Shown: positions 1-45,768 of the stretch, piece by piece
Position numbering within the stretch: the stretch's first letter is position 1
How the letters are laid out: the number at the start of each line of letters is the position of its first letter
NCBI GenBank assembly: GCA_003223455.1
Contig: QHVE01000058.1
Coordinates: forward strand, 81,927-127,694
DNA length: 45,768 bases
Source: Gemmatimonadota bacterium
Lineage (GTDB): Bacteria > Gemmatimonadota > Gemmatimonadetes > Gemmatimonadales > Gemmatimonadaceae
Direction of reading: 5' to 3'
Notes under the pieces: generated by a model
Seen by the model: only the letters and a program-made list of their open reading frames with translations
What the model was told of the DNA's origin: nothing
The model's database searches: none
Translations under genes and position numbers: made by a program

Positions 1-139
1 GAGCCAGCTCACCGGCACCAACACCTTCAGTCTGGTCGAGGTGCGCTTCCTCACGGCGGAACAGGCCACGGCGCGCTTCGGCCTGAATGCCGACGGTGGC
101 GCGGTGATCGTGCTCGTATCGAACAAGAGCGCGCAGTGA
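1..139 (+). CDS. C-terminal fragment, TonB plug-like domain protein
   Basis: This is the last 45 codons of a gene that begins before the window; the reading frame starts at base 2 and ends at TGA 137-139. The visible tail contains LVEVRFLTAEQATARFGLNA followed by GGAVIVLVS. That matches the end of TonB-receptor plug-like domains, where a V-E-V-L segment is followed by an A-x-x-Y/F-G and a G-V-I-x-V strand. Small plug-only lipoproteins and full receptors both carry such a segment, but here the protein ends right after it, which suggests a stand-alone plug-like protein and not a full receptor. The call rests on pattern similarity over a short stretch, so it is tentative. Confidence 0.4.
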   Translation, partial: SQLTGTNTFSLVEVRFLTAEQATARFGLNADGGAVIVLVSNKSAQ

Positions 140-158
140 GGCGACTGGCGCGCGTCCG

Positions 159-1169
159 CTAGTCGTCCTTCTGCCCGAAGATCGCCATGTTGCTCGAGTG
201 CCCGGGAGCCACCTTCTTCTCGGGGTAGATCCAGTGCACGGCCTGGTTGACTGCCGTCGCCGCTTCGCCGAAGCCGCAGGCGATCAGCTTGAGCTTCCCC
301 GGATACGTGGTCACGTCGCCGGCCGCCCAGATGCCCGGGCGGCCGGTTTCCATGACCTGGTTGACGACGATCTCGTCCTTCTCGAGCGTGAGTCCCCACT
401 CGGCGATCGGCCCGATGTCACTTACGAAGCCGAGCATCGGCAGCACGATGTCCGCCTCGAGCTCGCGCGTCGTCTTCCCCTTGATGTCTCTCAGCACGAT
501 GTGCGAGAAACGCTCACCCTCCGCGTGCTCGATCACGTCCACCAGTTCGTGGAAGGTGAAGAGCGACGCCCGCTCCGCTGCGACGTCCGCCTGAAACTGC
601 GCCACCGTCGCGCCGTGCGCGCGGAACCGGTCGCTTCGGTGCACGAGCGACACGTGCGTCGCGATTCCGGCGAGCTGCGTCGCCCAATCGAACGCCGAGT
701 CGCCACCTCCGATGATCACCACCCGCTGGTCTCGATAGTCCTGCGGATCCGTCACGACGTCGTAGATGCCACGACCGTACCAGGGCTCCGCGCTCGCGTG
801 CGGCAAGCGCCGCGGCGAGAACGCGCCGATTCCCGCCGCGATGAGAATCGCGCGAGTCGGAAACCGATCGGTGTCCGACTCGACGACGAAATGCCCGTCC
901 TGCTCGTGCAGACCGGTCACGCGTTGCCCGAGGTGGGTGGGCTGGGCGAACTGCGCCGCCTGGTCGCGCAACGACTTCACCAGGTCCTTCGCCAGCACCT
1001 TGGGATAGCCGGCGACGTCGAAGATGTATTTCTCCGGATACAGCGCGGCGAGCTGTCCGCCGAGCTCCGGCAGCGCATCGATGATCTGTGCCGTCGCACC
1101 GCGCATCCCGGCGTAGAAGAGCGCGAATAGGCCGGCCGGTCCGCCGCCGATGATGGTGATGTCCTTCAT
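159..1169 (-). CDS. Thioredoxin reductase-like ferredoxin/flavodoxin-NADP+ reductase
   Basis: Cytoplasmic flavoprotein of about 336 residues with two dinucleotide-binding folds. The FAD site is IIGGGPAGLF at the extreme N terminus and the NADPH site is VVIIGGGDSAFDWA in the middle. The C-terminal FAD motif is GIWAAGDVTTYPGK. No CxxC redox disulfide is seen between the NADPH motif and the end, so it fits the YumC-type ferredoxin-NADP reductase branch and not thioredoxin reductase itself. Such enzymes pass electrons between NADPH and ferredoxin or flavodoxin. I chose the ATG at 1169 because the FAD motif starts four residues later and a GGA lies 7 nt upstream; an in-frame ATG at 1181 is possible. 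It is divergent from the glycosyltransferase gene at 1439. Confidence 0.85.
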   Translation of the reverse strand: MKDITIIGGGPAGLFALFYAGMRGATAQIIDALPELGGQLAALYPEKYIFDVAGYPKVLAKDLVKSLRDQAAQFAQPTHLGQRVTGLHEQDGHFVVESDTDRFPTRAILIAAGIGAFSPRRLPHASAEPWYGRGIYDVVTDPQDYRDQRVVIIGGGDSAFDWATQLAGIATHVSLVHRSDRFRAHGATVAQFQADVAAERASLFTFHELVDVIEHAEGERFSHIVLRDIKGKTTRELEADIVLPMLGFVSDIGPIAEWGLTLEKDEIVVNQVMETGRPGIWAAGDVTTYPGKLKLIACGFGEAATAVNQAVHWIYPEKKVAPGHSSNMAIFGQKDD

Positions 1170-1341
1170 CTCGTGTTCCATTCGTGAAGGTTCGCCAGTG
1201 ACTGGCCGATCATCAAGGGAACGACGCACGCTCCGCGACGCGGGACGTGTTCCCTCCACGCCGCGCGATGCGCGACGCCTTCTCCCGCGTCTTCCTCGAC
1301 GAGGCGATGCTCTCGGCGAACGACGTGCGCGGCCACCCGGC

Positions 1342-1347
1342 TATACT
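1342..1347 (+). promoter_or_regulatory. Possible -10 box (TATACT)
   Basis: TATACT lies in the 269-bp divergent gap between the flavoprotein gene and the glycosyltransferase gene, about 90 bp before the latter's start. No convincing -35 is seen 16-18 bp upstream, so this is a low-confidence promoter call. The rest of the gap shows no other gene. Confidence 0.3.
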
Positions 1348-1438
1348 GGACGCGAGCGCCAACCATCACGCTGCCGTGCCCGATTCCTTCGTTCAGGATC
1401 TCCCTTTCCCATCGCTGGCCGCGACCGGCGAATCACCG

Positions 1439-2452
1439 ATGCGCATTGCGTTCGATCTGTGGCCGACGCGCTATGCCAGGGGCGGATCGGCACGATACGC
1501 GACGGAGCTCGTCGCCGCCCTTCGAGACCGGAGCGACGTCGACGTCCTCCCGCTCGGTGAAGGCGTCCCGGCGCGAGTGCCGCCGAAGGTGATGGACGCG
1601 ATCTGGTATCCCTTTCTCGCCCGTCGCGAAGCCAGACGTGTGTGCGCCGACCTGCTCCATTGTCCCAGTAATCGGGCGCCACTCCGGCGCGGCAGCCCGC
1701 CGCTCGTGGTGACGATCCACGATCTCGTGTCACTGCGATTTCCCGAGACGATGGCCGCGTGGAATCGTGCGTATCTCCGGCGTACGCTGCCGCGCGTGGC
1801 AGCCGCAGCCGACCGGCTCATCGCCGTCTCGGCTGATACCGCCGACGATCTCGAACGCCTGCTCCGCGTTCCACATGCGCGAATCCGCGTCGTTCCCAAC
1901 GGAGTTCAGGATCGATTCTTCGGCGCCCCATCCGTGCCGATGCCGGTGACGACACCCTATCTGCTGTTCGTCGGCACGATCGAGCCGCGCAAGAACCTGC
2001 CCAGGCTCGTCGAGGCGTTTCAACTGCTTCGGAAGGCGGGGCGCGCGGAGCGGCTCGTGGTCGTCGGTGCGCCGGGATGGAACGACGTCCGTGTCGACAG
2101 CACGAGCGTCGAGCTGCTGGGCCGCGTCTCCGACGAGACGCTGCACGCGCTCTATGCGGCCGCCAGTTGTCTGGTCATCCCTTCACTGCACGAGGGCTTC
2201 GGCGTGCCGGCGGTCGAGGCGATGGCAGCGGGATGTCCGGTCGTCGCCGCGCGCGCTGGTGCTCTGCCCGAAGTATGCGGCGATGCGGCGGTCATGGTGG
2301 ATCCTCTCGACCCTCGCTCAATCGCCGACGGGATCGAGCGAGCGATCGGCGACGCGGACGCACTCCGTGCGCGGGGTCGCGTCCGGGCCGAGAGCTTCCG
2401 GTGGCCTCATGTCGCCGCGTCGGTGGCGGCCGTGTATCGGGAGCTGGCATGA
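1439..2452 (+). CDS. Glycosyltransferase family 4 (group 1) protein
   Basis: A 337-residue GT-B fold glycosyltransferase that probably transfers a sugar from a nucleotide- or lipid-linked donor to a cell-surface glycan. The C-terminal half has the family's landmarks: VGTIEPRKNLPRLVEAF and then the donor-site EX7E-type segment SLHEGFGVPAVEAMAAGCPV, followed by ALPEVCGDAAVMVDP. The N-terminal half begins MRIAFDLWPTRYARGGSARY, typical for the acceptor-binding domain. I start it at the ATG at 1439, where homology-like sequence begins; the frame is open further upstream to 1247, but that stretch looks non-coding. The next gene, a flippase-like protein, starts 34 nt after the stop, so the two probably act in one polysaccharide pathway. 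Confidence 0.85.
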   Translation: MRIAFDLWPTRYARGGSARYATELVAALRDRSDVDVLPLGEGVPARVPPKVMDAIWYPFLARREARRVCADLLHCPSNRAPLRRGSPPLVVTIHDLVSLRFPETMAAWNRAYLRRTLPRVAAAADRLIAVSADTADDLERLLRVPHARIRVVPNGVQDRFFGAPSVPMPVTTPYLLFVGTIEPRKNLPRLVEAFQLLRKAGRAERLVVVGAPGWNDVRVDSTSVELLGRVSDETLHALYAAASCLVIPSLHEGFGVPAVEAMAAGCPVVAARAGALPEVCGDAAVMVDPLDPRSIADGIERAIGDADALRARGRVRAESFRWPHVAASVAAVYRELA

Positions 2453-2486
2453 CTCGCCGAGCGGCGCCTGGTGCGCGCGGTACCCG

Positions 2487-3935
2487 ATGACCACGGGACG
2501 CCGGCGGGTCGCGCAGAGCGTAGGAGTGCTGTTCGTCGGCGAGACCACGGCGCAGGCGCTCGGCTTCCTCCTGACGGCATACCTCGCCCGGGTTCTTGGC
2601 CCGGCCGGTTTCGGCGTCTGGATCTTCGCGACCGCCGTGATCACGTACCTCGGCATGGTCGTGGAATCGGGGGCAGACACCTGGGGGATGCGCGAGATCA
2701 GCAAGTCCGTATCCCGTGTCCGCGAGACGCTCGACGCCGTGATCGGCTTTCGTCTCGTCGTCGCCGCGGTCGCGGCGACGCTGCTGGTCATCGCCGTCCA
2801 GGCGTTCGTCGCGACTCCCGATCGTCGCCTGGCGCTGACCTTTGGCCTGCTGTCGCTCGTGGCGATGACGCTTCAGAGCCACTGGGTGCTTCGATCGCTC
2901 GATGCGAACGTCCCCGTTGCCGCCGCCTCGGCAATGCAGCGCATCGCCGTCATGCTGCTCGCCGTCGCGCTGGTGCGGGTGCCTTCAGACGCCCCGTACA
3001 TGACGCTGTGGCAAGGGCTGGCCGAGATCCTCGCCGCTCTCGCGCTGCTCGCAGTGGTGACGGCGCGCGCGGGCGCACCGTTTCGCCACTTCCGCGCGCC
3101 TCTCGTGCGTCGCGTCGCGATGGAGTCGTGGCCGATCGGTGTGTCGCGACTGTTGCGCGGAGCGACCTACACCATCACGGTCGCCATGCTCGCCCGCTTC
3201 TGGCCCGACGCGGTCGTCGGGGAGTACGGCGTGGCGTACCGCATCCCGATGGCCCTTCTGGCGATCAGCACCATCTTCGGCGGCGCCGTGGCGCCGGCGG
3301 TGGCACGCGCATGCGCCACCAGCCGCGCCGAAGCCGGGATCGTCGCCGGCGCGACGCTTCGGCTGCTCGTGGTCCTCATGCTCCCCCTCGCGGTGGGTGG
3401 GGCCGTGCTCGCGATCCCGGTCATCAGGTTGGTGTTCTCGGCGCGCTATCTGAGCGCCGTCACGTTGTATCAGCTTCTGCTCGTCACGGTGGTGCTCGCG
3501 AGCCTCAGCGACATGCTGCGGCGCGTGCTCCACTTTTCGCATCACGAGCGTGACGACCTTCGATGCGTCACCGTCGCCGTGTGCGTCGGGGCGGTGCTCA
3601 GTCTCGGGCTGATCCCCGCGTTCGGCAGCCGTGGCGCGGTCACGGTCGCCGTGGTCGTCGAGCTCGTACTGTTCACGCTGGAAGCGGTGGCGCTGCGCAG
3701 GGCGGGGATCCCGCTCGCCATCGTCGTGCCCCTCGCGCGTCCCGTGATCGCGGCGTTGGCGATGGGCGCAGCGATCCTGCCTCTGCGCGGAGTGCCGCTC
3801 GTGGTCAGCGTGCCGGTCGGCGCCGCCGTCTACCTCGGCGCGCTGACACTGCTCGGCGACCGCACGATCTCCGAGCTTCATCTGCTCGACGTGCCGGTGC
3901 GACCCGCGGACGTCGCCGAGAGCGGCGCGCCGTAG
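2487..3935 (+). CDS. Polysaccharide/lipid-linked oligosaccharide flippase-like membrane protein
   Basis: A 482-residue polytopic membrane protein with roughly 12-14 hydrophobic segments, beginning with VGVLFVGETTAQALGFLLTA and including many stretches rich in V, L and A between short basic loops. The N-terminal segment ending VLGPAGFGVWIFA is characteristic of the MOP/PST exporter superfamily (Wzx/RfbX, oligosaccharide flippases). It likely moves an undecaprenyl-linked glycan across the inner membrane. The ATG at 2487 was chosen because upstream in-frame sequence overlaps the glycosyltransferase in another frame. Position directly after the GT4 gene supports a surface-glycan role. The substrate cannot be read from the sequence. 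Confidence 0.8.
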   Translation: MTTGRRRVAQSVGVLFVGETTAQALGFLLTAYLARVLGPAGFGVWIFATAVITYLGMVVESGADTWGMREISKSVSRVRETLDAVIGFRLVVAAVAATLLVIAVQAFVATPDRRLALTFGLLSLVAMTLQSHWVLRSLDANVPVAAASAMQRIAVMLLAVALVRVPSDAPYMTLWQGLAEILAALALLAVVTARAGAPFRHFRAPLVRRVAMESWPIGVSRLLRGATYTITVAMLARFWPDAVVGEYGVAYRIPMALLAISTIFGGAVAPAVARACATSRAEAGIVAGATLRLLVVLMLPLAVGGAVLAIPVIRLVFSARYLSAVTLYQLLLVTVVLASLSDMLRRVLHFSHHERDDLRCVTVAVCVGAVLSLGLIPAFGSRGAVTVAVVVELVLFTLEAVALRRAGIPLAIVVPLARPVIAALAMGAAILPLRGVPLVVSVPVGAAVYLGALTLLGDRTISELHLLDVPVRPADVAESGAP

Positions 3936-4056
3936 GCGCGGTGTTGCCGAGTGCCGAGCGCTTTCTCGTCGTCCAACCGTCAAAGCGTGCGAGCGTAAAA
4001 CGGTTAGTCCGAACGTGACCGACCTCACACTCGGGCGACGCGACATCCACGCGCGC

Positions 4057-4062
4057 TATACT
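4057..4062 (+). promoter_or_regulatory. -10 box (TATACT) for a likely leaderless mRNA
   Basis: TATACT ends 8 nt before the GTG start codon of the adenosyltransferase gene at 4071. Transcription would begin at or within two bases of that GTG, leaving no room for a ribosome binding site. No clear -35 hexamer is seen 17 bp upstream. Confidence 0.5.
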
Positions 4063-4070
4063 TCACCCCC

Positions 4071-4616
4071 GTGAAGATCTACACCAAGACTGGCGATGCG
4101 GGCGACACGGGACTCTTCGGCGGCGGGCGCGTCCCGAAGGACGATCCCCGCGTCGAGGCGTACGGTGACGTCGACGAGCTCAATGCCGTCCTCGGGATGG
4201 CACGCGCCGTGGAGCAACTGCCGCGCATCGACGAGGTGCTCGTTCCCGTGCAGCGCGACCTGTTCGCCATCGGGGCGCTGCTCGCCACCCCCGACCGTGA
4301 GAAGATGGCGCAGCACCTCGAGAAGGCCCGCATCGACGAGCACCGCATCACGGAGCTCGAGAAGGCGATCGACGACGCCGAGTCGGAGCTGGAGCCGCTG
4401 CGTGCATTCGTCCTTCCAGGTGGCACGCCCAAGTCCGCCGCGCTCCACGTCGCGCGCACGGTGTGCCGTCGCGCCGAGCGTCGCGTGGTGCGACTGCAGC
4501 ATGCCGTGGAGCTGCCCTCGCTCGTGGTGACCTATCTGAATCGACTGTCGGACCTGCTGTTCACCCTCGCTCGACTCGCCAACAAGCGGGCCGGCGCGGG
4601 CGAGGTGACCTGGTAG
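4071..4616 (+). CDS. pduO: ATP:cob(I)alamin adenosyltransferase, PduO type
   Basis: A 181-residue cytoplasmic enzyme that transfers the adenosyl group of ATP to cob(I)alamin, making adenosylcobalamin. The N terminus has the diagnostic ATP-binding motif YTKTGDAGDTGLFGGGRV. The helical bundle follows with YGDVDELNAVLG, FVLPGG and the conserved R-x3-CRRAERR stretch. Length is normal for the family. The start is GTG at 4071 and has no Shine-Dalgarno sequence but a -10 box 8 nt upstream. It is followed one base after its stop by aroB, so it heads a run with aroB and the 3D-domain gene. No cobalamin riboswitch is visible in the 135-bp gap upstream, which otherwise holds nothing recognisable. Confidence 0.93.
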   Translation: MKIYTKTGDAGDTGLFGGGRVPKDDPRVEAYGDVDELNAVLGMARAVEQLPRIDEVLVPVQRDLFAIGALLATPDREKMAQHLEKARIDEHRITELEKAIDDAESELEPLRAFVLPGGTPKSAALHVARTVCRRAERRVVRLQHAVELPSLVVTYLNRLSDLLFTLARLANKRAGAGEVTW

Positions 4617-4617
4617 C

Positions 4618-5724
4618 GTGTCGGTATCCACCGAGGCCGGTCGCGCGAGCGCGCGCCAGATCGACGCGGGCAGCTACCGCGTGACGGTGGCCGCGGGGCT
4701 GCGCCACCAGTTCGCGCGCGCGATCACCGAGGCCGCGGCGGCGCATCACTATGCCATCGTGAGCGATGCCGCCGTGGCGTCGCTCTACGGAGAGCCGCTG
4801 ACGCGCTCGCTCGCCGAATGCGGTCCAGTCTCGCTCCACGTCGTACCGTCCGGCGAGGAGCACAAGACTCGTGACACGTGGGCACGCGTCACCGACGGCA
4901 TGCTCGACGCGGGGTGTGGGCGCGACACGACCGTCGTTGCGCTCGGCGGAGGCGTGGTGGGCGACCTCGCCGGCTTCGTCGCCGCGACCTTCATGCGTGG
5001 CGTTCCGGTCGTTCAGTGCCCCACCACGCTTCTCGCGATGATCGACGCGTCCGTCGGAGGCAAGACGGGTGTGGACACCCCCGCGGGCAAGAATCTCGTC
5101 GGCGCCTTTCATCCGCCCGCCGCGGTTCTGGCGGACGTCGAGACGATTGCCACGCTGCCCCTCGCGCAGCGACGCTCGGGCCTCGTCGAGGCGATCAAGC
5201 ACGGCGTGCTCGCCGATGCGGCGTACTTCGCGCGGATCGAGTCCGCGCTTCCCGCGCTGCTCGACGCGGAGCTTGCGGCAACGCTGGAGATCGTGGCACG
5301 CAGCGTCGAGATCAAGGCCGACGTCGTGCGCGCCGACGAGCGCGAGCACGGACGGCGCAAGACGCTCAACCTCGGGCACACGCTCGGCCATGCGCTCGAG
5401 CACGTGAGCGGGTACGCGCTCCTCCACGGCGAAGCGGTGGCCATCGGCATGGTGCTCGAGGCACGAATGGCCGAGCGTCTCGAGGTCGCCGAAGCGGGGA
5501 CGGCGGCGCGCATCGAGGGCGTGCTGCGTCGGGCTGGCCTGCCGGTGGCACGACCGCGCGAGCTCCCGATCGACGCCGTGGTCGACGCCACTCGTCTGGA
5601 CAAGAAGGCGCGCGCGGGACGTGTCGAGTACGCGCTGCCGGCGCGCATCGGAGCGATGGCCGGAGAAGACTCGGGATGGGCGTTGCCCGTCGACGATCAG
5701 CTCGTGCACGAGGTGCTGGCGTGA
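4618..5724 (+). CDS. aroB: 3-dehydroquinate synthase
   Basis: A 368-residue cytoplasmic enzyme for the second step of the shikimate pathway, converting DAHP to 3-dehydroquinate with NAD+ and a divalent metal. The NAD-binding segment is ALGGGVVGDLAGFVAATF, followed by QCPTTLLAMIDASVGGKTGV and NLVGAFHPP, all conserved in AroB. Metal ligands lie in the E-x-I-K-H segment (VEAIKHG), in LNLGHTLGHALEH and in the later HGEAVAIGM. Start GTG at 4618 lies one base after the pduO stop, implying co-transcription. Its stop overlaps the GTG start of the next gene. Confidence 0.96.
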   Translation: MSVSTEAGRASARQIDAGSYRVTVAAGLRHQFARAITEAAAAHHYAIVSDAAVASLYGEPLTRSLAECGPVSLHVVPSGEEHKTRDTWARVTDGMLDAGCGRDTTVVALGGGVVGDLAGFVAATFMRGVPVVQCPTTLLAMIDASVGGKTGVDTPAGKNLVGAFHPPAAVLADVETIATLPLAQRRSGLVEAIKHGVLADAAYFARIESALPALLDAELAATLEIVARSVEIKADVVRADEREHGRRKTLNLGHTLGHALEHVSGYALLHGEAVAIGMVLEARMAERLEVAEAGTAARIEGVLRRAGLPVARPRELPIDAVVDATRLDKKARAGRVEYALPARIGAMAGEDSGWALPVDDQLVHEVLA

Positions 5725-6350
5725 TCTCGCGGACGCGACGCGAGGGTACTCGATCCTCCGACCGGCGGAGGCGCCGGAGCCCACTCGTGTCGCTCGCCGC
5801 CTGCGTCGCCCTGCTCTGCGTGGGGACGGCCGCCACGGTGGGCATGCGCGGCCCGACCCGGCGGCTCCCGCCGTCCATGACCGCCCCCGTCGTGGTGAGC
5901 GCGGCCGCTCCGGGCGCGACGATCCCGGCCAAGCCGATCCTGCTGGCTGGCGCGCTCGTGCGCGGCGCGGCGCGCGGCTGGGCAGTCGATCAGAGAGGTC
6001 CGCTTCGCATGGGAGATCCGGTGCCCGTGCGGCTCACGGCGTACTGCCTCCAGGGGACGACGCGGCGCGATCGGTGGGTGCGGGAAGGGATCGTCGCGGC
6101 CGATCCGAAGCTGTTCCCGCTCGGCCGGTACGTCGAGGTGTACGTCGGCCGGAAGTACCACGGCCGCTTCCTCGTCGACGACACGGGCGCCCGCATCCAC
6201 GACGGGATCCTCGATATCTGGACGCGGAGCTGCCGCGAGGCGCGGCTGTTTGGGCGGCAGCGTGGAACGGCGGTGCTCGTCCCGCGCCCGCGAGGCGCCC
6301 TCCAGGACACAGTGCTCACCGGACGCCTCGGCGGTCTCGCCCCTCGCTGA
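5721..6350 (+). CDS. 3D-domain (double-psi beta-barrel) protein with N-terminal membrane anchor
   Basis: A 209-residue protein starting at a GTG that overlaps the aroB stop (GTGA). Residues about 14-38 form a basic-then-hydrophobic segment, SPLVSLAACVALLCVG, that should act as a signal anchor. The C-terminal region has the 3D motif: a tract VAADPKLFPLGRYVEVYV followed by GRFLVDDTGARIHDGILDIW, with the characteristic aspartates. 3D domains share the barrel of lytic transglycosylase MltA and occur in cell-wall-active proteins, so a periplasmic peptidoglycan role is plausible. The metabolic link with aroB is unclear; the overlap may just reflect compact gene packing. Confidence 0.75.
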   Translation: MISRTRREGTRSSDRRRRRSPLVSLAACVALLCVGTAATVGMRGPTRRLPPSMTAPVVVSAAAPGATIPAKPILLAGALVRGAARGWAVDQRGPLRMGDPVPVRLTAYCLQGTTRRDRWVREGIVAADPKLFPLGRYVEVYVGRKYHGRFLVDDTGARIHDGILDIWTRSCREARLFGRQRGTAVLVPRPRGALQDTVLTGRLGGLAPR

Positions 6351-6418
6351 GCCAGCGGCCGGGTCACGACCGGCTCGCTCTTTGCTCCCCTGAGTCGCCG
6401 ACCTCATCGGAGAGCACG

Positions 6419-6610
6419 ATGTCCTCATTCGGCACCTATCTCATCGGCTTCTTCATCCTGATCGTCGGCCTGGCGATCGCCGCCTACCTGCTGAACGTCC
6501 CGACGATGTGGATCGGCGTGGGCGTGATCATCCTGCTGGGGATCGGCGTGTTGATGGCTACGACGCGCGGCAAGATGAAGGACCCACCGGGTCCGCCGCC
6601 CGGAGCGTGA
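6419..6610 (+). CDS. Small two-helix membrane protein
   Basis: A 63-residue protein with two predicted membrane helices: YLIGFFILIVGLAIAAYLL and, after a short loop, MWIGVGVIILLGIGVLM. It ends in a short basic, proline-rich tail (GKMKDPPGPPPGA). A GGAGA lies about 8 nt before the ATG, supporting translation. Family members are small inner-membrane proteins of unknown function. It sits 68 bp after the 3D-domain gene. Confidence 0.65.
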   Translation: MSSFGTYLIGFFILIVGLAIAAYLLNVPTMWIGVGVIILLGIGVLMATTRGKMKDPPGPPPGA

Positions 6611-6779
6611 AGCAGGCGCACCTCCGCCATCTTCCTAGCACGCTCATCGGTAAGCGCCCATAGTCGGCCATTTCGTCCCAAACTGTCCGACTTTGCCGAC
6701 GTAACCGACAAACGTCTGGCATTGCAGCAGTTAGGTCGATCACAAATCTGTGCGAGGGGTCATTCTGGCAAATTCGCTG

Positions 6780-6808
6780 TTGACGGGTTTTCAACCCGAC
6801 ATTATCCT
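6780..6808 (+). promoter_or_regulatory. Sigma-70-type promoter with inverted repeat in the spacer
   Basis: TTGACG (6780-6785), a 17-bp spacer and TATCCT (6803-6808) make a good housekeeping promoter, with a start site near 6815 and a leader of about 78 nt before the sigma gene. Inside it sits the inverted repeat CGGGTT-TTC-AACCCG (6784-6798), which could be an operator. The rest of the 282-bp gap from 6611 shows no gene. Confidence 0.6.
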
Positions 6809-6892
6809 GGCGCTCCCGTTGAACCTCCGCGGGTCCGCAGCCTTCAGCGGTTGCGACAATCGACCACCTTCCGGCACAGGTAAGGGGCGTGT

Positions 6893-7786
6893 ATGGAGCA
6901 AGCGACCGAGACCAGGTCCAAGGGCTATTTCCGCTCGTCTCCCTCCACCGCGTTCGACCAGTACCTCCACGACATCCAGAAACTCCCGCTGATCAGTGAC
7001 GCCGCCGAAGAGCGGCGACTCGCCCGGCTCGCCCAGAAGGGCGACGAAGCCGCCGCCGAGCGGTTGGTCACCGCGAACCTCCGGTTCGTCATCTCCTACG
7101 TGAAGAAGTACCAGGGCCACGGTCTCGACCTCTCCGAGCTGGTGGCGATCGGCAACGAGGGGCTGCTCAAGGCGGTCCGGAAGTTCGATCCGGATCAGGG
7201 AGTGAAGTTCATCTCCTACGCCGTGTGGTGGGTCCGCCAGGCCGTCCTCAAGGCCCTCGCCGAGCAGACCCGCAGTGTCCGCATCCCGCTCAATCAGAAC
7301 TCGCAGCTCATTCGTCTCGCCCGCGCCGAGACGATCCTCGCCCAGGTCCTGAAGCGCGACCCGACCGAGCACGAGATCTCGCGACTGCTCGAGGAGTCGC
7401 CCGAGCAGGTCCGCGCCGCGAAGCAGATGAGCTCGACCGAAGTCTCTCTGGATGCACCGATTGACCGGTCGGACCGTGAAGCCTCCACGCTCGGCGAGCG
7501 TTTCGCCGGCGTCGACGGCACCGAGATCGAGGACACCACGGACTACAAGCTCATGAAGGAGTTCATCGAGCGCGTGTTCCGGAAGTATCTCACCCCGCGT
7601 GAGCGGAAGATCCTCTTCCTCTACTACGGGCTGGACGAGAGCGGCGAGCCGATGACGCTCGAGAAGATCGGAGCGCTGATGGGTGTCACGCGCGAGCGCA
7701 TCCGTCAGATTCGCGAGCGTGCGTTCGAGAAGCTTCGCGAGTCGCCCGACGGCCGGGCTCTCGCCGGATTCTGGCAGGCGGCCTGA
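6893..7786 (+). CDS. RNA polymerase sigma factor, sigma-70 family without region 1.1
   Basis: A 297-residue sigma-70 family factor. Region 1.2 begins at AFDQYLHDIQKLPLIS; region 2 contains LVTANLRFVISYVKKYQG, the core-binding and -10-melting segment DLSELVAIGNEGLLKAV and FISYAVWWVRQAVLKAL. Region 3 follows (IRLARAETILAQ). Region 4 has TPRERKILFLYYGL and the helix-turn-helix LEKIGALMGVTRERIRQIRE used for -35 recognition. It lacks the long acidic region 1.1 and non-conserved domain of E. coli RpoD and resembles the roughly 290-residue primary sigma of Bacteroidota, so it may be either the primary factor or a group 2 paralog. AAGGGG precedes the ATG by 6 nt. Confidence 0.9.
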   Translation: MEQATETRSKGYFRSSPSTAFDQYLHDIQKLPLISDAAEERRLARLAQKGDEAAAERLVTANLRFVISYVKKYQGHGLDLSELVAIGNEGLLKAVRKFDPDQGVKFISYAVWWVRQAVLKALAEQTRSVRIPLNQNSQLIRLARAETILAQVLKRDPTEHEISRLLEESPEQVRAAKQMSSTEVSLDAPIDRSDREASTLGERFAGVDGTEIEDTTDYKLMKEFIERVFRKYLTPRERKILFLYYGLDESGEPMTLEKIGALMGVTRERIRQIRERAFEKLRESPDGRALAGFWQAA

Positions 7787-7835
7787 GATTTCGCGCCGCC
7801 GAGCAACAGGCGGCGGAGGGTCGGAGCATCGTCTC

Positions 7836-7877
7836 GTGCGCGGCGGGGTGGGACTTGATTCCCACCCCGCCGCGTGC
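7836..7877. terminator. Long GC-rich hairpin after the sigma gene
   Basis: The arms CGGCGGGGTGGGA (7841-7853) and TCCCACCCCGCCG (7860-7872) pair perfectly across a 6-nt loop, and flanking bases extend the stem to about 18 bp with two G-T wobbles. No run of T follows on either side, so it may terminate less efficiently than a standard intrinsic terminator. It lies in the 209-bp gap between the sigma gene and the trifunctional glycan enzyme. Confidence 0.65.
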
Positions 7878-7995
7878 GTTCCGGCAATCGCGCATGGCGA
7901 TTCGCGTCCGATGTTACGTCTCGCGCGCGAGCGCGTGCTAGTGTAGTCGCGGCTGCGGGCACTCTCCGGCCGCTCCCCACCGCAGCGCTCCGCAG

Positions 7996-10900
7996 ATGCC
8001 CGATCGGAACAGACCAGTCTTCATCGACACCACGGGCCTCCGCTGGCGCCGCATCCGGCTGGCTGCGCTCGCACTCGGGGTGGTGACGACACTGCTGGCG
8101 CTCGTGCTGGTCGTCTCCGAGCTGTTCTTCCCCCCCATCCCGCCGGAGCTGTCACTCGCCTGGATGACCCCGGCCCCGGTCGGGAAACCCGAGCGTCGGC
8201 CGACGACGTACACCCGGATCGACCGCCTGCGGATCGCCTATCGCCGCAAGCTCGCGGCGACGATGAAGCAGTACGGCAATCCCGCATCGCGGCGACCGGA
8301 GATGATCCCGGTGATCGACGTCGGCGCCGGCCGTCCCCCTCGCACAGATGCCATCGTTGCGGGCTTCTACGTGAACTGGGCCGACAACTCCTTCACTTCG
8401 CTCCAGCGCAACTACGACAAGCTCGATTGGGTGATTGGCGAGTGGGCATTCATTCCGAGCAACGCCGACACCCTGCTGCTGCGTGTGAAGCCGCAGGTCA
8501 TCGATCTGTTCGCCAATCGGCCGGCGGAGTCGCGGCCGGCGCTGTTCATCATGCTGAGCAACTTCGTCGTCGCCGGCACGGACTCGGCGGCCGGCAGGTT
8601 CGACCCGGCGGCGGTGCGCCGGTTTCTGGAGAGTCCGGTCGCCCGCGCGAACGCGCTCCGCCAATTGCGCCGCGCAGTGCTGCAGTATGGCCTCGCCGGC
8701 ACGACGCTCGACATGGAGAACTTCGATGAGAGTCTCCAGAGCGAGGTGCTGGGCTTCGCACGCGAGCTTCACGACACGATGCACGCGATCGGTCGGCTGT
8801 CGACGCAGGCGGTCGCGGTGGGCGACGACGACGCCTACATCAAGCTCGCCGCGAAGGAGAACGACAAGATCTTCCCGATGCTCTTCGACGAGCACTACGC
8901 GAGCGGCGATCCGGGACCGGTCTCGAGTCAACAGTTCTTCACCTCGCAGGCGAAGCGGTTTGCCAGGCTCGTGGAGCCGTCGAAGCTGATCCTCATGATC
9001 GGCGCGTACGGATACGACTGGAACGACGCCGAGGCGGTGACCAACCACCGCGCCGAGGCATTCGACTTCCAGGAAGTCATGCGGACCGCGCGCGGACCCC
9101 AGCGCCCGCACGCGCGGCTCGATCCGCGGACGCTGAACCCGTTCATGCAGTGGACGAGTCCCGACTCCACCGACCACGTGCTCTGGTACCTCGACGCCAC
9201 GACGGCGTACAACCAGATGCTCGTCGGCCACCGGCTCGGCGTCGCCGGACATGCGATCTGGCACCTCGGCGGCGAGGACCCGTCGCTGTGGAACGCGATC
9301 GGCCGCGACGGCTCACTTCTCGCCGCCGACAGTCTGCGACAGATCCCGCCTGGCTACGACGCCGAGTTCGAGGGCACGGGAGAGATTCTCCAGATCCAGT
9401 ACTGGCCCGCAGCGGGACAGCGCAACGTGCTCGTCGATCCGCGCAGCGGGTACATCACCTCGGCATCGCTGGTACGGGTGCCGGTGCCGTACGTCGTCGC
9501 GCGCACCGGGGGACAGGACCAGAACCGACACAAAGTCGCCCTCACCTTCGACGACGGGCCGGACCGGCGCTGGACGCCGATGATCCTCGACACGCTGCGG
9601 TCGCGCGGCGTGAAGGCGACCTTCTTCGTCGTCGGACAGAATGTCGATACCGAGCAGCGTCTGCTCCGGCGGATCTACGACGAGGGCCACGAGATCGGCA
9701 ATCACTCGTACCGTCATCCGAACCTCGCGCTGACGAGCGGTCCGCGTGCGGTCCTCGAGCTCGACATGACGACGCAGCTCGTCTCGTCGCTGCTCAGCCG
9801 ACGCCTCGCCTTCTTTCGACCACCGTACTTCGGAGACGCCGAGCCGACGACGAGCGACGAGCTCGTGCCAGTGGGCGTCGCGTCGCGGCGCAACTACTGG
9901 ACGATCGGACTGCACGTGGACTCCGAGGATTGGCGCGAAAGGAACCCCGACTCGATCGTCGCCAACGTGCTGCGCGAGCGCGAGCTGCCGCGCGTCACCG
10001 AAGCGACGAATCAGGATTCGGCGCGGAACGTGGTCCTCCTGCACGACTCGGGCGGCGACCGCAGTGCGACCGTCCGCGCACTGGGGCCGCTCATCGACTC
10101 GTTGCGCGCGCGGGGCGACACGCTGGTGCTCGTGAGCGAGCTCGCCGGGATCACGCGCGATGACGCCATGCCGCCGATGCCCGCCACCACGGCAGCGACG
10201 CGCTTCTTCATGCGGGCGGGCTTTCTCCTGCTCGGACTCGGCGAGACGATGATGTTCTGGATCTTCAGCGCGGCCGTCGCGCTCGGGATCGCGCGGCTGC
10301 TCTTCATCGGTGTCCTCGCCGTCGCGCAGCGATTGCGCCGCCATCAGACGAGGCATCGGCGGGGAGACTATGCGCCGGGCGTGAGCATCGTCGTTCCCGC
10401 TTACAACGAACAGAAGGTGATCGTCCAGACGATCGCGTCGCTGCTCCAGCAGCAATACGCCGGCGCGATCGAGATCGTCGTCGTGGACGACGGCTCCGCC
10501 GACGACACGACGGCGACGGTGAAGAACGCGTACGGGGCGCACCCGCTCGTCTCCGTCTACCGGAAGGAGAACGGCGGCAAGGCGAGCGCGCTCAACTTCG
10601 GCATCGCCCACGCACGACACGAGATCGTGATCGGGCTGGACGCCGACACGATCTTCGACGACGACACCGTCGCCGAGCTGGTCCAGCCACTCGCGGATCC
10701 AACGGTCGGCGCGGTGGCCGGCAACGCCAAGGTCGGCAACCGGATCAATCTCGTCACGCGCTGGCAGGCACTCGAATACGTCACCAGTCAGAATCTCGAC
10801 CGCCGCGCCTTCTCGCTGCTGGACTGCATCACCGTCGTACCGGGAGCGGTGGGAGCGTGGCGTCGCTCGCTCGTGCTGGAGGTCGGCGGGTTCAGGGAGG

Positions 10901-11562
10901 ATACGCTCGCCGAGGATCAGGATCTGACGCTGGCGATCCGGCGCGCCGGGCTGTCGGTCGCCTATGCCGACGGCGCCGTCGCCTACACGGAGGCGCCGGA
11001 CACACTGCGCGGCCTCGCCAAGCAGCGGTTCCGGTGGTCGTTCGGCACGCTCCAGTGCACGTGGAAGCATCGCGATGCTTTCTTTCGGCGTCGGTATGGC
11101 TCACTCGGGTTCATCGGCCTGCCGAACGTCTTCCTGTTCCAGTTGCTGCTTCCCGCGATCTCGCCCGTCGCGGATCTGATGTTCGTGTGGAGCATCGTGT
11201 CGGTGTGGATGAACGCACGGGTCCACACGGTGGACGGCCGCCTGGCATATGCGCTTCCCAACCTCGAGCAGGTCCTGAGCTACTATGCCGTCTTCCTGCT
11301 CGTCGACTGGCTCGCCGCGGTGATCGCCTTCCTGATGGAGAGCGACGAGGACAAGAGCCTCACCTGGCTGATCTTCCTCCAGCGCTTCGCTTACCGGCAG
11401 GTGATGTACTGGGTGGTGGTGCGCTCGTTCGCGGCGGCGCTGAGCGGCCGGCTCCAGGGGTGGGGAAAGCTCGAGCGGAAGGCGACCGTGTCGCTCCCGG
11501 CGCGGCACCGCCGATTCTGGTGGCGCTTCGGGCGACTGCTGTGGCGGCGCAGGGTCGCATGA
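7996..11562 (+). CDS. Trifunctional GH18-like / polysaccharide deacetylase / GT2 glycosyltransferase
   Basis: An 1188-residue membrane protein joining three carbohydrate-active domains. Residues 19-45 are a membrane anchor. About 110-440 is a GH18-like barrel whose catalytic strand reads TTLDMENFDE (D239, E241). About 510-720 is a NodB/CE4 deacetylase with LTFDDGPD (D519, D520), the metal site HSYRH (H570, H574) and FRPPYFGD. Membrane helices follow at about 735-770. About 795-1020 is a GT2 synthase with VVPAYNE, GLDADT (D882, D884), EDQD (E973) and QRFRW (1010-1014), then further helices. The order puts hydrolase and deacetylase outside the membrane and synthase inside. By analogy with PgaC/PgaB it may make, deacetylate and trim a beta-linked GlcNAc polymer; the product is inferred. 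Confidence 0.88.
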   Translation: MPDRNRPVFIDTTGLRWRRIRLAALALGVVTTLLALVLVVSELFFPPIPPELSLAWMTPAPVGKPERRPTTYTRIDRLRIAYRRKLAATMKQYGNPASRRPEMIPVIDVGAGRPPRTDAIVAGFYVNWADNSFTSLQRNYDKLDWVIGEWAFIPSNADTLLLRVKPQVIDLFANRPAESRPALFIMLSNFVVAGTDSAAGRFDPAAVRRFLESPVARANALRQLRRAVLQYGLAGTTLDMENFDESLQSEVLGFARELHDTMHAIGRLSTQAVAVGDDDAYIKLAAKENDKIFPMLFDEHYASGDPGPVSSQQFFTSQAKRFARLVEPSKLILMIGAYGYDWNDAEAVTNHRAEAFDFQEVMRTARGPQRPHARLDPRTLNPFMQWTSPDSTDHVLWYLDATTAYNQMLVGHRLGVAGHAIWHLGGEDPSLWNAIGRDGSLLAADSLRQIPPGYDAEFEGTGEILQIQYWPAAGQRNVLVDPRSGYITSASLVRVPVPYVVARTGGQDQNRHKVALTFDDGPDRRWTPMILDTLRSRGVKATFFVVGQNVDTEQRLLRRIYDEGHEIGNHSYRHPNLALTSGPRAVLELDMTTQLVSSLLSRRLAFFRPPYFGDAEPTTSDELVPVGVASRRNYWTIGLHVDSEDWRERNPDSIVANVLRERELPRVTEATNQDSARNVVLLHDSGGDRSATVRALGPLIDSLRARGDTLVLVSELAGITRDDAMPPMPATTAATRFFMRAGFLLLGLGETMMFWIFSAAVALGIARLLFIGVLAVAQRLRRHQTRHRRGDYAPGVSIVVPAYNEQKVIVQTIASLLQQQYAGAIEIVVVDDGSADDTTATVKNAYGAHPLVSVYRKENGGKASALNFGIAHARHEIVIGLDADTIFDDDTVAELVQPLADPTVGAVAGNAKVGNRINLVTRWQALEYVTSQNLDRRAFSLLDCITVVPGAVGAWRRSLVLEVGGFREDTLAEDQDLTLAIRRAGLSVAYADGAVAYTEAPDTLRGLAKQRFRWSFGTLQCTWKHRDAFFRRRYGSLGFIGLPNVFLFQLLLPAISPVADLMFVWSIVSVWMNARVHTVDGRLAYALPNLEQVLSYYAVFLLVDWLAAVIAFLMESDEDKSLTWLIFLQRFAYRQVMYWVVVRSFAAALSGRLQGWGKLERKATVSLPARHRRFWWRFGRLLWRRRVA

Positions 11563-12470
11563 CCTCCCGCATCCCCGCCATCGTGAACGTCGCCTCCGGC
11601 ACGGCCGAGGAGGCGCAGAAGGTCCTGGCGCAGGGCGACGCGTTCGAGGTGCACGCCGTCGAGCCGAATGACATCGCGCCCACGATCCGTGAGGTCGTCG
11701 CCGCCGGCGCGAAGCGCATTCTCGTCAGTGGCGGCGACGGCACGATCGCGACCGCCGCCGCGGAGCTGCTGACGACGCAAGCGGAGCTCGCGATCCTGCC
11801 CGGGGGCACGCTCAATCACTTCGCGCGCGATCTCGGCGTGAGCACCGAAGCGGCCGAAGCGCTCGAGCTCGCGCTCGAGGGCACGTGCCGCGGTGTCGAC
11901 ATCGGCATCGTGAACGGGCGCGTCTTCCTGAACACGAGCAGCGTCGGCGCCTACGTGCGGTTCGTGCGCATTCGGGAACGGCTCGAGCGGCGCTTCGGCT
12001 ACCGCTTCGCGTCGACGCTCGCCGCGTTCCGCATCCTGCTCCAGCTCCGCAGCTTCGCGGTGGAGCTGGAGGTGGACGGGAAGCCCCGCATCTATCGCAC
12101 GCCGCTCGTGTTCATCGGCGTAGGCGAGCGCGAGATGCAGCTGCCCACGCTCGGGAGCCGCGTGAGCGATGGAAAGCGCGGTCTCCACGTCATGGTGGTG
12201 CGCGGACGTTCGCGCGCGCGGCTCCTCGCGCTCGCACTCGCGGCCGTGGCGCGCGGCGTCGATGCGGTGGCGCGAACCCCCGAGCTCGACAGCTTCATGG
12301 TCGATCGATGCCGGATCTCGCTGCGGCGACCGACTGCCGTCGCGGTCGATGGCGAGCTGGTCGCGATGCACACGACGCTCGAGTTCGAGCTGCGCCGCGA
12401 CGCCCTGCACGTCGTGTGTCCGCCGCCGGAGGCGAAGTCCGAACGCGCCTCCGAGGGGCGCACCGCCTAG
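11559..12470 (+). CDS. Diacylglycerol/sphingolipid kinase-like lipid kinase
   Basis: A 303-residue protein of the DAGK/YegS/LCB5 family, which phosphorylates lipid hydroxyl groups using ATP. The nucleotide site is ILVSGGDGTIATAAAELL and the second motif is AILPGGTLNHFARDLGVS; both are the family hallmarks. Downstream are GVDIGIVNGRVFLNTSSVG and a C-terminal lid ending in the typical V-D-G-E segment (AVAVDGELVAM). The ATG overlaps the TGA of the trifunctional enzyme (ATGA), so translation is probably coupled. The lipid substrate is not evident. Confidence 0.88.
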   Translation: MTSRIPAIVNVASGTAEEAQKVLAQGDAFEVHAVEPNDIAPTIREVVAAGAKRILVSGGDGTIATAAAELLTTQAELAILPGGTLNHFARDLGVSTEAAEALELALEGTCRGVDIGIVNGRVFLNTSSVGAYVRFVRIRERLERRFGYRFASTLAAFRILLQLRSFAVELEVDGKPRIYRTPLVFIGVGEREMQLPTLGSRVSDGKRGLHVMVVRGRSRARLLALALAAVARGVDAVARTPELDSFMVDRCRISLRRPTAVAVDGELVAMHTTLEFELRRDALHVVCPPPEAKSERASEGRTA

Positions 12471-12490
12471 TCGCGATCATCCGCGGCTCC

Positions 12491-12496
12491 TAGCTT
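12491..12496 (+). promoter_or_regulatory. -10 box (TAGCTT) for a likely leaderless glcD mRNA
   Basis: TAGCTT ends 6 nt before the GTG start of glcD at 12503, placing the expected transcription start on the start codon itself. No -35 match is seen at the usual distance. It lies in the 32-bp gap after the lipid kinase gene. Confidence 0.45.
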
Positions 12497-12502
12497 TCGA
12501 AG

Positions 12503-13987
12503 GTGATCCACTCCGCTGCCGGCTCGTCTCCATCGTCGGCGCCCGCGCGCGGTACGACGCGCGACGACGGGCTGGCGCGCGCGCTCGCGGCGATCGTCGG
12601 CGAGCGTCGCGTGCTCGAGCGTCCTGGCGAGCTCCGCGCCTACGAGTCGGACGGGCTTCCCGGATACCAGCATCGTCCCTCGCTGGCCGTCTTCCCCGGC
12701 TCGCGCGAGGAGACGGTCGCGGTCGTGAAGCTGTTCGCTGAACGCGGCGTTCGATTCGTGCCGCGCGGCGCCGGCACGGGACTCTCCGGTGGCGCGCTCG
12801 CCGACGACGTCGTGCTGCTCGGGCTCCATCGGCTCCGCACGATTCTCTCCATCGATGCGGAGAACGTCCGCGCCGTCGTCGAGCCGGGCGTCGTGAACGC
12901 GGCACTTTCTCGCGCCGCCGCCCCCTACGGGCTGTACTATGCGCCGGACCCGTCGAGTCAGACGGCGTGCACGATCGGTGGCAACGTCGCCGAGAACGCC
13001 GGCGGACCTCACTGCCTGAAGTACGGGGTCACGCTCAATCACGTGCTCGCCGTCACGGCGCTGCTCCCCAGCGGAGAGATCGTCACGCTCGGCAACGCGC
13101 AGGGAGAGACGGAAGGCTACGATCTCCTCGGTGCGTTCATCGGCTCCGAGGGCTGCTTCGGCATCGCGCTCGACGTGACGGTGCGGCTCGAGCCGCTGCC
13201 GCAGGCGGTTCACACGCTGCTCGCCGACTTCTCGACGGTGCACGCCGCGGCCGAAGCGGTATCGGCGATCATCGCGTCGGGGATCGTGCCCGCGGCGCTC
13301 GAGCTGATGGACGCAGCCACGATCCAGGCGGTCGAGGCGTCGATCTATGCTGCTGGTTATCCGACGGACGCCGCGGCCGTTCTACTGATCGAGCTCGATG
13401 GGGCAGCGGCCGGACTCGAAGAGGATTCGGCGCGCGTGTCGCGCTTCTGCACCGAGGCCGGCGCTCGCGGCGTGCGACTCGCCACCGATGCCGCGGAGCG
13501 AGCGCGGCTCTGGCAGGGACGCAAGAAGGCATTCGGTGCGATGGGGCGCATGGCACCGCATCTCGTCGTCCAGGACGCCGTGGTTCCGCGCACACGCCTG
13601 CCCGAGATCCTCGCCACGATCGAGCGCATCGGGCGAGCCCACGGTGTGCAGGTCTGCAATGTGTTCCATGCGGGCGACGGCAATCTGCACCCGAACATGA
13701 CGTACGATGGGAACGACCCCGAAGAGTCGGCGCGCGTGCACCAGGCGATGAGCGAGATCATGGACGCCTGCATCGCGGCCGGCGGGACGATCACCGGCGA
13801 GCACGGCATCGGAGTCGACAAGCTGCCGTACATGGATCGGCTGTTCTCGCCCGAGACCCTCGGCGCGATGTGCGCGCTGCGTGACGTGTTCGACCCTGAC
13901 CGCCGCGCGAATCCGGGCAAGGTCGTGCCGATGCACAGTTGCCGTGAATGGCACGGCGCGGCAGCGACACGCACGCGTTCCGCGTGA
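12503..13987 (+). CDS. glcD: Glycolate oxidase FAD-linked subunit GlcD
   Basis: A 494-residue flavoprotein, full length for GlcD. It oxidises glycolate (or a related 2-hydroxy acid such as D-lactate) to the keto acid, with electrons passing to the quinone pool through GlcF. The FAD-binding PCMH domain shows FVPRGAGTGLSGGAL and DPSSQTACTIGGNVAENAGG. The C-terminal cap has VFHAGDGNLHPNM and GGTITGEHGIGVDKLPYM, then FDPDRRANPGKV, all standard for the FAD-oxidase C family. It heads a glcD-glcE-glcF operon; its stop overlaps the GTG start of glcE. Confidence 0.93.
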   Translation: MIHSAAGSSPSSAPARGTTRDDGLARALAAIVGERRVLERPGELRAYESDGLPGYQHRPSLAVFPGSREETVAVVKLFAERGVRFVPRGAGTGLSGGALADDVVLLGLHRLRTILSIDAENVRAVVEPGVVNAALSRAAAPYGLYYAPDPSSQTACTIGGNVAENAGGPHCLKYGVTLNHVLAVTALLPSGEIVTLGNAQGETEGYDLLGAFIGSEGCFGIALDVTVRLEPLPQAVHTLLADFSTVHAAAEAVSAIIASGIVPAALELMDAATIQAVEASIYAAGYPTDAAAVLLIELDGAAAGLEEDSARVSRFCTEAGARGVRLATDAAERARLWQGRKKAFGAMGRMAPHLVVQDAVVPRTRLPEILATIERIGRAHGVQVCNVFHAGDGNLHPNMTYDGNDPEESARVHQAMSEIMDACIAAGGTITGEHGIGVDKLPYMDRLFSPETLGAMCALRDVFDPDRRANPGKVVPMHSCREWHGAAATRTRSA

Positions 13988-15141
13988 CGACAGCCGCCGC
14001 GCCGACGGACGCGCTCGCCGTCGCGGCGGCGATTCGCGAGGCGCGCGCCTCGAAGACCGCACTCCGAATCGTCGGCGGGCGTACGTGGCTCGACGCCGGC
14101 CGCCCGGTGCGCGAAGAGTCCACGCTCCCGCTCGCGGCGCTCCGCGGCGTCACGCAGTACGAGCCGGGCGACTTCACGCTCACGGCTCGCGCGGGCACTT
14201 CACTCGGCGAGATCTCCCGGATCGTCGCGCGCGAGGGGCAATGGCTCACCCTGCAGCCTCACGGGTCGCTCGACGGTACGATCGGCGCTACGATCGCGAC
14301 GGCGTCGTGGGGACCGCTCGCCTCGGCCTATGGCACACCCCGCGACCATCTGCTCGGCTGCGAGGTCGTGACCGGCGTCGGAGAGATCGTGCGTGCCGGT
14401 GGCCGCGTCGTGAAGAACGTCGCCGGATTCGACCTCCCTCGCCTCATGACGGGAGCGTGGGGGACGCTCGGGGCCATCACGGAAGTGACGCTGCGCCTAC
14501 GCGCGCGGCCGGAAGTCGACCGGACACTCGCCGTCACACTCGAGGGGCTGGACGACCGTGCGTGTGACGATGCGGGCCGCTGGCTGCGCACGACACCATA
14601 TCGTCCGCTCGCCGCGGAGCTGTGCTCCGCGGACATGTCCGCGCACATCGGGCTCGAGCGGCGTACGCTGCTGCTCGTTCGACTCGGCGGCAATGAGGCG
14701 CTCGTTCGCGCGGCAGAGCGCGCGGTGGCCGAGCTCGGAACGGTTACGATCGTCGATGGTGCCGTGTGGGATCGGCTGCGCACGGCGGAGCCGTCCGGCG
14801 CAGCCGTCATTCGACTCGCGACGCTGCCCGCCGCGCTGGGAGCGCTCTTCGAGCGCGCGACGCGCAGGATCGCCGGGATCGGCGGCGCGAGCCACGCGAC
14901 GATCGCCCGCGGCGTCGTACGCTGCATCGTCCCCGCAGCGCACACGCGCGAGGAGATCGAACGACTGCGGGGTATAATGAAGGATCTGCACGCGCCCGGC
15001 TCGCGGATCGCCGAGCGGCTGCCCGATCCGCTCTGGGACGAACTTCCCTCCGCCGTCGGCGATCGATTGTCGAGGGACGTTCGTCGGACGTTCGATCCCG
15101 ATCGTGTGCTGAATCCCGGCATCCTCGACAACACCGCATGA
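13984..15141 (+). CDS. glcE: Glycolate oxidase FAD-binding subunit GlcE
   Basis: A 385-residue FAD-binding protein, the second flavin subunit of the GlcDEF complex. It has the same PCMH fold as GlcD but is shorter: the FAD strand is AARAGTSLGEISRIVA-like (actual TARAGTSLGEISRIVAREGQ), followed by HGSLDGTIGATIATASWGPL and GRVVKNVAGFDLPRLMTGAWG. The tail FDPDRVLNPGIL resembles the GlcD end. I chose the GTG at 13984 because it overlaps the glcD stop, matching the packing of neighbouring genes; an in-frame ATG at 13948 would add 12 residues and a 40-bp overlap. Confidence 0.9.
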   Translation: MTTAAAPTDALAVAAAIREARASKTALRIVGGRTWLDAGRPVREESTLPLAALRGVTQYEPGDFTLTARAGTSLGEISRIVAREGQWLTLQPHGSLDGTIGATIATASWGPLASAYGTPRDHLLGCEVVTGVGEIVRAGGRVVKNVAGFDLPRLMTGAWGTLGAITEVTLRLRARPEVDRTLAVTLEGLDDRACDDAGRWLRTTPYRPLAAELCSADMSAHIGLERRTLLLVRLGGNEALVRAAERAVAELGTVTIVDGAVWDRLRTAEPSGAAVIRLATLPAALGALFERATRRIAGIGGASHATIARGVVRCIVPAAHTREEIERLRGIMKDLHAPGSRIAERLPDPLWDELPSAVGDRLSRDVRRTFDPDRVLNPGILDNTA

Positions 15142-16457
15142 CGTCACCGACTCACAGCGCCGCCCCCTGCGCCATTCCCGGCACGCCGCTCGCCGACGCG
15201 AGCGCGGGCATCGACGCGTGTGTGCACTGCGGCTTCTGCCTTCAGGCGTGTCCGACGTATCTCGCGCTCGAGGACGAGAACGACAGTCCACGGGGGCGGA
15301 TCGTGCTCATGCACGCGCTCGTCGAAGGCACGCTCGGCGTGGAGGATCCCGACGTGCGTACGCACATCGATCGCTGCCTCGGCTGTCGGGCCTGCGAGAC
15401 GGCATGTCCCTCGGGCGTGCCCTACGGCCGGTTGCTCGAGGCGACGCGTGCGACGCTCACGGCGAAGCAGCCCAACGCGCCGATTGCGCGCGCCATCCTC
15501 TTCACGTTCGCCCACCCCGCCCTGCTCTCGCTCGCGCTGTTCGGCGGTCGGATCGTGCGTGCGCTACGACTGTCGTCGCTCCTCGCGCGTCTTCCCGGAC
15601 GGCTCGGCTTCGCCATGTCGATGCTCGAAGCGACCCGCGGGCCCGTCGAGCGTGCCGCGTATCGTCCCGACGGTGACGGCTCGCGCGGCAGCGTCTCCCT
15701 GCTGACCGGCTGCGTGATGGAAGGCCTGTTCACGGAGACGAATCGCGCTACCGAGCGCACTCTGGCGGCCAACGACTACGCGCTCGTGCAGACGAGCGGG
15801 CAGCGCTGCTGCGGTGCGCTGCACGCGCACGCCGGCGATGCCGACACGGCCCGGGAGCTGGCGCGACACAACATCGCGGCATTCGAGGCGAGCGGCGCGG
15901 ACTACATCGTCGTGAATGCGGCCGGCTGCGGCGCGATGATGAAGGAGTACGAACATCTCCTCGCCAGCGACGTCCAATGGCGCCACCGCGCCGCGGCCAT
16001 GTCGGCAAAGGTGCGCGACGTGAGCGAGCTGCTCGCCGATGCCGGCCCACGGCCCGGCGGCCCGCTCGCGCTCACGGTGACGTACGACGCACCCTGTCAC
16101 CTGCTGCACGCACAACGCGTCGCGACGCCACCGTTGCGGGTGCTGGGCGCGGTGCCCGGGCTCACGCTCGTTCCGCTCGAGGGTAGCGAACACTGCTGCG
16201 GTAGTGCGGGGATCTACAACCTCGTAGAGCCCGACGTGAGCGACACGGTGCTCGCACCGAAGCTGGCTCGCATCGCGGACACGCGTGCGGCGCTGGTGGC
16301 GACGGGCAACCCGGGCTGCCTCATGCAGATCGGTGCGGGACTGCACCAGGCTGGAAGTCACGTTCGCGTCGTGCACCCTGTCGATCTGCTCGATGCGTCC
16401 TACGCGGCCGATCCGGCGCGGCGCGCGCCAGCGCCCGGAGCGAGCCGGCAAACGTAG
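15138..16457 (+). CDS. glcF: Glycolate oxidase iron-sulfur subunit GlcF
   Basis: A 439-residue iron-sulfur protein completing the glycolate oxidase complex. Two 4Fe-4S ferredoxin motifs are near the N terminus: CVHCGFCLQACPTY and CLGCRACETACPSG. Two cysteine-rich CCG domains follow, with QRCCGALHAH and EHCCGSAGIYN as their cores, typical for electron transfer to a quinone. The ATG overlaps the glcE TGA (ATGA), so the three subunits are translationally coupled. Confidence 0.93.
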   Translation: MTSPTHSAAPCAIPGTPLADASAGIDACVHCGFCLQACPTYLALEDENDSPRGRIVLMHALVEGTLGVEDPDVRTHIDRCLGCRACETACPSGVPYGRLLEATRATLTAKQPNAPIARAILFTFAHPALLSLALFGGRIVRALRLSSLLARLPGRLGFAMSMLEATRGPVERAAYRPDGDGSRGSVSLLTGCVMEGLFTETNRATERTLAANDYALVQTSGQRCCGALHAHAGDADTARELARHNIAAFEASGADYIVVNAAGCGAMMKEYEHLLASDVQWRHRAAAMSAKVRDVSELLADAGPRPGGPLALTVTYDAPCHLLHAQRVATPPLRVLGAVPGLTLVPLEGSEHCCGSAGIYNLVEPDVSDTVLAPKLARIADTRAALVATGNPGCLMQIGAGLHQAGSHVRVVHPVDLLDASYAADPARRAPAPGASRQT

Positions 16458-16493
16458 TGGCGTCCGCCGCGACGCCCGGTTTGATTTCCCACC

Positions 16494-17174
16494 ATGGCGG
16501 ACGGTGTGCTGCTGGATTGGGAAGGACTCCTCGCCGGTACGGCCGATGCGCGCCGCGGGGCGCTTCGCGATGCGTTGACCGCCGAAGAGATCGGATTCGA
16601 CGACGCGGTCCTCGAGCATCACGGTACCGGCCGCTCGGTGCGAGCCGCCATCGCGCGGCTGCTGGGCAGCCGTGCCGCCGACGCCACGCTCGCCGAGCTC
16701 GTGGCGCTGAGGGCGGAGCGCTCGTTCGCGGCGCGACTCGCGCACGGGTTCGCCATCGATCCGGTCGCGGCGCGATTCATCGAGCTGGCCCAGCTGCGCG
16801 CGCCGGTCGTCATCGTCACGGCAGCAGGACGCGCTGAATCGGATTCGGCGCTGCGACTCGCCGGCCTGCACGACTCCTGCGCGGCCGTCGTGACGGCCGA
16901 CGACGTCGGCGGGGATGCACCGACGCGCAGGTCGTACGAGCTCGCGCTCGAGCATCTGGCGCGACGACGCAGCGTAAGGGCCGGACGGGTCGTCGTGCTG
17001 GCGACTTCCCTGCCCACCATCCGCGCCGCGCGCGAGGCGGAGCTCCGTACGGTGGCCGTCGGCGCGCCGGCGCATGTCGCGCTCGAGGCGGATGCCGCGG
17101 TGGGCTCGCTCGACGGGCTGACGCTGGACGCGGTCGATGCGCTGCTCGGGATCGGCGCGGAGCGTCCGGCGTGA
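16494..17174 (+). CDS. HAD-superfamily-like protein, probably catalytically inactive
   Basis: A 226-residue protein with the outline of a phosphoglycolate phosphatase/beta-phosphoglucomutase type HAD fold. Motif I reads GVLLDWEGLLAG, so the nucleophile Asp remains but the second Asp of DxD is Glu. Motif II keeps a Thr (VIVTAAG). The motif III lysine is missing in GDAPTRRSYELAL, where relatives have K-P-x-P. The motif IV acidic pair is replaced by ATS in VVLATSLPTIRAA, where relatives have E-D-S. It probably binds a ligand or partner and does not hydrolyse phosphate esters. Its place right after glcF suggests descent from a phosphoglycolate phosphatase feeding glycolate to the operon. Its stop overlaps the next start. 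Confidence 0.65.
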   Translation: MADGVLLDWEGLLAGTADARRGALRDALTAEEIGFDDAVLEHHGTGRSVRAAIARLLGSRAADATLAELVALRAERSFAARLAHGFAIDPVAARFIELAQLRAPVVIVTAAGRAESDSALRLAGLHDSCAAVVTADDVGGDAPTRRSYELALEHLARRRSVRAGRVVVLATSLPTIRAAREAELRTVAVGAPAHVALEADAAVGSLDGLTLDAVDALLGIGAERPA

Positions 17175-18259
17175 GCACGCGCTCGATCCAGGATCTCGGA
17201 CCGACGATCGGCGACGTCGGCGGACGGAGCGTCGTGCTCGCGTACGGAAGCGTATCGGCCGAATACGAAGCATTGCACAACCGTGCGGCCGTATTCGATC
17301 GCAGCCATCGCGGACGACTGCGCGTGACCGGCCCTCGTGCCACGGAGATGGTGACCGGTCTCGTCACCAACGACGTCACCGCGCTCGCCCCGGGACAGGG
17401 GTGCTACGCCGCCGCACTCACGGCGAAGGGGAAGATCGTCGCCGACGTGCGCATCCTCGTCGAGGAGGATGGTGTGCTCGTCGACGCGCCCCCGCGCGCC
17501 GCCGCCGCGTGGGCGGGGATGGTGCGGAAGTTCGTCAACCCGCGCATCGCGCCGCACGCCGATGTGAGCGCGTCGCTGCGCGACCTCGGCGTCTTCGGCG
17601 GCACCGCGCACCACGTCGTGAGCGAGCTCACCGGCGTGCCCGCGCCGGCACTCACGACACTCGCGCCGTATTCGCACCTGAGCGTCGAGATCGATGGGAT
17701 GCCGGTGCGCCTCGTGAAGGTTCCGGAGCTCGAAGTCGACGGGTTCGAGATGATCGTGCCGGCGGAGGCGTTCACCTCGCTCTGGACGGCTGCCGTGGCC
17801 GCTGGCGCAACGCCCGCGGGTCTCGAGGCGTGGGACATCTCGCGCGTCGAAGCCGGTCGCCCGGAGTGGGGAGTGGACATGGACGACAACACCATCCCTC
17901 AGGAGGCGAACTTCGACGCGCTGCACGCGATCTCGTACACGAAGGGCTGTTACGTCGGACAGGAGACGGTGGCGCGCGTGCACTTCCGCGGTCACGTGAA
18001 CAAGCATCTGCGCGGCGTGCGGGCGGCGGGCATGGAACCGATCCACTCCGGCGCCACGCTGCACGACGAGAGCGGCGCGCAGGTGGGTGACGTACGAAGC
18101 GCGGTGCGCTCGCCAAGGCTGGGTGCGATCGCCCTGGCGATGATTCGGCGCGAGGTCGAGCCAGGCGCCGCATTGATCGCCCGCTCCCCCGGAGAAGGGG
18201 AGGACGCGCCACCGACCGACCGTCGTGTCGACGTAGCAGCTCTGCCCTTCTCGGTCTGA
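17171..18259 (+). CDS. ygfZ: YgfZ/GcvT-family tetrahydrofolate-binding protein
   Basis: A 362-residue folate-binding protein related to the glycine-cleavage T protein. The YgfZ signature KGCYVGQE appears in SYTKGCYVGQETVARVH, and the N-terminal half has FDRSHRGRLRVTGPRA and LVTNDVTAL. YgfZ proteins use THF to help assemble or repair certain Fe-S clusters. That fits a location after glcF, an Fe-S protein, though the link is inference. The start is GTG at 17171, overlapping the stop of the HAD-like gene. A short acidic, proline-rich tail follows the barrel. Confidence 0.85.
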   Translation: MSTRSIQDLGPTIGDVGGRSVVLAYGSVSAEYEALHNRAAVFDRSHRGRLRVTGPRATEMVTGLVTNDVTALAPGQGCYAAALTAKGKIVADVRILVEEDGVLVDAPPRAAAAWAGMVRKFVNPRIAPHADVSASLRDLGVFGGTAHHVVSELTGVPAPALTTLAPYSHLSVEIDGMPVRLVKVPELEVDGFEMIVPAEAFTSLWTAAVAAGATPAGLEAWDISRVEAGRPEWGVDMDDNTIPQEANFDALHAISYTKGCYVGQETVARVHFRGHVNKHLRGVRAAGMEPIHSGATLHDESGAQVGDVRSAVRSPRLGAIALAMIRREVEPGAALIARSPGEGEDAPPTDRRVDVAALPFSV

Positions 18260-18263
18260 GCTC

Positions 18264-19265
18264 GTGCCGACGGCCCTCGTCACCGGTGCGACGGGGCTCG
18301 TTGGGATGCATCTGATCCCTCGACTACAACGTGAGGGATGGCAGGTCCGCGCGCTCGTGCGCGATCCTGCACGCGCCGGACTGTTGAGCCGCGCCGACGT
18401 GACGCTCGCCACGGGCGACGTCCTCGACGCGACGAGCTTCGGGCGCGCGGCACGCGGATGCGACGTGCTGTTCCACGCCGCGGCGGTGATCACGCCGCTG
18501 GGTGGGTGGGAGGCATTCCGCCGGCCGAACGTCGAGGGCACGCGCAACGCGATCGCCGCCGCGACGAGCGCCACCGCTCGCCTCGTCCACGTGAGCAGCG
18601 TCGCCGTGTACGGGGCACACCGCTTCGCGGCGAGCGGCCGGCGCACCGACGAGTCGACGCCCGCCGGGCGCATCCCCGAGGAAGCGTATTACGCGCGCTC
18701 CAAGCGCGAGTCGGAGGAACTGGTTTTCGAGGCACAGCGTGCGGGCCAGCTCTGGGCGACGGCGGTTCGACCGTGCGTGCTCTATGGCTCGTTCGACCGC
18801 CAGTTCGTTCCACGGCTCGCTCGCCTGCTTCGACGTGGCTTCGCGCCCGTGATCTCGGGCGGGCACAATACGCTGTCCGTCGTGCACGCCGCGAACGTCG
18901 CCGACGGCCTCATGCGCGCTGCCGTGTTCGACGGTGCGAACGGGAAGGCGTACAATCTGGCGAACGACTACGACGTGACGGTGCGGCAGTTCTTCGAGCA
19001 CGCCGCCGAGGGTCTCGATCAACGGCTGCGGATCGTCTCGATCCCGTTCGTCGTCGCGCGCGCCGCCTTCGCGGTGGTCAAGGCGGTCGCCCCGCTGGTG
19101 CTGGGCAACCGGCTCAAGGCGATGGTCTCGTCGTCGCTCGACTTTCTTGCGCGTGACAACCCGTTCTCCTCCGAGCTGGCGCGACGCGAGCTCGGATGGG
19201 ATCCGCCTGTCAGACCGGAGACGGGGATCGCGGAAGCATTTCGATGGTGGTCGGCCCACCACTGA
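18264..19265 (+). CDS. NAD(P)-dependent epimerase/dehydratase (extended SDR)
   Basis: A 333-residue extended short-chain dehydrogenase. The cofactor motif is ALVTGATGLVGMHLIP at the N terminus and the catalytic pair is in YYARSKRESEEL (Y-x-x-x-K). An upstream serine is present in VHVSSVAVYGAH. The C-terminal part has a substrate-domain pattern with hydrophobic helices (VVARAAFAVVKAVAPLVL), as in 3-beta-hydroxysteroid dehydrogenase-like or NDP-sugar families. Start GTG at 18264 lies 4 nt after the ygfZ stop, so it ends the glycolate operon. The substrate is unknown. Confidence 0.85.
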   Translation: MPTALVTGATGLVGMHLIPRLQREGWQVRALVRDPARAGLLSRADVTLATGDVLDATSFGRAARGCDVLFHAAAVITPLGGWEAFRRPNVEGTRNAIAAATSATARLVHVSSVAVYGAHRFAASGRRTDESTPAGRIPEEAYYARSKRESEELVFEAQRAGQLWATAVRPCVLYGSFDRQFVPRLARLLRRGFAPVISGGHNTLSVVHAANVADGLMRAAVFDGANGKAYNLANDYDVTVRQFFEHAAEGLDQRLRIVSIPFVVARAAFAVVKAVAPLVLGNRLKAMVSSSLDFLARDNPFSSELARRELGWDPPVRPETGIAEAFRWWSAHH

Positions 19266-19271
19266 CACGAC

Positions 19272-19315
19272 AAAAAAACGAGCGGGGCGGCTCACCAGTC
19301 GGCGAGCCGCCCCGC
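19272..19315 (-). terminator. Intrinsic terminator of the repeat lipoprotein gene
   Basis: A perfect 12-bp stem, GCGGGGCGGCTC (19282-19293) against GAGCCGCCCCGC (19304-19315), has a 10-nt loop. Read on the minus strand it is followed by CG and seven T (A run 19272-19278). It lies downstream of the minus-strand lipoprotein gene, and the hairpin may also slow plus-strand readthrough from the epimerase gene. Confidence 0.9.
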
Positions 19316-19338
19316 ATCGGGTCGATCAGTACGAAAGC

Positions 19339-19560
19339 TTACGGCTTCTTGGTCGCGGCCGAATCCATCTTCTTGGCGGACGTGTCCATCTTCTTGGCAG
19401 CCGTGTCCATCTTCATGGCAGCCGAATCCATCTTCATGCCGGTGTCAGCAGCGGCGGGAGCCGGAGCCATCGCCGGGGCGGCGGTGTCGGTCTTCGGCGC
19501 TTCCTTGGTGCTACAGGCGGCGACGAGCACTGCAGCGGCGACTAGGGCCAGGCGCTTCAT
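19339..19560 (-). CDS. Small lipoprotein with lysine/aspartate heptad repeats
   Basis: A 73-residue lipoprotein precursor. The signal MKRLALVAAAVLVAACS ends in a lipobox (VAAC), so mature protein starts at a lipidated Cys of about residue 16. An Ala/Pro-rich linker follows and then four tandem 7-residue repeats of the form (M/K)KMD(S/T)(A/S)A: MKMDSAA, MKMDTAA, KKMDTSA, KKMDSAA, ending TKKP. A GGAG precedes the ATG at 19560, a TTGACA/TAAGTT promoter lies upstream and a strong terminator downstream, so it is a stand-alone transcription unit. The function is unknown; the amphipathic Lys/Asp periodicity suggests a helix binding cell wall, anions or metal. Confidence 0.85.
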   Translation of the reverse strand: MKRLALVAAAVLVAACSTKEAPKTDTAAPAMAPAPAAADTGMKMDSAAMKMDTAAKKMDTSAKKMDSAATKKP

Positions 19561-19638
19561 GTGAATCTCCTCAGTGTGGTCTTGTGGATATAGACGCGTT
19601 GGTCCGCGCACGCATCGGGTGCCCGGTTGGCGGCGTGA

Positions 19639-19666
19639 AACTTAGGTTTTTGGTTTCCGCTGTCAA
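19639..19666 (-). promoter_or_regulatory. Promoter of the repeat lipoprotein gene
   Basis: On the minus strand TTGACA (19666-19661), a 16-bp spacer and TAAGTT (19644-19639) form a sigma-70-type promoter. The start site would be near 19632, giving a leader of about 70 nt. Confidence 0.6.
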
Positions 19667-19763
19667 GAGTTAATCTATCGCCAAGTGAAAGCGGGTCAAC
19701 GGTTTCGCCGCCAGTCGCAACAATACGGCGTAAACCGATTGGCCACCGGACTCGACCGAAGGG

Positions 19764-19787
19764 CAACAAATGTTTGCAATTTTGTTG
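19764..19787. promoter_or_regulatory. AT-rich inverted repeat, possible operator
   Basis: CAACAAA (19764-19770) and TTTGTTG (19781-19787) are exact inverted copies separated by 10 nt. The site lies in the 380-bp gap between the lipoprotein gene and the molybdopterin oxidoreductase gene. It contains the words CAACAAATG and TTTGCAATTTT, which also occur upstream of the nitrate-reductase-like gene at the window's right end. No confident plus-strand promoter was identified in this gap. Confidence 0.45.
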
Positions 19788-19940
19788 TAACGCGCGCTTG
19801 ACCAACGAGTTACCTCGACCGCCCGCTACGCGTCTATTGTCTTCGCCTCGCGAGGTCAGCACGCGACACAACCAACGTTCCGCTCAAGCTTGGCTGCGTC
19901 GAGGGGGGCGTGGTAGGTTGCGAGTCCATCCTTGCTTGCC

Positions 19941-22036
19941 ATGACCTCGCCGTCCCCCTCCCCAATCGACCTCGCGACACCGCGCGACGGTGTGGTCCGC
20001 GGCGCCTGCCCGCACGATTGCCCGGACACGTGCGCCATGCTCGTGACCGTCGAGAATGGCCGGGCGACGCGCGTCGCCGGTGACCCGGAGCATCCCTTCA
20101 CGCAGGGATTCCTGTGCGCGAAGGTCAATCGCTACGTCGAGCGCACCTATCATGAAGGTCGGCTCACGTCGCCGCTTCGCCGCGTCGGCCCCAAAGGGAG
20201 TGGTCGGTTCGCGCCCATCTCCTGGGACAGCGCACTGACCGAGATTGCCGAGGTACTCGGCGGGATCGCCGCGTCGAGCGACGGACCGCAATCGATCCTG
20301 CCCTACTCCTACGCCGGCACGATGGGCCTGCTGCAGGGCTCGTCGATGGATCGACGCTTCTTCCATCAGCTCGGCGCCTCGCGACTCGATCGCACGATCT
20401 GCTCGATGGCCGGCACCGTCGGGATGCGCATGACGGTCGGCGCCAACGTCGGCGCCGATGCCGAAGGAATTCCCGAGAGCGATCTCGTGCTGCTGTGGGG
20501 GACGAACACGCTGACGGCGAATCCACATCTGTGGCCCTTCGTGCTGCGCGCCCGCGAACGTGGCGCGCGCATCGTCTGCATCGATCCGATCCGCACCCGC
20601 ACCGCCGCACAGTGCGATGACTGGATCCCGATCCGGCCGGGAACCGACGGCGCGCTCGCGCTGGGAATGATGCACGTGCTGTTCGCACGCGGGCTGGAGG
20701 ATCGCGACTACCTCGAGCGCTACACACTCGGCCATGAAGCATTGCGCGAGCGCACGGCGGAGTGGACGCCGGCGAAGACGGCGACGGTCACGGGGTTGTC
20801 GGAAGCGACGATCGTCGAGCTGAGCGAGCAGTACGGCGGAGCCAAGGCCGCGTTCATTCGTGTGAACTACGGACTGCAGCGTCATGCGGGGGGCGGTATG
20901 GCCGTGCGCAACATCGCCTGCCTCCCTGCCATCACCGGTCACTGGCGCCGCGCGGGTGGCGGCGTGCAGCTCTCGACGTCGGCGAACTTCACGTTCAACC
21001 GCGCCGTGCTCGAGCGGCCCGACCTCGGACCGGCGGCGCGGACGATCAACATGATCCGTCTCGGTGAGGCGCTCACCGAACCCGACGCGGGCGTCGGCGG
21101 CCCTCCGGTGCGCGCGCTCGTGGTGTACAACAGCAATCCGGCGGCGGTCGCGCCGGATCGCAATGCCGTGCTTCGCGGGTTCGCATCACCGTCGTGCTCG
21201 AGCACTTCCAGACCGACACCGCCGACTGGGCCGACATCGTGCTTCCGGCGACGACGCAGCTCGAGCACTGGGACCTGCACCTCGCATACGGGCATCACTA
21301 CGCGTCGCTCAACCGGCCGTCGATCGCGCCACTCGGTGAGGCGCTGCCGAACACGGAGATCTTCCGCCGTCTCGCCGCGCGCATGGGGATGCGCGAGCCG
21401 CACTTCCGGGACGACGACGTGACGCTCATCCGGCAGGCACTCGACACGAATGCCCCGAAGCTGCAGGGAGTGACCTTCGAGCAGCTGCTCGCGCGCGGCT
21501 GGATGCGACTCAACGTGCCGACTCCGTACCTCCCCTACGCCGAGGGCGGCTTCACGACGCCGAGTGGCAAGTGCGAGCTCGTCTCGCAGCGGATGGCCGA
21601 GCTGGGACTCGATCCGCTGCCGGCGTATATCCCGCCGTACGAGTCGGTCGAGCGCGACGCCGCGCTCGTGGCGCGGTATCCGCTGACGTTGATCTCGTCA
21701 CCGGCGCACACCTTTCTCAATACGACGTTCGCCAACATCACGTCGCTCCGACGGCAGGCGCGGGAGCCCGAAGTGCTGCTGCATCCCGCCGACGCCGAAC
21801 GGCGCGGGATCTCGCCAGGGATGCGCGTCACGGTGCGCAACGACCGCGGCGCATTCGCGGCGACGGCGCGCGTCGAGCCGTCGATCCGCGAAGGCGTCGC
21901 GTGGGCGCCATCCATCTGGTGGGGCAAGCTCGCGGGAGACGACGCGAACGCCAATCAGACCACGTCGCAGCGAGAGACGGATCTCGGACACGGTCCGGTG
22001 TTCTACGACAACCAGGTGGAAGTCGAGGCGGCGTAA
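19941..22036 (+). pseudogene. Molybdopterin oxidoreductase (4Fe-4S, MopB family), frameshifted
   Basis: A molybdopterin guanine dinucleotide-dependent oxidoreductase of about 700 residues in two frames. The first frame (19941 to about 21185) has the 4Fe-4S motif CPHDCPDTCAML with a later LCAKVNRY, then LVLLWGTNTLTANPHLWPF and the cofactor region to VVYNSNPAAVAPDRNAVLRG. The second frame, from about 21188 to the TAA at 22036, resumes with TVVLEHFQTDTADWADIVLP and the C-terminal molydopterin domain (LISSPAHTFLNTTF, HPADAERRGISPG). About five residues of the usual R-x-D-L-F linker are missing at the join, a net deletion of 13 or 16 nt. It may be a pseudogene or an assembly error. The electron partner and substrate are unknown; no tightly linked partner subunit is present. 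Confidence 0.8.
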
Positions 22037-22054
22037 CCTCTCATTCGCCGCGCC

Positions 22055-22083
22055 GCGGCGCTTCTTCGCGCCGCTCTTTTGTT
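22055..22083 (+). terminator. Intrinsic terminator after the molybdopterin oxidoreductase gene
   Basis: GCGGCGC (22055-22061), loop TTCTTC and GCGCCGC (22068-22074) form a perfect 7-bp stem followed by TCTTTTGTT. It lies 19 nt after the gene's stop codon. Confidence 0.85.
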
Positions 22084-22467
22084 CGGAGTGTGTCGCACCG
22101 GTCGGGCGATTTCCTATGAGCGCACGCGGTACGACGAGTAGAGCGCCCCGCACTGCGACGAGGCTACGCCGCCATGCGTAGGCGCACCCGCTCTCGAGCG
22201 CGCCCCCGACCGCGCACGCGCTCGACTCCAGAATTCATCGCGATCCGAGGGCCATGAACTGGAAGGAGCGTGGTCGCCGTCTCGCGTGGCCAAGTGGGAG
22301 GGAGCGCGAGGGTGTGGAGGAGGCCGCGGCGCATGGAAGCGGCGTGAACTGCGCGACGAACGAATGCGTTCGTCCCCGCGTGCGCGGACTTGCGGCGTCG
22401 CGCGACTTGCCGCTTTGTACACTCGTGGGGCTGATCACACGCCCCGGCTCAACGTCGTGGAGGCCTC
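22084..22467. other. Intergenic region without a recognised gene
   Basis: About 380 bp between the terminator and the AAA ATPase gene. Frames are open on both strands because of the GC content, but no translation shows a recognisable domain. It contains a perfect 8-bp hairpin, GACGAACG-AATG-CGTTCGTC (22355-22374), without a T run, and a -10-like TACACT at 22416-22421 about 47 nt before the next start, with no properly spaced -35. Confidence 0.5.
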
Positions 22468-23940
22468 GTGTCGTCGTTCCCGGAAACCCTTGGCGCCCTC
22501 AAGCGCTCCCCGTTCGCCGCTCCCCACCGCGCCACGCGTTCGGTCAAGGACGAGCTACGCCAGAACCTCATCGAGCGACTCGCCGCCGGCGGTCCGCTCT
22601 TCGCCGGCGTCCTCGGCTACGAGGATACGGTCATGCCGCAGATCGTCAATGCGATCCTGTCGCGGCACAACTTCATCCTGCTCGGCCTGCGCGGGCAGGC
22701 GAAATCGCGCATCCTGCGCGCGCTCGTCGGGCTGCTCGACGAGACGATGCCGATCATCGCCGGCAGCGAGGTGAACGACAATCCGTTCCTGCCGATCTCG
22801 CGATACGCGCGCAACCTGATTCACGAGGCGGGAGACGACACGCCGATCGCCTGGGTGGGTCGCGATGCGCGGTTCATCGAGAAGCTGGCGACACCGGACG
22901 TGACGATCGCCGACATGATCGGTGACCTCGATCCGATCAAGGCCGCGCGTGGCGGGCACATTCTCTCCGACGAGCTGACGATCCACTACGGCATGCTGCC
23001 GCGCGCGAACCGCGGGATCTTCGCGCTCAACGAGCTCCCCGACCTCGCGGGCAAGGTGCAGGTCGGGCTGTTCAACGTCATGCAGGAGGGCGACGTCCAG
23101 ATCAAGGGATATCCCGTGCGCCTCTCGCTCGACGTGCAGCTCTGCTTCACGGCCAACCCCGAGGACTACACGGCGCGCGGCAAGATCATCACGCCGCTCA
23201 AGGACCGCATCGGCAGCGAGATCCTCACGCACTACCCCGAGACGGTCGAGCTGGGGATGGCGATCACCGGCCAGGAAGCATGGACGGCTCGTGGCGGCAA
23301 GCCGGTCCGCGTCCCGGACTTCATCTCGGAGGTCGTCGAGCGCGTGGCGTTCGAGGCGCGAACGGACAAGCGGATCGACAAGCGCTCCGGAGTCTCGCAG
23401 CGGATGCCGATCACCGTGCTCGAGAACGTCGTGTCGAACGCCGAGCGACGCTCGATCGTGACGGGCGAGACGGAGATCGTGCCGCGCATCTCCGACGTGT
23501 ACGCAGCGCAGCCGGCGATCACGGGCAAGATCGAGCTCGAGTACGAGGGTGAGCTGGTCGGCGGACACGCGATCGCGCGCGAGCTGATCCGCCGGGCCGC
23601 GGACGCCACCTTCCAGGAGCGCGCCGGCGGCGTGAACACCGACGATGTGGTGATCTGGTTCGACGAGGGCGGCGCGCTGCAGGTGACGGACGACGAGCGC
23701 TCCGACGCCGTGGCGACGGGGTTCGAGGCGGTGCCGGGCCTGCTCGATCTGGTGCAGCGTGTCGGGCTCGCGACGTCCGACGATGCGCCGCAGACCGTGG
23801 CAGCGTGCGAGCTGGTGCTCGAGGCGCTCGTCGCGCGGAAGAAGATCTCGCGGTCCGACGGCGGTCTGTACGGCCGCGCCGAGCCCGAACGGCGTCGCCG
23901 CCCGAAGCAGGACTTCTTCGGCGACGGGCTCTCGGCCTAG
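22468..23940 (+). CDS. MoxR/magnesium-chelatase-like AAA+ ATPase
   Basis: A 490-residue AAA+ ATPase of the MoxR/ChlI-like helix-2-insert group. Walker A is GLRGQAKS (residues 73-80) and the sensor/arginine region includes LCFTANPEDYTARGKIITPLKDR-like sequence, seen as FTANPEDYTARG followed by IITPLKDRIGSEI. The FALNELPDLAGKVQ segment corresponds to the Walker B to sensor region. MoxR ATPases work as chaperones that insert metals or activate enzymes together with a VWA-domain partner; a suitable VWA gene lies 3.5 kb downstream at 27490. Start GTG at 22468 has GGAGG four bases upstream. The C-terminal 90 residues are a helical extension ending RRRPKQDFFGDGLSA. Confidence 0.85.
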   Translation: MSSFPETLGALKRSPFAAPHRATRSVKDELRQNLIERLAAGGPLFAGVLGYEDTVMPQIVNAILSRHNFILLGLRGQAKSRILRALVGLLDETMPIIAGSEVNDNPFLPISRYARNLIHEAGDDTPIAWVGRDARFIEKLATPDVTIADMIGDLDPIKAARGGHILSDELTIHYGMLPRANRGIFALNELPDLAGKVQVGLFNVMQEGDVQIKGYPVRLSLDVQLCFTANPEDYTARGKIITPLKDRIGSEILTHYPETVELGMAITGQEAWTARGGKPVRVPDFISEVVERVAFEARTDKRIDKRSGVSQRMPITVLENVVSNAERRSIVTGETEIVPRISDVYAAQPAITGKIELEYEGELVGGHAIARELIRRAADATFQERAGGVNTDDVVIWFDEGGALQVTDDERSDAVATGFEAVPGLLDLVQRVGLATSDDAPQTVAACELVLEALVARKKISRSDGGLYGRAEPERRRRPKQDFFGDGLSA

Positions 23941-23943
23941 ACG

Positions 23944-24477
23944 ATGACCAGCGGTCGTCTGGCCGAGCGCGCGTCGCCCGCGGCGCCCCCCGCCGCGGTG
24001 CCGCGCGTCCGGCCGGCGACCCCACGCGACCTCGACGCGGTGGTGGCGCTGCGCATTGCGCTCCTGCGCGAGCATCCCGACCATCCGATCTACGGCCGAC
24101 TGCGCCCCGAGGTGGACCGCCACGCGCGCGACCTGTTCGCGGCGCAGATCCGGTCGCGCATGGAGACGATCTTCCTCGCCGAGCTCGCGGGAGACGTCGT
24201 CGGGATCATCCGCTGCGTCGAGTCGATCGGGTCGCCCCTGCTCGAGCCGTCGCGCTACGCGTACGTGTCGTCGGCGTACGTCCGCCCCGACGTGCGCCGG
24301 CGCGGCGTGCTGCGCGCGCTGATGGCCGAGGTCGAGCGCTGGTGTCGCGCGCGCGGGCTCGACCAGATGCGGCTGCACAACGTTGTCGGAAGCAAGACCG
24401 CGGAGCGCGCGTGGGACGCGCTCGGCTTCGCGATCGTCGAGCACGTTCGTCTGCGTGCGGTCACAGTAACGCGCTGA
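23944..24477 (+). CDS. GNAT-family N-acetyltransferase
   Basis: A 177-residue GNAT acetyltransferase. After a proline/alanine-rich leader, the domain runs from RVRPATPRDLDAVVALRIAL to the end, with the acetyl-CoA pyrophosphate loop in VRPDVRRRGVLRALMAEVE and the terminal strand segment AERAWDALGFAIVEHVR. It starts 3 nt after the AAA ATPase stop and its own stop overlaps the next ATG (TGATG), so the three genes form an operon. The acyl acceptor is unknown. Confidence 0.8.
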   Translation: MTSGRLAERASPAAPPAAVPRVRPATPRDLDAVVALRIALLREHPDHPIYGRLRPEVDRHARDLFAAQIRSRMETIFLAELAGDVVGIIRCVESIGSPLLEPSRYAYVSSAYVRPDVRRRGVLRALMAEVERWCRARGLDQMRLHNVVGSKTAERAWDALGFAIVEHVRLRAVTVTR

Positions 24478-25100
24478 TGCCGCTCATCACCGTCTCGCGG
24501 CAATTCGGCTCGGGCGGTTCGGAGGTGGCGGAGCGCGTTGCGCGGGCGCTGGACTGGCATCTCTATGACAACGCGTTGGTGGACGAGGTCGCGCGGCGCC
24601 TCGGGATGCAGCCGGCGGACGTATCGGCGCGCGAGGAGCGCGTACCCTCGATCGCGGAGCGCATCGCGTCGGCCATGGCGCTGGGGATGCCCGAGGTGAT
24701 GCCCACGGTCGCCGACCTCGCCATGCAGCCCACCGAGGAGCGCATCGTGGAGGTGACGAAGCACGTCATGGAGGAAGCGGTGCTCGCCGGGCCGGCCGTG
24801 CTCGTGGGGCGTGGAGCGCAGTGCATGCTCGCGTCTCGTGCCGATGCGCTGCACGTGTTCTGCTACGCGCCGCCCGAGGTGCTCGCGAGCTACGCGGTGA
24901 CCAACCTCGGCGTCGCACCCGCGGACGCGGCACGTGTCGTCGCCGAGAACAACCACCAGCGCGAGCAGTACGTGAAGCGTCACTGGAAGCGCGAGTGGCG
25001 TGACCTCGCCAACTATCACCTCTGCGTGAACACCGGCTGGCTGGGCCTCGATGCTGCGGCGGAGCTGATCGTCGGCCTGGCCCGCGAGCGCTTCGGCTAG
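24477..25100 (+). CDS. Cytidylate kinase-like family protein
   Basis: A 207-residue P-loop protein of the cytidylate-kinase-like family (the group separate from Cmk). The N terminus ITVSRQFGSGGSEVAERVA is its variant phosphate-binding loop, and AVLVGRGAQCMLASRADALH the central strand. NNHQREQYVKRHWKREW supplies the arginine-rich lid, and NYHLCVNTGWLGLDAAAELI the C-terminal strand. Members phosphorylate nucleoside monophosphates or have unknown substrates. Its ATG shares a base with the GNAT stop. The tail overlaps the convergent minus-strand gene by 4 bp, and no terminator is seen between them. Confidence 0.8.
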   Translation: MPLITVSRQFGSGGSEVAERVARALDWHLYDNALVDEVARRLGMQPADVSAREERVPSIAERIASAMALGMPEVMPTVADLAMQPTEERIVEVTKHVMEEAVLAGPAVLVGRGAQCMLASRADALHVFCYAPPEVLASYAVTNLGVAPADAARVVAENNHQREQYVKRHWKREWRDLANYHLCVNTGWLGLDAAAELIVGLARERFG

Positions 25101-26173
25101 GGCGGGCTCGTGTCGGCGCCGCGCGCCGCGCGCAGCCGCGCGAGATCGACGTCGACCGACTGCGGGAGGAACATGTCGTCGGCGATCGCCGCGATCTCCT
25201 CGGCCTGCTTCCACGCCTCCTCGAGCAGGTACAGCTCGCCCTCGAGGGCACGGCGCTCGGAGTCCTCGTGCGCCGCCATCTCGAGCGCGAGTCGTGTCGC
25301 GAGCGGCACCCGCTTGAGCGAGGTGCGCCGGCGCGGATCTCCGAACCCCGATCCGCTGCGGGCGGCGAGCGTCTGTGCAGCGCTCGCGAACAACCGCTCG
25401 GGACTCTCGGCTTCCTCGACGATCCCGACGGCGCGCTGTACGTCGGCGGCGCTCCCGCCGCTCCGGTTGACGTGGGGCAGCAGGGCGCCGGCGGCGCGCA
25501 CCGCCGCCTCGCCCTCGAGGATGCGCGTCTCGCGCATCTTCGCGTAGCGCCACCAGGGCGTCGCACCGCCTTGCGTGACGACGGGGACGCTCAGCTGTAG
25601 CGTGTCGTGCTGCACGGTGAGCCTGATGCGCTCGACGTCCGACAACCGCGTGCGCAGCACGCCGTCGGGCGTCGGCACGGCGACGAGCTTCTTGGCGCGA
25701 TACACCTGCACGAGACTGTTGGTGATGTTCCATACCGGACTGATGGCGCCGGCGCCCATGATCCCGAGCAGGGGGCCGGCCACCATCACCGTGCCGGCGG
25801 CGAGCACCACACCGCCGCCGATGAGATACTGCCGGCGCCGCCGTCGTCCGAACTGGTCGCCGTAGCGCCACGCCGCCATCTCCGGGCGCTGAGGATCGCC
25901 GATGCGCACGAGCTCGAGCCCCTCCTTGAGTCGTGCGAGCCCGATCTGGTCGGTCGAGACGCGCAGCCGTGTCGCGCGGAACGCGCGCTCGCACTCTTCG
26001 ATCGCCTCCCACCGCTCCTCGAGCGGCGTGAGGTTCCACCGCTCGCACTTGCGGCAGACCACCCACAGTCGGCCCTTCGCCGCGTCGTACGCGAGCCGGC
26101 GACCGATGGGAAAGTGCTCGACGGCTTCGTTGTGGCCGAGGTCGCTGCTACAGAACAGGCAGGTGCGATACAT
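25097..26173 (-). CDS. Zinc-ribbon membrane protein of unknown function
   Basis: A 358-residue protein I cannot assign to a named family. The N terminus has two CxxC pairs, CLFCSSDLG and VVCRKCERWNL, about 34 residues apart, that should bind one zinc. A basic stretch (RRRRRQYL) precedes a hydrophobic region YLIGGGVVLAAGTVMVAGP and GIMGAGAISPVW, likely one or two membrane helices at about residues 115-155. The C-terminal half is soluble and helical, with a glutamate-rich segment EGELYLLEEAWKQAEEIAAI. It starts 1 nt after the MFS gene stop, so both are in one minus-strand transcript. The context suggests a membrane function; nothing more specific is supported. Confidence 0.75.
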   Translation of the reverse strand: MYRTCLFCSSDLGHNEAVEHFPIGRRLAYDAAKGRLWVVCRKCERWNLTPLEERWEAIEECERAFRATRLRVSTDQIGLARLKEGLELVRIGDPQRPEMAAWRYGDQFGRRRRRQYLIGGGVVLAAGTVMVAGPLLGIMGAGAISPVWNITNSLVQVYRAKKLVAVPTPDGVLRTRLSDVERIRLTVQHDTLQLSVPVVTQGGATPWWRYAKMRETRILEGEAAVRAAGALLPHVNRSGGSAADVQRAVGIVEEAESPERLFASAAQTLAARSGSGFGDPRRRTSLKRVPLATRLALEMAAHEDSERRALEGELYLLEEAWKQAEEIAAIADDMFLPQSVDVDLARLRAARGADTSPP

Positions 26174-26174
26174 G

Positions 26175-27416
26175 TCAGACCGTACGCGCCCCCAGCCGAC
26201 GGAGTTCCGGGCGCTGGAAGAAGGCCCACACGCCGTAGCCCGCCATGAGGAGCGCCGTCGCGAAGATCGCCGTCGCCACGCCGACCGCGTGCGCGATCAC
26301 GCCACCGGTGAACGCACCGACTACCTGGGACAGTCCCACGACGACGAGCCCGTACGCCGCCATGATGCGTCCGCGAAGCTCGTCGGGAACGATGTTCTGC
26401 AACAGGCCGTTGGAGATCGCGCCGTTGAGGATCATGACGCAGCCGATGGCGAGCAGCAGCACGTAGCCCACCAATGGTACGCGTGTGAACGAGAACGTCA
26501 TGAGCAGCGCCGGCCACAACATCGATGCGACGGTGAGAAGGCGCATGCGCGAGAATCGATTTCCGACCGCGGCCAGACCCAGCGCACCCGTGAGTCCGCC
26601 GATGCCGAGGAACGACAGCAGCAGCCCGTACCCGCCGGCGCCGAGCCCGAACATCTCTCTCGCCACGACGGGCATCAGCGCGAGCACAGGTGCGCCGAGG
26701 ATGGAGTACACCGTGACCATGATCATGAGCGAGCGAACCTCGCGTGTGTCACGGATGTAGCGCAGGACCTGCACCACTCCCTGCCATGGACTCGCTCGCT
26801 CGCGCTGCGGCATGAACGCCGGGAGCCGCATCATGAAGAGCCCCGCGAGCACGGTGACGAAGCTCGCCGCGTTGAGGAAGAAGCACCATGCGATGCCGAG
26901 TCGGGCGATGACTGCGGCGGCGATCCCCGGTCCGACGACGCGCGCGAGATTGAAGCCGCTCGAGTTCAGGGCGATCGCGTCGGGCAGGTCGTCGCGCCCG
27001 ACGAGGTCGATCATCATCGCCTGGCGCGCCGGAATCTCGATCGACGAGATGAGCCCGCCGATGAACGCGAGCGCGAGCAGCCATCCGATCGTCATCCGAT
27101 CCGTCACCGTGAGCGCCCACAGCGTCGACGCCTCGAGGAGGAAGGCGGCCTGGGCGACGCGCACGATCCGCAGCTTGTCGGAGCGGTCGACGATCGCGCC
27201 GGCGGGCATCGTGAAGAGCAGGACGGGAATCGACGATGCCGTCGCCACCAGTCCGACGAGGAAGGCGCTGTTCGTCAGCTCGAGCGCCAGCCAGCCCTGC
27301 GCCATCGTCTGCATCCACGTGCCGATCAGCGAGAGCGTCTGGCCGATCCAGAAGAGCCGGAAGTTTCGGTGTCGGAGGACGACGCGGAACGGGTTGATCG
27401 TGCGTGGTACGGTCAC
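26175..27416 (-). CDS. MFS transporter (enterobactin-exporter-like group)
   Basis: A 413-residue major facilitator with about 12 membrane helices. The N terminus NPFRVVLRHRNFRLFWIGQT and then SLIGTWMQTMAQGWLALEL is typical of the MFS_3 (EntS-like) group, as is PDELRGRIMAAYGLVVVGL in the second half. Such proteins export siderophores or other small molecules; the substrate is not evident. I start it at the GTG at 27416, since family similarity begins there; a TATATT -10 box ends 6 nt upstream, so its mRNA is probably leaderless. It is divergent from the VWA gene and is followed 1 nt later by the zinc-ribbon gene. Confidence 0.85.
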   Translation of the reverse strand: MTVPRTINPFRVVLRHRNFRLFWIGQTLSLIGTWMQTMAQGWLALELTNSAFLVGLVATASSIPVLLFTMPAGAIVDRSDKLRIVRVAQAAFLLEASTLWALTVTDRMTIGWLLALAFIGGLISSIEIPARQAMMIDLVGRDDLPDAIALNSSGFNLARVVGPGIAAAVIARLGIAWCFFLNAASFVTVLAGLFMMRLPAFMPQRERASPWQGVVQVLRYIRDTREVRSLMIMVTVYSILGAPVLALMPVVAREMFGLGAGGYGLLLSFLGIGGLTGALGLAAVGNRFSRMRLLTVASMLWPALLMTFSFTRVPLVGYVLLLAIGCVMILNGAISNGLLQNIVPDELRGRIMAAYGLVVVGLSQVVGAFTGGVIAHAVGVATAIFATALLMAGYGVWAFFQRPELRRLGARTV

Positions 27417-27422
27417 GCTCGC

Positions 27423-27428
27423 AATATA
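27423..27428 (-). promoter_or_regulatory. -10 box (TATATT) for a likely leaderless MFS mRNA
   Basis: On the minus strand TATATT is followed by exactly 6 nt and then the GTG start codon at 27416. Transcription would start on the start codon. No recognisable -35 was found. Confidence 0.55.
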
Positions 27429-27489
27429 GGCCGGCGGGCGATGGCACTGGCGCGCGTCCGGAGGTATTAGTGAAGGAGGAGGATTGCCC

Positions 27490-28741
27490 ATGCGTTTCCA
27501 CACGTACAGCAAGTTCTCACCGGAGATGGCCGATGCGGTCGATCTCCAGTCGCTGCTCGACAAGCTCGCCGACTTCCTGCTCCAGTCGGGGTTCGCCGGC
27601 CAGCAGGGAAGCTCGTACTACGGCATGGGCTTCGAGGAGCCGGGCGACCGCTCACTGGATGCGCTGCGCCAGGCGATCCTCGAGGCGCTGATGGAGAGCG
27701 GCCAGTTCACCCCCGAGATGCTCGAGGCCCTGCGCGGCGACGGCGACGAGGAAGCGCAGGCGAAGCTCGCCAAGTTGCTCGACGACCTCGTGCAGCGGCT
27801 GATCGACGAGGGATACCTGAATCTGGACACGCCGCCGCAGATGCCGGGGTCGCATCAGCCGGTCGAGGGAAAGGGGTCGCTCGCCCAGGCCGCCTCTCGC
27901 GACGTGAACTTCAACCTGACCGAGAAGGGGATCGACTTCCTCGGCTACAAGACGCTGCGCAACCTCCTTGGCTCGCTCGGCAAGTCGAGCTTCGGCAGCC
28001 ACGACACGCCGTACCTCGCCACCGGGATCGAAGCGGACGGGTGGAGCAAGCAGTACGAGTTCGGCGACGTGCTGAACATCGACGTCAACGAGACGCTCAA
28101 GAACTCGATGATGCGCACCGGAGACATCACCGTACCGATGGACCTGGACTACGGTGACCTCATGGTGCGGCAGGCGGAGTACCGGTCGAGCTGTGCCACC
28201 GTGCTGATGCTCGACTGCTCGCACTCGATGATTCTTTACGGTGAAGATCGCTTCACGCCGGCCAAGAAAGTCGCTCTCGCGCTGACGCATCTCATTCGCA
28301 CGCAGTTCCCCGGCGACTCGCTGAAGGTCATCCTCTTCCACGACAGCGCCGAGGAGATTCCGCTGGCGACGCTGGCGGGGGCGCAGGTGGGGCCGTACCA
28401 CACGAACACGGCGGAGGGGCTCAAGCTCGCGCGACGGCTCCTCTTGGCGCAGAAGAAGGACATGCGCGAGCGCGCTGACGATGCCGAACGGGCAGATTTA
28501 CAAGAACTCGTTCGGGCTCGATGTCACCGTGATCGAGAAGACGCTCCAGGAAGTGGCGTCGTGCCGGAAGTCGGGGATCATGATCAACACCTTCATGCTC
28601 GCGCGCGACCGGGCGCTGGTGGACTTCGTGAAGCGCGTGAGCGAGATCAGTCGCGGCAAGGCGTACTTCACGACGACGATGACGCTGGGACAGTTCATCC
28701 TGATGGACTTCCTGAAGCGGAAGACGCGCACGGTCAGCTGA
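27490..28741 (+). pseudogene. VWA-domain (MoxR-partner type) protein, frameshifted
   Basis: A protein of about 420 residues with a C-terminal von Willebrand A domain, in two frames. The first frame starts at the ATG at 27490, preceded by a very strong AAGGAGGAGG, and contains the MIDAS motif LDCSHSM (D242, S244, S246) and [20 protein letters not shown], ending near KKDMR. From about 28469 the coding frame shifts to [18 protein letters not shown] and [19 protein letters not shown], ending at 28741. The join lacks the segment that relatives usually show as I-V-M-I-T-D-G-K-P, a likely 29-nt loss between GAG repeats. Whether this is a decayed gene or an assembly error cannot be told from the sequence. 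It is the likely partner of the AAA ATPase at 22468. Confidence 0.8.
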
Positions 28742-28799
28742 CGAACTCGCGGGTGCGCGAGCAGGCGGGTGCGCCACTGCGTGGGGGGATTAGATTCCC

Positions 28800-28833
28800 G
28801 TCGCGGTCCCGGGGCCGCGACCCGTCCCACGGG
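28800..28833 (+). other. Two adjacent hairpins upstream of crcB
   Basis: GTCGCGG (28800-28806) pairs with CCGCGAC (28815-28821), and directly after it CCCGT-CCC-ACGGG forms a second small stem. The 115-bp gap between the VWA gene and crcB therefore folds strongly, but it lacks the conserved layout of a fluoride riboswitch and a T run. Confidence 0.4.
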
Positions 28834-28856
28834 TAGACCCGCGCACGAGGTGAGAC

Positions 28857-29252
28857 TTGGGAACGTACCTGGCCGTCGCCATCGGCGCGGCGCTCGGAGG
28901 GGTGTCGCGCTATTACGTGGCCTCGGCGCTCCAGCAGCGGCTGGGGGCGACGTTTCCGTGGGGCACGTTGGTGGTGAACGTGAGCGGCAGCCTGCTGCTC
29001 GGCGTGTTGATTCGTTACGCGCTGGCGACTCCAACGATGGGCGCCGAGATCCGCGCGCTGCTCACGACGGGCTTCTGCGGCGGATACACCACGTTCTCCA
29101 CCTACAGCTACGAGACGGCGACGCTGCTCGAGGATGGCCAGTACGGCCGCGCCGGAGCGTATGCGCTCGCGAGTGTCGTCGTGGCGCTCGGCGCGACGTT
29201 CGCCGGGTTCATGCTGGCCCGAGAGCTGATCGGGCTTCGCGAGCGAATCTGA
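28857..29252 (+). CDS. crcB: Fluoride ion channel CrcB/Fluc
   Basis: A 131-residue four-helix membrane protein that exports fluoride as a dual-topology dimer. The family motifs are present: GAALGGVSRYYVA at helix 1, TLVVNVSGSLLLGVL with the conserved Asn, and GFCGGYTTFSTYSYE for the ion-coordinating phenylalanine/TTFS region. Translation starts at TTG 28857, well supported by GAGG 6 nt upstream. The following DUF190 gene is its usual neighbour. The N terminus MGTYLAV is normal for the family, so the TTG start gives a complete protein. Confidence 0.93.
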   Translation: MGTYLAVAIGAALGGVSRYYVASALQQRLGATFPWGTLVVNVSGSLLLGVLIRYALATPTMGAEIRALLTTGFCGGYTTFSTYSYETATLLEDGQYGRAGAYALASVVVALGATFAGFMLARELIGLRERI

Positions 29253-29295
29253 GCCGCGCGATGCCGAGAGCCATCGCCTCCATGCGGGAGCATCC

Positions 29296-29667
29296 ATGCA
29301 CGGGCTGAAAGGGGAGCGGGTGTTGATGCGCGTTCACATCGGAGAGCGCGACAAGCACAAGGGGAAGCCGCTCTACGCGGCGATCGTCGAGCTGCTCCGT
29401 GCGCGGGGGTACGCCGGCGCGACGGTGTATCGCGGGATCATGGGCTTCGGCGCGAGCACGACGGTGCACAGCGACCGCATCGAGGTCCTCTCGCTGGACT
29501 TGCCCATCGTCGTCGAGTGCATCGAGACCTCCGAGCGGATCGACGCGATCCTGCCCGAGCTGGACGAGATGATCGGCGGAGGATTGATCACGCTGGAGCG
29601 CGCGAACGTCATCGTGTATCGGCCGCATTCGGCGAGCGATGCGGACCGCACGCACGTGGAGGGCTGA
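29296..29667 (+). CDS. DUF190-domain protein, CrcB-associated
   Basis: A 123-residue soluble protein of the DUF190 family, which commonly sits beside crcB and has a PII-like alpha/beta fold. Typical segments are LMRVHIGERDKHKGKPLY and ARGYAGATVYRGIMGFGAS, then LSLDLPIVVECIET and EMIGGGLITLERANVIVY. The likely role is regulating or assisting fluoride export, but the biochemical activity of the family is not known to me. It begins 43 nt after the crcB stop. Confidence 0.88.
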   Translation: MHGLKGERVLMRVHIGERDKHKGKPLYAAIVELLRARGYAGATVYRGIMGFGASTTVHSDRIEVLSLDLPIVVECIETSERIDAILPELDEMIGGGLITLERANVIVYRPHSASDADRTHVEG

Positions 29668-29688
29668 CGACATGACGACGAAGGCGCG

Positions 29689-30342
29689 ATGTTGACCGCG
29701 CTCCTCTCCGTGCTCGTGCTCGGCTTCCTGCTCGGGATGCGGCATGCGACGGATCCCGACCACGTCGTCGCCGTGACGACGATCGTCGCGCAGCAGCGCT
29801 CACTCGCGCGCGCCGCACGCACGGGGATGCTCTGGGGCGTCGGCCACACGACGACGATCCTGCTCGTCGGCGGCGCGATCGTCGTGCTCAAGGTGCAGTT
29901 GGGCCAGATCCCCCCGCGGGTGGGACTGTCGCTCGAGCTGGCGGTCGCGGTGATGCTGATCGTGCTCGGCCTGTTGACCCTGGCCGGCGACGATCGGCGC
30001 GTGGCGGAAAGCACGGCGCGGCCGGTGACGATCGGGTTCGTCCACGGGTTGGCGGGATCCGCCGCCGTGGCCACGCTGCCGCAGGTGGCGCTCATCCCCG
30101 ATCCGTGGTGGGCCGTCGGCTACCTTGCCGTGTTCGGCCTCGGCACGATCGCGGGGATGATGCTGGTGACGGCATCGATCGCCACGCCGTCGCTGCTCGC
30201 CGTCCGGCGGTTCGCTGGCATGAACCGGTCGCTGCGCGTCGCCTCGGGGATGGCGAGCATCGGATTCGGTCTCCTGCTGGTGCATCGCATCGGCTTCGTG
30301 GACGGGCTGTTCACAGCGGCGCCGCAGTGGGTCGCACGGTAG
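29689..30342 (+). CDS. Nickel/cobalt permease-like (NicO/UreH-type) membrane protein
   Basis: A 217-residue polytopic membrane protein with about six helices. Helix 1 ends in RHATDPDH, the HX4DH signature of NiCoT-type nickel transporters, and helix 2 region has GMLWGVGHTTTILLVGGAI. It is shorter than NixA (about 330 residues) and resembles the UreH-like group. A later GFVHGLAGSAAVATL supplies a second conserved histidine. It probably transports Ni2+ or a related divalent metal, though no urease or hydrogenase gene is in view. AAGG lies 6 nt before the ATG. Confidence 0.75.
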   Translation: MLTALLSVLVLGFLLGMRHATDPDHVVAVTTIVAQQRSLARAARTGMLWGVGHTTTILLVGGAIVVLKVQLGQIPPRVGLSLELAVAVMLIVLGLLTLAGDDRRVAESTARPVTIGFVHGLAGSAAVATLPQVALIPDPWWAVGYLAVFGLGTIAGMMLVTASIATPSLLAVRRFAGMNRSLRVASGMASIGFGLLLVHRIGFVDGLFTAAPQWVAR

Positions 30343-31142
30343 CCGAGCGCGGGTCTGCCGGCACGCGGGTGCGCGCGCGTGTCGAGCCGCCGAGGGACAC
30401 GACGATCGAACCGGCGGTCGCGCGGCGGTTCGGACGGCTCCTCCGACGCTGGTTCCGCGCGAACGGCCGCGACCTGCCCTGGCGGAAGACGCGCGATCCC
30501 TATCGCGTCCTCGTCTCGGAGCTGATGCTCCAGCAGACGCAGGTCTCACGCGTCGTGACGCGGTACGCCGAGTTCATCGAGACCTTCCCCACCCTGCACG
30601 ACGTGGCGCGGGCGCGCCCGAAGCGAGTGATGGAGGCGTGGGCGGGGCTCGGGTACTACGCCCGGGCGCGGAACCTCCATGCGCTCGCGCGCCGGGTCAC
30701 CGACCGGGGACGAGACGAGGCGGCGATGCTCCCGGCCGACGCCGCGGCGCTCAGAGCGTTGCCGGGAATCGGGGCCTACACGGCGGGTGCGGTGAGCTCG
30801 TTCGCCTACGAGCGCCGAGCGGAGCTCGTCGACACGAACGTCGCGCGAGTGATCAGGCGGGTGTTCGCACCCGACGTCGACGTCAAGTCCGGACACGGGC
30901 AGAAGCTCGTCTGGAGCATCGCGCGCGAACTGCTCCCACGCACAGGCCCGACGACCTGGATCCACAACCAGGCAATGATGGAGCTCGGCGCCCTCGTCTG
31001 CACGGCGCGGGTCGCGCACTGCGGCATCTGCCCCGTGCGATCCGTCTGTGCGAGCTATGCGCAGGGGGTCGATCAGCTCGCGGTACACCCGCGGCGGATC
31101 GACCCCCTCGACGAACGACGGCGCGCGCGCGCCCGGAGCTAA
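30327..31142 (+). CDS. mutY: A/G-specific adenine glycosylase, short form
   Basis: A 271-residue base-excision repair glycosylase that removes adenine mispaired with 8-oxoguanine. The catalytic region has the MutY Glu in SELMLQQTQVSRV, the helix-hairpin-helix LRALPGIGAYTAGAV and the catalytic Asp in LVDTNVARVIRR. A 4Fe-4S cluster has cysteines spaced C-x6-C-x2-C-x5-C in CTARVAHCGICPVRSVC. Only about 35 residues follow the cluster, so the C-terminal NUDIX-like 8-oxoG-sensing domain of E. coli MutY is absent. The start is uncertain: GTG 30327 overlaps the preceding gene's end, and GTG 30369 also works. The end overlaps the minus-strand lipoprotein gene by 4 bp. Confidence 0.85.
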   Translation: MGRTVAERGSAGTRVRARVEPPRDTTIEPAVARRFGRLLRRWFRANGRDLPWRKTRDPYRVLVSELMLQQTQVSRVVTRYAEFIETFPTLHDVARARPKRVMEAWAGLGYYARARNLHALARRVTDRGRDEAAMLPADAAALRALPGIGAYTAGAVSSFAYERRAELVDTNVARVIRRVFAPDVDVKSGHGQKLVWSIARELLPRTGPTTWIHNQAMMELGALVCTARVAHCGICPVRSVCASYAQGVDQLAVHPRRIDPLDERRRARARS

Positions 31143-31555
31143 GTCTTGGCGAAGACGAGCACGAGTCCGTTCTGCGTGAGCGAAATCGTCGTGGCCGTCA
31201 GCTCGGCGGTGGTTCCCGGATCGTTGGCAATATCGGTCCGATGGAACACGATGTTCGGTCCACTGATCTCGACCGTGCCGTAGGTAGTGACGACGAGGAT
31301 GGACGACGAGCCGTTCGTCGCCGTGAGACGCTGGGACAGGGTGGTGGTGAAGTTTCCCGACTCGTCGATGACGATGGCGCCGCTGAACACCTCGAGCGTT
31401 CCGTTGGCCGTCGTCTGCGTGTAGGTGAGCGGGCTGCCGTTGACGGTCTGCAGCCTCCAGGTGCCGATCAGGTTGACCGTGACCGGGGCGGTGGTCGAGT
31501 TCTCGCTGCAGGCGACGAGCGAGGCGAGCGCGAGGACGGCGAAGAGTCGGCGCAT
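31139..31555 (-). CDS. Lipocalin-like lipoprotein
   Basis: A 138-residue lipoprotein precursor. The signal MRRLFAVLALASLVACS ends in a lipobox (LVAC), so the mature protein is lipidated. The body starts LIGTWRLQTVNGSPLTYTQT and runs as alternating beta-strands, as in lipocalin-like or META-type domains, with a G-x-W near the N terminus typical of lipocalins. It lies 1 nt after citrate synthase on the same strand and probably shares its transcript. The function is unknown. Confidence 0.8.
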   Translation of the reverse strand: MRRLFAVLALASLVACSENSTTAPVTVNLIGTWRLQTVNGSPLTYTQTTANGTLEVFSGAIVIDESGNFTTTLSQRLTATNGSSSILVVTTYGTVEISGPNIVFHRTDIANDPGTTAELTATTISLTQNGLVLVFAKT

Positions 31556-31556
31556 G

Positions 31557-32948
<1,392 letters not shown>

Positions 32949-33063
32949 GTAACGTCTCCCTGGAGATGCGCTGCGTGACGGAGAGCGCGCGCTCGTCCGC
33001 GCCGGAAATGTATCGGCGTGCCGCGAATTCCGGCATTGCCGCCGAGTGCCCGGAGGCGCTCGC

Positions 33064-33069
33064 TACCTT
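33064..33069 (+). promoter_or_regulatory. -10 box (TACCTT) for a likely leaderless mRNA
   Basis: TACCTT ends 8 nt before the ATG at 33078 of the TauE/SafE gene, in the 129-bp divergent gap shared with citrate synthase. No Shine-Dalgarno or matching -35 is visible. Confidence 0.4.
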
Positions 33070-33077
33070 AGTGTTCG

Positions 33078-33935
33078 ATGCACCGTGCGGCCGCCAGCCG
33101 TCGGGGATCGCCTGACCACCGCTCGCACCGCCGACCCATCGCCATCCCGCCCGCTCCCGTCTCCCCCGCTCAGCTCCTCGTCGGTGCGGGCGCCGCCCTC
33201 GTGGCCGGGTTCGTCAACGCGATTGCGGGGGGAGGAACGCTGCTCACGTTCCCCGCGCTCGTCGCCGCCGGGCTCTCGCCGATCAGCGCGAACGCGACGA
33301 GCACCGTCGCGCTGCTACCGGGCGCGCTGAGCAGCATGTGGGGCTATCGCGACGAGCTGACGGGGGCGCGCCGCTGGGCCGCCCTGTTCTCCATGCCGAG
33401 TCTCGCCGGCGGCGCGCTGGGCGCGGTGCTGCTGCTCCACACGCCGAGCGACGCATTCGATCGCATCGTTCCCTGGCTCGTGCTCGGCGCGACCGCGCTG
33501 TTCCTCGCGCAGCGTCCGATCCTTCGCCTCGTGCGCGGCGCGCGGCCGCATCCGGGTGACGACCTCCTCTCGTCGCGCTCGCCCTCGTTCGGACTCCTGG
33601 CGGGTCAGCTGCTCGTCGGGATCTACGGCGGCTACTTCGGGGCCGGGATCGGGATCCTCATGCTCGCCGCGCTCGGGCTCATGGGATTCAGCAACATCCA
33701 TCGGATGAACGGCCTGAAGAACTGGGGCGGCTTCTGCATGAACCTCGTGGCGGCACTGAGCTTCGCCCTCAGCGGCATCGTGCGCTGGCCGGTGGCGCTC
33801 GGGATGGCGCTCGGCTCGGTCGCGGGCGGGTACGTGGGAGCGCGCGCGGCACTGCGGGTGCCGCAGCAGGTGGTGCGGGGTGCGGTGGCGGCGGTCGGCG
33901 TGCTGAGTGGTGTCTGGCTGCTGCTCCGGCTCTGA
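33078..33935 (+). CDS. TauE/SafE-family sulfite exporter-like permease
   Basis: A 285-residue membrane protein with about 7-8 helices. The first repeat contains LLVGAGAALVAGFVNAIAGGGTLLTFPAL-type sequence (seen as AGFVNAIAGGGTLLTFP) and ANATSTVALLPGALSS, the conserved N-A-x-x-G-G-G and T-S-T-V/A motifs. The second repeat shows VGIYGGYFGAGIGILML and MNGLKNWGG. Family members export sulfite, sulfoacetate or other organosulfur anions. Residues 1-35 are a basic leader, so the true start could be a few codons later. It converges on the EVE gene with no gap. Confidence 0.85.
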   Translation: MHRAAASRRGSPDHRSHRRPIAIPPAPVSPAQLLVGAGAALVAGFVNAIAGGGTLLTFPALVAAGLSPISANATSTVALLPGALSSMWGYRDELTGARRWAALFSMPSLAGGALGAVLLLHTPSDAFDRIVPWLVLGATALFLAQRPILRLVRGARPHPGDDLLSSRSPSFGLLAGQLLVGIYGGYFGAGIGILMLAALGLMGFSNIHRMNGLKNWGGFCMNLVAALSFALSGIVRWPVALGMALGSVAGGYVGARAALRVPQQVVRGAVAAVGVLSGVWLLLRL

Positions 33936-34421
33936 TCAGAGGCCGGCGAGCCGGCAGACGATCTCCCATTCCTTCGCGGTCACGGGCTGTACGCTCAGCC
34001 GGCTGCCCTTCTGCAGGAGCACCATCTTCTCCAGCCCTTTCACACCGCGAAGGTCCGCCAGCGTGAGCGGCGTCCGGAGCGCCTCGCGCGCGCGCAGGTC
34101 GACCATCATCCAGGTGGGCGCGTCCGGCTTGCTCTTCGGATCGTAGTGCGAATCCTTGCGGTCGAACGCCGTGTGATCGGGATAGCTCTCGCGCGCCACT
34201 TCGGCGATGCCGACGATCGCCGCGGGATCGGTGCTCGAGTGATAGAAGAACACGAGATCGCCGAGCCTCATGCCGTCGCGCATGAAGTTGCGCGCCTGGA
34301 AGTTCCGCACGCCGTCCCAGCAGGTGGTGCGATTCGGGCTCGCCAGCAGATCATCGAACGAGAAGGAATCCGGCTCCGACTTGACGAGCCAGTATTGGCG
34401 TGCGCGCGTCGTGGGCGTCAT
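33936..34421 (-). CDS. EVE-domain protein
   Basis: A 161-residue protein of the EVE (PUA-like) family, which binds modified nucleobases in DNA or RNA. The strand pattern YWLVKSEPDSFSFDDLL, then CWDGVRNFQARNFMRDGMRLGDLVFFYHS-like sequence and VGIAEVARESYPDHTAF is diagnostic. The C-terminal QKGSRLSVQPVTAKEWEIVC is also conserved. The ATG at 34421 is chosen since the fold starts directly after it; the frame is open to 34496. EVE proteins are often linked to restriction or defence genes, but none are present here. Confidence 0.9.
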   Translation of the reverse strand: MTPTTRARQYWLVKSEPDSFSFDDLLASPNRTTCWDGVRNFQARNFMRDGMRLGDLVFFYHSSTDPAAIVGIAEVARESYPDHTAFDRKDSHYDPKSKPDAPTWMMVDLRAREALRTPLTLADLRGVKGLEKMVLLQKGSRLSVQPVTAKEWEIVCRLAGL

Positions 34422-34505
34422 CCGCGTGGGTGTGGGAGGTGCGGCACAATGTAGCAGTGAGCGCGCGCCCTTGAAGCAGCACCGCCCGCCCGGCACTTTT
34501 GGCGC

Positions 34506-35111
34506 ATGTCCACGCTGCTCGCCGTCGTCGCAACGCTCACCGCGTTCCTGCGGAGCGCCTTTCTCGTCGGTGGCGTCGTGCTCGGCGCCGTAGCGACCGC
34601 CGATTGGGCGGTGCGCACGCGCCGACTCAATCCATTCGGCAGCGTTGCGCGCTTTCTGAGAGCTCGCGTCGATCCCCAGCTCGCCGGCATCGAGCGACGC
34701 GTGCTGCGCGCGGGTGGTCGTCCGACGGCCACTCCACTCTGGGCGCTCGTGGCCTACGCCATCATAGCGTTGCTCGTGCTCGCGGGTCTGGAGATGATCG
34801 CGGCGTTGGTGCGAGAGGCCGCGTTCGCGACGGCGATGGGCGGTAGCGGGCTGCTGCTGCTCGTCGTTCGCTGGACGTTCGGCTTCCTCACGTTCGCACT
34901 GCTCGTGCGGGTGATCTCGTCCTGGGTTCCAACGCTCGGTGCGAGTCGATGGGTGCGGTGGTCGTTCGGCGCGACGGAGTGGATGCTGCGTCCGCTTCGC
35001 GGGCTCATCCCTTCGCTTGGCGTGATCGACATCACACCGATCGTTGCGTATATCGGACTAAAGGTCCTGCAATGGGCTGTCGAGACTCTCTTGCTCGCGA
35101 CACTGCGCTGA
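34506..35111 (+). CDS. YggT-family membrane protein
   Basis: A 201-residue membrane protein with a C-terminal YggT domain: LLVRVISSWVPTLGASRWVR then WMLRPLRGLIPSLGVIDITP. The N-terminal half has additional hydrophobic helices (LVGGVVLGAVATADWAV and PLWALVAYAIIALLVLAGL), so the protein has about four helices. YggT proteins have been connected with osmotic tolerance and, through gene order, with cell division clusters. It is followed 7 nt later by a DUF167 gene, a standard yggT/yggU pairing. Confidence 0.85.
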   Translation: MSTLLAVVATLTAFLRSAFLVGGVVLGAVATADWAVRTRRLNPFGSVARFLRARVDPQLAGIERRVLRAGGRPTATPLWALVAYAIIALLVLAGLEMIAALVREAAFATAMGGSGLLLLVVRWTFGFLTFALLVRVISSWVPTLGASRWVRWSFGATEWMLRPLRGLIPSLGVIDITPIVAYIGLKVLQWAVETLLLATLR

Positions 35112-35118
35112 AGCCCTC

Positions 35119-35442
35119 TTGGACACTCTGCGTGTGGACGTGAAGGGGACCGTGGTGCGCGTCGCCGTGCACGTGCAGCCGCGCGCGTCGCGAAGCGAGA
35201 TCATCGGGCAGCACGGCGCGGCCCTGAAAGTGCGGCTGCAGGCCCCGCCCGTGGAGGGAGCGGCCAACGAGGCGCTCGTTCGACTTCTCGCCGACTCGCT
35301 TGGTGTGCCTCAGCGATCGGTTCGGGTGGTGGCCGGCGCGATCTCGCGCTCGAAGATGGTGGAGGTCGAAGGCACGACGGAGGACGCGGTGCGCGCGCTG
35401 GCGTTGCCGCGGAACGTGACGAGACGGAGGAGTGACGGATGA
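35119..35442 (+). CDS. DUF167 (YggU) protein
   Basis: A 107-residue protein with the DUF167 signature: VHVQPRASRSEIIGQHGAAL, KVRLQAPPVEGAANEALVRL and a C-terminal GAISRSKMVEVEG. The fold is a small alpha/beta sandwich of unknown activity. The start could be TTG 35119 or in-frame GTG 35134; I list the longer form. Its stop overlaps the ATG of the next gene. Confidence 0.88.
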   Translation: MDTLRVDVKGTVVRVAVHVQPRASRSEIIGQHGAALKVRLQAPPVEGAANEALVRLLADSLGVPQRSVRVVAGAISRSKMVEVEGTTEDAVRALALPRNVTRRRSDG

Positions 35443-35849
35443 CGCATGTGCTGCTGGTTGGTGGAGATGTCGCCCTGCTCGAAGGGCTCGCGCAGTCGCT
35501 CGCGGCGCAGGGACACGCTCCGTCGGTCGCGACGAGCCTCGCCGAGGCACGCGAGCTCGCGACGATCGAGCCTCCGCTCGTGCTCGTGGTCAACCGTGCG
35601 CTGGCGAGCAGCGCCGGTGCCGAGCTGCTCGGCATCCCGCTCAGCGCTGGCGGCGCGCGGCTCCTCTACCGTGCGGCGACGGTGCCGCTCGCGCCGCTCC
35701 TTCCTGCACTGCAGCGCTCCGTGCTCGCCGATCTCACGCTGCCGCTCGAACGCCATCGCCTGTCGGCGCTCGTGCATTCGCTCGGCGAGCGGGCACGCGC
35801 GACGGGTCGCGACCTCCGCCCCGCTCCACCCGACACGCGCGCGCGCTAA
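35439..35849 (+). CDS. Receiver-like protein lacking the phosphoacceptor aspartate
   Basis: A 136-residue protein whose first 110 residues resemble a CheY-type receiver: strand HVLLVGGDVALLEGLAQSLA followed by a helix, then ATSLAEARELATIEPPLVLVVNRAL. The usual acidic pair after strand 1 is reduced to one Asp (GGD), and the phosphoacceptor Asp at the end of strand 3 is replaced by Asn in LVVNRAL. A later lysine motif is not found. It is therefore either a phosphorylation-independent receiver-like protein or an unrelated Rossmann-type fold. ATGA overlap with the DUF167 gene implies coupled translation. The C-terminal tail is arginine-rich. Confidence 0.6.
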   Translation: MTHVLLVGGDVALLEGLAQSLAAQGHAPSVATSLAEARELATIEPPLVLVVNRALASSAGAELLGIPLSAGGARLLYRAATVPLAPLLPALQRSVLADLTLPLERHRLSALVHSLGERARATGRDLRPAPPDTRAR

Positions 35850-35895
35850 GCGCGACGCACCAGTCGGACGGAGGCGCGAGAGGGGGCCGAAACGC

Positions 35896-35924
35896 TTGCC
35901 CCCGCCAGGCACGGGTGGTATCTA
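35896..35924 (+). promoter_or_regulatory. Promoter for the methionine operon
   Basis: TTGCCC (35896-35901), a 17-bp spacer and TATCTA (35919-35924) give a plausible sigma-70-type promoter. The start site would be near 35931, just ahead of the riboswitch-like element. Confidence 0.45.
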
Positions 35925-35939
35925 TCGATGTAGGTCAAA

Positions 35940-35996
35940 CTGTCCCTCGTGGCGATTTCCAGCAAATTGCGGCCACGTTAATCCCCAGCTAAAGCG
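35940..35996 (+). promoter_or_regulatory. SAM-II-like riboswitch aptamer
   Basis: The element has stem CGTGGC (35948-35953) against GCCACG (35972-35977), with GATTT (35954-35958) at the start of the loop. GTTAA (35977-35981) follows the stem and AGCTAAAG (35987-35994) lies downstream, where it can form the pseudoknot with the loop. This arrangement and these conserved blocks match the SAM-II (metA-type) class as I know it. It lies immediately before an intrinsic terminator and metH, as expected for S-adenosylmethionine feedback. Covariance against the family model would confirm it. Confidence 0.75.
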
Positions 35997-36035
35997 CGAG
36001 CCCACACGCCGATCGCGTTTGGGCTCGTTTTTGTT
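35997..36035 (+). terminator. Attenuator-type terminator ahead of metH
   Basis: CGAGCCCA (35997-36004) pairs perfectly with TGGGCTCG (36020-36027) and is followed by TTTTTGTT. It ends 11 nt before the metH start and directly abuts the SAM-II-like aptamer, consistent with SAM-dependent premature termination. No Shine-Dalgarno lies between it and the ATG. Confidence 0.8.
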
Positions 36036-36046
36036 CGCGCTTCTCA

Positions 36047-39000
36047 ATGACCGAAATCCCACGCCCGGCCGTCTCGCATCCCTATCTCGACGCCCTCTCC
36101 GAGCGCGTGCTGGTTTACGACGGCGCGATGGGGACGAACATCCAGCGTCACAACCCCACCGCCGAGGATTTCGGTGGAAAGGCCCTGGAGGGGTGCAACG
36201 ATCACCTCGTCCTGACGCGGCCCGACATCATCCAGTCGATCCACGAGTCGTTCCTCGCCGTCGGCTGCGACGTCGTGGAGACGTGCACCTTTCAGAGCAC
36301 GCCGCACCGCCTGCGCGAGTGGGGGCTCGAGGAGAAGACCCGCGACATCAACGTCCACGCGGCGCGGCTGGCGCGCGCGGCGTGTGACAAGTTCGCGACG
36401 CCCGACCGCCCGCGCTTCGTCGCCGGCTCGATCGGACCGACCGGAATGCTGCCGTCGAGCAGCGATCCGGCGCTCTCGAACATCACCTTCGACGCGCTCG
36501 CCGAGACGTACTACTGGCAGGCGAAGTACCTGATCGAAGGCGGCGTCGATGTGCTGCTCGTGGAGACGGCGCAGGACATCCTCGAGGTGAAGGCGGCGCT
36601 GACCGGATTCGAGCGGCTGTTCGCCGAGCTCGTGCGACGCATCCCCGTGCAGACGCAGGTGACGCTCGACACGAGCGGCCGCATGCTGCTCGGCACCGAC
36701 ATCGCGAGCGCGCTCACGACGCTGCAAGCCATGCAGGTGGACGTGATCGGCCTGAATTGCTCGACGGGTCCCGAGCACATGCGCGAGCCGGTGCGATTCC
36801 TGACCGAGCACGCCTCGCGTCCGATCTCGGTGATCCCGAACGCCGGCCTGCCGCTCAACACGGGAACGGGCGAGGCGGTGTATCCGCTCGAGCCGCTCCC
36901 GATGGCCGCGATGCTGCGCGAGTTCGTCGAGCAGTTCGGCGTCCGCATCGTCGGCGGGTGCTGCGGCACCTCGCCGGAGCATCTCGCGGCGATCGTCGCC
37001 GCGGTGCGAGAGGCGGAGACGCCGCCGCATCGCGAGCACGGGCGCGAGGCGCTGGTGTCGTCGGCGATGCGCGCCACGTCGCTCCGCCAGGAGCCGCCGC
37101 CGCTGCTCGTCGGCGAGCGCGTCAACTCGCAGGGCTCGCGCAAGGTGAAGCGCCTGCTCCTCGCCGACGACTACGAGGGGATCCTCGACGTCGCCCGCGA
37201 GCAGCAGGAATCGGGTGCGCACGTGCTCGACGTGTGCGTCGCGCTCACCGAGCGCGGTGACGAAGCGGAGCAGATGTCCAAGGTAGTGAAGCTGCTCTCG
37301 ATGAGCGTCGAGACGCCGATCATGGTGGACTCCACCGAGGCGCCGGTGATCGAAGCGGCGCTGCAGCACATCCCCGGCCGTGCGATCATCAACTCCATCA
37401 ACATGGAGAATGGCCGCAAGCGCATCGACTCCGTCGTTCCGCTCGCCAAGAAGCACGGCGCGGCGCTCGTCGCGCTCACGATCGACCCGGTCGGGATGGC
37501 CAAGACGCGCGAGCGGAAGCTCGAGGTCGCGCGCGCGATTTACGACATCGTCGTCGGCGAGTACGGTCTCGCCCCCGAGGACCTCATCTACGACGCGCTC
37601 ACGTTCACCCTCGCCACGGGCGATCCGGAATGGATCGACAGCGCGAAGGAGACGATCGAGGGGATCCGCCTGATCAAGCGCGAGCTGCCCGGCGTCTTCA
37701 CGATCCTCGGCGTCTCGAACGTGAGCTTCGGGCTGGACCCGGCCGCGCGCTACGTGCTGAACTCGGTGTTCCTGCACCACTGCGTCTCGGCCGGACTCGA
37801 TGCCGCGATCGTCAATCCGGCGCACATCACGCCGTACGCCGAGATCACTGCCGAGCATCGCGCGCTCGCCGACGACCTCGTGTTCAACCGCCGTCCCGAC
37901 GCGCTGCAGCGGTTCATCGAAGGGTTTTCCGCCGCCACCGAGCAGGACACCGGCGCCGCGAAGGAAGATCCGACGGCGGGGATGTCGCCGGAGCAGCGCG
38001 TCCACTGGATGGTGCTGCACCGCAAGAAGGAGGGGATCGAGGAAGCGCTCGATGCGGCCGGCGTACGCGAGAACCCCGTGCGCGTGCTGAACGACGTGCT
38101 CCTGCCCGCGATGAAGGACGTCGGCGACAAGTTCGGTGCCGGTGAGCTCATCCTCCCCTTCGTGCTCCAGAGCGCCGAGGTGATGAAGAAGGCGGTGAAG
38201 CACCTCGAGCAGTTCCTCGAGAAGGCCGAGGGCTACACGAAGGGGAAGGTCGTGCTGGCGACCGTCTACGGCGACGTACACGACATCGGCAAGTCGCTCG
38301 TCAACACGATCCTCAGCAACAACGGCTACACCGTGTTCGACCTCGGCAAGCAGGTACCGGTGAACACGATCATCGAGAAGGCGCAGGAGGTCCAGGCGGA
38401 CGCGATCGGCTTGTCGGCGCTGCTCGTGAGCACGAGCAAGCAGATGCCGCTGTGCGTGCAGGAGCTCGACAAGCGCGGCATTCAGATCCCGGTGCTGATC
38501 GGCGGCGCGGCGATCAACCGCCGGTTCGGGCGGCGCGCGCTGTTCGTCGAGCCGGAGCGCGCGTACGAGTCGGGGGTGTTCTACTGCAAGGACGCGTTCG
38601 AGGGGCTCGAGACGATGGACGCGCTCCAGGGCGGCGCCGACCGACGCGAGGAAGCGATCGCGCGGCTCCTCTCCGAGGCGCGGAGCGACAGCTTCCTGCA
38701 CGGCAACGTCGGCAAGGACAAGGCGCAGGGGATCCAGGGCGGCGAGCGGAGCGACGTGGCGCACGATCACGCCGTGCCCGCGGCACCTTTCTTCGGCACG
38801 CGCGTGCTCGAGGAGATTCCGCTCGACGAGGTGTTCGATCTGCTCGACCTCGACGAGCTCTATCGCCTGCAGTGGGGCGGACGCGGCTCGGGCGCCGAAT
38901 TCGATCGCATGGTCCGCGAGGAGTTCGAGCCGGCGCTCGCGCGGCTGAAGGCGGAAGCGAAGGCGGAAGGCTGGCTGCAGCCGAAGGCGGTGTACGGCTA

Positions 39001-39571
39001 CTTCCCCACGCAGAGCATCGGAAACGATCTGATCGTGTACGAGCCCGAGCCGTACCAGCGCGACGGCTCGCTCGTCGAGCGGACGCGATTCCACTTCCCG
39101 CGCCAGGAAGGACGCGAGCGGCTCTGCATCGCGGACTACTTCCGCTCGTCGACGAGTGGCGACGTCGACGTCGTGGCGTTCCAGGTCGTCACGGTGGGCG
39201 ACGAGGCGACGCGCCGGTTCGAGCGCCAGCAGGCGGCCGGCGACTACAGCGAAGCGTTCTACGCCCACGGTCTCGCCGTCGAGAGTGCGGAGGCGGTGGC
39301 CGAGTGGCTGCACCGCCGGATTCGCCGCGAGCTCGGCGTACCGGGCGGACGCGGGAAGCGGTATTCGTGGGGCTACGGCGCGTGTCCCGACCTCGAAGAC
39401 CACGCGCAGCTGTTCAAGCTTCTCCCCGCCGAGGAAGCGCTCGGCATGGAGCTGACGTCGGCGTATCAGCTCATTCCCGAGCAGAGCACCGCCGCCGTGA
39501 TCGTGCACCACCCGCAGGCCAAGTACTACGCCGTGCGCACCGCCGCCGAAGTCGCGAGCGCCGGCGACTGA
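36047..39571 (+). CDS. metH: Cobalamin-dependent methionine synthase
   Basis: A 1174-residue, four-domain methionine synthase (E. coli MetH is 1227). It transfers the methyl of 5-methyl-THF via cobalamin to homocysteine. Residues about 1-325 are the homocysteine/zinc domain with ligands C238 (GLNCSTGP) and C305, C306 (GGCCGTSPEH). About 345-630 is the folate-binding barrel starting LLVGERVNSQGSRKVKRL. About 650-880 is the cap and B12 domain with the DxHxxG motif D743-H745-G748 (YGDVHDIGKSLV). About 920-1174 is the AdoMet-binding reactivation domain, including SWGYGACPDLEDH. All expected domains are intact. It is preceded by a SAM-II-like riboswitch and terminator, and followed 31 nt later by the MTHFR fusion gene. 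Confidence 0.96.
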   Translation: MTEIPRPAVSHPYLDALSERVLVYDGAMGTNIQRHNPTAEDFGGKALEGCNDHLVLTRPDIIQSIHESFLAVGCDVVETCTFQSTPHRLREWGLEEKTRDINVHAARLARAACDKFATPDRPRFVAGSIGPTGMLPSSSDPALSNITFDALAETYYWQAKYLIEGGVDVLLVETAQDILEVKAALTGFERLFAELVRRIPVQTQVTLDTSGRMLLGTDIASALTTLQAMQVDVIGLNCSTGPEHMREPVRFLTEHASRPISVIPNAGLPLNTGTGEAVYPLEPLPMAAMLREFVEQFGVRIVGGCCGTSPEHLAAIVAAVREAETPPHREHGREALVSSAMRATSLRQEPPPLLVGERVNSQGSRKVKRLLLADDYEGILDVAREQQESGAHVLDVCVALTERGDEAEQMSKVVKLLSMSVETPIMVDSTEAPVIEAALQHIPGRAIINSINMENGRKRIDSVVPLAKKHGAALVALTIDPVGMAKTRERKLEVARAIYDIVVGEYGLAPEDLIYDALTFTLATGDPEWIDSAKETIEGIRLIKRELPGVFTILGVSNVSFGLDPAARYVLNSVFLHHCVSAGLDAAIVNPAHITPYAEITAEHRALADDLVFNRRPDALQRFIEGFSAATEQDTGAAKEDPTAGMSPEQRVHWMVLHRKKEGIEEALDAAGVRENPVRVLNDVLLPAMKDVGDKFGAGELILPFVLQSAEVMKKAVKHLEQFLEKAEGYTKGKVVLATVYGDVHDIGKSLVNTILSNNGYTVFDLGKQVPVNTIIEKAQEVQADAIGLSALLVSTSKQMPLCVQELDKRGIQIPVLIGGAAINRRFGRRALFVEPERAYESGVFYCKDAFEGLETMDALQGGADRREEAIARLLSEARSDSFLHGNVGKDKAQGIQGGERSDVAHDHAVPAAPFFGTRVLEEIPLDEVFDLLDLDELYRLQWGGRGSGAEFDRMVREEFEPALARLKAEAKAEGWLQPKAVYGYFPTQSIGNDLIVYEPEPYQRDGSLVERTRFHFPRQEGRERLCIADYFRSSTSGDVDVVAFQVVTVGDEATRRFERQQAAGDYSEAFYAHGLAVESAEAVAEWLHRRIRRELGVPGGRGKRYSWGYGACPDLEDHAQLFKLLPAEEALGMELTSAYQLIPEQSTAAVIVHHPQAKYYAVRTAAEVASAGD

Positions 39572-39602
39572 TCACCGCTTCGTCGTCTCACCGGAGGCAC
39601 TC

Positions 39603-41537
39603 ATGACCTCGCCCGCACTGGCCCGACTCGTCGACCCCGAAGCGCTCGTGCTGTTCGACGGCGCGATGGGGACGATGCTGTACGCCAAGGGCGTGTTCAT
39701 CAACCAGTGCTACGACGAGCTGAACGTGCGCGCCCCGGACCTCGTGCGCGACGTCCACCGCGCGTATGTGAAGGCGGGCGCCGAGGTGCTGGAGACGAAC
39801 AGCTTCGGCGCGAACCGGCTCAAGCTCTCGCAGTTCGGGCTCGCCGAGCAGGTGCACGAGCTGAATCGTCGCGCCGCGGAGCTGGCACGTGAGGCGGCCG
39901 AGCAGGGGCGCGACGTCCTCGTCGCCGGCGCCGTCGGACCGCTCGGCGTTCGCATCGAGCCGTACGGCCCGACGTCGCACGACGAGGCGCGTGCGTACTT
40001 TCGCGAGCAGCTCGAAGGGCTGAAGGCGGGGGGCGCCGACTGCTTCATCCTCGAGACGTTCGGGGATCTCGACGAGCTTGGCCAGGCGATCGCCGCGGCG
40101 CGGGACGTCGATCCCACGATGCCGGTCGTCGCACAGATGACGATCGGCGCGGACGGCCTCACGCCCTACGGCGCGACACCGGAGGACGTCGTGCATGCGC
40201 TCGACCGCTTCGGCGCCGACGTGATCGGCCTGAACTGCTCCGTCGGCCCGCAGACGATTCTCGAGGCGATCGAGCGGATGGCGCCGCTGACGCGGAAGAA
40301 GCTCAGCGCGCAGCCGAACGCCGGCATGCCGCGCGACGTGGGCGGACGAAGCATGTACATGGCGAGCGCCGAGTACATGGCGGAGTACGCGCGCCATCTC
40401 GTGCACGCCGGTGCGAAGGTCGTGGGCGGCTGCTGCGGCACCACACCCGAGCACATTCGCGCGATGTGCGAGTTCGTCCGCCCACTCAGTCCGCGCTTCG
40501 CGCAGCCGTCGGGCGGCGTGTCCACGGTCGCGGCGCCGCCGGTGCTGCGCGACGTGGCGCATCGCGCGCCCGACGTGCAGGCCGTGCCACTTGCGCAGCG
40601 CTCCAAGTGGGGGGCGAAGCTCGCGGCGGGCGCGTTCGTCACGTCGGTGGAGATCGTGCCGCCGCGCGGGGTCGACGCGACGCGTATGCTCACCGACGTG
40701 CGCAAGCTCAAGGTCGCGAACGTCGACGCGGTGAACGTCCCCGATGGGCCGCGGGCGCAGAGCCGCATGGGCGCCCTGCTCACGTCGCTGCTCATCGAGC
40801 AGCAGGTCGGGATCGAGACGGTGACGCACTACGCCTGCCGCGATCGCAACCTGCTCGGCATGCTGAGCGACTTGTTGGGAGCCGCAGCCATAGGGCTGCG
40901 GAACTTGCTGCTCATCACCGGCGACCCGCCGAAGATGGGCCCCTATCCGAGCGCGACGGCGGTGTTCGACATCGACGCGATCGGGTTGACGAACCTGGTG
41001 CGCAATCTCAACCACGGCCGCGACCCGGGCGACAACGCGATCGGGGCGCCGACCCAGTTCGTCATCGGCGTCGGCGTGAACCCCGCGCCGATCGATCTCG
41101 CGCACGAGCTCAAGCGGTTCGCCTGGAAGGTCGAGGCGGGGGCGGAGTTCGCGGTGACGCAGCCCGTGTTCGATGCGACGCAGCTCGAGAACTTCCTCCG
41201 CCGCACCGACGGCCAGCGCCCGCCGATCGTCGCCGGCATCTGGCCGCTCGTGAGCGTCCGCAATGCGGAGTTCCTCGCCAACGAAGTGCCGGGTGTCAGC
41301 GTCCCCGACGCGGTGATCGAGCGGATGCGGAAGGCGAGCGAGAGGTCGAAGGAGCACGCAGTCGCCGAGGGGATCGCCATTGCGCGCGAGATGCTCGATC
41401 GCGTGCGCGGCGGTGTGCAGGGGGTGCAGGTGTCGGCGCCGTTCGGAAAGGTCGAGCTCGCGCTCGAGGTCTTCGGCGACACCCTGGTTTCGATCGTCCC
41501 GGAGCCCACCGTCGTGCGCGCGTCCGTCTCCGCGTAG
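39603..41537 (+). CDS. Bifunctional homocysteine S-methyltransferase / methylenetetrahydrofolate reductase
   Basis: A 644-residue fusion like Bacillus YitJ. Residues about 1-300 are a homocysteine methyltransferase domain with zinc ligands C212 (GLNCSVGP) and C277, C278 (GGCCGTTPEH). About 335-625 is a FAD-dependent methylenetetrahydrofolate reductase, with TSVEIVPPRGVDATRM, THYACRDRNLLGMLSDLLGA-type sequence (THYACRDRNLLG), LLITGDPPKMGPYPSATAVF and AEFAVTQPVFDATQLENF. The reductase makes 5-methyl-THF, the methyl donor for MetH, so the two genes form a complete methyl-transfer unit. The Hcy domain keeps its zinc ligands and may add B12-independent or coupled activity. It lies within the presumed riboswitch-controlled operon. 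Confidence 0.93.
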   Translation: MTSPALARLVDPEALVLFDGAMGTMLYAKGVFINQCYDELNVRAPDLVRDVHRAYVKAGAEVLETNSFGANRLKLSQFGLAEQVHELNRRAAELAREAAEQGRDVLVAGAVGPLGVRIEPYGPTSHDEARAYFREQLEGLKAGGADCFILETFGDLDELGQAIAAARDVDPTMPVVAQMTIGADGLTPYGATPEDVVHALDRFGADVIGLNCSVGPQTILEAIERMAPLTRKKLSAQPNAGMPRDVGGRSMYMASAEYMAEYARHLVHAGAKVVGGCCGTTPEHIRAMCEFVRPLSPRFAQPSGGVSTVAAPPVLRDVAHRAPDVQAVPLAQRSKWGAKLAAGAFVTSVEIVPPRGVDATRMLTDVRKLKVANVDAVNVPDGPRAQSRMGALLTSLLIEQQVGIETVTHYACRDRNLLGMLSDLLGAAAIGLRNLLLITGDPPKMGPYPSATAVFDIDAIGLTNLVRNLNHGRDPGDNAIGAPTQFVIGVGVNPAPIDLAHELKRFAWKVEAGAEFAVTQPVFDATQLENFLRRTDGQRPPIVAGIWPLVSVRNAEFLANEVPGVSVPDAVIERMRKASERSKEHAVAEGIAIAREMLDRVRGGVQGVQVSAPFGKVELALEVFGDTLVSIVPEPTVVRASVSA

Positions 41538-41547
41538 GGCACCGCGC

Positions 41548-41567
41548 GGTCGCGGCGGTCCGCGACC
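41548..41567. other. Hairpin after the MTHFR fusion gene
   Basis: GGTCGCGG (41548-41555), loop CGGT and CCGCGACC (41560-41567) form a perfect 8-bp stem 10 nt after the stop codon. No T run follows, so it may act as an mRNA 3'-end stabiliser or a weak terminator. Confidence 0.5.
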
Positions 41568-41648
41568 CGCACACACTGGACGACGCCCGGTGCACTGCCG
41601 AGAGTTCACCTGCGTCTCGATCACTCTTCCATCAGGAGCCGTGTTGCC

Positions 41649-42224
41649 ATGCGTGTGACTTCCTCTCGCAGCCTCTCGCTCGCCGCGGCGCTGTTGCTTG
41701 CCGGCGCCGCGACCGCTGGCGCCCAGGGCGCCGGCCACTTCTCCCTCACGAGCCCCGACATCAAGGCCGGCGCTACGATCCCCCTGCGCCACGTCGGCAA
41801 CGTCATGGGGTGCCCGGGCCAGAACGTGTCGCCCGCGCTCCAGTGGAGCGGCGCCCCGGCCGGGACCAAGAGCTTCGTGGTGACGACGTACGATCCGGAT
41901 GCGCCGACGGGGAGCGGGTTCTGGCACTGGGTGGTCTACAACATCCCCGCGAGCACGACGATGCTTCCGGCCGGCGCCGGCGCTCCCAAAGGCAGCGCGC
42001 TGCCGAGCGGCGCGACGCAGGGGAACACGGATCTCGCGCAGCCGGGCTATATCGGCCCCTGCCCGCCGCAGGGCGACAAGCCGCACCGGTACATCTTCAC
42101 GGTGTACGCGCTGAAGACCGCGAAGCTCGAGCTGCCGGCCAATGCGACGGCGGCGATGGTAGGCTTCAACGTGCACGGCAACCAGCTGGCAAAGGCGACC
42201 CTCACGGCGAAGTGGGGCCGATAG
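41649..42224 (+). CDS. YbhB/YbcL-family PEBP-like exported protein
   Basis: A 191-residue precursor with a signal peptide (LSLAAALLLAGAATAGAQG) cleaved after the AxA-type site. The body is a phosphatidylethanolamine-binding fold: FSLTSPDIKAGATIPLRHV, NVSPALQWSGAPAGTKSF, YDPDAPTGSGFWHWVVYNIP and PHRYIFTVYAL. The conserved D-P-D-A-P and G-x-x-H-x-Y-type segments of the ligand pocket are present. Bacterial PEBP homologues are of uncertain function; this one is periplasmic or secreted. GGAG lies about 10 nt before the ATG. Confidence 0.88.
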   Translation: MRVTSSRSLSLAAALLLAGAATAGAQGAGHFSLTSPDIKAGATIPLRHVGNVMGCPGQNVSPALQWSGAPAGTKSFVVTTYDPDAPTGSGFWHWVVYNIPASTTMLPAGAGAPKGSALPSGATQGNTDLAQPGYIGPCPPQGDKPHRYIFTVYALKTAKLELPANATAAMVGFNVHGNQLAKATLTAKWGR

Positions 42225-42273
42225 TGCGCTGGTCGATCTAGCGCGCGCTCGCGCACGGACGTCACGAGCGAAA

Positions 42274-42309
42274 ACGCGGGGTGCTCGCCACACGGCGAGC
42301 ACCCCGCGT
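42274..42309. terminator. Bidirectional terminator between convergent genes
   Basis: ACGCGGGGTGCTCGCC (42274-42289) and GGCGAGCACCCCGCGT (42294-42309) form a perfect 16-bp stem with an ACAC loop. It lies between the PEBP gene and the minus-strand beta-barrel gene. On the minus strand the hairpin runs into TTTT (42271-42274), so it is likely the terminator of that gene; on the plus strand no T run follows. Confidence 0.75.
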
Positions 42310-42317
42310 CATCTGTG

Positions 42318-42962
42318 CTACATGCCCCACGGCGTGTGCACCGAGAGCCCCAGATCGAACGTGAAGAAGTTGGCGCCCTGATTGTCCACGGTCGCCGTCG
42401 ACGTCACGCCGGGAATCTTGGCGTCGAAGTTCTGCCCGACGTAGCGCAGCTGCGGTGAGATGGCCACGATGCCCGCCAGTCCGTAATCCGCGCCGATCCC
42501 GAGCTCGTAGCCGGGTTTGCGATCCGTCGTGAATCCGCGCGACGTCGACGACGAGCCGTACGTGCCCTTCAGATTGTTGAACGTCACGCCCCCCTTGGCG
42601 AACGGGCGGAACCGGGACGCGACTGGGAGCATCAACTTCAGCCCGACCGTGGCGCCCTGCAGCGTGTATTCGCCGTCGGAGCCGCACGACGTCGTCTGAC
42701 AATCGAACGAGATGTGGTCGAAGCCGGCGTACGCGCCGACCATCCCGAACGAGAGGCCGAGGTCGGCGCCGTACCCAAAGCCCTGCTTGGCGCCCTGCAC
42801 CAGCGCGCTGCTCGCGCTCGTCGAGCCCGGATCCCGTGCGAACGATCCCGTCGGGAAGCTTCCCGTCCCACGCAGTCCGAAGGAGATCGACTGGGCCTGC
42901 GACGATCCCGCGAGGGCGACGAGCGCCAATGTCAGACCGGCGATGCTGCTGAAAGATTTCAT
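42318..42962 (-). CDS. Outer-membrane beta-barrel-like protein
   Basis: A 214-residue precursor with signal peptide (SFSSIAGLTLALVALAGSSQAQ) and a body of alternating beta strands rich in Gly, Ser and aromatics. It starts ISFGLRGTGSFPTGSF and has strands such as GADLGLSFGMVGAYAGFDHI, FRPFAKGGVTFNNLKGTYG and FTFDLGLSVHTPWGM. Single cysteines in the Q-T-T-S-C segment could form a disulfide. It fits the OmpW/porin-like opacity family in outline. The ATG at 42962 is supported by a GGAG 8 nt upstream; the frame is open farther, but the signal peptide decides the start. Confidence 0.78.
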   Translation of the reverse strand: MKSFSSIAGLTLALVALAGSSQAQSISFGLRGTGSFPTGSFARDPGSTSASSALVQGAKQGFGYGADLGLSFGMVGAYAGFDHISFDCQTTSCGSDGEYTLQGATVGLKLMLPVASRFRPFAKGGVTFNNLKGTYGSSSTSRGFTTDRKPGYELGIGADYGLAGIVAISPQLRYVGQNFDAKIPGVTSTATVDNQGANFFTFDLGLSVHTPWGM

Positions 42963-43039
42963 GAGAGAGCTCCGCGTGAAGTCCTGCCGTTCCGGAGCCC
43001 GCGCATGAGAGGGGACACAGCGCTCCGGAACGGCGAGCG

Positions 43040-43348
43040 TCACGGAGCGGCGGCGCAAACTCCGTACTTCTCCGTCGCCTCCTCACGCGTGATCATCGCC
43101 AATCGGCGAGGTCCACCGCCGTGGAGCGAGCCGTGAGGGAACGTGAGCTCCCACAACCGTCCGTCGCGCGGGTCGCGGTAGAGCTGCCGCCAGCCACCCT
43201 CCGCGACGGCAAGCGGGGTGAGCCGGCGCGACACCAACCACAGGATCCTCCGGTCGACCTCGTCGTGCACCGAGCCGGCCACGGCCGCGGTCCAGGACCC
43301 GACGAGCGCTTGCTCGTCGGGCGCGAGATCGTGGAACGCCGACGTCAC
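43040..43348 (-). CDS. Imm27-like immunity family protein
   Basis: A 102-residue soluble protein. The C-terminal half, GGWRQLYRDPRDGRLWELTF followed by PHGSLHGGGPRRLAMI and EEATEKYGV, closely matches the pattern I recall for Imm27-type immunity proteins (G-W-x-x-L-Y-R-D-P-x-D-G-R-x-W-E-L-T, H-G-G-G-P). The N-terminal half is helical. No toxin gene is adjacent, so it is an orphan or a housekeeping derivative. The assignment is by memory of the pattern. Confidence 0.6.
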   Translation of the reverse strand: MTSAFHDLAPDEQALVGSWTAAVAGSVHDEVDRRILWLVSRRLTPLAVAEGGWRQLYRDPRDGRLWELTFPHGSLHGGGPRRLAMITREEATEKYGVCAAAP

Positions 43349-43367
43349 CGCGGCGAAGCTCGCTCGA

Positions 43368-43898
43368 TCACGGCCTCGGCTGGCTCGACGGCGGGACCAT
43401 CCCCCTGATCCGGAAGTAGGTCACGACGTTGCCGTAGTGCTCGCCGTCGTGGGTCGCGTTGAGCGCGAGCGCCCACATGCGAGTGTGCTTCTCACCGAAC
43501 AGTGTGATCGCCTGCGCCGCAGCCGCGTCGGTCTGCGCATAGGCACGACGGCAGTACTCCGACGACGCACGCAAGGCGCCGACGAGCTGCGCCTTGGTCG
43601 TCATCGACTTCTCGACCGCGTCCTCGGCCCGCTCGGGATCGCCGACGGCCGCCGCGCAGAAGGCGTTCTGCGAACCGGCCACGTGACCGATCAGCTGGCC
43701 GAAGGTGCGGACCGTCGCGACCGGCTTGAACGCGTAGTCGGAGTCGGGCATCTGCTCCGCGGCGCGCAGCAGGTAGCCGCTCTGGGCTTCCCACATCTCC
43801 CGGATCGCGATGACACCGGCATTGGCGGAGGCGGGAGTGCTCTGGGCAAGGGCGGGAGTGGAGACCGCGAGCACGAGCGGGAAGAGTAGCCGATTCAT
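43368..43898 (-). CDS. Exported DinB-like protein
   Basis: A 176-residue precursor with a signal peptide (LLFPLVLAVSTPALAQ), then a four-helix DinB-like bundle. Metal ligands fitting the family are the His in QLIGHVAGSQN and the pair in NATHDGEHYGN. DinB proteins bind a divalent metal and are often thiol-dependent transferases; many are cytoplasmic, so an exported member is less usual. The ATG at 43898 is chosen because the signal peptide begins there. It is divergent from the nitrate-reductase-like gene. Confidence 0.75.
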   Translation of the reverse strand: MNRLLFPLVLAVSTPALAQSTPASANAGVIAIREMWEAQSGYLLRAAEQMPDSDYAFKPVATVRTFGQLIGHVAGSQNAFCAAAVGDPERAEDAVEKSMTTKAQLVGALRASSEYCRRAYAQTDAAAAQAITLFGEKHTRMWALALNATHDGEHYGNVVTYFRIRGMVPPSSQPRP

Positions 43899-44022
43899 TG
43901 AGCGTCCGGGGCGGGTGGGAGGAGTGGGTGCCGGGCGGCCAAAGTATGGGAGCGGGCAGGCGATCACCAGTCGTGCGGTCGCTGGGACGCGACGCGAGAC
44001 TGCCTGTTGATTGTAATGATTG

Positions 44023-44059
44023 CAACAAATGCGCAGATTCGAGCGCGCTTTGCAATTTT
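44023..44059. promoter_or_regulatory. AT-rich words shared with the other molybdoenzyme promoter region
   Basis: CAACAAATG (44023-44031) and TTTGCAATTTT (44049-44059) lie in the 304-bp divergent gap before the nitrate-reductase-like gene. Both words also occur upstream of the molybdopterin oxidoreductase gene (19764-19783), in the same order but closer together. The rest of this gap contains the promoter and palindrome listed separately; I see no gene in it. Confidence 0.4.
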
Positions 44060-44092
44060 TTCGCACAGATAGCGAGATATTTGGCTGCTTTG

Positions 44093-44107
44093 GTGCATAA
44101 TGTGCAC
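44093..44107. promoter_or_regulatory. Palindromic site just upstream of the promoter
   Basis: GTGCA (44093-44097) and TGCAC (44103-44107) are inverted repeats separated by TAATG. The centre is about 50 bp before the predicted start site, a typical position for an activator that contacts RNA polymerase. The regulator is unknown. Confidence 0.4.
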
Positions 44108-44114
44108 GAAATGA

Positions 44115-44143
44115 TTGACACTCGCGCTCGACCCGGATATGCT
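44115..44143 (+). promoter_or_regulatory. Near-consensus sigma-70 promoter of the nitrate-reductase-like gene
   Basis: TTGACA (44115-44120), a 17-bp spacer and TATGCT (44138-44143) match the housekeeping consensus with a perfect -35. Transcription should start near 44150, leaving a leader of about 50 nt. Confidence 0.75.
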
Positions 44144-44202
44144 GCCTCCGGAGCGACTCAACCACGAAACCGGATCCCGTGCCCTCATTCGCCCCCACCG
44201 CG

Positions 44203-45768
44203 ATGGACACCGCGACCCACTGCCCGTACTGCGCCTTCCAGTGCGGGATTCGGCTCAGTGCGGTCGATGACGTCCCAACCGTGGCGGGCGACGCGGACTT
44301 CCCCGTCAACAAGGGCGCGCTCTGCATCAAGGGGTTCACCGCCGCGGACACCCTCGCCCACCGCGATCGACTCCGCACCCCGCTGATCCGCACCGCCCGA
44401 GGAATCCTCGAACCGGCTTCCTGGGACGCGGCGCTGAACCGGATCGCCGACGGCATCCGGACCGTTCAGGCAACACACGGCCCCGATGCCGTCGGCGTCT
44501 TCGGCGGCGGGTCCCTGACCAACGAGAAGACGTACCTGCTCGGAAAGTTCGCGCGCGTCGGGCTGCGCACGCGGAACATCGACTACAACGGCCGCTTCTG
44601 CATGTCGAGCGCGGCGGGCGCGGCGATCAAGGCACTCGGCGTCGATCGTGGGCTCCCCTTCCCTGTCGAAGACATCGCGCATGCCGATGTGATCCTGCTC
44701 GTCGGAAGCAACCCGGCCGAGACGATGCCGCCGTTGATGCAGTACTTCCAGGCGCAGCGTGCGGCGGGTGGCACGCTGATCGTGGTCGACCCGCGCCGCA
44801 CCGTCACGGCGAAGAGCGCGAGCTTGCACCTCCGTCTCACTCCAGGCTCCGACGCGGCGGTCGCGAACGGGATCCTGCATCTGCTGGTGAAGCGGGGCGC
44901 GGTGGACCTCGACTTCGTGCGCGAGCGCACGGAGGGATTCGACCAGCTCCGCGGCGTGCTCGCCACCTACTGGCCCGAGCGCGTCGAGAAGATCACCGGC
45001 GTTTCGGAAGGACAGCTCGTGAGCGCCGCGACTCTGCTCGCCAACGCGCGTCGCCCGATGGTGCTCACGGCGCGCGGCGCCGAGCAGCAGGCGCAGGGCG
45101 TCACCAATGTCCTCGCCTTCATCAACCTCGCGCTCGCGCTCGGGAAGCGCGGACAGCCCTTCACGGGCTTCGGCACGATCACCGGCCAGGGAAACGGCCA
45201 GGGTGGTCGCGAGCATGGCCAGAAGGCGGACCAGCTTCCGGGATACCGGAAGATCGACGACCCCGCGGCGCGTGCGCACATGGCCGCGGTCTGGGGAATT
45301 CCTGAGCACGAGATCCCGGGTCCGGGACGCTCGGCGTACGAGCTGCTCGACGACCTCGGTCGCGAGGGCGGCGTGCGCGCGCTGCTGCTGATCGGATCGA
45401 ATCCCGTCGTGTCGGCGCCGCGTGCGCTGCACGTCGAGCAGCGTCTGCGGTCGCTCGACCTGCTCGTCGTCGCGGACTTCTTCCTCTCCGAGACCGCATC
45501 GCTCGCCGACGTCGTGCTGCCGAGCGCGCAGTGGGCCGAGGAAGAGGGAACGATGACGAACGTCGAGGGGCGCGTCATCCTGCGCCGCCGAGCGGCGACG
45601 ATCCCCGAGGGCGTTCGCTGCGATCTCGACATCATCCGCGGAATCGCCGAGCGGCTGGGTCGTGGCGGGCACTTCGCGTTCGAGTCGGCTGCCGAGGTGT
45701 TCGACGAGCTCCGCCGCGCGAGTGCGGGTGGTGTCGCCGACTACTCGGGGATCACCTACGCGAAGATC
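44203..45768 (+). CDS. Assimilatory nitrate reductase-like molybdoenzyme catalytic subunit (partial)
   Basis: The first 522 codons of a molybdopterin oxidoreductase that runs off the window. The 4Fe-4S motif CPYCAFQCGIRL (C7, C10, C14) and ALCIKGFTAAD open the protein. Then come NIDYNGRFCMSSAAGAAIKA, where a Cys at this position typically ligates molybdenum in periplasmic/assimilatory nitrate reductases and a selenocysteine or Cys does in formate dehydrogenases. GSNPAETMPPLM, FGTITGQGNGQGGREHGQKA and EEGTMTNVEGRVILRR follow. The closest fit is NasA; formate dehydrogenase is the alternative. ATG 44203 is listed; an in-frame GTG at 44179 would add 8 residues. Neither has a clear Shine-Dalgarno. 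Confidence 0.82.
   Translation, partial: MDTATHCPYCAFQCGIRLSAVDDVPTVAGDADFPVNKGALCIKGFTAADTLAHRDRLRTPLIRTARGILEPASWDAALNRIADGIRTVQATHGPDAVGVFGGGSLTNEKTYLLGKFARVGLRTRNIDYNGRFCMSSAAGAAIKALGVDRGLPFPVEDIAHADVILLVGSNPAETMPPLMQYFQAQRAAGGTLIVVDPRRTVTAKSASLHLRLTPGSDAAVANGILHLLVKRGAVDLDFVRERTEGFDQLRGVLATYWPERVEKITGVSEGQLVSAATLLANARRPMVLTARGAEQQAQGVTNVLAFINLALALGKRGQPFTGFGTITGQGNGQGGREHGQKADQLPGYRKIDDPAARAHMAAVWGIPEHEIPGPGRSAYELLDDLGREGGVRALLLIGSNPVVSAPRALHVEQRLRSLDLLVVADFFLSETASLADVVLPSAQWAEEEGTMTNVEGRVILRRRAATIPEGVRCDLDIIRGIAERLGRGGHFAFESAAEVFDELRRASAGGVADYSGITYAKI

Follow-up and report, generated by a model that had tools for sequence, protein, structure and literature searches.

The window analysed here, a stretch of 45,768 nt from a Gemmatimonadota bacterium, contains a gene for cobalamin-dependent methionine synthase (metH), followed after 31 nt by a gene for a homocysteine S-methyltransferase/methylenetetrahydrofolate reductase (MTHFR) fusion. 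An earlier note on this DNA, made from the sequence alone, had proposed a SAM-II-like riboswitch with an attenuator in front of a metH/MTHFR operon, and the Pfam domains confirm both of these genes. The closest matches to the metH of the window, at 84–88% identity, derive from Gemmatimonadaceae or Gemmatimonadetes records and place the organism in the Gemmatimonadaceae. A position before methionine/SAM-pathway genes, here metH and the MTHFR fusion, is that expected of SAM-II. The features of the locus are listed below.

35896–35901 and 35919–35924, + strand: putative promoter TTGCCC-N17-TATCTA, weak, read in the sequence, approximately 24–52 nt upstream of P1
35948–35953 / 35972–35977, + strand: P1 stem, CGTGGC/GCCACG, 6 bp, perfect
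35954–35958, + strand: GATTT in the P1 loop
35962–35963, + strand: P2a strand in the P1 loop
35967–35970, + strand: P2b strand in the P1 loop, UUGC (TTGC)
35977–35981, + strand: GTTAA block, read in the sequence
35987–35994, + strand: AGCTAAAG block, read in the sequence
35988–35998, + strand: 3′ strand of the P2 pseudoknot, GCUAAAGCGCG (P2b pairs 35988–35989, A-rich core 35991–35993, P2a pairs 35996–35997)
35992–35998 / 36014–36020, + strand: proposed antiterminator hairpin, AAGCGCG/CGCGUUU, 7 pairs
35997–36004 / 36020–36027, + strand: intrinsic terminator stem, CGAGCCCA/TGGGCTCG, perfect 8 bp
36028–36035, + strand: terminator U-tract TTTTTGTT, directly 3′ of the 8-bp stem
36047–39571, + strand: metH, 1174 aa (Pfam S-methyl_trans, Pterin_bind, B12-binding_2, B12-binding, Met_synt_B12)
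39603–41537, + strand: homocysteine S-methyltransferase/MTHFR fusion, 644 aa (Pfam S-methyl_trans and MTHFR)

All of the blocks named in the earlier note were located, at 35948–36035, directly before metH. The core pattern of the leader occurs once in the window and in none of 200 mononucleotide shuffles; by folding energy the leader does not stand out (z-score –1.6). The promoter that had been proposed ahead of the stem can be read in the sequence, but it is weak, and TTGCCC-N17-TATCTA was not called by a consensus promoter scan. In 44 of 66 leaders a CTTGC box precedes P1 by no more than 75 nt, the distance in most of them being 47–58 nt. The metH start codon, at 36047, is situated 11 nt past the U-tract, with no Shine–Dalgarno sequence between the two. 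This absence, earlier marked as worth checking, is real but recurs in several orthologous leaders; in several of these the U-tract runs straight into the ATG, and other genes of the window also lack a Shine–Dalgarno sequence.

Assignment of the leader to SAM-II

At the gathering threshold, Rfam called nothing in the window. For RF00521 (SAM_alpha) this cut-off is 36 bits, a curators' threshold rather than a structural feature. With lax filters, cmscan aligned the whole of RF00521 with the leader, the score being 22.3 bits (E 0.004); the Rfam search suggested with the original reading thus produced an alignment, but one that scores under the cut-off. RF00521 was the only credible Rfam family in the 251 bases scanned, and RF01726 (SAM-II long loop) gave no match to the window at E values up to 10.

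A covariance model was trained on 38 metH leaders, all taken from Gemmatimonadaceae genera other than that of the window. This held-out model matches the window at 69.4 bits (E 1e–17), its sole match in the 45.8 kb, which bears out the SAM-II class proposed earlier. Another 30 metH leaders were matched as well; 29 of these come from records titled 'Gemmatimonad-', and the exception, L117, belongs to a record titled 'unidentified bacterium'. There were no matches among the Chloroflexota and Acidobacteriota metH loci examined. Orthologous metH leaders exceed the RF00521 cut-off, for example G291:C312:985-1060, which scores 48.9 bits and lies just before its metH. P1 covaries across the class (CGUGG/CCACG, GGUGG/CCACC, CGAGG/CCUCG and GGCGG/CCGCC). 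Both core blocks of SAM-II, the loop's GAUUU and the 3′-strand GCUAAA, are in register in the window, and P1 and the core are invariant in nine leaders of its own genus and nearly so in the 38 others. Because the held-out family model finds the window and the Gemmatimonad- leaders and no Chloroflexota or Acidobacteriota loci, the leader is, as judged from sequence comparison, a true SAM-II homologue by descent, its weak Rfam score reflecting divergence.

The element was found in all 49 of the metH leaders examined at family level (Gemmatimonadaceae), from which the 38 of the model had been drawn. Stem and pseudoknot blocks are conserved in 49/49, as the original reading had anticipated for metH leaders of the same phylum, and the shared architecture is CGTGGCGATTT - N - GCAA(A/C)TTGC - G(G/A)CCACG - GTTAA... 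- CGCTAAAGCGCC - terminator - T-run.

In the P2 pseudoknot of the window, P2b and two P2a pairs are present, and the third P2a pair is A·G. In the relatives this third pair is G-C in 27, A-U in 6 and G-U in 3 of 38 sequences. Within the genus of the window its 3′ base is always G, and its loop base is A in six leaders, U in two and G in one; the pair is lost in seven of the nine and is otherwise a wobble. No variation was seen among the nine in the other P2a pairs, P2b, P1 or the core blocks. The low Rfam score stems mainly from the shortened P2a of the genus, and the gathering threshold was missed because of this divergent P2a.

The loss of the third pair in 7/9 leaders might also signify that the leader has become a fixed attenuator, its shortened P2a having lost useful binding of SAM. 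The window element has, moreover, the lowest Rfam score of the three in its genome, ranking third by RF00521 behind elements of 43 and 40.4 bits that both exceed the cut-off. Degeneration of this kind is nevertheless considered quite improbable, as P1, GAUUU, UUGC, GCUAAAGCGCG and UCGCGU are all invariant in the nine genus leaders and the flanks vary, a pattern that suggests selection.

Terminator and alternative pairing

The attenuator of the original reading was confirmed in the sequence: behind the aptamer lies a GC-rich 8-bp stem and then the U-tract, as in a Rho-independent terminator. A simple terminator scan missed it because its loop is 15 nt long. In other Gemmatimonadaceae leaders, too, a terminator follows the aptamer.

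The 3′ strand AAAGCGCN, which closes P2a, has an alternative pairing partner at the apex of the adjoining terminator. This pairing is GCGCC/GGCGC in most Gemmatimonadaceae and GCGCU/AGCGC in one lineage; another lineage has CCGCC/GGCGG, which alters a pair outside P2a, and the genus of the window has GCGCG/CGCGU. Sister and more distant families display the same relation, with a 3′ strand GUGC and an apex GCAC, or with GAGU and ACUC. In the relatives both of the alternative pairings, that within P2 and that with the terminator apex, covary. UCGCGU is invariant within the otherwise variable terminator loops of the nine own-genus leaders. Of 60 distinct leaders, 54 form the fifth pair of the proposed antiterminator, compared with a permutation mean of 38; the pair is of the types CG, UA, UG and GC. 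In alignment A1, in which some misalignment is present, 93% of cells pair, as against 12–58% when the partners are slid. The independent covariation events are few, from about three lineages. Since compensating changes preserve it in other lineages, the pairing between the P2 strand and the terminator apex probably constitutes an antiterminator.

Folding of the nascent RNA was dropped as proof of an antiterminator, and complementarity scores of single leaders were weak (mean z ~1.6); covariation alone was kept. The case is founded on covariation and not on folding because nascent pairing is common in shuffled terminators, 88% of the shuffled segments passing the same criterion (0.88). In growing-transcript folds of the window, the antiterminator hairpin is the minimum free energy structure at about 36018–36022 and the terminator from 36024 on. 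The terminator has a folding energy of –23.3 kcal/mol (folded segment) versus –15.8 for the antiterminator, a difference of 7.5 kcal/mol. With the terminator so much more stable, antitermination would have to be kinetic, and read-through dependent on timing.

The interpretation preferred here, to which a probability of roughly 80% is assigned, is that a SAM-II riboswitch (an H-type pseudoknot aptamer) with a transcription-terminator platform controls the metH-MTHFR operon of this Gemmatimonadaceae bacterium, SAM turning it off by way of the terminator. Within this best explanation, SAM as the ligand, the OFF direction and the function of the antiterminator are what we infer. When SAM is bound, the P2 pseudoknot would sequester the strand GCUAAAGCGC, the terminator at 35997–36035 would fold and transcription would stop before metH. 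When SAM is not bound, the same strand would pair with CGCGUUU in the terminator loop, forming the antiterminator, which would delay or block the terminator and allow polymerase to read through.

SAM-II elements across the Gemmatimonadota

Matches to RF00521 over the cut-off were obtained in 174 of 298 Gemmatimonadota genomes (approximately 58%), versus 0 of 14 control genomes. The phylum is non-proteobacterial, as had been supposed, and SAM-II is widespread in it; the occurrence, taken earlier as worth checking, is not exceptional. The window element is an ordinary member of SAM-II, standard before metH in the Gemmatimonadaceae. A search of open-licence papers for SAM-II in Gemmatimonad* found nothing relevant.

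The genes directly behind the high-scoring SAM-II elements of the phylum include metH, MetH/MTHFR fusions, metF, a Cys/Met PLP-enzyme gene and, unexpectedly, panB. As the target in the window is a B12-dependent metH, versus the metA, metX and metY listed for α-proteobacteria (PMC4239095), a SAM-II-like fold sensing some other ligand suited to metH, such as SAH or a cobalamin or folate intermediate, might be envisaged. This is very unlikely indeed, given that the SAM-II core nucleotides are unchanged and that SAM-II in the phylum stands before metH, metF and the Cys/Met PLP-enzyme gene, a range of targets consistent with end-product control by SAM.

At L009, L011 and L012, a gene for a homocysteine methyltransferase/MTHFR fusion has its start codon 5–12 nt past the CUAAA strand. 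Their platform is probably translational, unlike the terminator platform of Gemmatimonadaceae metH; because these start codons sit at the end of the aptamer, SAM-II platforms appear to differ within the phylum. It could be argued from these three loci that the element in the window also acts mainly on translation, SAM blocking access of the ribosome to its entry site, with the hairpin no more than a constitutive attenuator, and Sinorhizobium meliloti metA indeed has a terminator behind a translation-controlling SAM-II (PMC9373788). This is unlikely for the window, where the Shine–Dalgarno-like AGAGG of the usual SAM-II aptamer is replaced by AGCGCG, metH starts approximately 50 nt past the aptamer, beyond the terminator, and the pairing of the P2 strand with the terminator is conserved.

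Elsewhere in the phylum, SAM-II elements of up to 60.6 bits are situated directly before panB (ketopantoate hydroxymethyltransferase), an unusual target, at L006 and L024 and, by sequence, also at L010 and L020. The two other elements in the genome of the window have distinctive surroundings. At L002:1501–1939 (+, contig C57), the 40.4-bit SAM-II and a terminator are followed by a Cys-rich short ORF (...CACMCPAIIACCCVAKRP...), a second terminator-like hairpin and an OsmC gene. This arrangement is a candidate tandem of a riboswitch and a cysteine leader-peptide attenuator. At L001:1577–1137 (–, contig C62), the 43-bit SAM-II is followed by a terminator, a short ORF with Cys/Met codons, a second terminator and a rhodanese-type sulfurtransferase gene. 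Among 30 rhodanese leaders of the family, 13 contain a short ORF in which Cys codons lie side by side, and SAM-II was present in those of this genome and one close relative only.

Many metH leaders of more distant families have the arrangement P1 - GGATTTG - GGCCGC - TTGC - P1′ - hairpin - GAACCAAAGRGYCTAAAGYGCCGGG. These variant Gemmatimonadota loci (L245–L265, L270, L271 and L274; e.g. L245:1501–1585, –) carry a hairpin of variable sequence between P1 and the CUAAAG strand. It directly follows P1 in 22/22 parsable linkers (mean z –2.4), and the variant P1 covaries. Of 295 genomes of the class, 38 are matched by a covariance model built from nine such leaders, which gave no match in the genome of the window. 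Of the 24 loci re-aligned, 20 were scanned against all Rfam families, and no SAM family matched at E values up to 1. The genes downstream, among those checked, are metH or the Cys/Met PLP enzyme.

For the phylum as a whole, it seems on balance likely that SAM-II is a main methionine regulator, with a conserved design in which one strand pairs with either the P2a loop or the terminator apex and its partners covary, and with a structurally new extra-hairpin variant, unseen by Rfam, that controls metH and the Cys/Met PLP-enzyme gene.

Comparison with known systems

The window shares with RF00521 the P1 stem, the strands of the H-type pseudoknot, GAUUU and GCUAAA in register, and a location in a methionine-gene leader. 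It differs in scoring under the cut-off, in the two-pair P2a of its genus, in its Gemmatimonadota host, in a 3′ strand without the Shine–Dalgarno-like AGAGG and in its putative target, metH-MTHFR, which is absent from the SAM_alpha targets listed in PMC4239095. RF01726 belongs to the same aptamer class and finds metH leaders in more distant Gemmatimonadota families, for example L080 (48.8 bits). The range of SAM-II, usually treated as α-proteobacterial, thereby comes to include a major phylum of soil bacteria, and cobalamin-dependent methionine synthase joins its putative targets.

SAM-II is often followed by a terminator (PMC1273637), and terminator-coupled SAM-II has previously been described in α-proteobacteria (PMC1273637, PMC2258182, PMC9373788). 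The SAM-II of S. meliloti metZ, predicted to terminate transcription on SAM binding (PMC9373788), has a terminator-type platform like that of the window, in another phylum and before another gene. Terminator-type SAM-II mechanisms were experimentally unestablished as of 2007 (PMC2258182), and the effects of SAM-II on gene expression were, according to a 2022 paper, previously unstudied (PMC9373788). The pairing proposed here provides a testable expression-platform mechanism for terminator-type SAM-II, for which the natural leaders, with their compensating changes in aptamer and terminator, constitute ready-made mutants.
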